This document shows, in pieces, positions 1 to 64,000 of a stretch of 64,000 bases of DNA (positions are counted from its first letter, which is position 1; the number at the start of each line of letters is the position of its first letter). Both the position numbers and the translations under genes were made by a program. The notes beneath the pieces are model-generated. The model saw nothing but the letters and a program-made list of their open reading frames with translations. It ran no database searches and was not told the origin of the DNA. This DNA is from Thermogemmata fonticola (GTDB lineage Bacteria; Planctomycetota; Planctomycetia; Gemmatales; Gemmataceae), in contig NZ_JACEFB010000002.1 of assembly GCF_013694095.1 (NCBI RefSeq), forward strand, positions 496,001-560,000, in the 5' to 3' direction.

Positions 1-880
1 TCGGGCATGGCTCGATGTCTCCCCATGGATTGATGTGATGGCTCAGGCCGTTGGCGGCGGGACACAAGGCCTGGCCTTCCCCATCGTGATAAGCGTCGAT
101 GATGATGATGGGCTTGCGCGCCCGCATTTCCACGACAAAGCGTCGGACTTGCAGGGCTTCCTCCGCGGAAAGACACAACTCCGGTTGCGGATTCGGACCC
201 ATCGGCCGGTAGACGTGGAACCACGTGTACAGAACCCCCCACTCGATCAATTGGTCGATCCATTCTTCGCGGACCAGGTCGCGGAGGTTGCTGCGGCAGA
301 CACTGGTGCACACGCCGGTCAGCAGGCCGGCATCTAAAGCATGGCGCAACCCTTGCAAAGTCTTGCTAAGGACGCCGGACCGTCCTCGGCGGATGTCGGA
401 GACTCGCTCGGTGCCTTCCACCGAAATCAGCGGGGTGACGTTCCCCATTTGGTACATGCGGCGGGCGCGCTCTGGCGTCAGAAAGTGGCCATTCGTGAAA
501 ATCTGGAAGTAGCAATCGGGGTGCTCCGCGAGCATGTCGAGAAGATGGGGGTGCATGAACGGTTCGCCCCCGACAATGCCGAAGAAGACGTTCCCCATCG
601 GACGGGCTTCGCGGATAAGGCGGTGGAAGACCTCCGGACTCATCGCCTGCTGCCGGGCTGAGACATCCACCCAGCAGCCCTGGCAGCGCAGATTGCAGCT
701 ATTGATCACGGAAACGTACAAAAAGGGCGGGAAGAATTGTCCCCGGCGCAAGCGCAGCTTGTGACGGTGGACCGACAGCGCTCCCTTGAAACCCATCAAA
801 TACAACAGTCGCAAAAGCAGCCGCTTGTCGGCTTCCCGCAGGAGGCGGCTAACCAGGCGGAACGTGGCACCGATGGTCAC
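1..880 (-). CDS. Radical SAM domain protein (3' end beyond window)
   Basis: The minus-strand frame is open from an in-frame stop near 947 down to base 1, so the C-terminus lies outside the window. A start at GTG 880 is my choice; ATG 796 is an alternative. The protein has the radical SAM cluster motif C-N-L-R-C-Q-G-C (CxxxCxxC) encoded around 675-700, then a GGEP motif (560s). Near the left edge it has a Cys-containing stretch followed by NPWGDIEPCP, which looks like the beginning of a SPASM-type auxiliary cluster region. Family knowledge says such proteins cleave S-adenosylmethionine at a 4Fe-4S cluster; the substrate cannot be read from the sequence. It is transcribed away from the flippase-like gene at 1086, with about 200 bp between them that probably hold both promoters. 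Confidence 0.8.
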   Translation of the reverse strand, partial: MTIGATFRLVSRLLREADKRLLLRLLYLMGFKGALSVHRHKLRLRRGQFFPPFLYVSVINSCNLRCQGCWVDVSARQQAMSPEVFHRLIREARPMGNVFFGIVGGEPFMHPHLLDMLAEHPDCYFQIFTNGHFLTPERARRMYQMGNVTPLISVEGTERVSDIRRGRSGVLSKTLQGLRHALDAGLLTGVCTSVCRSNLRDLVREEWIDQLIEWGVLYTWFHVYRPMGPNPQPELCLSAEEALQVRRFVVEMRARKPIIIIDAYHDGEGQALCPAANGLSHHINPWGDIEPCP

Positions 881-1085
881 AGAATGTACCCCGCAAAGGC
901 TTGGATTTTTTCCCTCGCCATCCAGTGTGTGGCCGCAAGGCAACACCTAGCCGCAAAGTCACCTGGAGGCGTCGTCACGAACACCTCTTACAAGCAGTCT
1001 AGCAGCGTCGAGAGGACTGTCGAGCCGGGGGAAGAGAAAGCGGTATCCGGGGACAGGCGGGAGGGGCGGCCTTACAATCAACGGC

Positions 1086-2090
1086 ATGAAACGGGGATGG
1101 AGACGGTGGGCCACGGTGATCAAGACTGTGCTGGCAGCGGCTATCGTGGTCGGCGTGGCCCGGCAATTTGTTCGTATCCTGGCGGATGCGGCCTGGCAGC
1201 AGGCTGGAGGGATTCCTCGCTGGGAATTGCTGCCGCTGGTGGGACTGTTGTATTTGGCGGCGCATACCTGTTGGGGAAGCTTCTGGGTGCGGCTGTTGCG
1301 CGAACAGGGGGTGGAGGTGAGCTGGTATGCAGGGTTGCGCTGCTACTTTGTCAGCCAGTTCGGGAAGTATGTACCGGGAAAGGCGTGGGTGATCCTGCTG
1401 CGGGTGGGAATGTTGCGGCAGGGCGGGGCGCCGGCGATGGCGGTCGCTATGACGGCGACCTATGAGACTCTGGCGAGCATGGGAGCCGGAGCGCTTGTGG
1501 CCGTGCTTTGCTTGCCGTTTGTCGGGGTGCTGCCGGTGGAGGTGGCCGGGCGATGGGGGTGGTTCCTCCTGGTGGCTGCTTTGCCGGCAGGTCTAGCTCT
1601 GCTGCACCGTACGCTGCACAGGTGGCTGCGGCAACGCGGGACGGCGGCCACGGCCGCGGCTCCTTCGTGGTTCCTCCTCGTCCAGGGAACCTTCCACGGC
1701 GTGCTCGGCTGGTTGCTACTTGGCCTGAGCCTGGGCCTGCTCCTGGAAGCGATGCAACCGGGGGGGGATTGGACCGGCTCGCGGGCGCTCGCTGTGTTGG
1801 GGGCGGTGGCGCTGGCCTATGTGGCGGGTTTTGTCGTTCTGGTTACGCCGGGGGGGCTGGGCGTGCGCGAATGGGTGCTGTTGCACACCCTGCCGCCTGT
1901 ACTGGCGCAAGCCGATACTTCCCCAACGGTCCTGGCGGCTTTGGCAGCCCTGTACCTGCGATTGATCTGGACGGTCGCGGAGGTAATCTGTGCCGCCTTG
2001 CTCTATCTCCGCCCCGCCTCTCCGCCTGCTATGATATCTGAGAACCTGCCGCGCCAAACGCCACAGCCGTATGCCAGCAACATCCGCTAA
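1086..2090 (+). CDS. Lysylphosphatidylglycerol synthase TM region-like (UPF0104) membrane protein
   Basis: A 334-residue protein with about eight hydrophobic segments. It shows hallmarks of the AglD/MprF flippase-like family: an SQFGKYVPGK motif near residue 90 and a VTPGGLGVREW motif near residue 255. Family members are inner-membrane proteins linked to lipid or glycolipid translocation; the substrate here is unknown. The last 20 bases overlap the next gene, a GT2 glycosyltransferase, so the two are probably translationally coupled and act in one glycolipid step. That functional link is inferred from the overlap. Confidence 0.8.
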   Translation: MKRGWRRWATVIKTVLAAAIVVGVARQFVRILADAAWQQAGGIPRWELLPLVGLLYLAAHTCWGSFWVRLLREQGVEVSWYAGLRCYFVSQFGKYVPGKAWVILLRVGMLRQGGAPAMAVAMTATYETLASMGAGALVAVLCLPFVGVLPVEVAGRWGWFLLVAALPAGLALLHRTLHRWLRQRGTAATAAAPSWFLLVQGTFHGVLGWLLLGLSLGLLLEAMQPGGDWTGSRALAVLGAVALAYVAGFVVLVTPGGLGVREWVLLHTLPPVLAQADTSPTVLAALAALYLRLIWTVAEVICAALLYLRPASPPAMISENLPRQTPQPYASNIR

Positions 2091-3147
2091 TCCTGGAAAT
2101 ACTGAAGCCTGTGAGTCGCTGATCTCGCTTGTGGTGCCCATCTACAACGAGCGGGACAATCTCCGGGATTTGCTCCAGGAGATTCAGCGAGTGTGGCAGT
2201 CGGCGGAGCTGGCGGGCTGGAGTTGGGAAGTCATCATCGTGGATGACGGAAGCACGGATGGCTCCTGGGAGGTGATTCAGGAGCTGGCGGCGGGGGAAGA
2301 GCGGCTCTGCGGCCTGCGGTTGCGGCGGAACTTCGGCAAGGCCGCGGCGCTTCAGGCCGGCTTTCACGCGGCACGGGGGGCGATCGTCATCACTCTGGAT
2401 GGCGATCTCCAAGACGACCCGCGGGAGATTCCCCGTTTCGTGCAAGCCGTGCAGCAGGGAGCGGATGTGGTCAGCGGCTGGAAAGTCCAGCGGCGCGACC
2501 CCTGGCACAAAGTCATTCCCAGCCGGGTGTTCAACCGCCTGGTGAGCTGGCTGACCGGCGTGCGCCTCCATGATCACAACTGCGGCTTCAAAGCCTATCG
2601 GGCCGACGTCTTGCGGGAATTGCACCTCTATGGCGAACAGCATCGCTTTGTCCCCGTGCTGGCAGCGGAACGCGGCTTCCGCATCGCGGAGCTGCCGGTC
2701 CATCATCGTCCCCGCCGTTACGGCTATTCCAAATACCGCTGGCAGCGCTTCATCAAAGGCTTGCTGGACCTGGGCACCGTCTTTTTCCTGACGCAATATG
2801 AACACCGCCCCCAGCATCTCCTGGGCAGCACCGGTCTGATCTGCGGCACGCTCGCCGTGGTGGGGGTCGTGGCTTGCGTTGGCACCTTGCTCATCGGGGA
2901 CGGCTCCGCCTGGTCTTCGACTGCTTGGGCCGGTTGGCTGCTGGCTCTGCTTGTGAGCTTGACTTTGGGACTCATCAGCGTTCAGTTGCTAACTTCCGGC
3001 CTGCTAGCGGAGTTGATCGTGGTGCGGACGATGAGCCAGGACGAAAGCTACGGAATCGCGGAAAGAACGCCCTGCAAGCGCGCAGCCCCGACCTCAGCCG
3101 TCCTGAAATCTCCGCCTTCGGATGAAACTTCCGCCGCTTCCGCTTGA
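2071..3147 (+). CDS. GT2 family glycosyltransferase (dolichyl-phosphate mannosyltransferase/GtrB-like)
   Basis: A 358-residue protein with an N-terminal GT-A domain: SLVVPIYNERDNL near residue 20, VDDGSTDGS near 57, and the metal-binding TLDGDLQDDP near 110. It also has an NCGFKAYR motif and the RRYGYSKY motif typical of polyprenyl-phosphate hexosyltransferases. Two hydrophobic segments at about 250-275 and 285-310 anchor it in the membrane, and a polar tail follows. It likely transfers a sugar from a nucleotide donor to a polyprenyl phosphate carrier. The start lies inside the upstream flippase-like gene, which supports a shared role in making and moving a lipid-linked sugar. Confidence 0.85.
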   Translation: MPATSANPGNTEACESLISLVVPIYNERDNLRDLLQEIQRVWQSAELAGWSWEVIIVDDGSTDGSWEVIQELAAGEERLCGLRLRRNFGKAAALQAGFHAARGAIVITLDGDLQDDPREIPRFVQAVQQGADVVSGWKVQRRDPWHKVIPSRVFNRLVSWLTGVRLHDHNCGFKAYRADVLRELHLYGEQHRFVPVLAAERGFRIAELPVHHRPRRYGYSKYRWQRFIKGLLDLGTVFFLTQYEHRPQHLLGSTGLICGTLAVVGVVACVGTLLIGDGSAWSSTAWAGWLLALLVSLTLGLISVQLLTSGLLAELIVVRTMSQDESYGIAERTPCKRAAPTSAVLKSPPSDETSAASA

Positions 3148-3211
3148 GCCAAGGCAGCGGTGAGGAGGAGAAGCAACAGCGGAGCCTGGAGCATCAGCAG
3201 CGGTTGTGAGT

Positions 3212-4726
3212 ATGGAGAAAGGACACGAGCTTTGGCGTCTGGCCTCGGGTGTGTTGATCGCGGCTTCAGTGGCGATTGCCACGGCCAAGGTGGTCAGCGC
3301 AGAGTTGCTTTACGAGCCGAGCCGCTTCACTCCGCCGGAAAGCGAGGGATATAGCCGCATTCGGCCTGATCCGCCTCGCTATTGGCCGGCGGTTCGCCCG
3401 GATCCGACGCCGATGTTCAGCTCCAACGATCGCTCCCGCTGGGCCACCGTGCGTGCTCTGGTCGATGAAGGCACCTATGTGATTGGCCGCCGTCACTACC
3501 CTGATCCCACGGATCCGCAGCGTTACGTCGATAGCGGCATCATCACCGAGCCGGCGTATCGCTCGCTGGACATCGTCCTCAATCCTGACACGGGGGAGTT
3601 TTACTCGAGCAAGCCGCCGCTGTTTGCGACCCTTGTTGCGGGGGAATACTGGCTGCTCCAGCGCCTCTTCGGCTGGGAAATTGTGCGTGACCGCTGGCTG
3701 GTCGTGCCGACGATCCTCCTGACCGTCAATGTCTTGCCGTGGGGCATCTTCCTGGGGCTACTCTCCCGCCACCTCTTCGCTCAGGCGGATCAGCTTGCAG
3801 GGGGCCTTTTCACGTTGGCAGTCGCAGCCTTGGGAACTTTCCTGCTCACCTTTGCAGGTACGCTCAATAACCATCTACCCGCAGCTTATTGCGTCCTGTT
3901 CGCACTTTATCCAGTGCTGAGGGCGATGGAGCAGCAGCGGCCCCTGACCCGCGGGGAGTACATCGGGAGCGGTTTCTTTGCCGGGTTAGCCTTTACCTTC
4001 GAGTTGCCGGCCCTGGCCTTCCTCGTGGCTTTGGGAGTGCCGCTTTTGTGGCAGCGGCCCCGATCGGTGCTGACGGGGTTCCTTCCAGCGGCTTTGCTTC
4101 CTATCATGGCCTATTTCCTCGTCAACTTCATCGCTTTGGGAATGGTCTCGCCGCCGTACAGTCAGTTCGGCGGTGCGTGGTATAACTTTCCAGGAAGTCA
4201 CTGGGCCAAATGGGGGACACCTGGTGCCAAAGGGATCGACTTCAATCAGGAACCGACGCACATTTACGCCTTCCACTTGCTCTTCGGACATCATGGCTGG
4301 TTCAGCTTGACGCCGGTGTGGCTGGTGGCTCTGGCCGGTTTATGCCGGCAAAGCTATGGGGCACTGGCCGATCTACGCCGCTTGATCCGCCGGCAGCTTG
4401 AACCCCTCGGCTGGTCGCCGGCCTTGCTGGCGGTGATGATCCTCATCGTCTCGGCGGTGGTCTTCGGCTTCTACTTGACCCGCACGCAAAGCTACAATTA
4501 CGGCGGATTCACGAGCGGGCCGCGCTGGCTCTTCTGGCTCATACCGCTTTGGCTGCTGGGATTGCCGAGGGCTGCTCAATTCCTGGCAGCTTCCCCCTGG
4601 GGACGGGGATTGCTCCTGTTGACCCTCGCGTTCTCGGTCTTCTCCGCCATGTATCCCGCGGCCAATCCCTGGAGACACCCCTGGATTCTCAACCTGCTGG
4701 AGTTTTGCGACATTCTCCATTACTGA
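3212..4726 (+). CDS. Polytopic membrane protein, possible GT-C type glycosyltransferase
   Basis: About 504 residues from ATG 3212; an in-frame GTG at 3206 is an alternative. One N-terminal hydrophobic helix is followed by a roughly 100-residue outward-facing loop rich in Pro, Arg and Tyr (FSSNDRSRW, GTYVIGRRHYPD). About nine further membrane helices follow. An FYSSKPPLFATL segment at about 132-143 recalls the loop of GT-C enzymes that sits at the membrane surface, but I do not see a clear catalytic DD/ED pair. It follows the GT2 gene by 64 bp on the same strand and may use the lipid-linked sugar made there. The function is inferred from fold type and context only. Confidence 0.6.
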   Translation: MEKGHELWRLASGVLIAASVAIATAKVVSAELLYEPSRFTPPESEGYSRIRPDPPRYWPAVRPDPTPMFSSNDRSRWATVRALVDEGTYVIGRRHYPDPTDPQRYVDSGIITEPAYRSLDIVLNPDTGEFYSSKPPLFATLVAGEYWLLQRLFGWEIVRDRWLVVPTILLTVNVLPWGIFLGLLSRHLFAQADQLAGGLFTLAVAALGTFLLTFAGTLNNHLPAAYCVLFALYPVLRAMEQQRPLTRGEYIGSGFFAGLAFTFELPALAFLVALGVPLLWQRPRSVLTGFLPAALLPIMAYFLVNFIALGMVSPPYSQFGGAWYNFPGSHWAKWGTPGAKGIDFNQEPTHIYAFHLLFGHHGWFSLTPVWLVALAGLCRQSYGALADLRRLIRRQLEPLGWSPALLAVMILIVSAVVFGFYLTRTQSYNYGGFTSGPRWLFWLIPLWLLGLPRAAQFLAASPWGRGLLLLTLAFSVFSAMYPAANPWRHPWILNLLEFCDILHY

Positions 4727-4796
4727 CAAGTTTCTGCCATCGGATAGGAAATGCGACACTCTCCGGAAATACGGCGGGTCAGTGGAGCAGAAAAGC

Positions 4797-5903
4797 ATGA
4801 ACGATGAATCCCCAGACTACGGTGTGGGATCGAAGCCGGAGGAAACGCTGCCCCGACAGGAGCCGCCTCTGGTGCTGCGGCTCGAATCCACGGAGACGGC
4901 GTTCCCGCCCCGGCGGCCCCGGCCTGGCCTGCTCGAAGCCGTGCTCTGGTGTGTTATCTTTTTGCTGACACAACTGACCGCCTCCCTGTTTGTCGTAGCA
5001 GGAGTTCTCGCCTTTTTTGCATGGTCCCAAGCGGAGCCGTGGGCCTTCGTCCAGGAGCAATTCGCAGCTTTGGCCGCAGCCCAGCAGTCGTCCAGCGAGA
5101 AGACCGAAACGGCGGACGCTCCGGACTCTGGGACTAAGACGGCGGACGCCCCAGAGTCTTCCCCGACGGAGGGAGCGGAAACGGCGGCAACTCCCTCCAC
5201 GGTGCCGCGCGAAATCGCCTTGGCACTGGTTTACGGGATGCTGGCAGCCCAGGTGGCCTCGTGGTGGCTTATTCGGCAAGTAGTGCCCCACGTAGTGGGA
5301 CGAAACTGGAAGGAACAAATCGGCTGGCGGCGGCCCCGTGCCGTGCAGATGCTTCTGGTCACTCTGACCATCGTGCCGTTTATGCTGCTCGCGGGCGGGT
5401 TGCAGGAATTGCTCCTGCGCCTGGGGATCGGTACGCACTTGCAGATTGCGGAGTCTCTGCGTGCACTGTTTCAGCATGCCCCTCTGATTGTGACCCTGGC
5501 AGCGGCCGCGGTGGGGCCGGGAATCGTCGAGGAGGTCTGGTGCCGGGGATTCCTGGGACAGGGGCTGATTGCCCGCTATGGCGTGATACCGGGGGTGTTA
5601 TGGACCTCGCTACTCTTCGGTTTTTTGCACTTGGACCCGGCTTACGCCTTGATCACCGCCGCGATGGGCGTGTACCTGCACTTCGTCTTTCTGGCATGCC
5701 GCTCCCTGGCAGCTCCGATCTTCCTCCATGCGTGTAACAACGGTCTGGCCGTGTTAGCGTCCCTCAATCCCCAGGTGCTGCCGGTGCTGGCCGCGGATGC
5801 ACCCGGCCTGTCGCTCTTCGGCTACGGACTGGCGGCCCTGGTTCTTGGCGTGTGCAGTTATGCCCTGTGGCGGACGCGCCCACGTGTCGCGGCGGGGACG
5901 TAA
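4797..5903 (+). CDS. CPBP family intramembrane metalloprotease
   Basis: About 368 residues from ATG 4797, which has GGAG eleven bases upstream; GTG 4782 is an in-frame alternative. The N-terminal tail is hydrophilic and a helix lies near residue 45. A Thr/Asp/Ala-rich linker then carries short near-repeats (ETADAPDS, KTADAPES). The C-terminal half is the CPBP (Abi) domain: VEEVWCRGFLGQ supplies the EExxxR motif, FGFLHLDP the first His motif, and HACNN the last. CPBP proteins are membrane-embedded glutamic-type/metalloproteases related to CAAX processing. The substrate is unknown. Confidence 0.8.
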   Translation: MNDESPDYGVGSKPEETLPRQEPPLVLRLESTETAFPPRRPRPGLLEAVLWCVIFLLTQLTASLFVVAGVLAFFAWSQAEPWAFVQEQFAALAAAQQSSSEKTETADAPDSGTKTADAPESSPTEGAETAATPSTVPREIALALVYGMLAAQVASWWLIRQVVPHVVGRNWKEQIGWRRPRAVQMLLVTLTIVPFMLLAGGLQELLLRLGIGTHLQIAESLRALFQHAPLIVTLAAAAVGPGIVEEVWCRGFLGQGLIARYGVIPGVLWTSLLFGFLHLDPAYALITAAMGVYLHFVFLACRSLAAPIFLHACNNGLAVLASLNPQVLPVLAADAPGLSLFGYGLAALVLGVCSYALWRTRPRVAAGT

Positions 5904-6010
5904 GCTGAGAGTTCCTCCTGCCTTGGGCATAGCTCCTCCTGTGCTTCTGGGGCAATTCCTCGGCGCGAGCTAGGCCCCAGCGGTAGAAGGCGGTTTGGCA
6001 GGTGTTGCAG

Positions 6011-6080
6011 CCGATGCCGCTGGCTAAGCCGATGGGCGGTCTTAGCATGCTGGCTCCGATGCCGCTGGCTTAGCCGATGG
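6011..6080. repeat. 25-bp direct repeat pair at the end of the argA-like gene
   Basis: CCGATGCCGCTGGCTAAGCC at 6011 begins a 25-bp unit that recurs at 6056-6080 with one mismatch. The second copy contains the stop codon and last codons of the argA-like gene, so the first copy looks like a local duplication of that gene's 3' end. Confidence 0.7.
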
Positions 6081-7401
6081 AAGCCCCCGATCGGAGCGGT
6101 GCCAATTCGCGCGGCAGCAGCTCCTTGATGAGGACAGCGGAGCGGCGGCCCTGGAGTTCGTACTTTTCGCGCCGAGAAGGGGGCAGATCGTCCGGATGGC
6201 CCAAGCGGAACCCTGCCTTTTGGATGAAGTAGTTGACGGCTTGCGTGGAGAGGGCGAACAAGCGCGGGATGCCTCGACTGCGGGCGACATTTTCCACAAA
6301 GGCAATCAGTTTCTGGCCGATGCCTTGATTTTCGTAGCGGCTGTCCACGTAGAGGCTGGCGAGTTCGGCCACATTCTGCTCCGGATAGAGGTGCAGAGCG
6401 ACGCAGGCGACCGGATTGCGGTCCACCTCGAAGACGTAATAGTCTCCGATGATTTTTTCCAGTTCCGCCCGTGTACGCTTGACCAATTCGTCGTTAGCGA
6501 TCCCCTGCTGGATGAGCGTATGGATGGCGCGGACATCCTTCTTCTGGGCTTGCCGGATGGATTGATACTCGTTGGCGTGGATGAGCGTGCCGATCCCTTC
6601 GTTGGAGAAGACTTCTCCCAGCAGCCCTTCCTGCTCGCGTCCATCGATGATGTGGACCCGCTCGATGCCTTCCTTGCAGGCGCGGATGGCATGTACGAGT
6701 TTGGTCACAATTTCCGGCGGCAAATCCTGGCGATGGCGCTTGAGGAAGGCGTCTGCTTCCTGCACGGGCATCTGGCGAATGACGGAGCCATCGGGCGCCG
6801 GGATGCCCCCTTCCGTGTTGAGGTAGATGAGTTTGATGGCGCGTAAGGCCTTGGCCACCTCCACCGCGACCGCATCGGAGTTGAGACGAAAAGAGTTGCC
6901 GCAGCCGTCGATGCCGATGGGCGGGATGACCGGGATGATGTCATGTTCGAGCAGGGTGGTCAGCAGGCCGACATCGACGCGTTCGACCCGCCCGGTGAAG
7001 AGGTGATCGACTCCGCCGAGGATGCCCGCGGGATGGGCGACGATGGCGTTGGGGCAGACAGCGCGCAGGTCGTTGGCCGTCAACCCTTCGAGAATCTCGT
7101 GGTTGACTCGATTGGCCGCGGTAATGGCGACTTGCAGAGTGGTGCGGTCCGTCACCCCGGTGCCGTCGAGGTCCGAGGGGGTGACGCCAATCATTTCGGC
7201 ATAGCGGCGGATTTGGCGGGCCGCTCCATGGACCAGCACCACCCGGATATTGAGGCTGCGTAAAAGGGCGATGTCCAGGAGTAAATTGGGGAAGTTGTCA
7301 TCTTCCACGACGGCGCCATCCAGGGCAATAACAAAGACCCGGTCCCGGAAGCGGGGAACGTAACGCAGGATTTCACGGAAATGGGTCAAGCGTTCGCGCA
7401 T
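6070..7401 (-). CDS. argA: N-acetylglutamate synthase (amino-acid N-acetyltransferase)
   Basis: A 443-residue protein with two domains. Residues 1-290 form an amino-acid-kinase fold (VFVIALDGAVVED, VLVHGAARQIRRYAE, VIPPIGIDGCGNSFRLNSD). Residues 290-430 form a GNAT acetyltransferase domain (YVFEVDRNPVACVALHLYPE and the acetyl-CoA loop SRYENQGIGQKLI). This order is that of bacterial ArgA, the first enzyme of arginine biosynthesis, which acetylates glutamate. The length agrees with ArgA (about 440). No other arginine gene is adjacent. The gene ends inside a 25-bp repeat and is divergent from the thioredoxin reductase-like gene. Confidence 0.9.
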   Translation of the reverse strand: MRERLTHFREILRYVPRFRDRVFVIALDGAVVEDDNFPNLLLDIALLRSLNIRVVLVHGAARQIRRYAEMIGVTPSDLDGTGVTDRTTLQVAITAANRVNHEILEGLTANDLRAVCPNAIVAHPAGILGGVDHLFTGRVERVDVGLLTTLLEHDIIPVIPPIGIDGCGNSFRLNSDAVAVEVAKALRAIKLIYLNTEGGIPAPDGSVIRQMPVQEADAFLKRHRQDLPPEIVTKLVHAIRACKEGIERVHIIDGREQEGLLGEVFSNEGIGTLIHANEYQSIRQAQKKDVRAIHTLIQQGIANDELVKRTRAELEKIIGDYYVFEVDRNPVACVALHLYPEQNVAELASLYVDSRYENQGIGQKLIAFVENVARSRGIPRLFALSTQAVNYFIQKAGFRLGHPDDLPPSRREKYELQGRRSAVLIKELLPRELAPLRSGASIG

Positions 7402-7597
7402 GGGTAGTCCGTGAGGTATTGCCGCTCAGACGAGGCTGCGGAGAGTGTTGGCAAGGCAGTTCCGATGCCGCGAGAAGGGATAACCTGGGCCGATCTCTCC
7501 AGACAGCCGCCGCTTGCCGTCTAGAATAGCCGCCGAGCTTGTGATGGAAACCACCCTCGAAGTCCCTCAGAATTTCCCAGTCTCTTAGGAGTACGCT

Positions 7598-8668
7598 ATG
7601 CCGGAGAAGGTCGTGATCATCGGTTCGGGTCCTGCGGGCTGGACGGCGGCGATTTACGCGGCCCGCGCGGAGTTGCAGCCGTTGGTTTTTCAAGGCAACC
7701 CGTACGATGAGCGGAATCGCCAGAACGGGACGCTGCCGCTGGGCCAACTTGCCTTGACCACGGAGGTGGAGAACTTCCCCTCCTGGCCGCCAGGGGATAC
7801 CCGGCAGTATCTGGCGACGGCCTTGCGCCGGGATGATCCCGATTTTCCCCATTGGGTGGCAGCCAATCAACCGCAGCCGACGCATGGAATCAATGGCCCG
7901 GAACTGATGGCCTTGATGCGGCAGCAGGCGGTCCACTTTGGAGCGCGGGTGGAGTCGAAAGACATCGTCAAGGTGGATTTGCGCCGCCGGCCTTTCCTGC
8001 TGACGGCCCACGATGGGCAAACAGTCGAGACCCACACGGTGATCATCGCCACGGGCGCGCGGGCCAACTACCTGGGATTGCCCAGCGAGGAGCGGTTCAA
8101 GAACCGGGGTGTATCGGCCTGTGCCGTTTGCGACGGCGCCTTGCCCCGCTTCCGCAATAAGCCGCTCGTGGTAGTCGGCGGCGGCGACTCCGCGGTGGAA
8201 GAGGCCACCTATCTATCCAAGTTTGCCAGCGAGATTCACCTTCTGGTCCGTCGCGATGTCATGCGGGCGAGCAAGATCATGCAGGAACGCATCAAGAGCA
8301 ATCCTAAGGTGACCATCCATTGGCACACCGAAGTGGAGGAAGTGCTGGGAGATGATCAAAACGGCGTCACCGCCGTGCGGGTGCGTAACAATCAGACTGG
8401 CGAGAAACGGGTGATACCGGCGGCGGGAATGTTCCTCGCCATTGGCCACACCCCGAATGTGGCCTTCCTGGAGGGTCAGGTTGAGCTGACGGAGAAGGGA
8501 TACATCCGCTGGACGACCCTGGGGCGGACGTACACGAGCGTCGAGGGGGTGTTTGCCGCCGGGGATGTCGCGGATGATTACTATCGCCAAGCAGTCACGG
8601 CAGCGGGCACCGGTTGCATGGCGGCCCTGGATGCCGAGCGTTACCTGGCCCACCACGGCCTGGCCTGA
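7598..8668 (+). CDS. trxB: Thioredoxin reductase-like flavoprotein
   Basis: A 356-residue protein. FAD-binding [10 protein letters not shown] is at residues 9-18, and the redox pair CAVC is at Cys175/Cys178 inside the usual SACAVCDGA context. NADPH-binding [15 protein letters not shown] follows, with a C-terminal [24 protein letters not shown] motif. It is longer than typical TrxB (about 320) because of an insertion at about residues 62-95 ([16 protein letters not shown]...). It probably reduces thioredoxin or a related disulfide with NADPH in the cytoplasm. The start ATG has AGGAG six bases upstream. Confidence 0.9.
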
Positions 8669-8815
8669 AGCGTTTCCTGCTGTCCCGGCTGGAGCGGGGC
8701 GGTCCCCCAATGGCAGCGCGGCTGGCTTTGGCCCCGCCTTTAGCCAGGGTTTTCTCCCCAAGCCCTGCTTGCTGGCTTCGCTGGCATGCTCGCTACACAC
8801 GCAGACCGCGCGATC

Positions 8816-9421
8816 CTAGGCCCGCGTGCCGAAGTACCCTGCCGTCACGGCGATGAGCACCCCCTCCCAAATCTTCAGAGTATCCAGGCTCGGCTTGTCC
8901 GACATATTGGGGAGGATGACGAACTGAAAGAGCGTCTCGAAGAGCAACAGCAGCGTGGCGATGATGCCGAGCCAAGCGCGGATGGTCATGAATAAGGGAC
9001 TATTTCGACCCAGGATGAAGCGCAAGAGCAATCCGCCGGCGAAGCCTCCGGCCAGGCAGGCGAGCAGGACCGGCCACTGGCCGATCTCGTCCGGGTTAGG
9101 TGTCAGGCGGGTTGGGAGCCGCTGCGGGTCCTTGTACAGCACATAAGCGATGACGGCGATGCTGCCGCCGACGAAAATAAACCGCATCAGCCAAGGTAGA
9201 AAGCGCTGGGTGTGTAACTCGGAGAGCGGCTGCGAGGCAAAGGCCAGGAAAACCATCGACAGTAAAAAGAAGTGGGCTAGGGGCACGCGCAGCTCCGCAT
9301 CCGACGGATACAGCAGCACGATCCAGAAAAACGAGCAGATCAGCACCGAAAGGAAGCCGCGCACCGTACCCACCGGCAGGCCGTAGGTATGGTACTCTTG
9401 CCCATGCGGTGTCGTGGTCAT
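8816..9421 (-). CDS. Conserved membrane protein of unknown function
   Basis: A 201-residue protein with about six hydrophobic helices (starting near residues 22, 48, 82, 117, 148 and 185) and short loops. A GGGGGAG Shine-Dalgarno precedes ATG 9421. I recognise no catalytic motif or family. It is convergent with the thioredoxin reductase-like gene and upstream (in the same direction) of nothing in the window. Confidence 0.65.
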   Translation of the reverse strand: MTTTPHGQEYHTYGLPVGTVRGFLSVLICSFFWIVLLYPSDAELRVPLAHFFLLSMVFLAFASQPLSELHTQRFLPWLMRFIFVGGSIAVIAYVLYKDPQRLPTRLTPNPDEIGQWPVLLACLAGGFAGGLLLRFILGRNSPLFMTIRAWLGIIATLLLLFETLFQFVILPNMSDKPSLDTLKIWEGVLIAVTAGYFGTRA

Positions 9422-9568
9422 GGCCTCTCCCCCTGCTGGCGGCTCTGGAAAGAACCTCTCTCACTATATCAAATTCGCTCCGCCGTAGGTTTTCTTTTTC
9501 GTCAGGGTCCAGGCGAAGGCCGCCGCCTCGCTCCGCCTCGATCCGCCCGCCTTTTTGCCCCGATCAGC

Positions 9569-10516
9569 TTACGCCGGAAACAAGCGGTGGAGCGGGATGG
9601 GATAGGGGCCGAGTTTGCCGCCGTAATTTCCCGCAGAAATCCGCACCACTCCCGGCTGGCACGCTGCGGTGATCCCCACCCGCATGGCTTCCTCCACGGC
9701 TGCCAGACTCAGCCCGTCGATGACAATCTCATATACCGCGTTGACGCCCTCCGGCAGCCGGCTTGCCACGCCGCCGCGGAGCGTGGGACAGTAGGCGTCG
9801 TTGGTGCTGGCTTTGAGCGCCTTGTACTTGCTCCCCACTTTGCTGCCGCTCCGCACGATCCCGCCGGGAAAAGGCAGGATCACCTCCGGAACTCGGCGGA
9901 TGGCCTGCACCGCGGCTTCCGCCGCCGCGAGGGCTGCTTCCTGCGACCGCCCCAAAATGAGGAAGTTGCCCCCAGCCACCCCCTTGACCGTCCCGAAGGT
10001 CTCCTCGCAAAGAAACTCCCCGTCCATCGTGGGGATGCGCCAGTAGCGCTTCCCGTCCAGATACTTGCTGAGTTGCCAGCCGTCGCCAAAATAGCGCAAG
10101 GCGCCGCCCACCTTGATCGACCGCGCCGGGTCGATCGGCAGGCCGTTGTAACACGCCGTGGTGGCACACGTCAGCACGCACTGAGCCACCCGGTTGACCA
10201 CGGCCTTCTGCAACGCATCCCGGCTGAAGGCGAACAGAAGCAGGCTGACACCGGGCCGTCCATCCGGCGTTTCCTGGGGGGATAACTCTCGCTCCAGGCC
10301 CGCTTCCGCATCGCATCCAATCACCGACGTCGCGTACCCCGTGGCGGCCTGAGCAGCAATCATCGCCCAGTGCGGCGACTGGGCCGTGATGATCAGCCGC
10401 GCGGCTGTCATCCCGAACGCTTCCGCAAATGTGTCCTCGATTTCTACCCCTTGCACAATTCGCATGGCCGCTTCCCGAACCGGTCCGGGAGTTGAGGGAG
10501 TCGTTGTGGCGTTCAT
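9569..10516 (-). CDS. ftr: Formylmethanofuran:tetrahydromethanopterin formyltransferase
   Basis: A 315-residue protein with strong Ftr/FhcD features: IEDTFAEAFGM near residue 26, TGYATSVIGCDAE near 78, GNFLILGRSQEAALAA near 195, FPGGIVRSGSKVGSKYK near 228 and a C-terminal GKLGPYPIPLHRLF. Ftr moves the formyl group between formyl-methanofuran and tetrahydromethanopterin. Among bacteria it is known in methylotrophs (FhcD) and planctomycetes, where it serves formaldehyde oxidation or formate metabolism. It is divergent from fmdD, with only 68 bp between the starts. The neighbouring fmdD/fmdB confirm the pathway. No fmdA or fmdC homologue lies in the window, so the complex must be completed from another locus. 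Confidence 0.92.
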   Translation of the reverse strand: MNATTTPSTPGPVREAAMRIVQGVEIEDTFAEAFGMTAARLIITAQSPHWAMIAAQAATGYATSVIGCDAEAGLERELSPQETPDGRPGVSLLLFAFSRDALQKAVVNRVAQCVLTCATTACYNGLPIDPARSIKVGGALRYFGDGWQLSKYLDGKRYWRIPTMDGEFLCEETFGTVKGVAGGNFLILGRSQEAALAAAEAAVQAIRRVPEVILPFPGGIVRSGSKVGSKYKALKASTNDAYCPTLRGGVASRLPEGVNAVYEIVIDGLSLAAVEEAMRVGITAACQPGVVRISAGNYGGKLGPYPIPLHRLFPA

Positions 10517-10584
10517 CCTTTGCTTCTCGTTGGCGGGATCACTACTAACATAACGATACGAGGGAAACCTGGGAGATTGCCCCG

Positions 10585-10971
10585 ATGCCTAGCCGCTACC
10601 TGCTCATCCCGATCCGCTCCAATAAACAAGGAGTGCAGGTCAATGTCGGCAAGGAGGGACCGGAATACCAGTCCCTGGTGACGGTGCTGACGATGCATCC
10701 GGAGGACGTGCGGGAGGCGGGATTGCAAGCGGGGCAGCCGGTGCGCGTGCGTACCGTCCACGGCGAGGCGGTGTTCGTCTGCCAGGAGGGAAATGTGCCA
10801 CGCGGGCTGCTCTTCGTGCCCTATGGTCCGCCGACCTGCCGCCTGATGGGGGGAGAGACCGACGGTACAGGCATGCCGACCTCCAAAGGGTGGGAAGTGG
10901 AGCTGGAACCGCTTTCCTCCTCCGAAGTGCTTCACTCGGAAGCCGGGACGATTCCCGGTGCCAACGGCTGA
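10585..10971 (+). CDS. fmdD: Formylmethanofuran dehydrogenase subunit D (molybdopterin dinucleotide-binding)
   Basis: A 128-residue protein, close to the size of archaeal FmdD/FwdD. LTMHPEDVREAGLQAGQPVRVRT is the molybdopterin-dinucleotide-binding double-psi beta-barrel signature, and GLLFVPYGPPTCRLMGGETDGTGMP matches the FwdD C-terminal region. In archaea this subunit completes the cofactor site of FmdB. FmdD is absent from the Methylobacterium FhcABCD complex, so its presence here argues for a true molybdo/tungsto-enzyme. GGGAG lies nine bases before the ATG. It leads the plus-strand group fmdD, a 42-residue ORF and fmdB. Confidence 0.88.
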   Translation: MPSRYLLIPIRSNKQGVQVNVGKEGPEYQSLVTVLTMHPEDVREAGLQAGQPVRVRTVHGEAVFVCQEGNVPRGLLFVPYGPPTCRLMGGETDGTGMPTSKGWEVELEPLSSSEVLHSEAGTIPGANG

Positions 10972-11016
10972 AGAAGAATAATGAGGCATAGGGGAACCTT
11001 GGGAGGAAAAAGCCTC

Positions 11017-11145
11017 ATGAAACCGACCGATCCGCAACTGGCCGCGCAGGAACAAGCAGGTTCGGCAGCGTGGGAGCAGATCGCTCCGGGACGTTTCATG
11101 CCTCGGCGTATTCGGGGCAGCTTCCGGGGCCGAGCTTTGGGGTGA
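11017..11145 (+). CDS. 42-residue small protein between fmdD and fmdB
   Basis: ATG 11017 is preceded by GGGAGG at 11001-11006 (ten-base spacing), one of the better ribosome sites in the window. The product ends in a strongly basic tail containing EQIAPGRFMPRRIRGSFRGR. It starts 45 bp after fmdD and ends 166 bp before fmdB, so it is probably in the same transcript. The charge pattern (acidic and Gln-rich N-half, Arg-rich C-half) suggests an RNA-, cofactor- or protein-binding peptide. No function is assigned; it could also be a leader peptide for fmdB. Confidence 0.5.
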   Translation: MKPTDPQLAAQEQAGSAAWEQIAPGRFMPRRIRGSFRGRALG

Positions 11146-11311
11146 ACCTTCGCCCTGCCGCCGTCCCGTGCGGACGTCCCCACCGAGGAAAGCTCCCCGC
11201 TGCACCGGCTCCCCTTGGCCCTATCCTACCCTGCGGTTAGCGATGCGCTGATGGGGCCGGATGATAGCACTCCAGCGGAACTGGCTTCGCCTTCCTGAAG
11301 GCTGAAACCTC

Positions 11312-12670
11312 ATGAATCCAACCCCCAAGGACGCACCGATGGAACTGACAGTGGTCAAAAATGCGGTTTGCACCTTCTGCGGCTGCGTTTGCGATGACAT
11401 CGAACTCCACGCTGATGGCCAGCGCATCGTCGAAACCAAACGAGCCTGCATCCTGGGGGAAGCCTGGTTCAAGCATCACACGGCGGAAAAACTCTATCCT
11501 CCCGCTCTCATCGACGGCCAGGAGGCCACGCTCGACGAGGCGATTGAGCTAGCCGCTGACATTCTCCACAAGGCCGACCTGCCGCTCATCTACGGCCTGA
11601 GCAACATCACCTGCGAAGCCCAGCGTGAGGCAGTCTGGCTGGCCGAGACTGTCGGCGCCGTCATCGACAGCCACACCTCGCTTTGACACGGCCCCACCGA
11701 AATCGCTGCCCAGTTGGGTGGCAAAGTCTCATGTACCCTGGGGGAAGTCAAAAATCGGGCCGACCTGATCATCTATTGGGGAGGCAACCCGGCAGAGTGC
11801 CATCCCCGGCACTTCACCCGTTACACGCTGACCCAGAAGGGGAAATTCACTCCCCGCGGGCGTAAGGACCGCACGATGGTCCTGGTCGATATTCGGGAAA
11901 CTCCTAGCTCCAAGGCCGCGGACATTTTCCTCCAGGTCCGGCCCGGCAAAGACTTCGAGGTCCTCACGACCTTGCGAGCCTTGATCAAGGGCCAGCCCGT
12001 GGATGCTGCCGCGGTGGCGGAAACTGGTCTGACTCTAGAACAGTTGCAGGACCTAGCCCAACGCATGAAAACGGCCCGCTTCGGCGTCCTTTTCTTCGGC
12101 ATGGGCCTGTCCATGACCCGCGGCAAGCACATGAATAGCGCCGCGGCCCTCACCCTTGCGGCGGAACTGAATGCCTTCACCAAATTCGTGGCCATGCCCA
12201 TGCGGGGTCATGGCAATGTCACCGGAGCGGATGTCGTCCTCCGCTACACCACGGCTTACCCCTTCGGTGTGTCCCTCTCCCGCGGCTATCCTCGCTTCAA
12301 CCCCGGCGAGTTCTCCACAATCGACTTGCTCGTGCGCGGAGATAATGACGCTACCCTGGTCCTCGGTGCGGATCCCGGTGCCACCATGCCCCAACCCGCT
12401 ATCGAACATCTCCGCCGCACACCCACCATCGTCCTGGACCCCAAGGTCACGTACACCAGCCGCCTGGCACGCGTGCACATTACCACCGCCGCCACTGGCA
12501 TCAGCGCGCCAGGGACTGTCTATCGCATGGATGAAATCCCCTTGCCCTTGCGGCCCATCCTCCGCTCGCCTTATCCGACGGACGAAGAAGTGGTCCGCCG
12601 CATCCGCCAAACCATTCAGCAGCGCCACGGCGGCTTCCTCCCCACCGCTGACCATCTCCAACTCGCTTGA
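11312..12670 (+). CDS. fmdB: Formylmethanofuran dehydrogenase subunit B, selenocysteine-containing (UGA at codon 125)
   Basis: The frame is continuous from ATG 11312 to 12670 except for one TGA at 11684-11686. Reading it as Sec gives a 452-residue protein, close to archaeal FwdB/FmdB (about 430). The N-terminus has cluster cysteines Cys20, Cys23, Cys27 and Cys46 (VCTFCGCVCDDIE and RACILGE), as in enzymes with a 4Fe-4S cluster. The TGA falls in HTSL-U-HGPTE, exactly where archaeal FwdB/FmdB carries the Cys or Sec that binds Mo or W. A downstream part beginning at 11714 is therefore not a separate gene. ATG 11339 has AAGGA seven bases upstream and may be the true start. A TGC-to-TGA sequencing error or a pseudogene would look the same, but all flanking motifs are intact. 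Confidence 0.88.
11684..11722 (+). promoter_or_regulatory. Selenocysteine UGA codon with candidate bacterial SECIS hairpin
   Basis: The UGA is at 11684-11686. GCTGCCC (11705-11711) pairs with GGGTGGC (11716-11722) through seven pairs, two of them wobble, around the loop AGTT. Bacterial SECIS elements lie directly after the UGA inside the coding region. The UGACACGGCCC context is also shared with the E. coli fdhF Sec site, as I remember it. The hairpin starts 18 bases after the UGA, somewhat farther than the 11 of fdhF. An alternative CCACC/GGTGG pairing is possible. Confidence 0.5.
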
Positions 12671-12864
12671 TCGATTGCCCCTCTCCAACTCGCTGAGCGA
12701 TCCTATACTCGCGGGATCGATTCGCCCCTGGGGTTGTGTTTCCCTGGGACGGGGCCAGCTTTTTTCGTTTTTTCATTGCCGCTCCCAGGCGTTCGGATTA
12801 GGCTTTCCTTCACCGTATCCCCCTAACTTCTTCGATTTCCTAACCTGATGCCAGGAGTGTGACC

Positions 12865-14382
12865 ATGACGCCACGACGCCTCTTCCTGTGGGTGCTGGTC
12901 TGGGTGTGGCTGGCCCCGCCACTGCGAGCTGAAGTCGAGCCTCATCCCATCTTTTCCGACCACATGGTTCTCCAGCAAGGCACGCCCTTGCGGGTGTGGG
13001 GGAAAGCCAAACCCGGAGAAAAGATCACCGTGCGTCTGGAGCGGGAAGGCCAGCCTGTGGCCACGGCCATGGCGACTGCCGATGACAAAGGACGCTGGAG
13101 TGTGGAACTGCCTGCTCAGAAAGCCGGCACCGGCTTCACCCTGACCGTGCAAGGACAGAACACCGTCACCTTCAAGAATGTGGCCGTGGGCGAAGTCTGG
13201 ATCTGCTCCGGTCAATCGAACATGCAATGGGAGCTGTGGAGACTCACGCGGAATGATCAGGGGAAGAAAGTGGCGGCCCAGGCCAAGCATCCCAATATCC
13301 GCCTCTTCACCATGCCGCGCCGCCCCGCTCTGACCCCTCAGGAAGATTTCCCCGTCTTGAAGATCAAAATGCAACGTGACAAGGAATATGACGTGGTCTT
13401 CGGCCAATGGCAGGAATGTACCCCGGAAACCGCCTATGAGTTCTCGGCAGTCGCCTACTTCTTTGGCCGCGATCTGGAAAAAGCCCTCAACGTGCCCATC
13501 GGCTTGATCGCTACCAACTGGGGCGGTACCGTCTGCGAAGCCTGGACCAGCCTGGAAGCCCTGGAGAGTGTACCGGACCTCAAATACCTGGCCGATCGCG
13601 CTCGCCAAGCCCAGCAAAGCCCGCCGCAGAAAAAAGGCCTCAATCCCAACATTCCCACGGTCCTCTTCAATGGCATGATCCACCCCTTGCTCAAGTTCCC
13701 CATCCGCGGCGCCATTTGGTACCAAGGTGAGTCCAACGCCCCGCGTGCCTACGAATACCGCACCCTCTATCCCACCATGATCCAGGACTGGCGCAAACGC
13801 TGGGGGCACGACTTTGCTTTCCTCGGCGTCCAGCTTGCTCCCTATTGGGATGGCAACTCTGAAGGCGTCCGCTATGCCGAGCTGCGGGATGCCCAATTGC
13901 ATGCCACTCGCGTGCTTCCTAAAGTCGGCCTGGCGGTCATTACCGATGTTGGCGAGGAAAAAGACATCCACCCGCAGCAGAAGGAACCCGTCGGCGCCCG
14001 CCTCGCCCTGGCCGCACGGGCCTTGGCTTACGGAGAAAAAATCGTCTACAGCGGTCCCATCTTCCGCGAAGCCAAATTTGACGGCAAAAAGGCCATTCTG
14101 AGCTTCGACCACGTCGGCAGCGGATTGGTGGCCAAGGATGGACCCCTGGTCGGCTTCACCGCCTGCGGCACCGATCAGGTCTTCAAACCGGCTCAGGCCG
14201 TCATCGAAGGCGACAAGGTCGTCGTCACTTGTGACGAGGTCGATCGGATTGTGGCTGTCCGCTACGGTTGGGTGAACTTCGCCAAACCCACCCTCAATCT
14301 CTTCAACAAAGAGGGTTTGCCCGCCTCGCCCTTCCGCACCGATGACTTCCCCCTGACCACGCAGGGCAAGCCAAAGAAGTGA
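12865..14382 (+). CDS. Secreted sialate O-acetylesterase family protein (SGNH-like)
   Basis: About 505 residues from ATG 12865 (AGGAG eight bases upstream; GTG 12859 is a weaker alternative). A signal peptide covers about residues 1-24 (FLWVLVWVWLAPPLRA). An IFSDHMVLQQ N-terminal strand and a small beta domain follow. The catalytic Ser is in GEVWICSGQSNMQWE, the substrate-loop motif in PIGLIATNWGGTVCEAW, and the catalytic Asp-His pair in TDVGEEKDIHPQQK. The family removes acetyl groups from sialic acids or, in planctomycetes, probably from acetylated plant and algal polysaccharides. The gene ends before a strong terminator and looks monocistronic. Confidence 0.88.
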   Translation: MTPRRLFLWVLVWVWLAPPLRAEVEPHPIFSDHMVLQQGTPLRVWGKAKPGEKITVRLEREGQPVATAMATADDKGRWSVELPAQKAGTGFTLTVQGQNTVTFKNVAVGEVWICSGQSNMQWELWRLTRNDQGKKVAAQAKHPNIRLFTMPRRPALTPQEDFPVLKIKMQRDKEYDVVFGQWQECTPETAYEFSAVAYFFGRDLEKALNVPIGLIATNWGGTVCEAWTSLEALESVPDLKYLADRARQAQQSPPQKKGLNPNIPTVLFNGMIHPLLKFPIRGAIWYQGESNAPRAYEYRTLYPTMIQDWRKRWGHDFAFLGVQLAPYWDGNSEGVRYAELRDAQLHATRVLPKVGLAVITDVGEEKDIHPQQKEPVGARLALAARALAYGEKIVYSGPIFREAKFDGKKAILSFDHVGSGLVAKDGPLVGFTACGTDQVFKPAQAVIEGDKVVVTCDEVDRIVAVRYGWVNFAKPTLNLFNKEGLPASPFRTDDFPLTTQGKPKK

Positions 14383-14460
14383 CCGCAGCGCCGACGGTTC
14401 CTCCGTGAACTGAAAAGCGGCCAAACCGCTAACGGCCTCCGTGAAGTCGCCCTCGTCCAA

Positions 14461-14501
14461 CCGCTGCCTACCGACCTGGTGCTCCAGGCAGCGGTTTTTT
14501 T
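14461..14501 (+). terminator. Rho-independent terminator after the esterase gene
   Basis: CCGCTGCCT (14461-14469) is a perfect 9-bp inverted repeat of AGGCAGCGG (14486-14494), followed by seven T at 14495-14501. Confidence 0.85.
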
Positions 14502-14646
14502 GCTGCCCGCCCCTTCGCTAAGGTTGTCCCCGGCGCCCTCTATCCCTCTCGTTCTCACGTTCCCTAGCAGCTTCTACGCCTCGCAGCAGTGTTCCTATCC
14601 GGCCATCGTTCAATAGTCCGATCCAGCATTCCGAGGAAAATCACAT

Positions 14647-14675
14647 TTGACTTGCCTCGTTTTATAGGACATAAT
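14647..14675 (+). promoter_or_regulatory. Promoter-like box 1 (TTGACT-N17-CATAAT)
   Basis: TTGACT at 14647 and CATAAT at 14670 are separated by 17 bases. The segment TTTATAGGACATA across the -10 recurs in box 2 at the same spacing from TTGAC. It lies in an AT-rich patch. Confidence 0.4.
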
Positions 14676-14858
14676 TTCACATAAACTTTCCCCATCCCGG
14701 CTAGATTCGGCTAAGGACAACGGCAACTCGGCGGAGTATAAGCCCTCTTGCCCTCAAGGAAGCCAAAAAGATAGCTCATGCGAGTGGAACAATTGGGACG
14801 GAAAATCCCAGAATTATAGGACTTTTCAGATTTCTGGAAAAAAAATGGAAAATTTTTC

Positions 14859-14887
14859 TTGACAGGCAGCGATTTATGGGACATATA
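14859..14887 (+). promoter_or_regulatory. Promoter-like box 2 (TTGACA-N17-CATATA)
   Basis: TTGACA at 14859 is a perfect -35, and CATATA lies 17 bases later. TTTATGGGACATA matches box 1 with one change. A third, shorter TTATAGGACTT lies at about 14815. The shared spacing suggests two promoters, or two operators, for one regulator. Confidence 0.45.
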
Positions 14888-14919
14888 TACAGTAAACAGG
14901 TGATCAGTTGAGAGAAGAC

Positions 14920-14976
14920 CTGGCCCCGTGGCAATGGCCAGTTTCTTCTAAGGCCCAGAAAGAGGGTTTGCTGGGC
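14920..14976 (+). promoter_or_regulatory. Two leader hairpins before a strong Shine-Dalgarno
   Basis: CTGGCC 14920-14925 pairs with GGCCAG 14936-14941, and GCCCAG 14953-14958 pairs with CTGGGC 14971-14976. Both lie downstream of box 2 and upstream of AAGGAGG (15001-15007) and ATG 15015. The ORF from that ATG is Arg/Gly-rich and runs antisense into the oxidoreductase after about 53 codons, so I do not call it a gene. The rest of 14502-15175 shows nothing I recognise. Confidence 0.35.
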
Positions 14977-15175
14977 TGAAACCTGACAGATGACAACGAA
15001 AAGGAGGCAGAACCATGATCACGGCGAATGCGGCACAGCGCGGGAAAGCGGCAACCCAATTGCCAGAGCGGCGGGGGGCGATCCGGGGAGCACAAACCAG
15101 CCGGTGGGGAGGTCGCTCTGTTGGTCGGGGGGGAGGAAGCGAGGCGGGGCGGCGGCGCGGCCAACAGAGGGGGAA

Positions 15176-16204
15176 TTATCCGGGTACGCCCGGAATGATG
15201 TCGAGCACGATTTTGCCGAAGTGGATCCCCCGGCGCATCGCTTCGAGTGCTGCGGGCAATTCCGGGAGCGGGAAACGGCGATCGATGACGGGGCGGAGGC
15301 GATGCTGCTGGAGGAAGACGAGCATGTCCTCGAACATTTTTCGGGAGCCGACGAAGATGCCCTGGAGCCGGACCGCTTTCATGAGGATCGGCATGGGGTC
15401 GATAGTTCCTCGGCCCGCCAGCACGCCAATCAAGGCGATGTACCCTCCGCGGCGCACCGCCCGCAGCGAGCGCTCCAGGGTGCCGGCACCGCCGACTTCC
15501 AGAACGATGTCCGCACCTTGTCCTTCCGTTTGTTCGCGGACCCACCGATCCCATTCCGGCACCGTGTGGTAATTGGCTGTGGCGTCCGCCCCCAATTGAG
15601 CAGCCCGTTCCCGCTTGTGTTCCTGGCCGGACAGCAGCAGCACGCGCGCTCCCATTGCTTTGGCCAACTGCAAGCCGAAGATGGACACGCCGCCCGTTCC
15701 CAGCAACAGGACCGTCTTACCCGGTCGGCATTCGCCGCTGATCAAGGCATTCCAGGCAGTCAAGGCCGCACAGGGCAGGGTGGCGGCGCTGGCGTAATCC
15801 CAATCCTCCGGCAGCGGCACAGCACCGGCCTGCTCGAGCAAGACATATTGGGCAAATGTCCCATCGCGATCGGCACCGAGAGTCGAGCGGGCCGCCGTGT
15901 CTGTCAGCGGGCCGTCCGCCCACTTCTGCATGAAGCAGCCGATGACCCGGTCGCCCACGCGGAAACGATCGACATCCGGCCCCACGGCGATGACTTCGCC
16001 GGCGCCATCCGAACCGAGGATGCGCGGCATCGACAAGCGAGGATTGTAGCTTCCTTCTACGATCAGAACGTCGCGATAGTTCACCGAGACCGCATGGAGC
16101 CGCACGAGAATCTGCCCCGCTGCGGGAACAGGAATCTCGCATTTGGTCCAGCGCAAATGCTCGGTTCCGAAACCGCCGTCGAGCACCCAAGCATGCATTG
16201 GCAT
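15176..16204 (-). CDS. Zinc-independent MDR oxidoreductase (quinone oxidoreductase/alcohol dehydrogenase-like)
   Basis: A 342-residue medium-chain dehydrogenase/reductase. The N-terminal GroES-like domain contains VSVNYRDVLIVEG and PRILGSDGAGEVIAVGPDVDRFRVGDRV. It lacks the structural four-Cys zinc lobe. The Rossmann domain has GKTVLLLGTGGVSIFGLQLAKAMGA with an NAD(P) glycine motif, and the C-terminal region has IHFGKIVLDI. It likely reduces quinones, enones or aldehydes with NADPH; the substrate is unknown. It is divergent from the kinase-WD40 gene with 129 bp between starts. Confidence 0.85.
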   Translation of the reverse strand: MPMHAWVLDGGFGTEHLRWTKCEIPVPAAGQILVRLHAVSVNYRDVLIVEGSYNPRLSMPRILGSDGAGEVIAVGPDVDRFRVGDRVIGCFMQKWADGPLTDTAARSTLGADRDGTFAQYVLLEQAGAVPLPEDWDYASAATLPCAALTAWNALISGECRPGKTVLLLGTGGVSIFGLQLAKAMGARVLLLSGQEHKRERAAQLGADATANYHTVPEWDRWVREQTEGQGADIVLEVGGAGTLERSLRAVRRGGYIALIGVLAGRGTIDPMPILMKAVRLQGIFVGSRKMFEDMLVFLQQHRLRPVIDRRFPLPELPAALEAMRRGIHFGKIVLDIIPGVPG

Positions 16205-16333
16205 CGCCTCCTCCGATTTCGGGGTGATTATAGGAATTGTCCTCTCGCGGAAGATGAGCCATGTGCTAAACTAGGACTTGGGCACCATGTCCTGCGGGAA
16301 GCACGCAGAGTTTTTTCAGGGACGTGCAGACCG

Positions 16334-19300
16334 ATGGCGGACTCGACCGACTCGCTCAAACTCGACGACTATCTGGCTCGACTGCTGGCCGCCCTCGACT
16401 CCGGAGTCGAAGGGGGGAACAGTCACGCCCCAACCGTGGACCTTTCGGCTCGGCAGGGTCTGCCGTCGCAGGGAGGTCCTCAGGCTGAGGCGGCAATCCC
16501 CGTGTCTCATGAGGGATCACTGAGCGAGGTCATACCGGGTCCGGGGAATGCGGGCGTTCCCCTGCGTGTAGCGCCGGGGTCCCCCTTGCGTATTGGCCGC
16601 TTTGAGCTGCGCCGCCAGTTGGGCAAGGGGGGGTGTGGTATCGTCTTTCTGGCCTTCGATCCGAAATTGCAGCGGGAAGTCGCCTTGAAAATCCCTCGCC
16701 CCGAGATGCTCTTGAGCGCGGACGCCCGCAAGCGATTGATCCGAGAAGCCCAAGCGGCGGCGGAATTCGATCATCCGAACCTGGTGCCAGTGTATGAAAC
16801 GGGCGAGTTCGGTCCGCTGTGCTACATCGCCACAGCCTTCTGTCCGGGTCAGACTCTGGGCCAGTGGCTGGAGAAACAAGCCTTCCCGGTCCCTGTGCGT
16901 CAGGCGGCCCGCTTGGTCGCCATTGTCGCCGAGGCGGTTCAACATGCCCACGATCGCGGCGTCCTCCATCGGGACCTCAAACCGAACAACATCATCCTTC
17001 AACCGGTCCGAGAGGATCCCCTGGCGGAAGAGCCTCCGGTCGGCTCCTGCCAACTCCGCGGAGAATACTTCATTCCGCGGGTCGTAGACTTTGGCTTGGC
17101 TAAGCTCATGGAACGCGGTGAGCCATCCGATACGCGTACTTGGCAGATTCTCGGCACGCCGAAATACATGGCCCCCGAACAAGCTCTAGCCAAGCATCGG
17201 GATTTAGGTCCGGCCGCGGATGTCTATGCCCTGGGTGCCATCCTCTATGAACTCCTCACCGGTTGTGCTCCCTACGACGGTGCGACGGATGTCGAAGTGC
17301 TCCGCCAAGTCATCGATGGGCAGCTCAATCCGCCCCGCCAAATCCGGCCGGACATTCCCCGAGACTTGGAAGCCATTTGCCTCAAGGCGATGGAAAAGAA
17401 TCCAGGCCGGCGCTATCGCACCGCGATCGACCTGGCCGATGATCTGCGGCGCTTTCTCGATGGCAAACCCACAATCGCCCGGCCGCTCAATTGGCTGGGA
17501 CGCGTGGCTCGCTGGGCACGGCGGAACGATCAACTCGTCGCCTTGATCATCGTCAGTGCCATCGCGGTTGTTATGATCGGTGTGGGTACTTGGTACATGG
17601 GGGAGACACGCCGGCTCAAAAACGACCAGGAACGGGCGCGATCCGACCAAGAGCTACGCGCCCGCTTGGAACGTCAACGGGACTATGCCCAATACATCTA
17701 TGCCACTTTCCTCTCCCTTCGCAGCGGCAATCGTGATGAAGCCAAGGATTACTTAGAAGCGGCCCGGATGATTGCGACGTACCTCAACGAACCTCTGGAC
17801 TTTCCCTATCGCCACCTGAGCCGCCTGGTCCAGCTCCCACGCCAGGATATTCCTACTTTCGCAAACCGTGTCACTGCTTTGGCGGTTTCCGCGGACCTCC
17901 GCTACCTCTGCTGGGCATATCCCGATGGTACCCTCACACTCTGGGACATCGCCCAGTCCCGACCCGTGCAAACGTGGAAGCATACCACCCAGGAGATGCA
18001 GAATGCTGGGAAAACCTCGCTCCACCTCGCGTTTGTGGGACCCCAGTCCAAAACCCTGCTGGTGTGCAACGAGACGGCGGAGGCGCCCCACCTCAGCGTC
18101 TGGACCCTCCACTCCGAGGGTACGATGGCCCCACTTGCGAATCTTCCCGCCGTTTTCCAAAGCCCCTGGCTCCGTTGTGCGACCAGTCCCGATGGCCGTT
18201 TCAGTTGCGTCGAACATCGTGACGGCACTGTCCTCCTCTGGGATTGGTTCGAGCAGAAAGTGGCGGCGCAAACCCGCTGGCCTCAGAGCGTGAAGGAGAT
18301 GCATGTGCGCACCCTGCCCTCCGGTTGTGAGGTGGCATTCGCCACCCGTGATGGAACAGTTGGGCTGTGGGATGGCCGTTCGCCCCCGCGGATGTTGCCT
18401 CCCCTCGATAACTCCTCACGCATCACCTCTCTCGCCTTCACAGCGGAGGGCAAAATTGCCTTGGGCAGCAACACCGGCTTATGGATTCTGGAGAAAGGTA
18501 AGCAGTGGAAGCAGCAGGGGAACTCGCCCGTTCGTTGGGTCTTTTCTTCCCCCCACGGTCTGTTGACTTATGTCAAGCCAGGGCGGTTTTCTCTTCAGCA
18601 GGAAGCCCGATTCTGGGAATGGCCCGTGGTGGAACATGGCGAGATCACGACGGCCGCACTCGATGCCAACGGGCGCTTGCTTTGCACTGCCGGTGAAGAC
18701 GGCTTCGTGAGACTCTGGCGGATTCCCGGAGATCCCCACGAGCTGGGGGTTTTACAAGTTCCCCTCATCCAGGGTGTGTTCGTATCTGAAGAGTCTCCCC
18801 AAGGCGTGTTGCTTGATGCTCAGAAACGGTTTTTTCCTCTGGCTGATTCTCAGAATGCTCCTCTGCCCTCGCCCTCGCTCCCGATCCTCGATGCTTTCCT
18901 GACGCAGGACGGTTCCCTCCGAGTCTTTCTAGCGGACGGCTCCACGATTCGCGACGAGCAATGGACAGGCCCAAAGCGGCGGCTTGTCCGCCAGTGGCGC
19001 CTTCCTCCGGCAGCGCAAGTGCGTTGGGCCAAATTCTCCAGGCCGGCCGGCCACCTTCTCGCGGCTGATCACTTGGGCCGGCTGTACCTGTGGAATACCG
19101 CAGACGTACCCTCCGCAGCCCCGTCGATCATCGAGACCTCCAGCGGCAAGGTTGTGGCTGAAGCAGTCCTGGCTCGCGACGCTTCGTTGCTGGCAGCTCG
19201 CTGGGATCGATCGGCGATCAGCATATGGTCCGTGGCGGAGAATAGTTGGAAGCTCACCTTGTCCATTCCCGATGCGACCGATTTTTGTTTCGTGGAAAAT

Positions 19301-19612
19301 AGCGGTTTTCTAGCGACGGCGGGCGAACGAGGGGCCATCCGCTTGTGGTCGCTGGAAAGCGGCCGGGAGGCGGCCACGTTCCTGGGACACATCGGTGCTG
19401 CCACCTGTCTTGCGCTGTCTCCAGATCAGCGCACTCTGATCAGCGGTGGAGCCAACGGCGAGGTAATTTTCTGGGATTTGCGAGCACAGCGGGAAGTCTT
19501 TCGTCAGCGCCGCCACGATGGACCCGTGCGCCACATTCGCTTCGCCAATCGAGGGCGCTGGCTCATCACCGCCACGTCCGATCAGGTCGCCCTCTGGCAA
19601 ACTAGCGAATGA
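16334..19612 (+). CDS. Membrane Ser/Thr protein kinase fused to WD40 repeats
   Basis: 1092 residues from ATG 16334; the frame is open much further upstream, but that part is antisense to the oxidoreductase and not coding. Residues 1-85 are a hydrophilic tail. Residues 88-375 form a Hanks-type kinase: glycine loop LGKGGCG (96-102), Lys119, HRDLKPNN (212-219), VDFGLAK (251-257) and GTPKYMAPEQ (274-283). A single membrane helix lies near 401-421 and a short coiled region follows. From about 490 to the end come WD40 blades (LTLWD, VLLWDW, VRLWR, IRLWS, VIFWD, VALW). This kinase-TM-beta-propeller layout is characteristic of planctomycetes. The propeller probably senses or scaffolds on the far side of the membrane. 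Confidence 0.92.
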   Translation: MADSTDSLKLDDYLARLLAALDSGVEGGNSHAPTVDLSARQGLPSQGGPQAEAAIPVSHEGSLSEVIPGPGNAGVPLRVAPGSPLRIGRFELRRQLGKGGCGIVFLAFDPKLQREVALKIPRPEMLLSADARKRLIREAQAAAEFDHPNLVPVYETGEFGPLCYIATAFCPGQTLGQWLEKQAFPVPVRQAARLVAIVAEAVQHAHDRGVLHRDLKPNNIILQPVREDPLAEEPPVGSCQLRGEYFIPRVVDFGLAKLMERGEPSDTRTWQILGTPKYMAPEQALAKHRDLGPAADVYALGAILYELLTGCAPYDGATDVEVLRQVIDGQLNPPRQIRPDIPRDLEAICLKAMEKNPGRRYRTAIDLADDLRRFLDGKPTIARPLNWLGRVARWARRNDQLVALIIVSAIAVVMIGVGTWYMGETRRLKNDQERARSDQELRARLERQRDYAQYIYATFLSLRSGNRDEAKDYLEAARMIATYLNEPLDFPYRHLSRLVQLPRQDIPTFANRVTALAVSADLRYLCWAYPDGTLTLWDIAQSRPVQTWKHTTQEMQNAGKTSLHLAFVGPQSKTLLVCNETAEAPHLSVWTLHSEGTMAPLANLPAVFQSPWLRCATSPDGRFSCVEHRDGTVLLWDWFEQKVAAQTRWPQSVKEMHVRTLPSGCEVAFATRDGTVGLWDGRSPPRMLPPLDNSSRITSLAFTAEGKIALGSNTGLWILEKGKQWKQQGNSPVRWVFSSPHGLLTYVKPGRFSLQQEARFWEWPVVEHGEITTAALDANGRLLCTAGEDGFVRLWRIPGDPHELGVLQVPLIQGVFVSEESPQGVLLDAQKRFFPLADSQNAPLPSPSLPILDAFLTQDGSLRVFLADGSTIRDEQWTGPKRRLVRQWRLPPAAQVRWAKFSRPAGHLLAADHLGRLYLWNTADVPSAAPSIIETSSGKVVAEAVLARDASLLAARWDRSAISIWSVAENSWKLTLSIPDATDFCFVENSGFLATAGERGAIRLWSLESGREAATFLGHIGAATCLALSPDQRTLISGGANGEVIFWDLRAQREVFRQRRHDGPVRHIRFANRGRWLITATSDQVALWQTSE

Positions 19613-19810
19613 TCACTTCGCGGTTGATGTGGATGTGGAAGGAACAGACAAGGGCTAAAAAAATTCACAATCTCACGAAAAAATTCGGTCGCTGAGGTCC
19701 TCCGTTTAAGGTTCTGTCGCTCTGGTCCGCTGTATTATTCCATGTTTCTCCTGCGCACGCGTGGTGACTCCGCGATGGGGCACCCACCAGCTTCACGCTG
19801 AAAGTTGATC

Positions 19811-20872
19811 CTAAAAGCGAATCCCGGCGGTGAGTAAGAGATTCACGTTATTGAGATCGCCCCCAAGCGGCGGCACGATGTTGGTCCAGTCATAACCCCA
19901 TTCGACACGAAGGCCGCTGAAGAGAATGCAGCCGCCGAAAGGGACCTCGAGCGAGCCGTGGGCTGCCAAGTAAATGCCATGTGTGACATTCTGCCGTCGC
20001 GCATAACCGTTGACCTGATTGAGCGGAACCACATCGACGTGTGCGGTGCCCCATCGGCCTCCCACTTGCCCTCCGATGCGAACATTCCACCCTTCTTGCA
20101 GCCCGTTGGCGGCGGGGCCCCACAGCCACCAATCGCGGCCCAGAGCAAAATTGAAATTGGTGCGATGCAGACCCCGGATAGCGCTGAGAGTATAAAGGTC
20201 CGGTTGGGGAATCACCCGGCCCGTGAGCGGATCGCTGCGCGGCGGCTGACGAATATCCAGGAAAACCGGCTCCTGCTGCTCCCCGCGATTGTAGGTGTAA
20301 CTCAGACCCAAATCGACAACCCAGGCCGCATCGTGGGTCGGATTGAAAAACAACGTGCGTCCACCGCCGCCGACCACCCAACCGACGTTGAGCCGCCCCA
20401 CAAAATCCCCGGAGCCGAAAGGGAGATTAGGACCCGTGTACGTATAGAGTTCATACCCAATACGCCCATGCTTGCCGAGGGGGCCGCAGCACCCTGGACC
20501 TTCGGTGTAGTACGGACTCGGATAGGAACCCGGAGGCAAGGCCGGCGGGGAGATGACCGGAGGTTCAGTCCACGTTCCGGAAACAGGATTGGTGTTTGGG
20601 GCGGGAAGCGAATCGCCGTTGACGGCATCCCAAACATTCGGAACCCGAACCATCCCACGGCGAGAAGGAAAGCCACCGGCGGAAATCACCTCGTTGTGGC
20701 TGGACTCCTGAGCCAACGCTTCTGGCACGCGATAGGACGAAGGTAGATCAGCAGGAGTGACTGAGGGAATGTAAGCGGAAACGTCTCTTCCAGCCGGAAG
20801 GACTTGTCCCCAAACCGAGGTCGTAAGGACGAACAGCCCTGCGAGACAACCCAGAACACGCATGCCGCCCAT
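19811..20872 (-). CDS. Secreted outer-membrane beta-barrel-like protein
   Basis: About 353 residues from ATG 20872, which has GAGG six bases upstream; the longer frame from 21067 adds a charged stretch with no sign of translation. The signal peptide contains LGCLAGLFVLTTSVWGQ. A Pro/Gly/Tyr-rich linker with SYPSPYYTEGPGCCGP leads to alternating aromatic/polar strands (GDFVGRLNVGWVVGGG, AAWVVDLGLSYTYN, NFNFALGRDWWLWG). The chain ends in LLLTAGIRF, a terminal aromatic as in outer-membrane barrels. It resembles planctomycete BBP7-type outer-membrane proteins. It is convergent with the kinase-WD40 gene. Confidence 0.75.
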   Translation of the reverse strand: MGGMRVLGCLAGLFVLTTSVWGQVLPAGRDVSAYIPSVTPADLPSSYRVPEALAQESSHNEVISAGGFPSRRGMVRVPNVWDAVNGDSLPAPNTNPVSGTWTEPPVISPPALPPGSYPSPYYTEGPGCCGPLGKHGRIGYELYTYTGPNLPFGSGDFVGRLNVGWVVGGGGRTLFFNPTHDAAWVVDLGLSYTYNRGEQQEPVFLDIRQPPRSDPLTGRVIPQPDLYTLSAIRGLHRTNFNFALGRDWWLWGPAANGLQEGWNVRIGGQVGGRWGTAHVDVVPLNQVNGYARRQNVTHGIYLAAHGSLEVPFGGCILFSGLRVEWGYDWTNIVPPLGGDLNNVNLLLTAGIRF

Positions 20873-21253
20873 ACTCTGCCTCTTTCGTGTGGGTTTGTAT
20901 CCCCCGTGATGGAGGCATACTAACCGATGTTCAGTTTCATCGGCGCAGAAAATGAGCAACTTCACTTTTTTGTCGATCCGGCGGACTTCGTAAAATACTT
21001 GGAACGGCGGGATAATACGAGTAATGAGGGGAATAGGGGGGAGTTGTTGTAAGGTAGGTTCCCTCACGGCGTTTTCGCGGGTGCTAACGCCGAAGTCGTA
21101 TCAGATGGATTCGATAATGGGAGAGTGCTTGAAAGAGAGGGGAAGGAAAAGGTCCAACACAGGGCTGGCTCTTATTTTGCCGAGACGCCCAGAGTTGTGA
21201 GCATGAGGAAGGTCCCAAAACCGGCTCTTCCCGCTCCGAGGGTGAGGTGATCC
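20873..21253. other. Intergenic region between divergent genes
   Basis: 381 bp separate the outer-membrane-type gene from the unknown gene at 21254. AT-rich stretches near 20930-21010 could hold promoters, but no clear boxes, repeats or RNA were seen. Confidence 0.4.
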
Positions 21254-22747
21254 ATGCGCGTTCAGGAAATACGAGACCTTGAAGAGGGCGTTCGCTATCT
21301 ACTCGAAGGTATCCGGTTGGCGCGAGTAGTTCCTCCGCCCCAAAAGGCCGCCATCGTTGATCAGGCGCTCGATTGGGCCGCATGGCTGGTCGCTGGAGGT
21401 GTTCCCCTGCCGCCGATGAGTTTCGTGCTGGATGTCGGCCAAATAGCCTCAGGACGTTTCTGGAGTGGCCGACAACGGGGTGCCGGGTCAGACTTTGGGC
21501 CAGACAAGCGTTTGGTACAAGCCTATGAGGACCGCTTGCTGGCGCGCCTCCCTTTAGACCCTGCTTTTGATCGAGCCGCCTCGGCCATCGCACGTTACCC
21601 TGAAGCGGAACGTCCCAAAGCCATTGCTTTTCTACTCAAGCAACTCGCGGCTCATTTGGAACTGGGAGGCGCCCATCTGTCATTGGAAGCCATACGGCGG
21701 CTGCAAGCCCGAGTGGAACAAATGGACCTATCCCAGATACTGGGAGAATATCAGTATGATCATATGTCACAATTGATGAGTGAATTATATACGGATTTGA
21801 TACAATCTTTGCGGCGGGTACCTCTCTTGCTCCCGTGGGAGGATGTTGCGGCCTTGGAAGACCGCTCCGCGTTAGGCGGAATGGCACAATTCATCGCCTT
21901 GCGGCAGATTCGGCAACTGGTCTCCCTTTGGGAAAAAGCGATCAAGCCTCGTCCTCTCCGGTCGCGAGAGAGACGCAAGAATTGGACCACCCGTCTGTTG
22001 CAGGAAGATCAGTATCCAGTGGGTGGATTCGCTTCCATCGCCACGCGTGGCAGCATGGAGAGCCTCTTGCATTCTCAATTGGTGTACATGGAGAGAGAAA
22101 AACCCGATCTCTTTGATATTAAGTTTCTTCGCAACGAATTACTCTATTATTCACGTGATGAAAATAATTTTATAATAAATAGACGTGTATATGTATTTAT
22201 TATCGATTATATAATCAATCTACGCTTCAAAGATTTTGAGTTACCATATGAGAGAATAATATTATTGCTCTCTTGGATTGTAACGATTATCCAGTGGCTA
22301 AACGAGCGCCTCACCGATGAAGCCATCAATTTTGAGATAAGATTCATCAAACATAACTCTCCTCACAAATATATCAAAGACACTTCTAGCTCTGAGGAAC
22401 GTTGGGAGGAGCAAGGTTGGCTGGAGTTGCTCCTGAGGGATTGGATTGAACGGGGCGCGGCACGAGTGAGCGTCACGGACTCTCTCGATTCCGTGGTAGG
22501 AGAGTTGAAACAATGGAGCCACCGTGCGGATGTTTATTGTTTATATATGACTTCCAAGGAACAGGCAGAGAAGCAGAAAAAGGAAGAGGAACTATCCAAG
22601 GTCCAGGGTATCATGTTCACAAGCATGTGGATGGACGGTCCGTATCCATGCATAAGCATGGATCAGGAACAAACGAAAAGGGATGATATTAAGCCCATGG
22701 TAGCGTGGTCGCAAGCCCTGAATCGTTTGTTAGAACAATGGATATAG
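21254..22747 (+). CDS. Unknown 497-residue protein with a composition shift
   Basis: ATG 21254 follows a GGTGAGGTG stretch. The protein is mostly alpha-helical, rich in Leu, Arg and Glu, with no signal peptide. The first part (to about residue 270) has window-typical GC-rich codons. The stretch encoded at about 22100-22270 is markedly AT-rich and carries Ile/Tyr/Asn-rich helices (FIINRRVYVFIIDYIINLRF, a possible buried helix). The C-terminal part is charged, with a Lys/Glu run near residue 440. I do not recognise a family. It could belong to the multi-component AAA/vWA-associated systems common in planctomycetes, but this is speculation. Confidence 0.6.
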   Translation: MRVQEIRDLEEGVRYLLEGIRLARVVPPPQKAAIVDQALDWAAWLVAGGVPLPPMSFVLDVGQIASGRFWSGRQRGAGSDFGPDKRLVQAYEDRLLARLPLDPAFDRAASAIARYPEAERPKAIAFLLKQLAAHLELGGAHLSLEAIRRLQARVEQMDLSQILGEYQYDHMSQLMSELYTDLIQSLRRVPLLLPWEDVAALEDRSALGGMAQFIALRQIRQLVSLWEKAIKPRPLRSRERRKNWTTRLLQEDQYPVGGFASIATRGSMESLLHSQLVYMEREKPDLFDIKFLRNELLYYSRDENNFIINRRVYVFIIDYIINLRFKDFELPYERIILLLSWIVTIIQWLNERLTDEAINFEIRFIKHNSPHKYIKDTSSSEERWEEQGWLELLLRDWIERGAARVSVTDSLDSVVGELKQWSHRADVYCLYMTSKEQAEKQKKEEELSKVQGIMFTSMWMDGPYPCISMDQEQTKRDDIKPMVAWSQALNRLLEQWI

Positions 22748-22755
22748 GATGTACA

Positions 22756-22845
22756 ATGCCAGATATTTATACACACTATTTTATATATGATGGAGGCTTT
22801 CGTTATTTCACTGGGGATGCTGCGGTATGTTATGATGCCTGGTGA
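22756..22845 (+). CDS. Possible 29-residue peptide
   Basis: ATG 22756, preceded by AGGAT six bases upstream, runs to TGA 22843. The peptide begins MPDIYTHYFIYDGGFRYF and is rich in Tyr, Asp and Gly. It lies between the 497-residue gene (8 bp after its stop) and the amidohydrolase (6 bp before its ATG), a spacing typical of an operon. It may be a degraded N-terminus of something larger. Confidence 0.35.
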   Translation: MPDIYTHYFIYDGGFRYFTGDAAVCYDAW

Positions 22846-22851
22846 GCCGCT

Positions 22852-23694
22852 ATGATTGATGTGCATATTCATGTCACACCACCGAATCTGCCCGCCGCCG
22901 GACCTCTCGCTCCCATCTTGTGTGATTCTCCCGAACGGATTGCCACGGTTTTACGCCGGGAAATGCGTCATGCCGGGATTCGCTTCGCCTGTGCCATCGG
23001 CTGTTGGAGCGCGGGCCAGCCAGAGGACCCCTTGGGCATCGCGGCGTCGCTAGCGGTTGCCGCTCAGACGCCCGGACTGCATGTCATCGGCGTGGCTGAT
23101 CCAACATGGACTGATCCCTCACAGCTCCAAAAAGTCGAACAGATCCTGGCGCAGGGAACCGTCGTAGGCCTTAAGCTCTATTTGGGATACCTTCATTATG
23201 AACCATCACATCCTCATTATCGTCCGTATTATGAACTGGCGGCCCGTTATAATCTGCCGGTCTTTCTACACACGGGTGACACTTTCTCGCCCAAGGCGAA
23301 GCTGAAATTCGCCCATCCCCTCGGCGTGGACGAAGTAGCGGTGGATCATCCGGAGGTGCAATTTGTTCTCTGTCATGTAGGCAATCCGTGGATGCTCGAC
23401 GCGGCAGAGGTGATTTACAAGAACCTCAATGTCTGGGCCGACCTTTCCGGTTTATTAATCGGGGATGAGCAGGATTTCGCGGGGGAAGCGATGCAAGAGC
23501 AGGCCGCCGAACTGGCCGCCCGCTTAGTCAAGGCCATCCGTTACTCGGAACGTCCCAATCGGTTCCTCTACGGCAGTGACTGGCCATTGGCACCGATGCT
23601 GGCGTACCGGAGTATTTTGCAGAGGATCCTCCCGCCTGCCTGGCATGAGTTGATCTTCGAGGAAAACGCCCGCCGCCTGTTCCGCTGGAGGTGA
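22852..23694 (+). CDS. Amidohydrolase family (TIM-barrel) metal-dependent hydrolase
   Basis: A 280-residue protein. It starts with the metal motif MIDVHIHV (HxH). It then has VVGLKLYLGYLHYE, a FLHTGDTF strand-end His, a VLCHVGNPW His and the late Asp motif RFLYGSDWPL. These match the amidohydro_2 group (decarboxylases, lactonases and related hydrolases). One or two divalent metals are expected. The substrate is not readable. It is the last gene of the 21254-23694 plus-strand group. Confidence 0.82.
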   Translation: MIDVHIHVTPPNLPAAGPLAPILCDSPERIATVLRREMRHAGIRFACAIGCWSAGQPEDPLGIAASLAVAAQTPGLHVIGVADPTWTDPSQLQKVEQILAQGTVVGLKLYLGYLHYEPSHPHYRPYYELAARYNLPVFLHTGDTFSPKAKLKFAHPLGVDEVAVDHPEVQFVLCHVGNPWMLDAAEVIYKNLNVWADLSGLLIGDEQDFAGEAMQEQAAELAARLVKAIRYSERPNRFLYGSDWPLAPMLAYRSILQRILPPAWHELIFEENARRLFRWR

Positions 23695-23887
23695 TCGCTA
23701 AGAGGAATCGTGATCCGGCCTGCCGCCCGTTGCTGGCTCCGGTTCTGAGAGCTGCCCGTATCCCGTCGAAACCGGGTTTTTCTCATGCTCGCCCGCAGTT
23801 CGTGACGACGTAATGCACTGCGGGTGTCCGGGAAGCCGCGAGCCGATATAATGGGAGTGATCGTTGAAGAAAGATTGTGGTGGACTC

Positions 23888-23959
23888 GGCCTCGTCGCCA
23901 AGTGGTAAGGCAACGGTTTGCAAAACCGTCATTCGCCGGTTCGAATCCGGCCGAGGCCT
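23888..23959 (+). tRNA. trnC: tRNA-Cys (anticodon GCA)
   Basis: The acceptor stem GGCCTCG (23888-23894) pairs with CGAGGCC (23952-23958). The D-arm is GCC-AAGTGGTAA-GGC. The anticodon arm ACGGT-TTGCAAA-ACCGT gives anticodon GCA, and the T-arm is GCCGG-TTCGAAT-CCGGC. The discriminator base is T, and CCA is not encoded. Confidence 0.95.
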
Positions 23960-24678
23960 CTGACAACAGGCAGCCTACCTCTGGTCACTTTCCCTGCTTT
24001 TCCCCCGCGATGGTTCCTGGCATGGGTTGCATTATTCCGGCGAACGTTCCGGTTGGCTCCCCTGGTTGTCTGGACTTGCCGATTGGCTCGATGTGGCGGT
24101 TGAGCTTTGGCCGCGGACCGGAGTTAGGCAGCCTAAGATACCGGGATCAGCAAAGCTGACCGAGAAGCCGTCATGAATTGAGATGAGTTCTTCTGTACAC
24201 CACACGATACCTTGCGAAAACAAGGGACTTTCCGCATGTCTGCTGTTCATTCGTTCCTCTCTTGTTCCCCACCGTCCGGCAATGTCTGCGTTGTCCGCTG
24301 CGTTGCCCGGCGGAAGTGCTCATCCCTCACCTGTCAGTAGTGCGCCTCGGCAAGGGCGGGAGTGTGGCCAAGCCAGCTTGTGACTACATAAGGGGGAAAC
24401 TCCTGAATCAACTCTGTTGCCCGGCTGCTTCGCAGATTGGCAAACATCTTGGGCCGGGCCGGTATGCCCGCACGGACGATGATCACCCGGCATGCCCTGA
24501 AGATACATGCCTCCATCCGCCGCACCCCTCACGCCCCAAACGCCAGAAGAACCTAAAGCGGGAAGTGTGAGAGGTGGAGCCAAAGCGGTGGAACCGCTCC
24601 CAAGGGAAGGAATTGGGATGGGGAGTGAGATAGGGCAAGCCGATAAAAATGGACTTTCACTATCGGCTTTTCCGATAG
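23960..24678. other. Region without recognisable gene
   Basis: About 720 bp between tRNA-Cys and the VRR-NUC remnant. Short ORFs on both strands have no family resemblance. A perfect hairpin CTATCGG-CTTTT-CCGATAG lies at 24660-24678, immediately beyond the stop of the remnant. An imperfect inverted copy of the 24.7-kb repeat (GGAACCGCTCCCAAGG) sits near 24588. A tRNA flank followed by accessory DNA suggests an integration hot spot, but no attachment-site duplication was found. Confidence 0.4.
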
Positions 24679-24960
24679 CTATTCTCCCCTCAGGAATGCC
24701 TGAATCTGTTCCCAGTCCCTGGGTCGCTGGGAGCGGTCCTACCGCCAGAGGAAGGCGGGGATGCCCGCCGCTGGGAGCGGTCCCATCGCCCGCAGCTCCG
24801 CCAGCCATTCCTCTTGCTCCGGTCGCAGCCGCCCGCTGTCGCTCTTCAGCTCGGCGAAGGCGAGCCGCTGGGAGCGGTCCCACCGCTGCCGCTGGGGATG
24901 CACCAGCACCAGTTCGGGAAAGCCTGCGCCATCCGCCGCCGCAGGCGTGAGCCAGCCGCC
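24679..24960 (-). pseudogene. VRR-NUC domain nuclease remnant interrupted by short repeats
   Basis: On the minus strand one frame reads FPELVLVHPQRQRW, then LAFAELKSDSGRLRPEQEEW, then AGIPAFLW and DWEQIQAFLRGE before TAG 24679. This is the C-terminal order of a VRR-NUC (PD-(D/E)XK) domain, in which ELVLV and FAELKS carry the catalytic Asp/Glu-x-Lys region. An in-frame TAA at 24961-24963 removes the N-terminus. A 15-bp repeat interrupts the chain three times. It adds RWDRSQR before LAFAELK, GPLPAAG before IPAFLW, and a TAG followed by DRSQR before RDWEQ. The gene is therefore dead or an unusual mosaic. Confidence 0.65.
24725..24880. repeat. Three copies of a 15-bp palindromic repeat
   Basis: CGCTGGGAGCGGTCC occurs at 24725-24739, 24769-24783 and 24866-24880, all in one orientation. 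On the opposite strand GGGA and TCCC of GGGACCGCTCCC can form a hairpin. Each copy falls at a different point of the same nuclease remnant. Confidence 0.8.
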
Positions 24961-25061
24961 TTACCCCTTGGCTAGTCAGCACAACGGGGCCGCTACTGCT
25001 CCTGGCCTCCTCTTGAGCCTGAGCTTTACCTGGCTGCTATACTGTTCCGAGTTGCCCATCC

Positions 25062-25370
25062 TTAGAGTTGATCACATCCTAACTGCTTACGCACATGCCG
25101 CAACCACTCCACCTCCGTCAGGCCATCTGCACGAGTATAATACTCACAACCTAAATCCACGGAGAAAAATTTGTGGGGATCTTCCATTTGTTCCATCAAA
25201 GGAATCACCTCGTCCAGCTCTTTGCAGACTGTTCGAATCTCATCAGGAGTATGTTCACTTATAAAAGCGGCTATTGCTGCATCAGGACTTTCATAATCAT
25301 CCAGAAAATCCTGGTGAAAATAGCCTGCTAGGAATTGCCAAAGATGGGGATATTTTTCCTTGGCTCTCAT
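25062..25370 (-). CDS. CdiI-type contact-dependent inhibition immunity protein
   Basis: 102 residues from ATG 25370, which has an ideal GGAGG seven bases upstream; ATG 25388 is in frame. EKYPHLWQFLAGYFHQDFLD followed by an acidic helical body (ESPDAAIAAF, LDEVIPLM) and a C-terminal EVEWLRHVRKQL resembles the CdiI_3 immunity family. It follows the RNase A-like toxin fragment on the same strand by about 100 bp, which is the expected toxin-immunity order. It probably binds and neutralises that toxin in the cytoplasm. Confidence 0.75.
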   Translation of the reverse strand: MRAKEKYPHLWQFLAGYFHQDFLDDYESPDAAIAAFISEHTPDEIRTVCKELDEVIPLMEQMEDPHKFFSVDLGCEYYTRADGLTEVEWLRHVRKQLGCDQL

Positions 25371-25472
25371 AGGGATTCCTCCGGTCATTGATTCTAGTTG
25401 TCTTGGAAAAGCTGTATGAATGCGATAACCTGTTGGTAAGGATGGATAACGTCTCAGGATGATTCGTACTCC

Positions 25473-26895
25473 TCAGACATTGATCAACTCTTTCGTGCAA
25501 AGCAGACTCTGACTAGTTACGTCACGCATTGTCACTTCTAGGATTAATCGCTTGCCCGATCCGGCCAACCAGGTTCGGACCTCGCTGGCTCGCATTTCCA
25601 AAGCCTCGGCGATCACCCGTTCGGCAGTTGCACGATCCGGGAAGGTGGAGGCTGCCTCCATCCTTGGGTTTCGAGCCAATCGTTGAGCAAGATATTCTAG
25701 CTCTTTGGCGACGTGTCTTGCTATGGTATGTCCTCCGGCAGCCTCATGGGCTTCCAGACCGCCACCGGGCACAAGGCGGCTGGCCGCTCCTTCGAGGGCA
25801 ACTCCGGCTTCTGGGCCTGAATCGCTTGCGTTGGGACAGGAGGGCGTGGTGCTGCCACGTTTGAGCCAGCGGCCTCGGCCTCGGCGGTCGCTGCCGCTGT
25901 CGCTGGAGCACGCGGAGTTAGCGCTTGACTAGTCGCTGGGGTGGACGTGGGTCCTGGTCGAGGTGTCAGCGACACTTTAGCGAGACCGGCGGTAGCACCG
26001 CCGATTACAATGCCGATGCCCGTATCAACGACGAGCTGCCCACAATCAATCTGCCCACGATCAATCGCCTGTGATACGACACTGTTGGTAAGTCCCCCAG
26101 CACCCCCACTGAGTGCACCAATACCTATGACGGCCAAGGCCGAGGGATCGCCCGTGCCTGCTCCTACCACAGCGCCGAAGATCGCACCGGACACTGCACC
26201 TCCTGAAGCGGCTCCTGCTACCCCACCCCAAGTGATCGGCTCGCCCATGAGGGCATGGTAACCGACATATCCAACCACTCCGGCAACAGCTCCGACTACA
26301 GCCCCGATAGCTGCGGCCAACCAACTTGACAGCAGGCCACTCGGATCGAGGGAGTTGATCGGGTCATTGCCGACGGGGCGGTAGAGGTTGACATCCCCGG
26401 CGGCGTAGGAGAGCGGATCAAGGCTCGTCCAGCGGCCGAGGGTGGGAGAATAGTCGCGGAAACGGAAGTGGTACAGGCCGCTGGTGGCGTCGAAGCGGCC
26501 GCCCTGGTGCAGATAGACCCAGGCGAAGACGCTGGCCGCCAGGACGTTCCAGCCAACATCAGCACCGTCGGTTGGCCGAAGGGGTCGTAGATGTAACGTT
26601 CGACAACATTCCCACTGTCATCCACCAACGCCGTCACATTGAAGTTGGCGTCCTGAGCCACCCACAAGCGCTCGTCCAGTGTCCCATCGCCGTCGCTGTC
26701 CCGATCGCGGAGGATGAGGGCATCAACGTACACCGGACTCCACACATACTGCACCGTAGTGCTGCCGCCGACCCGCTCCTCCAACACCTGCCACTGGTCG
26801 GAGTAGTAGAAGTCCATGGTCACCCCGCCGACCGTCTCCTGCACCCGCCGATGCAGGCCGTCGTAGGCGTAGCTCTTCAGCGTCGCGCCCGCGGC
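25473..26895 (-). pseudogene. Rhs toxin tip with CdiA-type RNase A domain, two frameshifts
   Basis: The coding order on the minus strand is as follows. A truncated Rhs core from about 26895 reads SYAYDGLHRRVQETVGG, DFYYSDQWQVLEERV and RYIYDPFGQ. The chain then shifts frame near 26560, where one G is missing compared with the sister copies. The Rhs core end (GLYHFRFRDYSPTLGRWTSL) and a Gly/Ala-rich hydrophobic linker (26320-25800) follow. A second shift near 25780 leads to GGGLEAHEAAGGHTIARHV and ASTFPDRATAERVIAEAL. The last part matches the bacterial CdiA-CT RNase A domain. An intact version would be a secreted RNase; this copy is broken unless the shifts are sequence errors or programmed. 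Confidence 0.75.
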
Positions 26896-27521
26896 GGACC
26901 CGAAGACGCCGACCGGCCTCTGGGATCGCTGCTCGCAAGGGCGGGAGCGAAGGCCGAGGACCAGGGGCGGTGTGTGCGTGATGATCTACTTGTTGATGCC
27001 GACGACAACGCCGAGGATGCCGACGCCGAGCCCACGTCGCCGTTCCAGACCATGCCCGTCGCAATCCAGCCCGCACAGGCAAAGCGGCTGCCGGTGCGTT
27101 CCTGGGGGCAGCCAGGGGCGTTCCTGATGCCCTGGCGGGGCATTTCGCACAAGCACTCGTCCACGAAGTCCAGACGCCCGCCGAGAAGTCCAGACGCCCG
27201 CCGAGACGGTTTACGGCGATCACGACGGCTCAAAACGCCGCTAGTTTCGCAACACCAAAGGCGAAGGCGAAGCCGGCTCGTGGTCGCCGAGGGCGTGGCG
27301 ATAATTGCCGTTATCAGCTCAATGGTGGGGTTTTGGCGTCAAAATGCTGTCTACTTTTCGCCAGCAAGGGCGTCGGGACTGGTGCGATAAGGTTTGGCGT
27401 CAGCGTGGTCGTCAGCGTCGAGCGGTCGGCGTAGCAGAATTGAGAACTCGGAAATGCGATTGAAAAAACCTAGGGGCAAGGGTGGTCAGGCCGCGCCTCT
27501 GGCAGCAGATGCACTTCGCTT
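26896..27521. other. Cassette-boundary DNA without recognisable gene
   Basis: Between the broken Rhs core and the Imm10-like gene. It contains a 20-bp tandem duplication (AGTCCAGACGCCCGCCGAGA, about 27167-27206). The overlapping minus-strand frames (26723-27233) give low-complexity Arg/Ala-rich translations with no family resemblance. Confidence 0.4.
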
Positions 27522-27914
27522 TTATATGCTGGCATCGACTTGCACGATGTCATTACCAAGCAGCAAGCGAAGCTGGTTGCTAATCTCCTTGAGCCTTTCC
27601 ATTGGCACACGGAAGGAGATTTCGATTGTGTCATCGACAGACATATCGGCAGCCGCTTGGGGGTCAAGTTTCAGTACAAGTCGGCTCTCCTGCAACTGTG
27701 CTTTTACCACGCCGCCGTAGCGAGAGTGCCTCTGATCGTCAATCTCAATGTACAGCGTGTCGTGTCCCAATTCCAAGTCCCGTTGGGAAGGCTCAAGGTC
27801 CTTCTGCAACAAAACATACCGACTTGTCTTGAACTCATCATCAGCAAACCCAAGCATAGCTACATCGTCCTGGGTTTGGTAGGTAACGCAGGTCGCCGCA
27901 AACCTCATTGCCAC
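27522..27914 (-). CDS. Imm10-like immunity protein
   Basis: A 130-residue protein. The VAMLGFADDEFKTSRYVLLQK segment near residues 18-38 and a following beta-rich body (DTLYIEIDDQRHSRYGGV, RLVLKLDPQAA, TIEISFRVP) resemble the Imm10 family of polymorphic-toxin immunity proteins. It starts 22 bp after the Hint-deaminase toxin on the same strand, the standard toxin-immunity arrangement. It would protect the cell from the deaminase. Confidence 0.7.
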   Translation of the reverse strand: MAMRFAATCVTYQTQDDVAMLGFADDEFKTSRYVLLQKDLEPSQRDLELGHDTLYIEIDDQRHSRYGGVVKAQLQESRLVLKLDPQAAADMSVDDTIEISFRVPMERLKEISNQLRLLLGNDIVQVDASI

Positions 27915-27936
27915 TCTCCGTTCAGTTCCCCGCCGT

Positions 27937-28550
27937 CTAGGTGCGTGTCACCCCGTTTTCACGCCATCGGTAGATGATCGTTGCCCCCGATTCTCTGGCA
28001 GCCTGATTCATAATTCCCTTGCACGTAGGACAGGGTGGCCTTTGACCAGTAATAATCGTAGTCTCCCCACGTTGCAGCGGGATGTTCCGTATAGCTCTAG
28101 CTTCAGTGTGACTCGCCAGCGTGTTCCTTGGGAAGCCAAGGGCCTGTTCTTCCGGCGTCATATTCCCGCTGACGATACGCTCGTGATGCCGAAGTCGGCC
28201 CGAAGCGTCTCTTACCATGATGTTGGCGTTGTGGTGGGCGGGATCGACACCACGAGACCCCAGACGTGGGACGGGACTATTTGTTGGAGCATTGTACTCA
28301 TTATGCGCCCAGAGGGCAAATCCCCACGTGCTGTCGCCGACGAAGTAAGTGTGATAGTCCGCAACACGGAGATTGTACAGCTTCTCCTGCCGTCCGGTCA
28401 GCCGCAGCGCTGTGACCGCCACGCTCTCATGGGGGTCTAAGCCTACGATTCGGTCGCCCGGCTTTAGCTCTCCCGCCGCCGTCCAGCCCTTGCCAAGGAC
28501 GTAGAAGGAATGCTCCTCCGTCGTGCCGATGGTCCGCCCGCCAATGCACG
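27937..28550 (-). CDS. Detached toxin tip: partial Hint domain plus Pput_2613-like deaminase
   Basis: The 5' part (28550-28280) encodes the second half of a Hint/intein-like domain: IGTTEEHSFYVLGKGWTAAG, KLYNLRVADYHTYFVG and the terminal WAHNEYN, the usual Hint cleavage His-Asn. After it comes a roughly 95-residue toxin domain with HTEARA and GQRPPCPTCKG, the His-x-Glu and Pro-Cys-x-x-Cys zinc motifs of cytidine-deaminase-fold toxins. No Rhs core or Hint N-terminus is attached. The only start near is an internal GTG (28422). Probably a silent tip that recombines onto a shell gene, inferred from the sequence identity with the neighbouring Hint cassette. Confidence 0.72.
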
Positions 28551-28555
28551 AGCTA

Positions 28556-28574
28556 CCACCGTCAATGACGGTGG
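28556..28574. repeat. Perfect 9-bp inverted repeat at cassette edge
   Basis: CCACCGTCA-A-TGACGGTGG sits directly upstream of the truncated Hint domain. TGACGGTGGAGCT, its right half plus flank, recurs near 36054. Confidence 0.6.
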
Positions 28575-28703
28575 AGCTTCAAAACACTTGAGCTTTTTCT
28601 CTTTCAGCGTTTGGTTTGGCCAATGTCGCAATTACTTTGGCTAAACATTACGCCAGATATTGCTTCCATGATAATATAGTAGGGAATATAATCTCTAATT
28701 ATT

Positions 28704-29201
28704 TTATTGATTCGATTTATTGCTTAAATCTGGAATTTGTACCATTTTTTCCAATTCCGGGATAGCAACAAGTATATCATTCAATTCTTCTGGATAGATA
28801 TTTAACCAACTCAATCTCTCGTGAGCAATCGATACTAGCCACGGATTATTGCAACGATACAAGCATAAATCTTCTGGAAGACTTGGCTGAACCCATTGAT
28901 ATAGTCCTGTAGTATGATTCAAAATTTCTTTTAATACACTCTCCGTAAAATTTAGGTAAACGATGGTGGCCACTTGATCTATCAAATTAGTACCCGGCCA
29001 TTCGGATGCAATGTCTATTCTCTTTATATTTTCTTTGGTATGAATCAAAAATTTATGCCCGCCGGAATCTAAGCCTAAATCAAATCGTATAACGAAAGAT
29101 ATATAATCACAGTACCTGTATGCATAATTTAGGATTCTTGAATATATATTATCTCGTGGCTCTTCAAGTATATCATATTCTGTTAGTTCATTATCATTCA
29201 T
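28704..29201 (-). CDS. AT-rich unknown protein, probable immunity to the Hint-linked toxin
   Basis: A 165-residue acidic protein of low GC codons, unlike the surrounding Rhs DNA. It has alternating helices and strands (YDILEEPRDNIYSRILNYAY, FVIRFDLGLDSGGHKFLIHT, IVYLNFTESVLKEILNH) and no signal peptide. It follows the 29262-30122 toxin tip by 60 bp on the same strand. Position, size, acidity and foreign composition fit an immunity protein; no family is recognised. Confidence 0.6.
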   Translation of the reverse strand: MNDNELTEYDILEEPRDNIYSRILNYAYRYCDYISFVIRFDLGLDSGGHKFLIHTKENIKRIDIASEWPGTNLIDQVATIVYLNFTESVLKEILNHTTGLYQWVQPSLPEDLCLYRCNNPWLVSIAHERLSWLNIYPEELNDILVAIPELEKMVQIPDLSNKSNQ

Positions 29202-29261
29202 TTTATTTCACTCCTATGACTGGCATATAGTCTACTGGTCATATGTGTATATGTAGGAAAT

Positions 29262-30122
29262 TTACTTTTTTACGATGTATATGTATCTCAGGACCCCGGA
29301 ATAGTACATTGTATTCTTTGGCCATTTCCTTAATATCTCCACATCATCCATCGTGACTTCTCTCTTTTTCTGTTCCTTCGCTAGCTGGATTAAAGCGTCT
29401 TGATCGGGATTAAATTCCTTAACATCTTTGTACGCATTATGCGCCCAGAGGGCAAAACCCCAGGCCGCATCGCCGACGAAGTAGGTATGATAGTCCGCAA
29501 CGCGGAGATTGTAGAGCTTCTCCTGCCGACTAGTCAGCCGCAGTGCCGTGACCGCCACGCTCTCACGCGGGTCCAAACCTACAATGCGATCACCCGGCTT
29601 CAGCTCGCCTGCCGCCGTCCAACCCTTGCCAAGGACATAGATCGGATGCTCCGCCGTCGTACCGATGATCCGGCCGCCCACTTCCAGCTCTAGCATCAAC
29701 CCCACCCGCTCGAACGTCTCCTCCACCTTCTTCCACGCCAACGGCCCGCTCGGATCATGCTCGTCCCGTGACAATACCTCGTCATCAATCGTGATCTCAT
29801 CAATCCGCCGCCACCCCTCACCCCACGACCCCCGCGCCAACAGCTTGACATCTCCCGTGAAACAGGCCTTGAAAAGCTGGGTGAAGTTGAGGACTGAACC
29901 GGTGGCATCCAACGCCGCTGCGAGATAATTCCCCTGCTCCCATTGCTCCTGGGCACTCAACAGCCCGCTGACACCTTGGGCGGCATTGATCGCCCGCACT
30001 CCCCAGCGCGCCGACGTGACCAACCCACAGGGACTGACAAACGTAGCGGCAAATCCAGCAACTTCACCTGTGACAAAGCCACCTTGATAAGCCCACGAAC
30101 TGCGATCGATGACATCATCGTA
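29262..30122 (-). CDS. Detached toxin tip: Hint domain plus short unknown toxin
   Basis: The frame is open from about 30122 with no good start there; GTG 30023 is internal. A linker containing SSWAYQGGFVTGEVAGFAAT leads to a complete Hint domain. This starts with CFTGDVKLLARGSWGEGWRR (catalytic Cys) and has GTTAEHPIYVLGKGWTAAGE (TxxH motif), YNLRVADYHTYFVG and ALWAHNAY (terminal His-Asn). About 50 residues follow (DVKEFNPDQDAL, DDVEILRKWPKNTMYYSG, a Tyr/Lys-rich end) and must be the toxin. I cannot classify it. It is 90 percent-like to the Hint part of the next cassette by eye, which supports recombination between them. Confidence 0.72.
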   Translation of the reverse strand, partial: YDDVIDRSSWAYQGGFVTGEVAGFAATFVSPCGLVTSARWGVRAINAAQGVSGLLSAQEQWEQGNYLAAALDATGSVLNFTQLFKACFTGDVKLLARGSWGEGWRRIDEITIDDEVLSRDEHDPSGPLAWKKVEETFERVGLMLELEVGGRIIGTTAEHPIYVLGKGWTAAGELKPGDRIVGLDPRESVAVTALRLTSRQEKLYNLRVADYHTYFVGDAAWGFALWAHNAYKDVKEFNPDQDALIQLAKEQKKREVTMDDVEILRKWPKNTMYYSGVLRYIYIVKK

Positions 30123-30124
30123 GC

Positions 30125-31045
30125 TTAAGACACGATTGTAGTATTTGTACTTTTGAATTCATTAATGACTTCGAGCGGTTGGATGTCCACTGTAATTATC
30201 TCTGACTCATAATCTGTATGGTAAGCCTTGACGATAAGTCGCGTTGGTAGCTGATCCTTAGGGAAAATCCACGCTTTAGTCCAATACGGTGCGTCGTCGC
30301 CCACGTGAAACCCAAAATCCCCATTAGGCTTGACACGGTACTCGTACCCGTACGGCACTTCGTCGTAGCCTACTAACTCTAGATCAGATGTGTCTTTAGC
30401 ACAGAGGGACCATACCGTTATCTTGGTAAAGTCCCCACAATAGTTGTCAAATAGGATCGGAAAGACCACACGTTTTTCAAGTCCTCTGACAATAACAGAT
30501 CGGAAGACACGTTGTAAGATCTCTCGGTGAGTTTTGAGCCACTTGCCTGAAATGTTTTTATCGATTGTCTTTTCTAAGGCCATCACAGTAGCAAATGCCT
30601 GATCATCATCCATCTCTGGAGATAGGGAACCGTAACGGACAATATTCGGATAGATAATTATCGTAGTCTCAGGTGATGAAGCAAGAATGCGAATTCTCCA
30701 CAGCGGATGTTTCTTTTTTAGCAATTTTTGGAGTTGCTCAATCATCTCTAGGGTAATATCATCATTATCATAAAATGATAAATTTAATGTACGATCTTCT
30801 AGACCCAAACATATACTGCCCCAATAATAGCGCTGTGCTTCGTCTGGTGTAAACCACCACTGGTTTGCATATCGACTAATAATCTTGCGAGCAGCGTTGC
30901 CAACTTCTACGACTTCCTCTAGTGTTAGTGGGGGTACGTCCCATGTAGTGTTGAGGTACTCTTCTGAATTTTCTGAGGACTGGTCTACCAAAACATTGTA
31001 AAATCCTACAAACTCAGTGGCAGAAGGAGTTTCGCGCAGATTCAT
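30125..31045 (-). CDS. Unknown protein, probable immunity to the GHH toxin
   Basis: A 306-residue acidic protein without signal peptide or membrane helices. The N-half contains EEVVEVGNAARKIISRYANQ and LNLSFYDNDDITLEMIEQL. The C-half is strand-rich (VVFPILFDNYCGDFTKITVW, YGYEYRVKPNGDFGFHVGDD, LIVKAYHTDYESEIITVDIQ). It begins 59 bp after the Rhs-GHH toxin on the same strand and is moderately AT-rich. No family is recognised; the immunity role rests on position only. Confidence 0.55.
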   Translation of the reverse strand: MNLRETPSATEFVGFYNVLVDQSSENSEEYLNTTWDVPPLTLEEVVEVGNAARKIISRYANQWWFTPDEAQRYYWGSICLGLEDRTLNLSFYDNDDITLEMIEQLQKLLKKKHPLWRIRILASSPETTIIIYPNIVRYGSLSPEMDDDQAFATVMALEKTIDKNISGKWLKTHREILQRVFRSVIVRGLEKRVVFPILFDNYCGDFTKITVWSLCAKDTSDLELVGYDEVPYGYEYRVKPNGDFGFHVGDDAPYWTKAWIFPKDQLPTRLIVKAYHTDYESEIITVDIQPLEVINEFKSTNTTIVS

Positions 31046-31104
31046 AGTTGCCCTCGCTTTCTTTTGTCAATACAGCGAATCTTATCTTATTCACACCATA
31101 TTTA

Positions 31105-32421
31105 TTACTGTAGAGGTCGCATAAAGATCGGATTTTGCAATCGCCATTGAATTTCTTGCTTTTTTGCATAATACCATTCTTTAAAGACAATAGCTTGGTA
31201 AGGAAGGCCCTTGTCCACCAACTCTCGATAGAGGCAGTAGGACCCTTCGGCATTACTTGGACCGAATAAGTACCGCTCTGCACGAACAGCATCTCCGTCT
31301 TGAAGAGCTTGGATAGCTAGTTTAAAGTTATTGCTATTCGCAGCAACTTCCATGGCTTTAGCTGTTTGATCTATCTGCTCCCATGCAAAATAGCCAAAAA
31401 TAGCTGAGACCATAATTGCTCCACCGATTACTGCCTTGTTGCCCATCTTACTACCCATTGGAGGGGGTATCATGCTTTGACTCACGCGCTGCTTTCCTGT
31501 TCCCCAAACGTACCTGCGACCTTGTTCAATCCAATCTTTAGCAGTTTGGCCAACTTTACGCGAGTTGGGATTGCGTTCCAAGTATGCCGCCCGTTCAGCC
31601 ATAATCGCATCATTAAATGCCTTGATTTCCTTGTGAATTTTTCCTCTATAGTCTTTGCCATTTATCAAACTATTGATAAATTGTTCCATTTGCTCACCGC
31701 TAATTGGCTTCCGATTATTCTTTATTATCAACTTCATCAGTTCCTTCTTTATGATAATGTTGTATTCATAGTGTGAGACACCACCATATATTTTGTAGCC
31801 ATGTGGCGGATATGCGGCACCAGAATAGGCTCCCATACCCATGAAATACGCATCATAGCTCAACCAAGGAGCTATCTCAGGGTCAGTAAGCACAGCCACA
31901 GGAACCCAGTGATGTCCAATCCCTTCGAGTCCGAACGGGTCTAATAGGTTAGTCGAATTGTTGCCGACGGTGCGGTACAGGTTCACATCCCCGGCGGCGT
32001 AGGAGAGGGGATCAAGGCTCGTCCAGCGGCCGAGGGTGGGGGAATAGTCGCGGAAACGGAAGTGATACAGACCACTGGTGACATCGTACCGGCCACCCTG
32101 ATGCAGATAGAGCCAATCGTAGGCGCTGCCACCGGACCGAACGTTCCACTCCGTATCCAGCACCGTCGCCTGACCGAAGGGGTCGTAGATGTAGCGTTCG
32201 ACTACATTGCCCGAGTTGTCAAAGATCGCAGTCACATTATAATTCGCATCCTGTACCACCCACAGGCGATCGTCCAGTGTCCCATCACCGTCACTGTCCC
32301 GATCCCGCAGCACCATCGCATCGACGTACACCGGACTCCACACATACTGCACCGTGGTCTGACCACCCACCCGCTCCTCCAGCAGCTGCCATTGGTCGGA
32401 GTAGTAGAAGTCCGTGTTCAC
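31105..32421 (-). CDS. Detached Rhs core end with GHH-motif nuclease-like toxin
   Basis: A 438-residue frame that starts abruptly at an Rhs/insert junction near 32421. Residues 1-165 are Rhs/YD core (DFYYSDQWQLLEERVGG, NVVERYIYDPFGQATVL, YHFRFRDYSPTLGRWTSLDP, DVNLYRTVGNNSTNLLDPFG). A toxin with GIGHHWVPVAVLTDP follows, similar to the paired-His motif of GHH/SHH/AHH-type HNH nucleases, with further His in GKIHKEIKAFNDA. The C-terminal 130 residues add a hydrophobic helix (GGAIMVSAIFGYFAW) and a Leu/Ala-rich helical end. The family call is by motif only. The missing 5' end marks a displaced tip. Confidence 0.7.
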   Translation of the reverse strand: MNTDFYYSDQWQLLEERVGGQTTVQYVWSPVYVDAMVLRDRDSDGDGTLDDRLWVVQDANYNVTAIFDNSGNVVERYIYDPFGQATVLDTEWNVRSGGSAYDWLYLHQGGRYDVTSGLYHFRFRDYSPTLGRWTSLDPLSYAAGDVNLYRTVGNNSTNLLDPFGLEGIGHHWVPVAVLTDPEIAPWLSYDAYFMGMGAYSGAAYPPHGYKIYGGVSHYEYNIIIKKELMKLIIKNNRKPISGEQMEQFINSLINGKDYRGKIHKEIKAFNDAIMAERAAYLERNPNSRKVGQTAKDWIEQGRRYVWGTGKQRVSQSMIPPPMGSKMGNKAVIGGAIMVSAIFGYFAWEQIDQTAKAMEVAANSNNFKLAIQALQDGDAVRAERYLFGPSNAEGSYCLYRELVDKGLPYQAIVFKEWYYAKKQEIQWRLQNPIFMRPLQ

Positions 32422-32439
32422 CTGGCTGAGAGGTAAAAA

Positions 32440-32499
32440 GGACGCATCTGGGATACATCTATTATTGCTATTTTCTGCTCAAGAAAATTAGATGCGTCC
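32440..32499. repeat. 60-bp inverted-repeat element at the cassette junction
   Basis: GGACGCATCT at 32440-32449 is the perfect reverse complement of AGATGCGTCC at 32490-32499. AAAA precedes the left arm and CCTTTT follows the right. An inner ATTTTC/GAAAAT stem adds structure. It could be a tiny MITE, a solo IS end pair, or a terminator between cassettes. It lies exactly where Rhs homology of the GHH cassette begins. Confidence 0.65.
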
Positions 32500-32533
32500 C
32501 CTTTTCGGACCTTTTTCGGACTAGAGAGGACGA

Positions 32534-32782
32534 CTATAATGGGGGCACTCCAGCCCTAACAACCTCCCCAGTTTGTTGACAAATGACGATCCAGGGCGAC
32601 GGTCTCATACCACCCCATGTGAAAACAACCCAAGTCCGTAGTTCTTCGACAATGGTGGGATTCTCAAACGGCCAACCTCGTTGCTCAGCCTCTTGTTTGG
32701 CGATTGCTAACGCCTGACTTCGTGAAATACGAGGTTGAGGAACAAACAAGACCACTCTCAGGAAGCGCCAAAACCAACTCAT
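32534..32782 (-). CDS. Small PepSY/immunity-like protein
   Basis: 82 residues from ATG 32782, which has GGAGG seven bases upstream; the longer frame to 32893 overlaps the toxin and is not used. The N-terminal region is MSWFWRFLRVVLF. It is followed by SRSQALAIAKQEAEQRGWPF, RTWVVFTWGGMRPSPWIVI and TGEVVRAGVPPL, a helix plus three strands as in PepSY-like or NTF2-type immunity proteins. It starts 15 bp after the metallopeptidase toxin stop, the expected immunity position. Confidence 0.65.
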   Translation of the reverse strand: MSWFWRFLRVVLFVPQPRISRSQALAIAKQEAEQRGWPFENPTIVEELRTWVVFTWGGMRPSPWIVICQQTGEVVRAGVPPL

Positions 32783-32796
32783 GAAGGTTCCTCCAC

Positions 32797-33918
32797 CTAT
32801 CTGTTCAGAATGAAGTGACTCAGGGTGTACGCGCCATAGGTTATCCCACCAACGATGATACCATAACCACCACCCTCTAATATTACTCGCCAAACGGATA
32901 ACTTGTAAGCACCATTCAATGGGTGTCTCAAACCTTGAAGCAGACTTCTTGTGGCATATGTTTGCGCTAAAGCCTCTTCAAGATAGCGAAGAAAGTGAGA
33001 GCGTTCGTAGCCCAGCATCCCAATATCGGCACGAAGTTCTCTGAGTGGTCCGTATCGTGGACTGAAAAACCTGTGGACAGATTCGTGGCGAACGGTGTCG
33101 ATCAACGCTTGCCCACTCAGTCCAGGTCGAATCGTGATATTCCCAAATTTATCTGTTGCTCCTAGATAGTTGGAAGGAAGTGGGCCGTAGCTCCACGGAA
33201 CGTTTGGAAGATTCCTAGGCAGCCTTCGCCAGGTGGTGTAGTTGCCGCCGAGACCCAACAGACCGGTGCCGACTTGCAGGCCATTTGCCCAGTTCAGGCC
33301 ATTCTCGTAGATGTCATAGCCACCGCGACCCACCTGCACCGTGTTCTGAGCCGTGTCCCAAGACAAAGCATACCGACCCCAACGACCCACCTGACCCGGC
33401 ACCTGCGTCAGCTTCCCCACGCCGTAGGTCGGCAACAACTCCCAACCCACCCGGGCGGCCAAAAACCCACCCTCGTAGTAGGGACGGTCCTCGTCCGCCA
33501 CGGTCCAGACTTCCCACGGCTCAGCCCACAAGCCCAAGGTCACCAACGAACGCGTCGCGGTTGCCGCCGCATTCACGTTGGCTTGCAATCCAATCCGCAG
33601 CCCATCGCCGATTTCGGCAGCAGCGACGCTGGTCCAGTGAGGTGGAGGTTCCAGCAATGGTAACCCTTGTCTGGCTCGACGCTCATTGATTTGGCGGTCC
33701 AGTTCCAGACCCCGGTAGTATTCCCTTCTCAGTTGAATGAGATACTTGCCCGGATACCAAAAAAGTCCGCTGGGATCGAGGGAGCTGATGGGGTTGTTGC
33801 CGAGGGTGCGGTACAGGTTCACATCCCCGGCGGCGTAGGAGAGGGGATCAAGGCTCGTCCAGCGGCCGAGGGTGGGGGAATAGTCGCGGTGGCGGAAGTG
33901 GTACAGACCGTTTCAAAA
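32797..33918 (-). CDS. Detached Rhs tip with HExxH metallopeptidase-like toxin
   Basis: The Rhs core remnant starts at the 33918 junction (GLYHFRHRDYSPTLGRWTSL, DVNLYRTLGNNPISSLDPSG). A linker and helical region follow, then SGQALIDTVRHESVHRFFSP. HESVH fits the zinc metallopeptidase HExxH motif, and FLRYLEEALAQTYA downstream offers the third Glu ligand. A short hydrophobic helix and a basic end (GGGYGIIVGGITYGAYTLSHF) close the chain. Internal ATG 33822 is the first Met. It is probably a proteolytic polymorphic toxin. The adjacent 32534 gene is its likely antidote. Confidence 0.72.
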
Positions 33919-34000
33919 TGATCATAAGAGATGTCGGAGATGGTATGGCAAGATAGGTGGAAAAGCCACGGAGGACGAGAGGTGCTATGCCTAATCAAAG

Positions 34001-34790
34001 GTGGAACGGAGACTCATGAAGCGGTTGTGGGAGCCATTGCGGGATTGTTGCCCATACCTAACCCTATCCCCACGAGGGGCGGCTGTGGGTAAGCGACCGG
34101 AACGGCGTCTTCGGTACTGTCTATGTGCCGCGGTCAGGCGGCCGGTGGCGGGAACTGCACCGGGCTTTCCCTTAGCAGGCGACGTGCTAACGGCGGTTAT
34201 GGGAATGGAGGCGGCAAGTGTTTGGGAGCGGCTCTGACAGCAAGTGCTGGAGGAACTGGACGCCGCTGCTGGTCGGTTAAGATGGAAGAATTTTTGACAC
34301 CACGTTTGAACCGGCGCAAAAAGGGTCCGAGGTGGAAAAGACTGACTGGGCAGGGGATGAAGCTGAGCCTGGTGGAGGAGGGTAGGGTCGACCGCTTCCG
34401 ATGATGACGGTGGCGAATCGCTCGAAGGTGAGTTTGGGTGTCGTCGGTGGTGGAGCTTGTGCTTTCACGCCTGGAGTGGCGGCTCTGAGTACCCGTTGTG
34501 GTCGATCATGCCTACGAGTGTGATTCACTGCGGCGGAGGTTGGGTTCAGCCGGATATGAGCTAGTCGTCCCGCATTGGAAGGGGCAGCGTCGGCGGACGA
34601 GTAGAGATGGTCGGCGGCTGCGGCGATTCCAACGTCGTTATCGGGTGGAAGCGAATGTTGCTTAGCTGCACACCGGCCGTTATGTGTTGGTACGCCACGA
34701 ATGGTACACCCATCATTCACATGCCCTTGTCCTCCTCGCCCACCTCTTCACACGTTATGAAAGTAGTAAAAGTTTTCCGTGTGCCGTCCG
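34001..34790 (+). mobile_element. Degenerate IS5-type transposase remnant
   Basis: Plus-strand pieces in different frames follow the order of a short IS5-group transposase. RLWEPLRDCCPYL is near 34020. ASVWERL is followed by a TGA where Trp is expected, then QQVLEELDAAAGRLRW (34210-34285). A piece with MMTVANRSKVSLG lies near 34400, and LVRHEWYTHHSHALVLLAHL is near 34690-34740. The last segment is the typical end of these enzymes. Many stops and shifts mean it is inactive. It inserts into the toxin array in the opposite direction. Confidence 0.6.
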
Positions 34791-34821
34791 TAGTAACTGC
34801 ACACGGAGGGTGTCGGCCAAA

Positions 34822-35964
34822 TTACTTCTTCATGCCACTGTCGGTATCGATCCTCCACATGACCAGCGGTTCAAAGGGGTTCCCAACAGCCAAGCGCGAC
34901 CCGTCTGGGGAGACCGCCAATGCCCAGACCCTGTACTTTTTCAGAGTCTGTTGAACCGCTAGAAGCCGCTTTTGGCGGACTGACCACACCTTGAGTTCCC
35001 CCGCCGCCTTCTCCCCCTCGGCTGCCTTTCCACCCGAGACGAGTAGATCGCCATCGGGAAAGAAGGCTACTGCAAACGTTCCTGTACGGTGGCCACCCAG
35101 ATCAGCTATTCGTTCACCCGTGGCTACCTCCCAGAGGCTCAGCCCGTACCCCTCCTTACGCGGCGCAGCCTCAGATAGATATGCCGCTACCGCCACCAGG
35201 TCTCCTTTTGGAGAAAGATCGATTCTCTCGAGTTCCGGAATGCCGTCTTGCAGGTTGCTGTCTTCAGGAAACACCGACCAATTCTTGACGATCTTAGCTT
35301 TCCCCTTATCTATCCCGCAGACGAACACCCGCCCCGAATCAGTACCGGCCACAAACAACCGCCCACCTTGGGCGAATCGTAAGCCGACCACCATCTGCCC
35401 ACGATTCCACGGCTTGGGAAGATCGAGCGTCCACAACTGCCGACCGGTGGCCGCGTCAAAAGCCACCACGAACGAACTATTGCTTCCAGCGATAACGAGC
35501 GACCCATCGGGTGAGACAGCCACGGAGAGCAACTGATCCCCGCCCTCTTGGTGAGTGATGCGACGCACCAGTTCCCACTTCTGGGTATCCCACAGGCGGA
35601 CCTCGTTATCGTCACCGCAACTTGCCATCAGTTTCCCGTCCTGCGAAAACGCCACATCCCGAACGCAGGCACTGTGCCCGGCCAACCGCACGGTCCGCTT
35701 GCGGGTGCCAACGTCGAACACGCTCAAGTGGGGAGCCAATCGATTTTCCGGAAGTGCGGAGCCGCCGACTAACAACTGCTTACCGTCTGGACTAAACATC
35801 AGAACGTCTGGGGCTACATCGGGATCGAACGCCTCCGGTCCAGTCAGCGTCACAGTCTGACGGGGTCTGGGTATAGAGGCCGCGCTCATTCCCAACGACA
35901 CTAGCGAGGGAAACAGAATAGCGATGAGTGGGATGCCGAGATGCCTGACTTTGTCGTACCTCAT
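34822..35964 (-). CDS. Secreted or periplasmic WD40-repeat protein
   Basis: A 380-residue protein with a signal peptide (HLGIPLIAILFPSLVSLGMSAAS). About seven WD40 blades follow, each with the pattern V-x-F-S-x-DGK...LWD: DVLMFSPDGKQLLVGG, VRDVAFSQDGKLMASCGDDN, LLSVAVSPDGSLVIAGSN, ERIDLSPKGDLVAVAA, FAVAFFPDGDLLVSGG and WALAVSPDGSRLAVGN. A beta-propeller is therefore expected, for protein-protein contact outside the cytoplasm. It lies inside the toxin array on the same strand but has no Rhs part; it may be a passenger gene. Confidence 0.8.
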   Translation of the reverse strand: MRYDKVRHLGIPLIAILFPSLVSLGMSAASIPRPRQTVTLTGPEAFDPDVAPDVLMFSPDGKQLLVGGSALPENRLAPHLSVFDVGTRKRTVRLAGHSACVRDVAFSQDGKLMASCGDDNEVRLWDTQKWELVRRITHQEGGDQLLSVAVSPDGSLVIAGSNSSFVVAFDAATGRQLWTLDLPKPWNRGQMVVGLRFAQGGRLFVAGTDSGRVFVCGIDKGKAKIVKNWSVFPEDSNLQDGIPELERIDLSPKGDLVAVAAYLSEAAPRKEGYGLSLWEVATGERIADLGGHRTGTFAVAFFPDGDLLVSGGKAAEGEKAAGELKVWSVRQKRLLAVQQTLKKYRVWALAVSPDGSRLAVGNPFEPLVMWRIDTDSGMKK

Positions 35965-36042
35965 GGGAAGTCCTCTAACAGGAGTGAAGTCCTCGAACAG
36001 GAGGGGCAGAGGGGCGATTCCCAGTCCTCACCATGATCCGGA

Positions 36043-36384
36043 TCACCGCCTCCGTGACGGTGGAGCTCTTAGATCCGTAGTTCGAAGTCCCGCATGGGTG
36101 AATGAGCCTTGGTACAAGAAGATGATCCTTGAGTCTTGCACCGCTTGGCCGTTCATGGTTCCGGTCAGTGTAACCTTGAACTGCAAGTAGTATTTCACTT
36201 CCCCGCTCCTCACTGGCTTCATCCAATCCTCTACTCGGTAGACGATCTTAGCAGAGAATGTAACCTTTGGGTTCTCGATCCCGTAGTACTTCGCTGCGTC
36301 GATCACTTTCTTTTCGGCTTCGACCAGATTGGCATACTTTCTGAGCGCAATCATCAGGGTGGAACCGCTCGGAAAGTCCAAGCA
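36043..36384 (-). pseudogene. Fragment of unknown protein fused to an Rhs core piece
   Basis: Downstream of the Rhs fragment the frame gives STLMIALRKYANLVEAEKKV, KVTFSAKIVYRVEDW and YYLQFKVTLTGTMNGQAV, ending about 36043. It looks like the C-terminal part of a small secreted or immunity protein whose start was replaced by recombination near 36385. The last residues (LRAPPSRRR) come from a hairpin-like DNA repeat. Confidence 0.45.
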
Positions 36385-36775
36385 GATAGTGCCAATCGTA
36401 GGCACTGCCACCGGACCGAACATTCCACTCCGCATCCAGTACCGTCGCCTGGCCGAAGGGGTCGTAGATGTAACGTTCGACAACATTCCCACTGTCATCC
36501 ACCAACGCCGTCACATTGAAGTTGGCATCCTGCACCACCCACAAGCGCTCGTCCAGTGTCCCATCACCGTCACTGTCCCGATCGCGGAGGATGAGGGCAT
36601 CAACGTACACCGGACTCCACACATACTGCACCGTGGTCTCACCGCCGACGCGCTCCTCCAACACCTGCCAGGAATCGGAGTAGTAGAAGTCCGTGATTAC
36701 TCCACCCGCCGTCTCGCTGATCCGCCGATGCAGGCCGTCATAACGGTGCTCCGCCAGTAACGCGGCCGCGGCATC
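36385..36775 (-). pseudogene. Rhs core fragment
   Basis: The frame encodes HRYDGLHRRISETAGGV, TDFYYSDSWQVLEERVGGET, YVWSPVYVDALILRDRDSDG and NVVERYIYDPFGQATVLDAE, ending at AYDWHYL where similarity stops. This is the fourth copy of the Rhs core end in the window. Both edges are abrupt, so it is a recombination leftover. Confidence 0.75.
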
Positions 36776-36781
36776 TTATAC

Positions 36782-37249
36782 CTAACTTGGTCCTGCAGAT
36801 TTCCCCCTGTCGCACCGGCGGATTTGGTCCCAGTCAAAAAACAGAAGCTCGGAACTGTCACCGCCACGCTCCAAGGCGACCCACACGCTACAGCGGCCTT
36901 CACAGATCTTGCGAACCTCACCAATCTCGCCTTTGTGTGGGCCGGCTGTTATTACCACCTGATCGCCAACGTAAAACGGAGCGCCGCGGGTGATACGCAT
37001 CCAAAGACGCCAGATAAGATGACATAAAAAACAGCTCACAGCTACACTCCCACCCGCCCCCAAGAGAATGCTGATTACCCAATTCACACCTTGATCTTGC
37101 AGCTGCAAGGCTAACCACAGACCGATGGCCAAAGTCCCGGTCAACCAGCCAAGGAGAAAAAACACAGATGCCCCCGACGTTTCACTATGTGATGAAGATC
37201 TCATAGTTCCAGTACCAGAAGCAATGGGCAGGATCAGCCCAAACAACAA
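36782..37249 (-). CDS. Membrane protein with KOW-like motif, possible immunity gene
   Basis: 155 residues (a shorter start near MRSSSHSE is possible). Two hydrophobic helices (VFFLLGWLTGTLAIGLWLAL and WVISILLGAGGSVAVSCFLC) are followed by a soluble beta domain with FYVGDQVVITAGPHKGEIGE, the KOW/SH3-like pattern, and a C-terminal FFDWDQIRRC. It ends just before the fourth Rhs core fragment. It may be an immunity protein for a toxin with a membrane or ribosome target. That role is inferred from location. Confidence 0.5.
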   Translation of the reverse strand: MLFGLILPIASGTGTMRSSSHSETSGASVFFLLGWLTGTLAIGLWLALQLQDQGVNWVISILLGAGGSVAVSCFLCHLIWRLWMRITRGAPFYVGDQVVITAGPHKGEIGEVRKICEGRCSVWVALERGGDSSELLFFDWDQIRRCDRGKSAGPS

Positions 37250-37333
37250 GTCCCTTTTCCTTCAGTGCTTACCTCTCGAGCGGCGCCTTCCATCAGTCAG
37301 GTTATTCGAGGGATAGGTTCTGAGGGGTACTCC

Positions 37334-37486
37334 CTACCGAAGGTAGGTTAGGAGAAGTTCGCATTCCCTCGGGGATAGCCATTCCTGGATGCCCACGACA
37401 ATTGCCAATCTGCCGTCTTCCGCTTGAAAAAAGAAAAGATCTCCAAAAGCTTCTTTACCCACCGCGACGCCACCCCGGTATCGCAT
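37334..37486 (-). CDS. 50-residue small protein
   Basis: ATG 37486 to TAG 37334. The product contains RGGVAVGKEAFGDLFFFQAE and ends in SPRECELLLTYLR. Its hydrophobic/charged alternation looks like a folded protein or the end of an immunity protein rather than random translation. No clear Shine-Dalgarno. It lies 85 bp beyond the 5' end of the KOW-like gene. Confidence 0.4.
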   Translation of the reverse strand: MRYRGGVAVGKEAFGDLFFFQAEDGRLAIVVGIQEWLSPRECELLLTYLR

Positions 37487-37918
37487 TACATTCTATTTTA
37501 CAACAAAGTTAAGATAAGTCTGTTGAGTGTTATGAAATTAGTCGACACATAACTCAAGAAGAAATGCCCTCTTTCCCTTTATGATCAACGCGATACCTTT
37601 CTGCGGCTAACTGGTCAGTTCCCCGTCACACCAAAGAGTAGCAATACAATCTTCCCACCCCTCAACTATAATACAACCCTGTCTATAAAAAAACGGAGAT
37701 TGGTTGCAAAGAGGAAGCATCAAAATCAATCCTTATTGTCTTATTAATTGGTATTAAGTATTCGTCATATCATGGTTCAAGAATTAACCATAATTGGACT
37801 TGTATTATTCATTGGTTATTGACAGTGATACTTTGTAACGCTATGTGTTGTTATGCTGCTCAGTCACGGTAGTTCTACTTTTCTTAGTAGAGTTTACGAT
37901 CCATCAACTGTACGCGGG
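37487..37918. other. AT-rich region without recognisable gene
   Basis: Markedly AT-rich compared with the rest of the window, with many stops in all frames and no repeats or RNA signals seen. It is probably decayed foreign DNA at the edge of the array. Confidence 0.4.
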
Positions 37919-38179
37919 CTATGGCAACAGTGTTACCTGCGTCTCTCGCTGCGACTTGGGCGTAAAAATTTCGTGCCGCCAGCCTTGCTCTTCAGTAACT
38001 CCTAGTTGTCGAAGCTCCTGCAACGTTATACTTTGCATTCGTAAACGCGCCCCTTGAGCACCAATGCCCCAACGGATTATGTTTCGCCCCCACCCTTGGA
38101 ATGTTATTCCGCCAAAGAGGCCGTTTGGTAGAACCGAGAGTCTGGGAACGTTGGGATTAATGCTACCTGCACCCCAGGC
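37919..38179 (-). pseudogene. Degraded toxin-tip-like remnant
   Basis: After a TGA at 38180-38182 an open minus-strand frame reads AGSINPNVPRLSVLPNGLFG, then FQGWGRNIIRWGIGAQGARL and ITLQELRQLGVTEEQGWRHE, ending at TAG 37919. The Gly/Arg-rich start and helical end resemble the C-terminus of a secreted polymorphic toxin. Upstream sequence (38180-38440) has stops in every frame. Confidence 0.4.
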
Positions 38180-38513
38180 TCAACTGGCAGCGAGTCGTGC
38201 ACCCAACCAGCCGCCTCAAAAACTGGCACTGGCATCGGCAGTAACCAGTCGATGCAGTCCGCCTCCGCAGCCCAATCCAGTCGCATCTCATGCAGAGTTC
38301 TCAGACCCCTCTCTGCTATCAGTAGCTGCGGAGTCCTCGCCTCTAGATCATACTGCAGCCATACATCCCATTTTCTGGAGTAATGTTTCTAAAGTGAACT
38401 TCCCTCATCCCGACGAACGGAATCCCGGTCGACACTTGTAGGTCGGGGATGTGAATTATTCCTCTTTGGGGTGGAGCTTGGGTAAACGGAAGCCGGGGGG
38501 TAGATTACTACCC
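38180..38513. other. Intergenic region at the right edge of the array
   Basis: No supported gene. Minus-strand frames are broken; plus-strand ORF 38064-38441 is Pro/Ser-rich, lacks a ribosome site and has no family resemblance. Confidence 0.35.
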
Positions 38514-39494
38514 TCAGTCATGGACGGGGGCCTGGGTGAATATGCCCATGCGGCGGTATTTCTCGTAGCGCTGTTGCAAGAGCGATTCCACGGAGAGGGG
38601 GAGCAATTCCCGCAGGTAGCGTTTGAGCGCGGCTTTGAGTGCGGTCGCCGCCTCGCGCGGGTCCCGATGAGCACCGCCGAGCGGTTCCGGGATGATGTGG
38701 TCGATCACTTGCAGCCGCAGCAAGTCCTGAGCGGTGAGTTTCAGCGCTTCTGCGGCTCGGGCTTTGGTGTCGTCATTGGCGACGCGCCAGAGGATGCCTG
38801 CACACCCTTCGGGACTGATCACGGAGTAGTAGGCGTACTGCATCATGGCCACGCGGTCGCCGACCCCAATCCCCAGCGCGCCACCGGAACCGCCTTCCCC
38901 GATCACGACGCAGATGATGGGGGTGGGCAGCCGAGTCATTTCCAGGATGCTCGTGGCAATCCACTGGGCTTGCCCGCGCTCTTCAGCCCCAATGCCGGGA
39001 AAGGCACCGGGGGTGTCGATCAGGCAGATGACCGGCAGGTGAAACTTCGCGGCCAGTTTCATCTTGTTGAGAGCTTTACGATACCCTTCGGGATGGGCGC
39101 AGCCGTAGTAGCACTGCTGTCGTTCGGCCAGGGTCTTGCCTTTTTGCTGACCGATGAGCATGATCTTCTGGCCGTCGAGGCGGGCAAAGCCGGTGCGGAT
39201 GGCCCGATCATCCCCGAAGGCCCGATCCCCGTGCAGTTCCACGAATTCGTCGAAGATCATGTCCACGTAATCGAGGAACTGCGGCCGCTGACGATGGCGG
39301 GCGATCAGGATCGTCTCCCAGGGTTTGAGCTGGGCGTAACGCTCCCGTTTCAGAGTGAGCAATTCGCGTTTCATCTGGCGGATGGCTTCCAGGCCATCGG
39401 GACCTGACGCGGTGGCTTCCAATTGGGCGAGCCGCTCTTCCAACTCATGGATGTCCTGCTCGAAGGGCAAAGGTTCGGGCAATGTCACGGGCAT
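38514..39494 (-). CDS. accA: Acetyl-CoA carboxylase carboxyltransferase subunit alpha
   Basis: A 326-residue protein, the usual AccA size. The N-terminal helical region (FEQDIHELEERLAQLEATAS) is followed by PWETILIARHRQRPQFLDYV, FVELHGDRAFGDD, YYGCAHPEGYRKALNKMKLA, the oxyanion/CoA region LIDTPGAFPGIGAEERGQAQ, GEGGSGGALGIGVGD and YSVISPEGCAGILW. It forms the alpha-beta carboxyltransferase that makes malonyl-CoA for fatty acids. accD is not in the window. AAGGAG lies upstream of ATG 39494. Confidence 0.97.
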   Translation of the reverse strand: MPVTLPEPLPFEQDIHELEERLAQLEATASGPDGLEAIRQMKRELLTLKRERYAQLKPWETILIARHRQRPQFLDYVDMIFDEFVELHGDRAFGDDRAIRTGFARLDGQKIMLIGQQKGKTLAERQQCYYGCAHPEGYRKALNKMKLAAKFHLPVICLIDTPGAFPGIGAEERGQAQWIATSILEMTRLPTPIICVVIGEGGSGGALGIGVGDRVAMMQYAYYSVISPEGCAGILWRVANDDTKARAAEALKLTAQDLLRLQVIDHIIPEPLGGAHRDPREAATALKAALKRYLRELLPLSVESLLQQRYEKYRRMGIFTQAPVHD

Positions 39495-39579
39495 GAGCGG
39501 CTTTCTCCTTCGCGGGAACGAAGTCGCTCAAGGAATCCTGGGGTTATATAGCCTTTTCTTCCGGCCATTCTTGCGAGCG

Positions 39580-40452
39580 TTATCCGGCTTCTTCTTCCGG
39601 ACTTTCTTTGACTGATTTATAAATTTGCGGGATTTTTTTCAAGGAGATGAGGACCTCGTGGAAATTTTGCGGCCGCTCTTGGGGTTTCTTCGCTAGCATG
39701 CTCAGGACGAATTGGGAGAACTCCTCCGTGAGGTCCGGGTTGAAAGCAGAGGGTGGAGCCGGGCGTTCTTTGAAATGCCGCATGAGCAAGTCATTGACAC
39801 TGCTGCCGCGAAAGGGGGGCCGTCCGGTCGTCAACTCGTAGAGGGTGCATCCGAAACTGTAGATATCCTGCCGCGGGTCGGGGAGCTGGTCCAGAATCTG
39901 TTCAGGACTCATGTAGCTGGGGGTGCCTTGCGGTTTGCCTTTGCGGTGGAACCAACGGGCAAGACCGGTGGGAATCTTTCGGGCGATGGCGAAGTCGATG
40001 ATCTTGGTGTCGCCCGTGGCGTTGACCAGGATATTATCCGGCTTCACGTCGCGGTGGACGTAGCCCATCGCATTCATGTAAGCCAAGCCGGTCGCCGCTT
40101 GCTTGAAGATTTTGCGGCTGTGCTGCTTGATGAAGTCAAAATCTTTGGCTTGCAAACGCAGGCGCAGAGAGCCGGAGGGGAAGAACTCCATGATGAAAAA
40201 CGGGTTCTCCTTACCCCGGTGGACCTTGAAGATGCGCACCACGTTCGGGTGAGACAGGGCGATGCCAATTTCCGCTTCGTGAAAGAGAATGCGGCGCTGT
40301 TCTGGGTCGGCGGCGGCTTCCGGAAGCAGCAGCTTCATGGCGAAATGCCGCTGGCTGGTCGGTTCCACCACCTCGAACACTTGCGAATTCTGCCCCGGAT
40401 GGAGCAGACTGCGAATCCGATAGCCTCCGATGATCTCGCCGATATCCGCCAT
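39580..40452 (-). CDS. Ser/Thr protein kinase with DFA instead of DFG
   Basis: 290 residues from ATG 40452; the longer frame upstream is read through the reductase gene end and not used. The chain is a Hanks-type kinase with no extra domain. The degenerate glycine loop LLHPGQNSQVFEV lacks two of three Gly. Lys40 (FAMKLLLPE), HRDVKPDN (133-140), GTPSYMSPEQ and DIYSFGCTLYELTTGRPPF are present. At 153-155 the metal-binding DFG reads DFA (IIDFAIARK). The Asp is kept, so activity is possible. The soluble form and its place next to accA give no target. Confidence 0.85.
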   Translation of the reverse strand: MADIGEIIGGYRIRSLLHPGQNSQVFEVVEPTSQRHFAMKLLLPEAAADPEQRRILFHEAEIGIALSHPNVVRIFKVHRGKENPFFIMEFFPSGSLRLRLQAKDFDFIKQHSRKIFKQAATGLAYMNAMGYVHRDVKPDNILVNATGDTKIIDFAIARKIPTGLARWFHRKGKPQGTPSYMSPEQILDQLPDPRQDIYSFGCTLYELTTGRPPFRGSSVNDLLMRHFKERPAPPSAFNPDLTEEFSQFVLSMLAKKPQERPQNFHEVLISLKKIPQIYKSVKESPEEEAG

Positions 40453-40529
40453 AGAGTGCTCTCGCTGCCTCAGCCTCGAGCCGGTCTGCTTCTGATGCCG
40501 CCGGCCCGTTTTGCTTTTCCGCAAGCAGA

Positions 40530-41465
40530 CTACCAATACTCCTCGAAGTGTATATTGCCTTTCTGTTTAAGCGAGGGAATGTCGGCCCGAAAGCCTCGCT
40601 TTTCCAAAATTTCGATGACACCGGGCGGTTGAGGATAGGTGACGGCCCCGGTGTTTTTGTCCCGCTGCGGAACGCCGATCATCTTCGGGTTGCCGCAGAG
40701 ATAAACATGTGTTCGGGCCGGATCGAGGGCTTGGCCCATCCGCTCCTCCAGTTCGCCGCTGCTGATCAGGTCCTGAATATACACCTTGCGTGTCTGTCCC
40801 GGTTCGCGTGTGGTCAGGGGCAGGTAGAGATAATGCGGATAAAGTTCCATGAGCTTCTGGTGGGTGTTCCAATAGCCCAGGTCTTGTTTGTAGCGGACGC
40901 AACAGACGGACACGATGCGTCCCGTATGGCCGCGGCGGAGCAGCTCCCAGATCATGGCATTGTGCGGGGCCTCGCCGGTTCCCGTGGCGAGGAACACCAC
41001 CGTGTCGCCGGGGCGGACCGGTTCGAGTGTGTAATGGCCGGTGATCTTTTCCCCCATTTGGATACGGTCCCCGACTTGCCGAGTGAACAGCCGAGGAGTC
41101 AGAGCAGGCACGCGGCCATCGGGATTGTGCCGAACCAGGACGATGTAAAATTCCAGCCAATCTGTCCGGCTCGGATCGTAAAGCTGATCGGGACGGTCGT
41201 CCTCCAGGATGGGACAACTGATCGAATAGGACCGGCGGACGATCCGCATCTGATCCTCCGGGGTCAGATGCTCCTCCTGGCATCCTTCCAAGCGAGGCTC
41301 CCAATAGCCGAGACCCAAGGTGCAGTATTGGCCGGGTTGATAGGCGGGGCGCGGAAAATCCGGACGAACTCGTAAAATCATCAAATCCGAATGGATTTTT
41401 TTGAGGTAAACGATGGTGGCATTATAACGTCGCGTTCGGGCCTCGTGAATTTGCTCAGGAGTCAT
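40530..41465 (-). CDS. Ferredoxin--NADP+ reductase-like flavoprotein
   Basis: About 311 residues from ATG 41465; the longer frame adds an unconvincing Arg-rich tail. The FAD-binding barrel has PAYQPGQYCTLGLG and RRSYSISCPI (the RxYS FAD motif). The NAD(P) domain has VFLATGTGEAPHNAMIWELL, VSVCCVRYKQDLGYW and HVYLCGNPKMIG, and the chain ends in HFEEYW, a terminal aromatic typical of plant/bacterial FNR. It moves electrons between NADPH and ferredoxin/flavodoxin. An insertion near residue 60 (PRLEGCQEEHLTPEDQ) is unusual. Confidence 0.85.
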   Translation of the reverse strand: MTPEQIHEARTRRYNATIVYLKKIHSDLMILRVRPDFPRPAYQPGQYCTLGLGYWEPRLEGCQEEHLTPEDQMRIVRRSYSISCPILEDDRPDQLYDPSRTDWLEFYIVLVRHNPDGRVPALTPRLFTRQVGDRIQMGEKITGHYTLEPVRPGDTVVFLATGTGEAPHNAMIWELLRRGHTGRIVSVCCVRYKQDLGYWNTHQKLMELYPHYLYLPLTTREPGQTRKVYIQDLISSGELEERMGQALDPARTHVYLCGNPKMIGVPQRDKNTGAVTYPQPPGVIEILEKRGFRADIPSLKQKGNIHFEEYW

Positions 41466-41913
41466 CGGTCGGCAATCCCTCTGGGAAGTCGATTTATCCC
41501 CTGTGGGAAAACGGTTTGTTCGATGTTTGAATGTCCCACCCGGCATTCTGGAGTCGTTCGGCTCGAACCAGCTCGGCAGTACCGCACTCCGGCGACACAG
41601 TCCCTGATTTCGCCGCGTTTGCGCCCAATGGCTGCTGTTCGCTACGCAGAACTCCGCCGTCGAAGAGAAGCTGTACTCTCTTCCCTTCGCTGCCAGCCGT
41701 TCCGAGAGCATTCCGCTGGTGAGAACCTAGCGATTCGGCATCCGTTCCCTTACGTCCAGCGGTTCCCTTACGCCATTATAGAAGATGGATTCTCGCATGC
41801 CGGAGTTTGCCAATCTGCCCCGGGGGAGGAGACCATCTCGCTCACGGTACGGTCGGAACGCTGGCCAGGGCCACAATGTGCCCCAGAAATGTTATGTCTC
41901 ATCAGCGGTTTTC

Positions 41914-41957
41914 TTCTCTTGTGCCGAATCAGCGATTCTCTTGTGCCGAATCAGCGA
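41914..41957. repeat. 22-bp tandem repeat in the FNR/persulfide-dioxygenase intergenic region
   Basis: TTCTCTTGTGCCGAATCAGC begins a 22-bp unit present twice in tandem (41914-41935, 41936-41957). The 41466-42017 interval otherwise shows no supported gene. Confidence 0.75.
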
Positions 41958-42017
41958 TTTGCCCGAAAAGCGGGAGTTTTCAGTCAAAGCCGGGATGGTT
42001 TCCATCCGCAAAGGGTT

Positions 42018-43421
42018 TCAATCCGTGGCCAGCGGTAGTCCGGCTGCTTTCCACGCCGCCATGCCTCCGAGAACATTGCTCACGGAGGAATACCCCACGC
42101 TCTTGAGGTAAGACGTGGCGATGGAGGCGCGGTAGCCGGAGCCACAGACGACAGCAACGGGTCGGTCTTTGGGGACCTGCTGGAGGCGTTGCTGGAGCAA
42201 GCCGCCGTGGATGTGGATGGCACCGGGAATGTGGCCGGCCTGCCATTCGGCCTCGGTGCGGACATCCAGGACGAACGGGGGCGAGCCGCGCTGCAACTGC
42301 TGGTCTAGCTCATGGACGGAGAGGGTTTGCACGCGTTCCAGGGGATAGCCGGCGGTTTCCCAAGCATCGATTCCCCCGTCGAGGTACCCTTGAATGTCGT
42401 CCAGACCGACGCGAAGCAGATGGGTGACCACTTCCGGCAGATCGGCCGGCTGATTGATCACCAGAATGATCGGCCTGTCGTAAGGGAGGACCCAGCCGGC
42501 CCATGTCGGCAAATTGGCGCCCAGGGGGATGTTGATCGAACCGGGAATGGCCGCGGCGGCGAACGCCTCTTTGGGCCGCACGTCCAAGATCAGGCAATTC
42601 TCGCAGCGGCGGTGGTAGAGGTCTGAAGCACTCAAGGGCCGTTGGCCGGGCAGCTCCGGTCCGATGATACGGGGGCCGCGGGCGTTGACCTGCTTCATTC
42701 GGCTAAAGTAAGCCGGGGCGATGGGCATGCCGGCGAGCAGGTCGGCGATCCACTCCGCTTCCGGTTTCTGCCGCAGGGCAGGACTGAAGCGGCGCTCGTA
42801 ACCCAGAGTTGTGGAGGGACGCGCACCCAGGGCTTTGCCACACAGGGAGCCAGCACCGTGACCGGGGTAAACTTCCGTAAAGTCGGGAAAGGCCGGGAGT
42901 ACGGAGAAGACGCTTTTGTAAAGCTGATGGGCCAGGATTTTCTGCATCTCGGCGCCGAGCAGGTCCGGCCGACCGACATCGCCGACGAAGAGGAAATCGC
43001 CGGTGAGCAGCAGGGCGGGAACCTCGCGGCTGCGCGGCTGGTCATAAACGGCCCAGGTGAGGTGTTCCAGCGTGTGGCCGGGAGTGTGAATCGCTTCCAA
43101 GCGCAGGTTGCCCAGGAGCAGATCGTCACGATCCCGTAACACCCGGTCGGCGTAGGGCGGCGTCCATTCGGGGCCGCCGAGACCGGAAACATGAACCGTG
43201 GCGCCGGTCCGTGCTTTCAATTCCGCAGAACCGCTGACGAAATCGGCATGGACGTGTGTTTCCATAATGTGGGTGATGCGGTATCCCTCGCTCCGCGCCA
43301 GACGGAGGAAATCCTCAACGTCCCGCGTCGGATCAATCACCACCGCTTCCTTACTTTTCGGATCGCCGATCATGTAGGAGTAAATGGCTAAACCGGGAAC
43401 GAATCGCTGGTGGAAGAACAT
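42018..43421 (-). CDS. Persulfide dioxygenase-like metallo-beta-lactamase fused to two rhodanese domains
   Basis: A 467-residue protein. Residues 1-240 form an MBL domain of the ETHE1/CstB kind: THVHADF (His56, His58, Asp60), HTPGHTLEHL, LLTGDFLFVGDVGRPDLLG and VYPGHGAGSLCG. The first rhodanese (about 265-355) lacks an active Cys, with VINQPAD at the expected loop. The second (about 366-464) has the active loop VAVVCGSGYRAS. Such fusions oxidise persulfide to sulfite and transfer sulfur to form thiosulfate. It ends a minus-strand operon after a rhodanese and a TauE/SafE exporter, matching cst-like sulfide detoxification. Confidence 0.88.
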   Translation of the reverse strand: MFFHQRFVPGLAIYSYMIGDPKSKEAVVIDPTRDVEDFLRLARSEGYRITHIMETHVHADFVSGSAELKARTGATVHVSGLGGPEWTPPYADRVLRDRDDLLLGNLRLEAIHTPGHTLEHLTWAVYDQPRSREVPALLLTGDFLFVGDVGRPDLLGAEMQKILAHQLYKSVFSVLPAFPDFTEVYPGHGAGSLCGKALGARPSTTLGYERRFSPALRQKPEAEWIADLLAGMPIAPAYFSRMKQVNARGPRIIGPELPGQRPLSASDLYHRRCENCLILDVRPKEAFAAAAIPGSINIPLGANLPTWAGWVLPYDRPIILVINQPADLPEVVTHLLRVGLDDIQGYLDGGIDAWETAGYPLERVQTLSVHELDQQLQRGSPPFVLDVRTEAEWQAGHIPGAIHIHGGLLQQRLQQVPKDRPVAVVCGSGYRASIATSYLKSVGYSSVSNVLGGMAAWKAAGLPLATD

Positions 43422-43493
43422 GGTCTCGGCTCCTGGAGTGTCCGCTGGCAGTTTGGTGTCACGGTACGATCCGCTTCGTCCGGACTCCTGTCA

Positions 43494-44411
43494 TCAGGAA
43501 GGATTCGCCAGCCGGAGAAAAGTTACAGAGGAGCGCCAAAGCTGCGGGAGCGTTTGCACAATCACCGCACCACCGACGATCAAGATCATGACAGCGAAAA
43601 GGCGTTGCAGGGTCGGCCCGGAGAGATACCGGGAGAGTGCCACACCCAGCATCATGCCGCCCATTCCCCCCAGAATAAACGGAAGCAGAACTCGGCCGCT
43701 GGGAAGCGAACCGGCCCAGAGATAACCCATCGTGCCGGAGAGGCTGATCAGGAAAATCACCAGGAGCGAAGTTGCCGCCGCCCGCGGCATGTCCATCCGA
43801 GCGATCAGGACCAGAGCGGGGACGATCAGAAATCCGCCGCCGATGCCGAAAAGGCCGGAGAAGATCCCCGTGAGCAGGCCAGCACCAAGAAAGACAAGCC
43901 AGCGCCGCGACGAGGAGGAAGCCGGCGAAGACAACGGGAGGGAAGTTGCTCCGCCTGAGGGCACAGATAGGGAAGGCGCATCCTCTGCTCGGGAAGGGGC
44001 AGGGGAAGGGCTGATGCGAGAACGATGCTCCGCCCCGGTGCTGGCCGAGTCCGCGCGGGATTTTTGCCACATCCGCACCGCTACGATCCCCATCAGGAGG
44101 GCAAAGCCGAGCAGGAGAATGTCTTCGTTGAGTCGGTGGCCCACGAAGACGCCGAGGGGAGCGCCCAGCATCCCAGCCAGGGAAAAGAGCCAGCCTGCGG
44201 GCAGGTCCAGTTCCCCCCGCATCCAACGGGCGATGGCCCCGGCTCCGGCGATGGCCCCCACCGTGATCAGGGAGATGCCGATCGCGTCGCGCGGGGTCGC
44301 TCCTAAGCCATAGACGAGCAAGGGAACCGCCAGGATCGAGCCGCCCCCACCCGTCAGCCCCAAGGACAGTCCGACCACCGCACCCAGAGCCAAACTCATT
44401 GCGGAGAACAT
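43494..44411 (-). CDS. TauE/SafE family sulfite/anion exporter
   Basis: About 305 residues from ATG 44411 (44399 is a second in-frame ATG). It has two repeats of the TauE fold, each with the Gly-rich start (ALGAVVGLSLGLTGGGGSILAVP and LTGIFSGLFGIGGGFLIVPA), about eight helices, and a Ser/Pro-rich central loop (residues about 130-165). It probably exports sulfite or thiosulfate made by the neighbouring persulfide dioxygenase-rhodanese. Its start overlaps the end of the rhodanese gene by 16 bp, so the two are translationally coupled. Confidence 0.85.
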   Translation of the reverse strand: MFSAMSLALGAVVGLSLGLTGGGGSILAVPLLVYGLGATPRDAIGISLITVGAIAGAGAIARWMRGELDLPAGWLFSLAGMLGAPLGVFVGHRLNEDILLLGFALLMGIVAVRMWQKSRADSASTGAEHRSRISPSPAPSRAEDAPSLSVPSGGATSLPLSSPASSSSRRWLVFLGAGLLTGIFSGLFGIGGGFLIVPALVLIARMDMPRAAATSLLVIFLISLSGTMGYLWAGSLPSGRVLLPFILGGMGGMMLGVALSRYLSGPTLQRLFAVMILIVGGAVIVQTLPQLWRSSVTFLRLANPS

Positions 44412-45028
44412 AGCGGCGTTGCGGGTGAGGGGGATGCGGGTGCAGAAGAGTCGGTCGTCGATGCCGCAGAAGCCGGTGCTGAGGCGCAGCTTCCCCCGCA
44501 TTGGTTCCACGGCAGCCGAGCGATGAGCAGAGCCATGCCGCACCAATCCGTGATGCCCGCAAAGATCAGCCCCGCTCCAAAAAACGCCGCACCCAACAGG
44601 AAGGCGGGATGCACCAGGTAACCCAAGATCGTGAAGGCGAGAACGCCCGTGCCGATGGCAATGCGGGTCTGCCGCTCGATGGACAGCACCATCCGCTTGC
44701 CGCGAACGACGGGCACGCCGGCTTGTTCACAGGCCACCGTACCCCCTTCGACCAGGAAGACGTTGGCATAGCCAGCATTCAAGAGTCTTTCGCAAGCGGT
44801 TTTGGCCCGATTCCCAGATCGGCAGATGACGTAGATCGGCTCCTGCGACTGCCCGTTGTACTCCGCCAGCACTTTCTGCGGATCGAACTTGTCCAGGGGA
44901 ACCAGGCGTGCCCCCTGGACGTGGACTTCCGTGTATTCCGCCGGCGTTCGCACATCGATCAGTCGGATCGGCTGACCCTTCGCCAACAGTTCCTTGAGTT
45001 CTTGCGGGGTGATGGTTTTCAAACTCAT
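44396..45028 (-). CDS. Rhodanese with DUF2892-like membrane domain (YgaP-like)
   Basis: About 210 residues from ATG 45028, with AGGAG eight bases upstream. Residues 1-105 are a rhodanese domain with active loop YVICRSGNRAKTA. Then come two membrane helices (IAIGTGVLAFTILGYLVHPA and LLGAAFFGAGLIFAGITDWC) followed by MALLIARLPWNQC, the DUF2892 end known from E. coli YgaP. A Ser/Ala/Pro-rich tail of about 25 residues overlaps the TauE start. It moves sulfane sulfur or thiocyanate at the inner membrane and opens the sulfur operon. Confidence 0.85.
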   Translation of the reverse strand: MSLKTITPQELKELLAKGQPIRLIDVRTPAEYTEVHVQGARLVPLDKFDPQKVLAEYNGQSQEPIYVICRSGNRAKTACERLLNAGYANVFLVEGGTVACEQAGVPVVRGKRMVLSIERQTRIAIGTGVLAFTILGYLVHPAFLLGAAFFGAGLIFAGITDWCGMALLIARLPWNQCGGSCASAPASAASTTDSSAPASPSPATPLCSPQ

Positions 45029-45361
45029 GGGGATAGCTCCTTGTTCCTGAGTCCGCCTAGAAGCGAACCGAAGCATTCTCGCCCCCAATACGCTGAGGCG
45101 TCTCTTCGGGTGACATTGGGAATGATGCGGATCGGGCCAAGGGGGTTACAACAGGGAAGGCGGTGGTTTGCCCGAACGCTTAGACAGCGTTGGCAGGAGC
45201 GTAGCAGGAGGCAGCGGCTTCTGTTCGTCTTGTAGGGAAAGGTCTGTTCGTCTTGCATGGAAAGGCCAGAGAGGGTATGCGATGACTCCGTGCGAGGAGC
45301 AGGGCGAAGAATCGGCTCGATCGGCTGCCTGGTTTTGCAGGAGGGCCGGGGGGCGAAGTTT
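45029..45361. other. Intergenic region between divergent operons
   Basis: Contains a Gly/Arg-poor stretch with no supported gene. The kdsD frame is open upstream to 45257, but without a ribosome site or family similarity. It should hold the promoters of the sulfur operon (minus) and kds operon (plus); no clear boxes were seen. Confidence 0.35.
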
Positions 45362-45415
45362 ATGGGGATGCCATCGGCAGGCAGCGAGATGGGGATACCA
45401 TCAGCAGGTAGCGAG
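45362..45415. repeat. 27-bp in-frame tandem duplication at the kdsD start
   Basis: Units 45362-45388 and 45389-45415 differ at three bases, and each begins with ATG. The duplication doubles the possible start codons. Confidence 0.85.
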
Positions 45416-46447
45416 AGGTGGAGCCAGCACTGGCTGGAGCTGGGCCGGCAGGTGATCGCCCAGGAATGCCAGGCTTTGGCCCAGGCAGCGGAACGATTGG
45501 ATGGTGGTTTTGTGCGGGTGGTAGCGGGTTTGTGGCGGTGTTCGGGGCGAGTGGCCGTCGTGGGGGTGGGCAAGTCAGCGGATGTGGGGCAAAAGATCAC
45601 CGGCACCTTCAACTCGACGGGAACGCGGAGCTATACCCTCGATCCTATCCGGGCGGTGCATGGCGACCTAGGCATGGTGGCGCCGGAAGATGTCGCCTTG
45701 CTGCTGTCCCACAGTGGCGAATCTGAAGAACTGGTGCGGCTGTTGCCCGCTTTGCGCCAGCGGACCGCTGGGATGTATGCCATCACCAGCCACGGATCGA
45801 GCCGGTTGGCTCAGGCGGTGGACGCCGCCGTGCTCTACGGGCCTTTGGCCGAAGCCTGCCCTCTGGGATTGGCACCAAGCAGTAGCACCACCGTCATGCT
45901 GGCCATTGGGGATGCCCTCGCCTTTGTGCTCATGGAGCAGCGCCGTTTCACCGAGGACGATTTCGCCCGCAATCACCCCGCAGGCAGTCTGGGGCGGCGA
46001 TTGGCCCGCGTGACCGACTACATGCGCCGGGACAAGGAATTGCGCCTGGCTCCGGCCTCGGCGACCGTCCGCCAGGTGTTCACCCAGGCTCGCCATCATG
46101 GCCGCCGCACCGGCGCTATCATGCTCCTGGACGACCAGGGGCGGCTCGCAGGGTTGTTCACCGATAGCGACCTGGCCCGCTTGTTCGAGTCCCGCCGCGA
46201 CGAGGCCCTGGATCGACCCATTGCCGAAGTCATGACCCGCCAGCCGATCGTCGTCCGCCCCCAGACCCGATTGGCCGAGGCGATCGACCTGCTCCGTTCC
46301 CACAAAATCAGCGAACTGCCCGTCGTCGATGATCAGGGCCGGCCCCTGGGTATGCTCGACATAACCGATCTGATCGGAATGGAGCAGGAAGCCATCGCCG
46401 CCGAACCGGTCCCCCTGCGCATCCTGGGCCAGCGCAAAAGCGCCTAG
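45362..46447 (+). CDS. kdsD: Arabinose-5-phosphate isomerase (KdsD/KpsF)
   Basis: 361 residues from ATG 45362. The SIS domain has GRVAVVGVGKSADVGQKITG and LLLSHSGESEELVRLLPALR, then GLAPSSSTTVMLAIGDALAF, and DFARNHPAGSLGRRL leads to two CBS domains (VTDYMRRDKELR and EVMTRQPIVVRPQTRLAEAI). The enzyme turns ribulose-5-phosphate into arabinose-5-phosphate, the first step of KDO synthesis. The N-terminus carries a 27-bp tandem duplication that encodes MGMPSAGSE then MGIPSAGSE, so either ATG 45362 or 45389 could be used. It is followed by kdsC. Confidence 0.92.
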   Translation: MGMPSAGSEMGIPSAGSERWSQHWLELGRQVIAQECQALAQAAERLDGGFVRVVAGLWRCSGRVAVVGVGKSADVGQKITGTFNSTGTRSYTLDPIRAVHGDLGMVAPEDVALLLSHSGESEELVRLLPALRQRTAGMYAITSHGSSRLAQAVDAAVLYGPLAEACPLGLAPSSSTTVMLAIGDALAFVLMEQRRFTEDDFARNHPAGSLGRRLARVTDYMRRDKELRLAPASATVRQVFTQARHHGRRTGAIMLLDDQGRLAGLFTDSDLARLFESRRDEALDRPIAEVMTRQPIVVRPQTRLAEAIDLLRSHKISELPVVDDQGRPLGMLDITDLIGMEQEAIAAEPVPLRILGQRKSA

Positions 46448-46540
46448 ACTGGTGCAGGGAAAATCTCCGGGGCAGCAGTAGCGGGGAAGCTGCCGGCCCC
46501 CACCGCGGCCGGTTCAGAACACCTGGGAGTACCGGCGCTC

Positions 46541-47137
46541 ATGGATGAACTTTCGCCACCACCGCACCCGCCCAGACTCCCCCTTCAGCAACGCATCGGG
46601 CGCATTCGCTGCCTGGTCCTTGATGTTGATGGGGTCCTAACAGATGGACGGTTGTATTACACAGCCGAGGGAGAACAGGCCAAGACGTTCCACGTGCGGG
46701 ATGGCTCTGCTCTACGGTTATGGAAACTGGCCGGAGGATGCGCGGTGATCCTTTCCGGGCGGAGTAGTCCCGCGGTGGCGTGCCGTGCCCAGGAATTGTC
46801 CATCGATGTCGTGCGGCAGGGGTTGGCGGACAAGGCTTCAGTTTTGCCCGACGTCTGCCGTGCCTTGCAGGTGGAGTTGTCCGAGATGTGCGCGGTGGGA
46901 GACGACTGGCTGGACGTGCCTCTGTTGCAACGGGTCGGAGTGGCGGCGGCTCCCGCGGATGCTTGCCCGGAAGTGCTCCAGCGCGTCGATTATGTGACCC
47001 CGAGCCGCGGCGGACAGGGAGTCATCCGGGACCTCGTCGAATGGCTGTTGCGGCAGCAAGGGAAGTGGGAAAACACCTTGGCACGCGCCTGGCAGGAGAG
47101 CGAGGGAGTCAAGCGAGGCGAACATTCCAGCCGATGA
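46541..47137 (+). CDS. kdsC: 3-deoxy-D-manno-octulosonate 8-phosphate phosphatase
   Basis: A 198-residue HAD-type phosphatase without cap domain, as in KdsC. It has RCLVLDVDGVLTDGRLYY (nucleophile Asp and general-acid Asp), FHVRDGSALRLWKLAG, VILSGRSSPAVACRA and the Asp pair in CAVGDDWLDVPLLQRVG. It releases phosphate from KDO-8-phosphate. N-terminal 20 residues are Pro-rich. Position after kdsD and before the Lpt-like gene repeats the E. coli kdsD-kdsC-lptC order. Confidence 0.92.
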   Translation: MDELSPPPHPPRLPLQQRIGRIRCLVLDVDGVLTDGRLYYTAEGEQAKTFHVRDGSALRLWKLAGGCAVILSGRSSPAVACRAQELSIDVVRQGLADKASVLPDVCRALQVELSEMCAVGDDWLDVPLLQRVGVAAAPADACPEVLQRVDYVTPSRGGQGVIRDLVEWLLRQQGKWENTLARAWQESEGVKRGEHSSR

Positions 47138-47195
47138 GTTAAGGATGGATAATGTCCGGGGTGCGATCGGGTAGCAAGATGATGCGGGAGGGTGC

Positions 47196-50100
47196 GTGAC
47201 AGCACGACGGCTCTTGCTGCTGGTCATGAGTCTGGTCGTCTTCGGACTGGCCTACGGTTCTTATGCGCATTTCTTCGGCTGGCTGGATGGTTTGCCGGTG
47301 CTGCCGGAGCGGTATTTGATACCCGCGCAGGGGGAATTCCGCTATCCGGAGCAACCCGTGACGCCGACTTTGGAACTCCTCAAGCAAGCCTTTGGCGAAC
47401 ACAGCCCGGAGGTGGAATCGCTCGGTTATCCCACGCGTCTGGCCTTCCGGCGGGGGGATACCACCTTAGTGGTCGCCTGCGGCCGGCCTCCCGCTCAGCC
47501 GGATTCCCACCGCGTGACGGTGGCACCCTTCAGCGCCGCCGTTTTTGGCAAACCGAAGCCGCCCCACCAACTCCAGCCAGGAGAGACGGTCGAGATTGCT
47601 ACCTTCCACGCGGATAAAGCCGTGCTGGAATTCGATCGCATCATCCGGACTCCCACCGACATGAACGAGGCCCGCTTGGTTCGCCTGGAGTTGATCAGCG
47701 ATCCGGAGGCGGCCGTCAGCCGCAGCGACCCGCGGGTGGGGATCGTGCACATGACGCATAACCAGCGTTCCCTGGACCCGAACCGCTGGCTGATTTTGCG
47801 GACGCCCGGTCCGGTCTTCTATCGCGACAATCGGGCGTCACCGAACATGCCCGTACTCGGTCCGGACATTTGGACGGATGCGCCGGTAGAGATTGTAGAT
47901 CGTGCCAATCTGCCGCGCCGGGATGGAGGCCCTGTCGCTTATGCCTCGATGCCGGCTGCGGAGGTACGCCAGCCCAGCGTCGTCGCGGCCATTCTCGCCG
48001 GTGAGCGTTTGCCGCCGCCGACGGTCACGGCCGTGGGCCTGCGCGTCTATCTTCAGCCGCGCTCCTCAGAGGCCAGCGGCAAACCGAAAGCGCCCTCTTC
48101 CCCTGTATCACGCCCCGGTCCTTTCAGTGGCCTGCGGCGGGTGGAACTGCTGGAGCAAGTCCGGCTCCATCTCTGGATGGAAGCGGGCGGTGCGTCTCTA
48201 CTCGGCATGCAACGCACACCCGCGGTTCCTGCCGAGAAGATACCGGCTGTCCTAGCCAGCGCCGGGGGACTCGTGGCGGGACACCAGCATCTGATCCACC
48301 ATCACCGGGAATTGCTGCAAGTCGAAACCCGCGGTCCGTTCCTGTACGACGTGGAAAAGAACACAGCCCGGTTCGAGGTGCTGCCCCAAGTGGACCCCCA
48401 TTTGCCCAACGATGTCCAAGTCACGCGCATTGCGCCGGCATCGGGCATCCAGAGTCTGTTCACTCAAGTGCTGGAATTGGAACTGGAGGGTGGCAAGCCC
48501 GCAGCTTCCCCTGCCGCTGCCGGCCCTGCGGTTCCGAGTGTCCCGCCACGAACCGCTCCGGCTTCCGCGCCGCCGTCCACCCATCGCCTGCGCCGCTTGC
48601 ATGCTTGGACCTACACGCCAGGACGCATTCTCACCGTTTCCTCCGAGGCCGATCAGTTGCATGCGACGGGGATCGATCTGGTCCACGACGCCCAGCAGCA
48701 AAAAACGACTTTGACGGGCATTCCGCTCATCGCGGTCCAGCAGCGCCATGTGTTGACCGCCGGCGCGCCGCAAAAACCGGCCGAGTTGATCTGGGAGCCG
48801 GATGTCGGGTCGGTAGCGGCTTCCGGCAGCCCTCCTGCTCCTGCTGCCCCTCGGCCCTCCGTCAATAACCGGCGCCATCGTCTGACGGTGCGCGGTGCCG
48901 GACGCATCGAAATGCACGACCCAGAACGCGAAGGAACCGTTTCCGCCTCCTGGCAGGAGTCGTTGACCTACCAGGCCGATCCTGCGGCGGACGTACCCTC
49001 CGATGTCATCACCTTGACAGGTTCGGCGCGGTACGAAGACCCCGGCGCGGATTACCGCTTGCTGGCGAACCTCCTGCGCTTGTGGGTGAAGCGCTCCCGT
49101 GAGGCCCAGGCTGCCTCCGCACGTCCAGGACTTTCCGCGGACCGCCCGGCGGCCTCCGACACACCATCCGCCCCCGCCCTTCCTACGCGAATCCAGGCGT
49201 TGGGAAATGTATCGGCTCACTCCGCCGAGCTGATTATCGAGCACACCGATCACCTGAACGTGCTGATTCGGGATGACAGCCCGCCAGAAGAAACCACACG
49301 AGGACCGCGGAACCCCACGGTTCACGGACCGCCTTCACCGGGGCCGACCGCTTCCTCACGACCGGCGAGTCCACCGCAGCCGCCCGCAGGTGACAGGGGT
49401 AAAGCGGGAGATGCCTCAGCAGCAGCCCCACCGCAGACTCCGGGGCGAGCGGAAGAGACCCCGGCGCAATCCCCCCGGAAGCCGCCCCTGAAGCTCCGAG
49501 CACGAACGATCGATACCTGGCTGGCTCGTACTCCAGAACGGCTCCCCGCCTCTGGTACCAAAGGGCCTTCGCCGCTAGTTGCCCCGCCTGCCGCTTCCCC
49601 GCCGCAAAAAACGAGTGCGAATCCTCCCCTTGGGGCTGCATCCGAGAAAATCACCTACAAATACACCTTGGAACGTGCCCGATGCGAAGGCATGGTGTCC
49701 GTCCACCAGGACCCCGCTGATCCGTCCAAAGTCCGCGGAACTGACATTCGTGGCAGCCTCCTGCTCATCGACCACACCCCGGAAGGAAGCATTCTCACCC
49801 TCCACGGCTGGGACAATCGTCCCGGCGAGCTGCATCATGAAGGGACCTCCTTGATCGGTCCGTGGATCAAAATCGATCAGGTGCACAACCTCGCGGTCAT
49901 TGAAGGCCGAGGCTCCATGGCGGTGCCTGCCACGACCGATCTGGCCGGCAATACGTTAAGCAAGACGGAACCGATTGTCATCCATTTCCGCGACGGGATG
50001 ACTTTCAAAGGAGCGCTGCGAACGGCGGAGTTCTTTGGACGAGTAAGTGTCGCCCAAGGGGATTCCGGCCTGACCTGCCACACGATGCGGGTGATTTTTG

Positions 50101-51104
50101 ATCGGCCCGTGTACTTTGCCACGCTGCGGTCCCCTAGCGAACGTTCCGAGAGCAGCCCAGCTCCCCGTCAGCCCAACGGCACATCCCCCCGGCCCGCCGC
50201 GCCGGATGCCTCTTCTTCTTCGCTCCCCGGCCCGCCGCAAGCCTCCTCATCCCAGCGGACGGCGGCTGAGGACAATCCCCGGATTGAAGCGGTGCACTGT
50301 TATCCTTCTCCCGCGGACACGGCGGAACATTTCCGGGAAACTCTGGTCTATTTCCACCAAGTGGAGCGGGATGCCGCCACGGGTCGCTTGCTCCGCCAGC
50401 AGCAACTGGAAGCTCAGGAACTGACCTTGCTGGCCCAAGCCCGCGATACCGAGCAGTCTGCGCCATATCGCTTCTTGGAAGCTCATGGTCCGGGCGTCGT
50501 GCGGATCTGGGGGCCGGGAGTCTCCGAAGTTGCTCCCTCTGGCGCTCCCGCTGGCTCGCCTTCCGCGCCGGCGGTGGAGATGCAGTTGACCATCGTGCAG
50601 TTTTCCCGGCGCATGATCGCCAAGGATAAAGGCCGGAACTACAAGGAAGCGACCTTTTATGACAACGTTCAGGTCGTGCACGTGCCCACGGAAAATCCCC
50701 ATCTCGAAATCAAGCGTCCGGAACTGCCTCCGCGGGCTGTGCTCTTGACCTGCCAGAACAAACTTGTGGTTTGGACCTATCGCCGAGGGGAAGAACCGCC
50801 CCGGCAGCATATGCACGCCTATGGGAACGCCTATCTCCAAAGTGAGGAGTACGCCGGCTCAGCCGAAGTGATCAAAAACGAAGGCAAACTCGTCATCCTG
50901 GAAGGGTCAGGGGCCGCGCCGGCGACGATCCGGAAGCGATTCCGCGGCGATGAGCAAACGGCCCAGCGGATCATCTACGATCGCGCCACCCAGCAATTCA
51001 CGGTGGAGGGGAGTCTCGGCGGTGCCATTCTCGCTCCGAGTTCTCCCGCCTCAAAAGGGACAGCACCGAGACCCCTTCCTCCTCGACTCCCTCCCCGCCC
51101 GTGA
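47196..51104 (+). CDS. Large LptC/LptA (OstA)-like LPS-transport protein
   Basis: 1302 residues from GTG 47196, which has GGAGGG just upstream. One N-terminal membrane helix (LLLLVMSLVVFGLAYGSYAH) anchors a huge periplasmic part. Long Pro/Ser/Ala-rich linkers (about 560-600, 650-790 and 985-1020) separate beta-rich blocks such as GSLLLIDHTPEGSILTLHG and, near the end, ATFYDNVQVVHVPTENPHLE, HMHAYGNAYLQSEEYAGSAE and RIIYDRATQQFTVEGS. The last blocks look like OstA/LptA jelly-roll repeats. Its place after kdsD-kdsC is the lptC/lptA slot of enterobacteria, so I infer a role in LPS export. The size is several times that of LptC plus LptA. Confidence 0.65.
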   Translation: MTARRLLLLVMSLVVFGLAYGSYAHFFGWLDGLPVLPERYLIPAQGEFRYPEQPVTPTLELLKQAFGEHSPEVESLGYPTRLAFRRGDTTLVVACGRPPAQPDSHRVTVAPFSAAVFGKPKPPHQLQPGETVEIATFHADKAVLEFDRIIRTPTDMNEARLVRLELISDPEAAVSRSDPRVGIVHMTHNQRSLDPNRWLILRTPGPVFYRDNRASPNMPVLGPDIWTDAPVEIVDRANLPRRDGGPVAYASMPAAEVRQPSVVAAILAGERLPPPTVTAVGLRVYLQPRSSEASGKPKAPSSPVSRPGPFSGLRRVELLEQVRLHLWMEAGGASLLGMQRTPAVPAEKIPAVLASAGGLVAGHQHLIHHHRELLQVETRGPFLYDVEKNTARFEVLPQVDPHLPNDVQVTRIAPASGIQSLFTQVLELELEGGKPAASPAAAGPAVPSVPPRTAPASAPPSTHRLRRLHAWTYTPGRILTVSSEADQLHATGIDLVHDAQQQKTTLTGIPLIAVQQRHVLTAGAPQKPAELIWEPDVGSVAASGSPPAPAAPRPSVNNRRHRLTVRGAGRIEMHDPEREGTVSASWQESLTYQADPAADVPSDVITLTGSARYEDPGADYRLLANLLRLWVKRSREAQAASARPGLSADRPAASDTPSAPALPTRIQALGNVSAHSAELIIEHTDHLNVLIRDDSPPEETTRGPRNPTVHGPPSPGPTASSRPASPPQPPAGDRGKAGDASAAAPPQTPGRAEETPAQSPRKPPLKLRARTIDTWLARTPERLPASGTKGPSPLVAPPAASPPQKTSANPPLGAASEKITYKYTLERARCEGMVSVHQDPADPSKVRGTDIRGSLLLIDHTPEGSILTLHGWDNRPGELHHEGTSLIGPWIKIDQVHNLAVIEGRGSMAVPATTDLAGNTLSKTEPIVIHFRDGMTFKGALRTAEFFGRVSVAQGDSGLTCHTMRVIFDRPVYFATLRSPSERSESSPAPRQPNGTSPRPAAPDASSSSLPGPPQASSSQRTAAEDNPRIEAVHCYPSPADTAEHFRETLVYFHQVERDAATGRLLRQQQLEAQELTLLAQARDTEQSAPYRFLEAHGPGVVRIWGPGVSEVAPSGAPAGSPSAPAVEMQLTIVQFSRRMIAKDKGRNYKEATFYDNVQVVHVPTENPHLEIKRPELPPRAVLLTCQNKLVVWTYRRGEEPPRQHMHAYGNAYLQSEEYAGSAEVIKNEGKLVILEGSGAAPATIRKRFRGDEQTAQRIIYDRATQQFTVEGSLGGAILAPSSPASKGTAPRPLPPRLPPRP

Positions 51105-51158
51105 CGGCAACCCAGGTTCCTTGAGACGAGGAGATGAGGAATCGGGTCAGCGTGTCCC

Positions 51159-51647
51159 TCAGTGGTCGGCCTTCTTCCGTTCTCCGCCCGGCGGATTGGC
51201 AGGGGTCAGGGTGCAGGGTTTGGCCATGATGGCAATGATGAGCGTCTCGCCGTTGCGGGTGCGGTAGGGAGTGACCACTGGAAAATACTTGTCACAGACA
51301 CAGGTGTAAGAGAGTTGTTCGACACCGGGAGCAGACACGGTGAGTCGAACCCGGCCCCGCGCGTCCGGCGAGGTGTCGATTCGTACCTGCGCCTGTTGTT
51401 TTTCCACCAGGGTGAACAAACCCTGTTGCCCGACGGGTATCGATTGGGCTTCGACGGCGGCCAAGCGAAAACTCCGCAACTTCGGTTCCCGCTTGCGGAC
51501 CTCGCGGGCCAACTCCTCCAGGGCCGGGTCTATGGGACCGGCGGCACTGCTGGCCAGGATCACCACCACCGTGACGCGAACAGGTCCGGCGGGACCCTCA
51601 CCAGCCCCGAGCAACGACCAACACAAGCAGTACGCCGGAACAAACAT
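51159..51647 (-). CDS. Small secreted-type protein of the ECF operon
   Basis: A 162-residue protein. The hydrophobic N-terminus (MFVPAYCLCWSLLGAGEG) may be a signal peptide. The body is strand-rich with VRVTVVVILASSAAGPIDPA, FTLVEKQQAQVRIDTSPD, QLSYTCVCDKYFPVVTPY and LIIAIMAKPCTLTP. It follows the anti-sigma gene by 15 bp, so it belongs to the sigma operon. No family is recognised. Confidence 0.6.
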   Translation of the reverse strand: MFVPAYCLCWSLLGAGEGPAGPVRVTVVVILASSAAGPIDPALEELAREVRKREPKLRSFRLAAVEAQSIPVGQQGLFTLVEKQQAQVRIDTSPDARGRVRLTVSAPGVEQLSYTCVCDKYFPVVTPYRTRNGETLIIAIMAKPCTLTPANPPGGERKKADH

Positions 51648-51662
51648 CGATCATGCACTCAT

Positions 51663-52388
51663 TCAACGCCCAGAAAGCCAGAGCACAGGCACGCTTCCTT
51701 CCGGATGGACCAGCGGAGGAACGCCAACCTGTCCGGCGGAATGGGTCACGAGGTCGATGACCTCGATGTCTTCCTGGCGGGCCAAGGTCATCGGTCCCTC
51801 CAGGGGCGGGCGGCCGATGGGCAGCCATCCTTCCCCCATGTTCGGGACGCGCTCCAGGAGGACCTCCGTTTCGCTGGCGAGCGGCAGGGGAGGAACCAGG
51901 GCCGTCTCCCGCGACGCGGAAGGTGGAGACGGCTCGGAAACCACCCCGTGGGACAGCAGTTCCTGTTTCTTCTCCGGCGGGGGATGACCGTCTGGGCCGC
52001 GCATCGGATTGGGGAACCCCCAAAGTCCAACGAGGAGTAGTCCCGCCGCCACAGTCCCGGCTCCTAGCGCAATGCCGGCGAATCGAAGCCGAAGGCGAGA
52101 ACGCCGCCGAGGCGGAAGGACACTTGGAACCGGGGCGCACGCCTGTAGAATCCGTTGGGCAGCAGCTTCCCATGCCGCGGGAGGCGGGTCTTCGGGGGCG
52201 GTGGCGGCCATCATCTCCCGAAGAGCATGGCCCAGGGCCTGCTGTTGCTGAACTTCCTCCCAAGCCTGCGGATGCTCTGCCAGCCAACGTTCCACCTGCT
52301 CGCGGGCGGCGCCTTCCAATTGACCCTCGGCGTAGGCTGCCAGGTAGGCGCGACGGCACGCGTCGCGGAAAGGGGAGTCCGGGTTCAT
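51663..52388 (-). CDS. Membrane-bound anti-sigma factor
   Basis: A 241-residue protein. The N-terminal helical domain (FRDACRRAYLAAYAEGQLEG, EQVERWLAEHPQAWEEVQQQ) is the anti-sigma/zinc-finger-like fold without the Cys ligands. A helix at about 105-127 (FAGIALGAGTVAAGLLLVGLWG) crosses the membrane. The outer part (about 110 residues) is Pro/Glu-rich. The start overlaps the sigma factor stop in ATGA, so the two are made together. It probably holds the ECF sigma factor at the membrane until a signal releases it. Confidence 0.78.
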   Translation of the reverse strand: MNPDSPFRDACRRAYLAAYAEGQLEGAAREQVERWLAEHPQAWEEVQQQQALGHALREMMAATAPEDPPPAAWEAAAQRILQACAPVPSVLPPRRRSRLRLRFAGIALGAGTVAAGLLLVGLWGFPNPMRGPDGHPPPEKKQELLSHGVVSEPSPPSASRETALVPPLPLASETEVLLERVPNMGEGWLPIGRPPLEGPMTLARQEDIEVIDLVTHSAGQVGVPPLVHPEGSVPVLWLSGR

Positions 52389-53023
52389 GGGTCGGGTACC
52401 TGTCGGGCGAGCAAGGCTCGGAGCTTCCGGCGGGCGTGGAACAGCCGGCTCATCACGGTTCCCAGGGAAACTCCCTGGACGTCGGCAATCTCCCGGTAGG
52501 TCAGGCCACCGTCCACGTAGAGGACGAGCGCCTGCCGCTGCAAGGCGGGGAGGGACGCCAGAGCCGTTTGGACCTGCTGTCTCAGTTCCTCGCCGTCGAG
52601 CCGCTCCTCACGGGGGGAGTGCATCGAGGACTGCAAGTCCGCCTGTCGGGACCAGGATTCGCAGCGGTTGTGCCGTTGCCGCTGCCGTCCGATGTCTAGG
52701 GCCACGCGGCTGACCACCCGCATCAGCCAGGTCTTGAACCGGCTTTGGCCGCGGAACTGATGCCATTGGGTCAGGACCTTGATGAACCCCTCCTGGACGG
52801 CATCCAGGGCATCGGCCTCGTTTCCGAGAAGCCGCCAGGCCACCCGGTACGCGGCGGTTCGGTGCCGCTCGAAGAGCAAGGCGAAAGCCAGCGGATCCCC
52901 GGATTGGCCCCAGCGCGCCAGGAGCAGCTCGTCGCTGGCCAGACGCAGCCCCTCCTCTCCGGCCTTGCCCACGGGGGACTGAGCGCCTCGCTCCGCTGGC
53001 AGACTTTCCTTCTCGCCGGACAT
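52385..53023 (-). CDS. ECF family RNA polymerase sigma factor
   Basis: 212 residues from ATG 53023, preceded by GGGGGAG; the frame is open for another 550 bases, but that part is the antisense of an acidic gene and is not coding. Sigma2 contains FALLFERHRTAAYRVAWRLL and GNEADALDAVQEGFIKVLTQ. Sigma4 contains ALASLPALQRQALVLYVDGG, then LTYREIADVQGVSLGTVMSR and LFHARRKLRALL. It overlaps the anti-sigma gene by four bases. It would direct transcription of a small regulon, probably including itself. Confidence 0.9.
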   Translation of the reverse strand: MSGEKESLPAERGAQSPVGKAGEEGLRLASDELLLARWGQSGDPLAFALLFERHRTAAYRVAWRLLGNEADALDAVQEGFIKVLTQWHQFRGQSRFKTWLMRVVSRVALDIGRQRQRHNRCESWSRQADLQSSMHSPREERLDGEELRQQVQTALASLPALQRQALVLYVDGGLTYREIADVQGVSLGTVMSRLFHARRKLRALLARQVPDP

Positions 53024-53237
53024 CGGCTCTCCCCCTGCTTTAGACGGAAAATCCCAGCTCATCCATGCAATTCCCTGCTGGAAAGTCCGTGCTCCTGGCC
53101 GTCGCGGCGGACTCCGGCGGCGGTCCCGGCTGAGCTTGTCTCTCCGGCTGCTTCCATATACTATATGGACGATCCGTGGCTTACAGTCACGGAGGCCGGT
53201 TTCAGCCCAGCGCTTTCCCCCAGCGGGAGTTGGAGTT

Positions 53238-53699
53238 ATGGCCAAGAAACGGCGCGGACCCTCACGCCTCGACCTACGACGGCAATACGAAGCCCTCGAA
53301 GCCAGCGGACAAGAGGACGACGACGAACTCGACGAAGAGGCCGACGAGGCCGAGGACCTCGACGAGGATATCGACGACCTGGACGACGAGGACCTCGAAG
53401 ACGAGGACCTCGAAGACGAGGAAGAGGCCGAAGAGGAAGAGTTCGAGGACGAGGACGAGGTCCCGAAGAAGAAAAAGAAGAAGAAGAAAGCCAAAGCGGC
53501 TCCCAAGCCGGCGGCGAAACGGCCAGCACGCGAAGAACGCCGACGAGCCGTTTGGGTCATCTTCGACAACACCAACAAACGGGTCGAAACTTTCCCCTTC
53601 CAGCAACGGGCCGCTGCGGAGGCCGCCCTCGCCCGTCGACTCGAAGAGAAAAAAGGCCACTACTACCTCAACCTCGTCAAGGACCCCATCGGGGAATAG
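53238..53699 (+). CDS. Small protein with long acidic and lysine tracts
   Basis: 153 residues from ATG 53238 with GGGAG eight bases upstream. A basic start (MAKKRRGPSRLDLRRQYEAL) is followed by about 50 residues that are nearly all Asp/Glu, in DLDDEDLEDEDLEDEE-type steps. An eight-Lys run and a Lys/Ala/Pro linker come next. A compact C-terminal domain contains RAVWVIFDNTNKRVETFPFQ and HYYLNLVKDPIGE. The layout (disordered polyampholyte plus folded end) recalls RNA- or DNA-associated proteins. No family is recognised. Codon repetition makes the acidic DNA nearly repetitive (GACGAGGACCTCGAAG). Confidence 0.75.
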   Translation: MAKKRRGPSRLDLRRQYEALEASGQEDDDELDEEADEAEDLDEDIDDLDDEDLEDEDLEDEEEAEEEEFEDEDEVPKKKKKKKKAKAAPKPAAKRPAREERRRAVWVIFDNTNKRVETFPFQQRAAAEAALARRLEEKKGHYYLNLVKDPIGE

Positions 53700-53857
53700 T
53701 TCTCCTGCCGCTCGGCTTCCCGCCGTCGGTGAGATTCCTCCCAGACTCCGCCCTTCGTCAGGTTACGCTATCGCCTCTGACTCCCCGGATGTGCTCCGGG
53801 GAGTGGGTTTCGCGCGGAGGAAAAAAGTTCTTCCCGTTCTCGATTTCCCCCTGTCTA

Positions 53858-54715
53858 TCAGGCGCTCGAAACTGTCGCTTTCTCGCGGAGCATATCCTGG
53901 ACTTCTTCCAGCCGCCAACTGATCCACAGAACATTGGGCAGCCGGATGGTTTCCCGTTCCGCTCCGGCCGTGCGCACGATCAAGTCTCCGGAGAAAAAGC
54001 CCAGAAGCCAGTGGCGGAACAGGTCATCCCGTTGCTTCTCGAAGGCAATTCCCATGGTGTCGAACGATCGGATGGAAGCGCCGATGTGCTCGCACACCCG
54101 GATTTGCCCTGGCGTGACGATCATGTAAGTGCGGCGGTCGAAGATGAAGACCGAAACCGCCCACATCAGGAAGACCGCGGTGGCGACGAATAGATACCCC
54201 GCCAAGTTGATGTATATGTGCAGGTGGAAGACCGCGCTGAGCACCGAGTCCCAACCGCCGGGGATCAGGGTGATGATCAAGGCGATCAGGGCCAGAGTCA
54301 GCAAGACCAGGAACGACCAGAGGCCGCGCATCGGTACATTCGTGATCAGAATGACCAACAGCAGGACCACGCAGAAGACCGGTCCCATCCAGGCCCGCTC
54401 GGAGACCCGCGGCTTGAAGGGCGGGTCTTCGCTGGGGTTTTCCGTCGCCAAGCGAGCCTGCTCCAGCGATTTCGTGGGGCGGGAAACCGCCAGGCGGTAC
54501 ACGATCGTTTTCTCGTCGGACAGTTCCGCCAACAAAGTCAGCTTGGAGCCGTCGGGCACGATGGCCAACCGCGTGTTGTCGAAGTAGGTGATCGCGGCCA
54601 GAATGTAGCCCAAAACCCAGATCGGCCACCAGTAGAACAGCATCGAGTGGCTGATCAGCTTGATCTCCCGCTTGGCGGCTGGAGCCGAACTGCCGCTGGT
54701 CGTAGGCGTACTCAT
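53858..54715 (-). CDS. Conserved membrane protein of unknown function
   Basis: A 285-residue protein. It has a helix near residue 26-45 (MLFYWWPIWVLGYILAAITY) and a soluble loop with KTIVYRLAVSRP. Three further helices follow (VFCVVLLLVILITNVPMRG, FLVLLTLALIALIITLIPGG, LAGYLFVATAVFLMWAVSVF). The C-terminal cytoplasmic domain has RTYMIVTPGQIRVCEHIGAS and DDLFRHWLLGFFSGDLIVRT, like a PH domain (bPH/DUF304 type). The role is unknown; membrane surface organisation is possible. Confidence 0.7.
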   Translation of the reverse strand: MSTPTTSGSSAPAAKREIKLISHSMLFYWWPIWVLGYILAAITYFDNTRLAIVPDGSKLTLLAELSDEKTIVYRLAVSRPTKSLEQARLATENPSEDPPFKPRVSERAWMGPVFCVVLLLVILITNVPMRGLWSFLVLLTLALIALIITLIPGGWDSVLSAVFHLHIYINLAGYLFVATAVFLMWAVSVFIFDRRTYMIVTPGQIRVCEHIGASIRSFDTMGIAFEKQRDDLFRHWLLGFFSGDLIVRTAGAERETIRLPNVLWISWRLEEVQDMLREKATVSSA

Positions 54716-55503
54716 GGTTCGCGTCCTTTAGGTCTGGAGGAAACACCTTCCACCGGAACACTCTGACTACAGGATTCGCTCCTGGGAGGATTTTCTTTGG
54801 CGGCGGGTGCCGCGGCTTCCCCAATTTCACCACCGTCCGACTTGGGGTGTGCATCAGGCTAAAGGAGTATTCCGGCCCTGTCAAGCGTGAGACTGCCAGA
54901 ATTGCCGCAGGCGGCTTTGACGCACCTCGCTACATTCGTCCAGCCCTGGTGCCGAAACCGCGCCCCTCGGATGGAGCGAAAGAGCACGCTTCCCAGACAC
55001 CGGGGATGCATGCCGGACGGGTCGGGACAACTCCTCCCAAAACTGCCTGGATGGCTTCCCCCTCCTTGGCGGGTCTGGGCAAAGACTCCTCAACCGCAAG
55101 ACGCGGAAAGGCAGGCTGACCATTCCCTGGCGGCGGACCTCCCATGGTGCGGGCGTTTCCAGGCCGAACACCCAGCGGTTCGAGTCCGGACCGTCGATTC
55201 CCTCCTCGGATTGGCTGCGGTGTGCCAGGCGATAGTGGGAGTGATTCCCAGCGCTTGGCGAACCGTGTTCGGGACTGTTGGGTCGCTGTAGAGCCGCGAC
55301 ATCTGTTCGCTGTGGCATGATGATGCCCTGGGTCGGAGAAAGAGTTTGTCTAGGCACTGTAAATATGTACCAAAAAATGCCTGAAGTCAATAGGAAGTGA
55401 ACATTTTTTCCAAAAATTTTTCTAAGTTGCTGGAAAACAGAATGTTATGGAAGGAAAAATTTTTTCCGACAGAGTTTGGCTACCTCGGAGAGAGCAGGGG
55501 AGT
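54716..55503. other. Region without recognisable gene
   Basis: ORFs exist on both strands (for example 54881-55390 minus), but their translations are Arg/Pro/Ser-rich without family features. An AT-rich patch at 55365-55480 (runs of A and T around 55404-55470) may be a promoter region or a boundary. Confidence 0.35.
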
Positions 55504-55645
55504 GGTGGTGCCCTCATCCCCCGGCCCCTTCTCCCGCCGCTGCGGTGGTGCCCTCATCCCCCGGCCCCTTCTCCCGCCGCTGCGGTGGTGCCCTCATCCC
55601 CCGGCCCCTTCTCCCGCCGCTGCGGGAGAAGGGGAGATGAAGAGG
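55504..55645. repeat. 40-bp tandem palindromic repeat, cluster 1 (three units)
   Basis: The unit begins GGTGGTGCCCTCATCCCCCG and contains CCCCTTCTCCCGCCGCTGC. Exact copies start at 55504, 55544 and 55584. The end of the third, CTTCTCCCGC..., pairs with GCGGGAGAAG at 55622-55632, forming a hairpin. GAGATGAAGAGG follows, as in the other clusters. Confidence 0.92.
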
Positions 55646-55776
55646 TGTGCGGCGGCGGGGGGGTTGCGGGGTCTGGTTTCCGATGGTACGCTGAAGCAGG
55701 TGGTTGCTAGGGGTGTCCCTAGCCGGCCCGGTGAGTGAGGCCGTTCGAGTGGCCGTGCGAGAGTGGAGGGTGAGGT

Positions 55777-56280
55777 ATGCGCCGGCTGATGATCGCCGTT
55801 TTGGTCGCTGGTGGTTTGGCCGCTTCGTGGACAACTTGGGCGAATCCTCCTACGGAGGAGGCGAAGTCCCCCCACACCTTGGACAAACGTGTCGCCGCGC
55901 TGGAGAAGCGAGTGACCGAGCTGGAGCAACGAGTAGCCGAGCTGGAGGTCCAGTCCAAGGTCTCGTCGTCCTCGGCCATCGCTGTCAAATTGATTGGGAA
56001 TTGGGCTGCGCGTGATGACAAACTTGGGGTGGTCGGGCTGCGGTTTATGGACGACGGGATGTGCCGCGTGGCCACCGTTGATCGTGAGAATCGGGTCGAT
56101 TTCGCCTGGGGAACCTATGAGGTCGTGGGTAAGGCCGTGATGCTCATCCTTAAAGACGATTACGACCCGAAGGGCAAAGGCCCTTACCGCACCAGCTTTC
56201 TCATTGAGTCGATTGACGACAAGAACTTGACAATCCTAGGTCAGTTGCCGAACAAGGGGATCACGTTCGAGAGGCAGTAA
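55777..56280 (+). CDS. Secreted coiled-coil protein of unknown function
   Basis: A 167-residue protein with a signal peptide (MIAVLVAGGLAASWTTWA). A heptad coiled coil follows (DKRVAALEKRVTELEQRVAE, three steps). The C-terminal domain is strand-rich: IAVKLIGNWAARDDKLGVV, MCRVATVDRENRVDFAWGTY, AVMLILKDDYDPKGKGPYR and LTILGQLPNKGITFERQ. It may trimerise through the coil and act in the periplasm. It sits between repeat clusters 1 and 2. Confidence 0.7.
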   Translation: MRRLMIAVLVAGGLAASWTTWANPPTEEAKSPHTLDKRVAALEKRVTELEQRVAELEVQSKVSSSSAIAVKLIGNWAARDDKLGVVGLRFMDDGMCRVATVDRENRVDFAWGTYEVVGKAVMLILKDDYDPKGKGPYRTSFLIESIDDKNLTILGQLPNKGITFERQ

Positions 56281-56389
56281 GGGGCGTTCAATCTAACTCG
56301 GTAGGGGGCGGATGGCTGGGGACAAGTTTTTTCCCCGCTGCATTGCTCCAGCTTTTCCCGTAGGGCGAGGTGAGTTGTTCCAGCGCTGG

Positions 56390-56451
56390 GGTGGTGCCCT
56401 CATCCCCCGGCCCCTTCTCCCACTGCTGCGGGAGAAGGGGAGATGAAGAGG
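56390..56451. repeat. 40-bp palindromic repeat, cluster 2 (one unit)
   Basis: A single unit with hairpin arms CCCCTTCTCCC and GGGAGAAGGGG around ACTGCTGC, and the same GAGATGAAGAGG end. Confidence 0.9.
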
Positions 56452-56636
56452 CGGGTAGGGGCAGGGCTGCGGGGATCGGACTGAGTGACATCAAAGTATC
56501 AGCGATGACACTGCGATTGGCGGCGGACGGAGTCCATCCTCCAGGGTGATGTCAGGTTTATGTCACCTTTCCTTTCCATCTTCAGGTCCCGATTATCGAA
56601 CGGTCCCATGTCCTGGGGTGCGGTTTCCCAGCGCTA

Positions 56637-56819
56637 GGTGGTGCCCTCATCCCCCGGCCCCATCTCCCGCCGCTGCGGTGGTGCCCTCATCCCCCGGCCC
56701 CTTCTCCCGCCGCTGCGGTGGTGCCCTCATCCCCCGGCCCCTTCTCCCGCCGCTGGGGTGGTGCCCTCATCCCCCGGCCCCTTCTCCCGCAGCGGCGGGA
56801 GAAGGGGAGATGAAGAGGT
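56637..56819. repeat. 40-bp tandem palindromic repeat, cluster 3 (four units)
   Basis: Copies start at 56637, 56677, 56717 and 56757, with one to two changes per copy. The final unit closes the hairpin through CCTTCTCCCGC/GCGGGAGAAGG and ends in the shared GAGATGAAGAGG. Confidence 0.92.
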
Positions 56820-57259
56820 GTGCGGCGGCGGGTTGCAGCAACGGCGAGAAAAGGTGATAATATCTTCATAGACAAGGCTTTCTTCCTGATGGGACGCGCG
56901 GCAACGTGCCGGCTTGCGGGGAACTGCGGGCCGGGCGCGAGCCATTGGGGGGAAAGTGAGCCGATCTGCGTGGGATCGGCCGTCCGCGTTGTGCGTGGAC
57001 GAGTAGCCATGGTAGGAAGTTTATATTTGCGGAGCGAGCGGTTCAGGGCAGTGGTCCGTGGTCTGCGAGCTTTACTCGCGGGCCTGCTGGGGTGTTTATG
57101 CTATCTGGCCGGCGGGATGGTATGTGCGGTGTGGATGGGGGACGGCCGTGCGCCGGGCTGGCGTCGCCGTTTCCGCAGCCGGGATGGCCACGACCTGCCG
57201 CCGCCGAGGTCTAAGCCGAGGACCCTCAGGAACCGTTCGCTTCCTGGAGTATACGTCCT
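56820..57259. other. Intergenic region upstream of rny
   Basis: A plus-strand frame through here continues out of frame into rny and is not supported as a gene. No clear promoter boxes or RNA structures were seen. Confidence 0.35.
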
Positions 57260-58999
57260 ATGGAGCCGCTCCATGCCCTGCTCGCCGGTGCGGCAGCGCT
57301 TGTGGCAGCGGGCGGAGGCGGATATTGGTGGTGGCGGCGGCGACAGGCGCCCGGCCCCGCCGATTCGGCTTCCCCTGCTCCTTCCCCACCGGCGGATCAT
57401 GTTGCTAGACCTGCCTTTACTCCTTCTCCCGCGGTTAGCAGTGCGAGCCTTGCCGCTGTTTCCTCCGCCCCGCCTGCCGCAGTTCCCGCTTCCACGGACG
57501 GCATGGCGGCGGAAAAGTCTTCGCAGGTCCTGCTGGAATCGCAGCGGGAAGCCCGTGTGCTGGTGGAACAGGCGCGGGTGCAAGCCCAGCAGTTGCTCCG
57601 TGATGCCGAGCTGCAAGCGCGCGATTTGGCCATGCGGCGCCGGGAGGAACTCAATCGGGAACTGGAAGCCGCTCGTGCGGAGCTGCGCGAACAGGAACGG
57701 CGGTTAGAGAAGCGCGAAGCCGCCCTGGAGCAGAAGCTGCGCGAACTCCAGCGAAAGGAAAAACACCTCGAACAGACCCGCGAAAAACTCGCCGAACGGC
57801 GGGAGCAGTGGGAAAAAAAGCACCACCAGCTTGACGAGCTGCTCGCCCAGCAGATGCAGCAGTTGCAGCAGATCAGCGGTCTGAGCCGGGAAGGGGCGGA
57901 AAAACTTCTGCTGGAACGGCTGGAAAAGGAGCTAGCGGCGGAGCTGGCCGAGCGCATTCGCCGCCATGAGGAACGCGTTCGGGAAATTGCGGAGCAAAAA
58001 GCGCGGGAAATCCTGGCGACGGCCATCCAGCGCTGGTCCGCCCAGTACACTTCCACGCTGACCGTCAGCACCGTCGATATTCCCTCGGACGACATCAAGG
58101 GTCGCATCATCGGCCGGGAAGGGCGCAATATCCGCACCTTCGAGAAGATCACCGGCGTGGATGTCATCGTGGACGATACCCCCGGCGTGGTCGTGGTGTC
58201 GGCCTTCGACAACGTGCGGCGGGAGACGGCCCGGCGTGCTCTGGTCCGGCTCATCGAAGATGGACGCATCCACCCCAGCCGCATCGAAGAGGTGGTCAGC
58301 GAAACCCAGGCGGAGATGGAAAAATACCTCATGGAGTTGGGGCGTCAGGCCGCCCGCGATGCCGACGTGCAGTTGCTGCACGACAAGCTGATCCACCTGC
58401 TCGGCCGCTTGCATTTCCGCACCTCCTACAGCCAAAATGTCCTGGCGCATTCGGTGGAAGTGGCCCATCTCTGCGGGCTGATGGCCGGGGAGCTGGGCTT
58501 GAACCCCGCCCTGGCCCGGCGCTGCGGCTTGCTCCACGACATCGGCAAAGCCGCAGACCATGAGATGGAAGGCGGCCATCCCAAGGTGGGGGCGGAACTG
58601 GCCCGCCGCTATGGCGAGAACAACCCGGATGTGCTCCACGCCATCCAGTGCCATCACGATGACATCACCAGCGACCACATCTACACCGTGCTGGTCGCCG
58701 CCGCCGACGCCATCAGTGCCAGCCGTCCCGGTGCACGCCGCGAAACCCTGGAAAAATACATCCGCTGGATGGAAGAACTGGAAGCGGTCGCCTGTAGCTT
58801 CCCCGAAGTGGAACAGGCCTTTGCCATCCAGGCGGGACGCGAGTTGCGGGTCATCGCCAACGCCCACAAGACCACGGACGCCGACGCCGCCCGGCTCTGC
58901 CGTGAAATCGCCCGTGCCATCGAGCAGCAACTGGACTACCCCGGCGAGATCAAAGTCACCGTCATCCGCGAGACGCGCTTTGTGGACACGGCCCGCTGA
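57260..58999 (+). CDS. rny: Ribonuclease Y
   Basis: A 579-residue protein. The N-terminal helix ([19 protein letters not shown]) is followed by a Pro/Ala/Ser-rich linker and a long charged coiled coil (residues about 85-235). A KH domain contains [20 protein letters not shown], and an HD domain contains [37 protein letters not shown] and IQCHHDD. It ends in [15 protein letters not shown]. RNase Y is a membrane-anchored endonuclease that starts mRNA decay. The length is slightly above the usual 520 because of the linker. GGAG lies upstream of ATG 57260. Confidence 0.95.
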
Positions 59000-59026
59000 G
59001 CGCCGCGGTCGGGAAGCGAACCGGAG

Positions 59027-59079
59027 GCGGGGTCGGCTTCCCTAGCGGGGTCGGCATTCCTAGCGGGGTCGATTTCCCC
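59027..59079. repeat. 18-bp tandem repeat after rny
   Basis: GCGGGGTCGGCTTCCCTA (59027), GCGGGGTCGGCATTCCTA (59045) and GCGGGGTCGATTTCCCC (59063) lie head to tail. Confidence 0.8.
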
Positions 59080-59308
59080 GGATTCCTTGGATATGCCGCC
59101 GATGCCGCCAGCAAGGAGGACGCCGACCGTAACGATGGCAGCGGGTCCAGAAAGGCCGGTCGTAGGGATCGGTCCCTGGGCGAAAGCCTCCGCGGCGGAA
59201 GCAATTTCCTGGCAAACGGCCGGCGGCGGGGGTACGTTGAGAGAAAGAGGAGGCGTGGTGCCGGCGGGGGCAGGTCCAGGCGGCAGCGGACGAAGGAGGC
59301 GCAAAGCC

Positions 59309-60613
59309 ATGTGTCCAGCGAAGTCTTGGGTGCGCGGGGCCAGTGCGCTGTGCGGTTTGGTGTGGATCGGAGCGCTGACCGTCTGGGGTCAACCTCCGCG
59401 GCCACCGGCGCCGGCGGACCCCCTCGCCCGACGGCAGGTCGCGGACCAGAAGGCCCAGGCAATGGTCCAGGAAGCGATCACTCTGGCCCAGCGCTATGCC
59501 CGGACCAACCCGGCCAAAGCCGTGCAGGTCCTCCGTAGCGCCCTGGCGGACATCGAAACCTCCGCGGCGATCAGCCCCACCATGCGGCAGCAGTTGAGCG
59601 GGCAGTTGCAGGCGGCCATCGCCCAGGTCCAGGGTCGGCCCGTGCCGCCTCCGCCCGCCGAACCCGGACGCCCCAGCCCGCAGGACCTCCAGAAAAGCCG
59701 ACAGCAAGCCTACGAACGCTACCTCGCTGAAGTCCGCGACGTGCAGGAGGCCATTCAGCGGATCGCCCAGTTGCAAGAGCGCGGCCAGCTCGAAGCCGCT
59801 CAAAAACAGATCGACGAACTCGCCCGGCGCTACCCGGACAACCCCGCCGTCCTTCTCCTTCAGGACAAGGAGCGCTTTGCCCAGGGGGTGCGGGACGCCC
59901 AGACCTTCGCCCGCCTCCAGGCGGACCGCCTCGCCGCCCTCCAGCGGGACATCCTCCGCTCCACCCTTCCGCCCCTGCGCGATGTCGAGTTCCCCCCGGA
60001 TTGGAAGCAAAAGACCGAGCGCCGCCTCCAGACCGTCCGCCTCACCGAGCGGGAAAAGAAGATCATCGACGCCCTCGACAAGCCCACCAGTGTGAACTGG
60101 CAGAACGTCATGCTCGAAGAGGTGCTCCAGGAACTGTCCAATCAGCTTGGCGAAAACATCCTCATCGACAAGCGCTCGCTGGCGGACCTGGGCATCGACT
60201 TGCAGCGCCCCGTCACCCTCCGGGCCAACAACCTGTCCCTGCGGACCGTCCTCCGCCAGGTCCTGGCGACCTACGGCCTGACCTACATCGTCAAGGACGA
60301 AGCCATCCAGGTGATGACCGTGGAGAAGGCCCGCGGCTTACTCGTCACCCGCGTCTATTACCTCGGCGACCTGGTCCAGGGGATCGGACCCTTCGGCGGC
60401 GCCCCGCAATGGGGGACCTTCCTCGATCTGCAACAGACCCTCCAGAATGTTGAGCTGCTCATGCGCACGATTCAGACGTCGATCGATCCGCTCTTTTGGC
60501 GGGAGAATGGCGGGCCGGGGAGCATCATTTTCCATTATCCGAGCATGTCGCTCATTGTGCGGGCGTCGGCGGAGGTGCACGCCCTCTTCGGCTCCCGCCT
60601 CGCCGGCCGCTGA
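59309..60613 (+). CDS. Secreted protein with secretin/TonB N-terminal-like (STN) domain
   Basis: 434 residues from ATG 59309, which has GGAGG nine bases upstream; the longer frame from 59087 adds low-complexity sequence. The signal peptide contains GASALCGLVWIGALTVWGQ. A helical region follows with tetratricopeptide-like features (QAMVQEAITLAQRYARTNPA, AQLQERGQLEAAQKQIDELA, RRYPDNPAVLLLQDKE). The C-terminal part has a secretin-type N domain: NVMLEEVLQELSNQLGENIL, then VTLRANNLSLRTVLRQVLA and TYGLTYIVKDEAIQVMTVEK. No secretin pore domain follows, so it may assist an outer-membrane complex or act as a separate scaffold. Confidence 0.78.
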   Translation: MCPAKSWVRGASALCGLVWIGALTVWGQPPRPPAPADPLARRQVADQKAQAMVQEAITLAQRYARTNPAKAVQVLRSALADIETSAAISPTMRQQLSGQLQAAIAQVQGRPVPPPPAEPGRPSPQDLQKSRQQAYERYLAEVRDVQEAIQRIAQLQERGQLEAAQKQIDELARRYPDNPAVLLLQDKERFAQGVRDAQTFARLQADRLAALQRDILRSTLPPLRDVEFPPDWKQKTERRLQTVRLTEREKKIIDALDKPTSVNWQNVMLEEVLQELSNQLGENILIDKRSLADLGIDLQRPVTLRANNLSLRTVLRQVLATYGLTYIVKDEAIQVMTVEKARGLLVTRVYYLGDLVQGIGPFGGAPQWGTFLDLQQTLQNVELLMRTIQTSIDPLFWRENGGPGSIIFHYPSMSLIVRASAEVHALFGSRLAGR

Positions 60614-60660
60614 CCATCCCTCTTCTATCCTCTGCCGCACTTAGGTGCCGCAATGGTGGG

Positions 60661-63600
60661 CTACGCCTCCGCTTCATCGTCCTCGTCGGTCCTGGCTGGG
60701 TCTTCGCCCTTCAACTCACTCAGCGCCTGGCGGAGACCGTCCAGCTCATCCTCGGTCAAGCCCCAGAGGCGGGCGGCGGCGCGGTCAATCTCGGCTTCCA
60801 CCTGCGCCAGTTCGGCCTGAGCGGTTACATTCCCACCATAGGCCGCCGGGGCCAGTGCGTGGGCGCGGCGGGAGAGGGTGGAAAGTTGGAGATGATTCGC
60901 GTTTTTCGAGTCAAATGCTGGAATAGTTACTTTTTCAGCAATATGGGTAGTCTGCTGAATGGCGATCGCGTAGGACCACACGGTAATAGTCACTGGCACG
61001 CTGTTCAAGACGGCAGCAATGTAGAATGCCTGCTTATCATCCTGGCAGTCAATTAGCATCAGCTTGTGGTCTGGAACAATGCATTTGCCGTCCCGCGTTC
61101 CAACAACCGCTACAGTGAACCAGGCTGATTGTTCCCGCCACACCACCTTCCACGGGGCGAAGGTGTAATCGCCGACGTTGAAGATGGAGTAGAACGGCCC
61201 GGTCTCGATCACCTGCTTACCCTGCTTGCGGGTGAAGTAGCGCTTGAAGCCGGAGCGCTCGCGCAGCACGGCCTCGAAGCGCTTGAGATAGGCCCAGGTT
61301 TTGGGGTAGCGGCTCTGCATTATCTTGGGGTCCAGCCCGCGCCGCAGTTTGGGGTCCTGGGTCATCAGTAGGTAGGCGGAAGGCTGCGCCAGCCAGCGTT
61401 GGACATCGCGCCCGCGCACCAGCGGGTAGAGCAGGTCCGGCTCGATTTCCACCGTCACTACCTCCACCTTGCGTTTGGCGCCTTCGGTCACGTTGCGCAC
61501 GATCCACAACCCATCGGGCCGCTCGGCCACCTTTTCCAGCCAGTACACGCTGTTGGCCCAGGTGGTTGCCCCAGCATGCGCCTGATAGTCCGATTTCCCC
61601 AGCACCTTTTGCACGGCTCCGAGGGCAGCCGGGCGGGCGGTGAGCCAGGCACTGGTCGGGTCGTTCGGGTCTACTGGCGTGGCCTGAAATTGCAAGCGGC
61701 GGGTTTGCGCCAGGACTTCCTCTAGCGTGCTGTCGTAGTCCAATCCTCGGCCACGGCTGATCTTTTGCCAGTAGGTGTAGTCCACGGGGTAACAGGTAGG
61801 TTGTCCCTTTTGCAGCACAAAGACGCTAGTGCGGGTGCTGGCCCCCTCGAAGACTTGCAGGCGGCTCAGGTCGTCCACGTGAATGACACGCAAATGGGGC
61901 CCATTTTCGCCGATTCGAAAGCGGCGGAAGCCTTGCCCGGCGCCGCTCGTCTTCCATACGCTTTGGGTGATGACGAAGCCCAATTTGCCGCCCGCTTTGA
62001 GGAAACTGGCGATCACGGCATAGGTCATTAGGGTCGAAAGGTCCTTTTTCCCTTTGCCCAGGATGGTGTCCATGCCGGAATGGACGAACAATCCCAATTC
62101 CTGCCAGAGGGGCGCGGAGCGGTCCCGGTAGGCTTGGGGCAGGCTTTCCCAGTTGATCCACGGGGGATTACCGACGATGTAGTCGAACGGCTCCAGGAAG
62201 AGGGGCATGAAGGCGTTTTTGATGACCCTGGCCCAGATGCCGTCAAGGCCGTCGCGGTGTAAGGTTTGCAAGCGTTCAAAGAGGTCTCGCAGGGTGGTTT
62301 CGTGGGTCGAGTCCGCGTTCAGTTCCGGCAATTCGCGGCGGCAGCGTTGCAGGAAAGCGTCGGTGGTGAAGCCGCCGGTGATATACTCTTCGAGCAGGTC
62401 GGTCAGTTTTTCGATTTTGGCGCGGCTATCCACAGCCAGGGGCAAGGGGAGGGGTCCGACGGCGGTTTCCAGGATGCGGCGGTTGTGTTCCCACAATCCC
62501 TGGCCTAGGGTGGGGGTCAGGATGCTGTCGGCCAGGTAGATGGGCAGTTCGACTTCGCGGCGGCGGTAGGGGAGCAAGTCGGCGATGGCCAGGAGGAAGT
62601 TGACACGTGCGGCCATGACGGCCAGGGGGTTGAGGTCCAGACCCGCCAGGTTGTGGAGGATGAACTCCAGGGTATCGGCTTCGGCTAGTCCCGCCTGGCG
62701 GCAGTTGGCCTTGAGGGCGCGGGCCGCCAGCACGAGGAAGGTGCCGGAACCACAGGCCGGGTCGAGCAGGCGTTTGGGGGAGAGGGGGGAGACTGCTCCG
62801 GATTTGGGCATTTGGAAGAGCGGTTCATCGAGTTGGGCCAGCAGGTGCTCGGCGAGCCAGTCCGGGGTGTAGAACTCGCCGAGGTCGTGGCGGATTTCGC
62901 GGGGCAGGAGATAGTGGTAAAGCTTTTTGAGCAGGTCGCGGGCGGAGTGGGGGTCATCCTGAACGGTGACGGGGTTGTAATCCGCTAGGCGCTGAAGCAC
63001 TTGGCCCAGGGCGGCCTCCACGCTGGCATCCCAGGCATCGAGATACCAGGCGAAAAAATCCCCTTCCAGGAGGTTTTTGAGGCCCAGGGTGCGAAAGAAG
63101 CCGCCGCTTTCCAGGTTTCGCAATTCGCGGCGTAAGGCATCCCCTGCCAGAGAAGCGACGGTTGTCAACGGGGTGGCACCGAGGGCACCACCCGCATAAG
63201 CTTGCAGCACCAGTCGGGCGATGTTTTTGACGATGAAGGCGAAGTAGGTTTGCAGGGCGAAGAAGAAGCGCGGCATGTCGGTCTGTTCCGGCTTTAGTCC
63301 CATGCCCTGGAGGAAGTCGCGTAACTCCGCTTTGTGCTGCAACTGTCCGGCGGCGGCCTCGTAACCGGCCGTCTCGCCGAAAAAGAGCTGCCACTGCTCA
63401 AACAGGCGGGCGGTCAAATCGTCGGCGTGGTCGCTGAGGGCGTGGTACAGAGCGCGGGTCACCTCCTGACTAAGGGGATTGTGATTGCCGAAATCCTCGA
63501 CCAGGTTTTCCGGAATCAGGGCGCGGCCAGAGGACAGGGAGAACAGGGAGCGCAGGAAGCGTTCACACGAGGCCGGGTTGACGGGCAGCGGTTCCTCCAC

Positions 63601-64000
63601 GATCCAGTGGCCCTGATGATAACGGACGAAGATGAAGAAGCTGCCGTCAAAGGCCACTCCGAGCAGGCGATCACGCTCGTGGCGTTCCGTTTGGGCTAAA
63701 CCGGCGATGTAATTTTTGACCTGTTCGACGGCGTGGGCGGTCGGCCCGTGGGTCAAGTCCCTGCGCAGTGAGCCAGGCGGCTCGTATTCGATAACCAGGC
63801 GGTTATAGACTGCATCGGCGCGGCCGGTGGCCAGCGTGTATTGCTCGCGGAAGAACAGGTCCACGCCCAGTTCCCTTGCCAGGCGTTCGATCTCATTGTT
63901 CATCTGCCGCTCAAACTCTGCCTCGTTGTGGGCACTCCGGGTGGCGCGGAGCGTGTCCTGAGCAAAAGCCGGCGCTAATTCCCGAATTCTCTGATAAGTT
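60661..64000 (-). CDS. Type IIG/IIL-like restriction-modification enzyme (5' end beyond window)
   Basis: At least 1112 residues; the frame is open to base 64000, so the N-terminus is missing and ATG 63903 is internal. The N-terminal region has ADAVYNRLVIEYEPPGSLRR, a possible PD-(D/E)XK-type nuclease core (Asp, Glu-x-Glu). The methyltransferase core has RLLDPACGSGTFLVLAARAL (SAM motif I), NLAGLDLNPLAVMAARVNFL and the adenine-N6 motif DYIVGNPPWINW. The C-terminal half (RNVTEGAKRKVEVVTVEIEP, FAPWKVVWREQSAWFTVAVV, YIAAVLNSVPV) is a target-recognition domain as in type IIG/ISP-like enzymes. It would modify and cut foreign DNA as a single chain. Confidence 0.88.
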   Translation of the reverse strand, partial: TYQRIRELAPAFAQDTLRATRSAHNEAEFERQMNNEIERLARELGVDLFFREQYTLATGRADAVYNRLVIEYEPPGSLRRDLTHGPTAHAVEQVKNYIAGLAQTERHERDRLLGVAFDGSFFIFVRYHQGHWIVEEPLPVNPASCERFLRSLFSLSSGRALIPENLVEDFGNHNPLSQEVTRALYHALSDHADDLTARLFEQWQLFFGETAGYEAAAGQLQHKAELRDFLQGMGLKPEQTDMPRFFFALQTYFAFIVKNIARLVLQAYAGGALGATPLTTVASLAGDALRRELRNLESGGFFRTLGLKNLLEGDFFAWYLDAWDASVEAALGQVLQRLADYNPVTVQDDPHSARDLLKKLYHYLLPREIRHDLGEFYTPDWLAEHLLAQLDEPLFQMPKSGAVSPLSPKRLLDPACGSGTFLVLAARALKANCRQAGLAEADTLEFILHNLAGLDLNPLAVMAARVNFLLAIADLLPYRRREVELPIYLADSILTPTLGQGLWEHNRRILETAVGPLPLPLAVDSRAKIEKLTDLLEEYITGGFTTDAFLQRCRRELPELNADSTHETTLRDLFERLQTLHRDGLDGIWARVIKNAFMPLFLEPFDYIVGNPPWINWESLPQAYRDRSAPLWQELGLFVHSGMDTILGKGKKDLSTLMTYAVIASFLKAGGKLGFVITQSVWKTSGAGQGFRRFRIGENGPHLRVIHVDDLSRLQVFEGASTRTSVFVLQKGQPTCYPVDYTYWQKISRGRGLDYDSTLEEVLAQTRRLQFQATPVDPNDPTSAWLTARPAALGAVQKVLGKSDYQAHAGATTWANSVYWLEKVAERPDGLWIVRNVTEGAKRKVEVVTVEIEPDLLYPLVRGRDVQRWLAQPSAYLLMTQDPKLRRGLDPKIMQSRYPKTWAYLKRFEAVLRERSGFKRYFTRKQGKQVIETGPFYSIFNVGDYTFAPWKVVWREQSAWFTVAVVGTRDGKCIVPDHKLMLIDCQDDKQAFYIAAVLNSVPVTITVWSYAIAIQQTTHIAEKVTIPAFDSKNANHLQLSTLSRRAHALAPAAYGGNVTAQAELAQVEAEIDRAAARLWGLTEDELDGLRQALSELKGEDPARTDEDDEAEA

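Follow-up and report, generated by a model that had tools for sequence, protein, structure and literature searches.

The window analysed here is a stretch of 64,000 nucleotides from Thermogemmata fonticola (contig NZ_JACEFB010000002.1, positions 496,001 to 560,000). It carries genes for two subunits of a formylmethanofuran dehydrogenase (FMD) beside a formyltransferase gene. The features discussed below are as follows.

9569–10516, minus strand: ftr/fhcD, formylmethanofuran:H4MPT formyltransferase (TIGR03119, 467 bits; PF01913, PF02741)
10585–10971, plus strand: fmdD, molybdopterin-dinucleotide-binding subunit D (PF01568, Molydop_binding, 7.8e-10)
11312–12670, plus strand: fmdB, catalytic subunit B of formylmethanofuran dehydrogenase (TIGR03129, 498.8 bits)
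11369–11371, plus strand: Cys20 codon, first ligand of a predicted [4Fe-4S] cluster (invariant column)
11378–11380, plus strand: Cys23 codon, predicted [4Fe-4S] cluster ligand (invariant column)
11390–11392, plus strand: Cys27 codon, predicted [4Fe-4S] cluster ligand (invariant column)
11447–11449, plus strand: Cys46 codon, predicted [4Fe-4S] cluster ligand (invariant column)
11684–11686, plus strand: UGA codon, predicted selenocysteine 125 and Mo/W ligand (aligned with the archaeal FwdB Cys)
11705–11722, plus strand: predicted bacterial SECIS hairpin, GCTGCCC-AGTT-GGGTGGC, 7 bp (consensus fold, pair counts, synonymous constraint)

The fmdB frame has a sole interruption, the TGA at codon 125, and closes with a UGA that serves as the stop. 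With the internal TGA read as selenocysteine (Sec), the product is 452 residues long. It matches the FwdB/FmdB family TIGR03129 over profile positions 1–419 of 421 (E value 9e-150, cut-off 327.8 bits) and, at E values of about 1e-113 to 1e-100, the FwdB chains in solved archaeal complexes. The real start may be the ATG at 11339 (MELTVV...), where the alignment of relatives begins. A second fmdB is absent from the source genome, and the Sec form is its only FmdB. Elsewhere in the window, a long open frame of 1540 residues occupies 14990–19612 on the plus strand.

The internal TGA lies within the motif HTSL-U-HGPT. The residue opposite is Cys in the archaeal chains 5t5i_B, 8rja_B, 9sw6_J, and 7bkb_H, and X in 9sfi_Q. 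Homologues from other bacteria and archaea also have Cys at the equivalent position. C20, C23, C27, and C46 are all present in FmdB, and their columns are invariant, archaeal structures included (alignment A2). Strong conservation extends to UHGP and the Sec/Cys ligand as well as the cluster cysteines.

A TGA occupies the same fmdB codon in 46 of 149 genomes, comprising the source genome and its relatives, at 73–92% identity, and in 46 of 46 orthologues of the clade. Forty-four of the 46 genomes belong to Gemmataceae, the family of the window, and one each to families f4 and f6. A scan of 392 Planctomycetota spread over the phylum found the UGA-plus-hairpin pattern in 10 genomes from several families; a reversed control pattern gave 0 matches among the 392. 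The TGA-bearing records include, under the names as deposited, Gemmataceae, Fimbriiglobus, Rhodopirellula, Rubripirellula, Fuerstiella, Planctomycetaceae, Pirellulaceae, and Phycisphaeraceae, and one Actinomycetota MAG bears the TGA as well. In this MAG (L196, 3001–4302), the Sec-fmdB is divergent (64%), its hairpin contains a compensatory U-A pair, and fmdC follows directly with no fmdA between.

Other arrangements of fmdB were also observed. Tandem pairs at L129 (5210–7989), L130 (5054–7752), and L134 (1990–4791) place a Sec copy beside a non-Sec copy. The ligand of the second copy is Thr in genomes G034 and G062 and Cys in G087, and the second copies have neither the TTG codon nor the 7-bp hairpin described below. 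Four IMG/VR contigs (L235–L238) carry a Cys-type fmdB (54%).

Compared with a same-genus relative, dN/dS is about 0.06 on the 5′ side of the TGA (0.069/1.11) and about 0.04 on the 3′ side (0.048/1.31); purifying selection evidently acts on both sides. In the first six codons past the TGA (+1 to +6), the amino acids are kept in 44–46 of the 46 genes and the third bases are free, so translation runs across the TGA.

The putative SECIS hairpin has an AGUU loop at 11712–11715, 25 nt past the UGA. Bacterial SECIS elements sit in frame directly downstream of the codon and have a small apical loop with a G (PMC1088965), a form that the predicted hairpin fits. Consensus folding of 46 sequences over the 57 nt after the TGA yields a single 7-bp hairpin. 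Codons +7 to +12 are under the strongest synonymous constraint of the 202 six-codon windows in the gene. Leu +10 is encoded by TTG in 46 of 46 genes, compared with a TTG share of 2–35% at 30 other conserved Leu sites, and all 74 distinct sequences combine the loop AGTT with the Leu codon TTG. One inner pair is broken in three of these 74 hairpins. Compensatory U-A pairs occur in two, L035 (Gly to Ser) and L196 (Ala to Ser), each at the cost of an amino-acid change. Where non-Sec homologues have Gln-Leu at the corresponding site, the Leu codon is CTC or CTT and the 7-bp hairpin is absent. Codon-shuffle fold z-scores are modest (mean -1.2). In the close set, where the sequence scarcely varies and covariation is thin, 35 of 500 shuffles did equally well in the pair-count test; the case for a SECIS therefore rests on the codon constraint and the non-Sec controls.

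The source genome (4.81 Mb, 97% complete) contains the machinery for selenocysteine. Profile searches recovered selA (448 bits), selB (396 bits), selD (291 bits), and tRNA-Sec (74.9 bits), each over its cut-off and on separate contigs. The anticodon of the tRNA-Sec is UCA. A full SelA is encoded in 43 of the 46 Sec-fmdB genomes; full-length SelA was not found in G017 and G039, both more than 90% complete, or in G044, which is 69% complete. SelA is a weak discriminator within the window's family because nearly all members have it. It separates Sec-fmdB genomes only in f4 and f6, where the one Sec-fmdB genome of each has the only strong SelA match.

The remaining subunits and several C1 pathway genes are present as well. 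fmdD lies upstream of fmdB and ftr diverges from fmdD, an arrangement common to many Gemmataceae. The best PDB matches of FmdD are archaeal FwdD proteins (2ki8_A, 2.6e-15; 5t5i_D, 1e-10). fmdA (681 bits) and fmdC (251 bits) are adjacent to each other on contig C3. This locus (L135, 7654–10306) is apart from fmdD-fmdB; most relatives keep fmdD-fmdB-fmdA-fmdC together. FmdA and FmdC are closer to the archaeal FMD subunits than to Methylorubrum Fhc, and FmdA retains the HxH, Lys, HLHC, and TTDHP motifs of archaeal alignments. The genome also contains mch and fae. No polyferredoxin FwdF/FwdG was recognised beside the operon among the neighbours scanned. The MobA match falls under its curated cut-off (94.5 versus 151.85 bits), and the last step of cofactor synthesis thus lacks a firm gene identification.

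A sequence-only reading of this DNA had described an fmdB frame open on either side of one TGA, the placement of that TGA where archaeal FwdB/FmdB carries Cys or Sec, four cluster cysteines, and a separate FmdD. Reading-frame analysis, the alignment with archaeal FwdB and other planctomycete FmdB, and the FmdD matches confirm these points. The reading had further proposed a search for selA, selB, selC, selD, and a bacterial SECIS, all of which have now been located, the last as a SECIS-like hairpin. It had considered that the gene might be frameshifted or lost in relatives, which instead keep the TGA in many independent assemblies. Its statement that no start lies near the break needs correction, as a TTG candidate is present at 11714; the pattern of codons +1 to +6 still indicates that translation crosses the TGA.

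That candidate invites a reading in which two proteins are made, one stopping at the UGA and the other restarting at the TTG, ten codons past it. The TTG is invariant in the 74 sequences, and bacteria can use this codon as a start, but here it encodes a conserved Leu and is buried in the stable hairpin. Cys-type homologues are continuous through the site, and non-Sec homologues retain the Leu, not the TTG. The restart was rejected because the codons from UGA to TTG are conserved as amino acids, and its probability is minute. Readthrough with another amino acid, or a regulated stop independent of selenium, has nothing specific in its favour. Such decoding is very improbable in view of the SECIS-like hairpin, the tRNA-Sec, and selA, selB, and selD, the Cys found at the exact codon in homologues, and the gene's own UGA stop. 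The same stop and the tRNA-Sec led to rejection of a non-standard code with UGA as Trp. Nothing favours a sequencing error or a recent pseudogene, either of which is barely conceivable: dozens of independent assemblies share the TGA, and the dN/dS values on both sides rule out this explanation together with them.

The presence of FmdD bears on whether the Sec-FmdB is a dehydrogenase or a scaffold. FmdD is encoded within 4 kb of 63 of 64 Sec forms and of 39 of 43 Cys forms of the TTSVCHGP type, as against one of ten other Cys forms and two of 35 ligand-lost forms, both of the latter being tandem copies next to an intact Sec gene. This distribution is the best argument for a redox-active Sec-FmdB over an FhcB-type scaffold. 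The FhcB type is marked by loss of the ligand and the cluster cysteines and by the lack of FmdD; here the ligand, the cysteines, and FmdD are all present. As a separate observation, homologues with the motif DTTAS-C-HAPS (L077, 4070–5308; L080; L081; L092; L131, 4129–5403) keep the Cys and have no FmdD nearby.

A complex could contain Sec and nonetheless work as a formyltransferase/hydrolase like Methylorubrum Fhc, with a vestigial redox centre and release of formate instead of CO2. Ligand-lost FhcB-like homologues are numerous in planctomycetes (S, T, N, A, E, G, or F at the site), ftr adjoins, and the lack of recognised FwdF/FwdG nearby would suit such a complex. However, the ligand and cluster residues are strongly conserved, FmdD is retained with Sec and missing where the ligand is lost, and by E value FmdB stands much nearer to FwdB (about 1e-111) than to FhcB (6s6y_B, 8e-13). 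A functionless and costly Sec is also unlikely to persist, and the hydrolase reading is quite improbable. The same Sec enzyme might alternatively serve, as in methanogens, to reduce CO2 to formyl-methanofuran, either to fix carbon or to supply C1 units. In archaea, the enzyme built from these subunits runs in reduction, and FmdA, FmdC, and FmdD resemble the archaeal subunits. Yet the genome encodes Fae, the first step of formaldehyde oxidation, and low-potential ferredoxin subunits were not recognised beside the operon; a reductive role is unlikely. The distinction from FhcB drawn by the sequence-only reading, which took the enzyme for a true dehydrogenase, gains support from the cluster cysteines, the FmdD co-occurrence, and the closeness of all four subunits to archaeal FMD.

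The preferred reading is that fmdB encodes a selenoprotein, very probably within a redox-active FmdABCD complex that most likely oxidises formaldehyde-derived formyl groups to CO2. SelB bound to the hairpin at 11705–11722 would bring Sec-tRNA(UCA) to the UGA at 11684. Sec125 would then ligate Mo or W bis-pterin in FmdB, beside the N-terminal [4Fe-4S] cluster. FmdB and FmdD, together with FmdA, a predicted dinuclear-Zn amidohydrolase, and FmdC, would form the redox-active dehydrogenase. With Fae, Mch, and Ftr, formaldehyde-derived formyl groups would most likely pass through formyl-methanofuran to CO2, the reverse of the methanogen reaction. From the observed sequence features, conservation, gene presence, and co-occurrence, we infer Sec insertion as well as the metal, activity, and reaction direction.

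A tree of 77 proteins, obtained by a quick search and including five archaeal sequences from structures, separates bacterial FmdB from the archaeal sequences. Together with a small number of derivatives bearing Thr, Ser, or Cys, the Sec group makes up a starred clade; Cys forms dominate its sister group. One change is needed for the Sec group, the support for the exact branch being low (26), and Sec likely arose in or entered bacterial FmdB once. With only five archaeal sequences, the tree cannot separate Sec retention from archaea and a new gain. In a tentative scenario, possible but doubtful as a whole, an enzyme of archaeal descent moved into Bacteria, where it either retained Sec while swapping its 3′-UTR SECIS for an in-frame one or regained Sec once in a Cys lineage. 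Planctomycetes would now run a selenium-dependent FMD that converts formaldehyde to CO2 without free formate.

These data indicate that selenium-dependent FMD is common in planctomycetes, beyond the methanogens under which a 2026 review places the FMD selenoprotein (PMC13188914). The presence of a Sec/Cys ligand with FmdD, as opposed to neither, provides a simple genomic rule that parts likely redox-active FMD from Fhc-type hydrolase complexes in bacteria. Sec-fmdB also offers a system for studying how Sec decoding outlasts a move from one domain to another, or how it emerges afterwards.

Bacterial Sec-FmdB has been published already, and the novelty supposed by the sequence-only reading is accordingly smaller. 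In 2016, fmdB was described as a selenoprotein gene in Rhodopirellula sp. P2 and two unclassified bacteria, within an fmdD-B-A-C operon, and Sec-FmdB was reported from a Lake Washington fosmid; only Gly forms were listed for other planctomycetes, including Gemmata obscuriglobus (PMC4807772). Sec-FmdB of Rhodopirellula sp. P2 and Lake Washington likewise has an in-frame UGA and an fmdD-fmdB-fmdA-fmdC operon, whereas the source genome has fmdA-fmdC on contig C3. Against the one planctomycete and two unclassified bacteria of that study stand 44 Sec-fmdB genomes in the window's family, and Sec forms were recovered also in Rhodopirellula, Rubripirellula, and other Pirellulaceae. New here are the breadth (Gemmataceae, Pirellulaceae, Phycisphaeraceae, and an Actinomycetota MAG), the conserved predicted SECIS, and the FmdD rule. 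In addition, fwdD was stated in 2016 to be absent from Planctomycetes and Proteobacteria (PMC5020050), which the FmdD loci found here contradict.

Archaeal Sec FwdB/FmdB, for example that of Methanopyrus kandleri, resembles the enzyme in having subunits A–D and Sec as the Mo/W ligand in UHxP. Archaeal SECIS elements sit in the 3′ UTR (PMC1088965), whereas the source fmdB has a bacterial-type hairpin within the reading frame. Cys-type bacterial FmdB (TTSVCHGP; Gammaproteobacteria, Chloroflexota, and Planctomycetota) shares the ligand position, the cluster cysteines, and the nearby FmdD, but has a Cys codon and no SECIS hairpin. Methylorubrum FhcB is a homologous subunit with shared pathway partners (FhcA, FhcC, and FhcD/Ftr). 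Its 361-residue chain aligns only from FmdB residue 66 onward, and the Fhc complex has no FmdD subunit, unlike the source. FhcB is without a pterin cofactor, and an archaeal origin of bacterial FwdB has been argued (PMC10100899).
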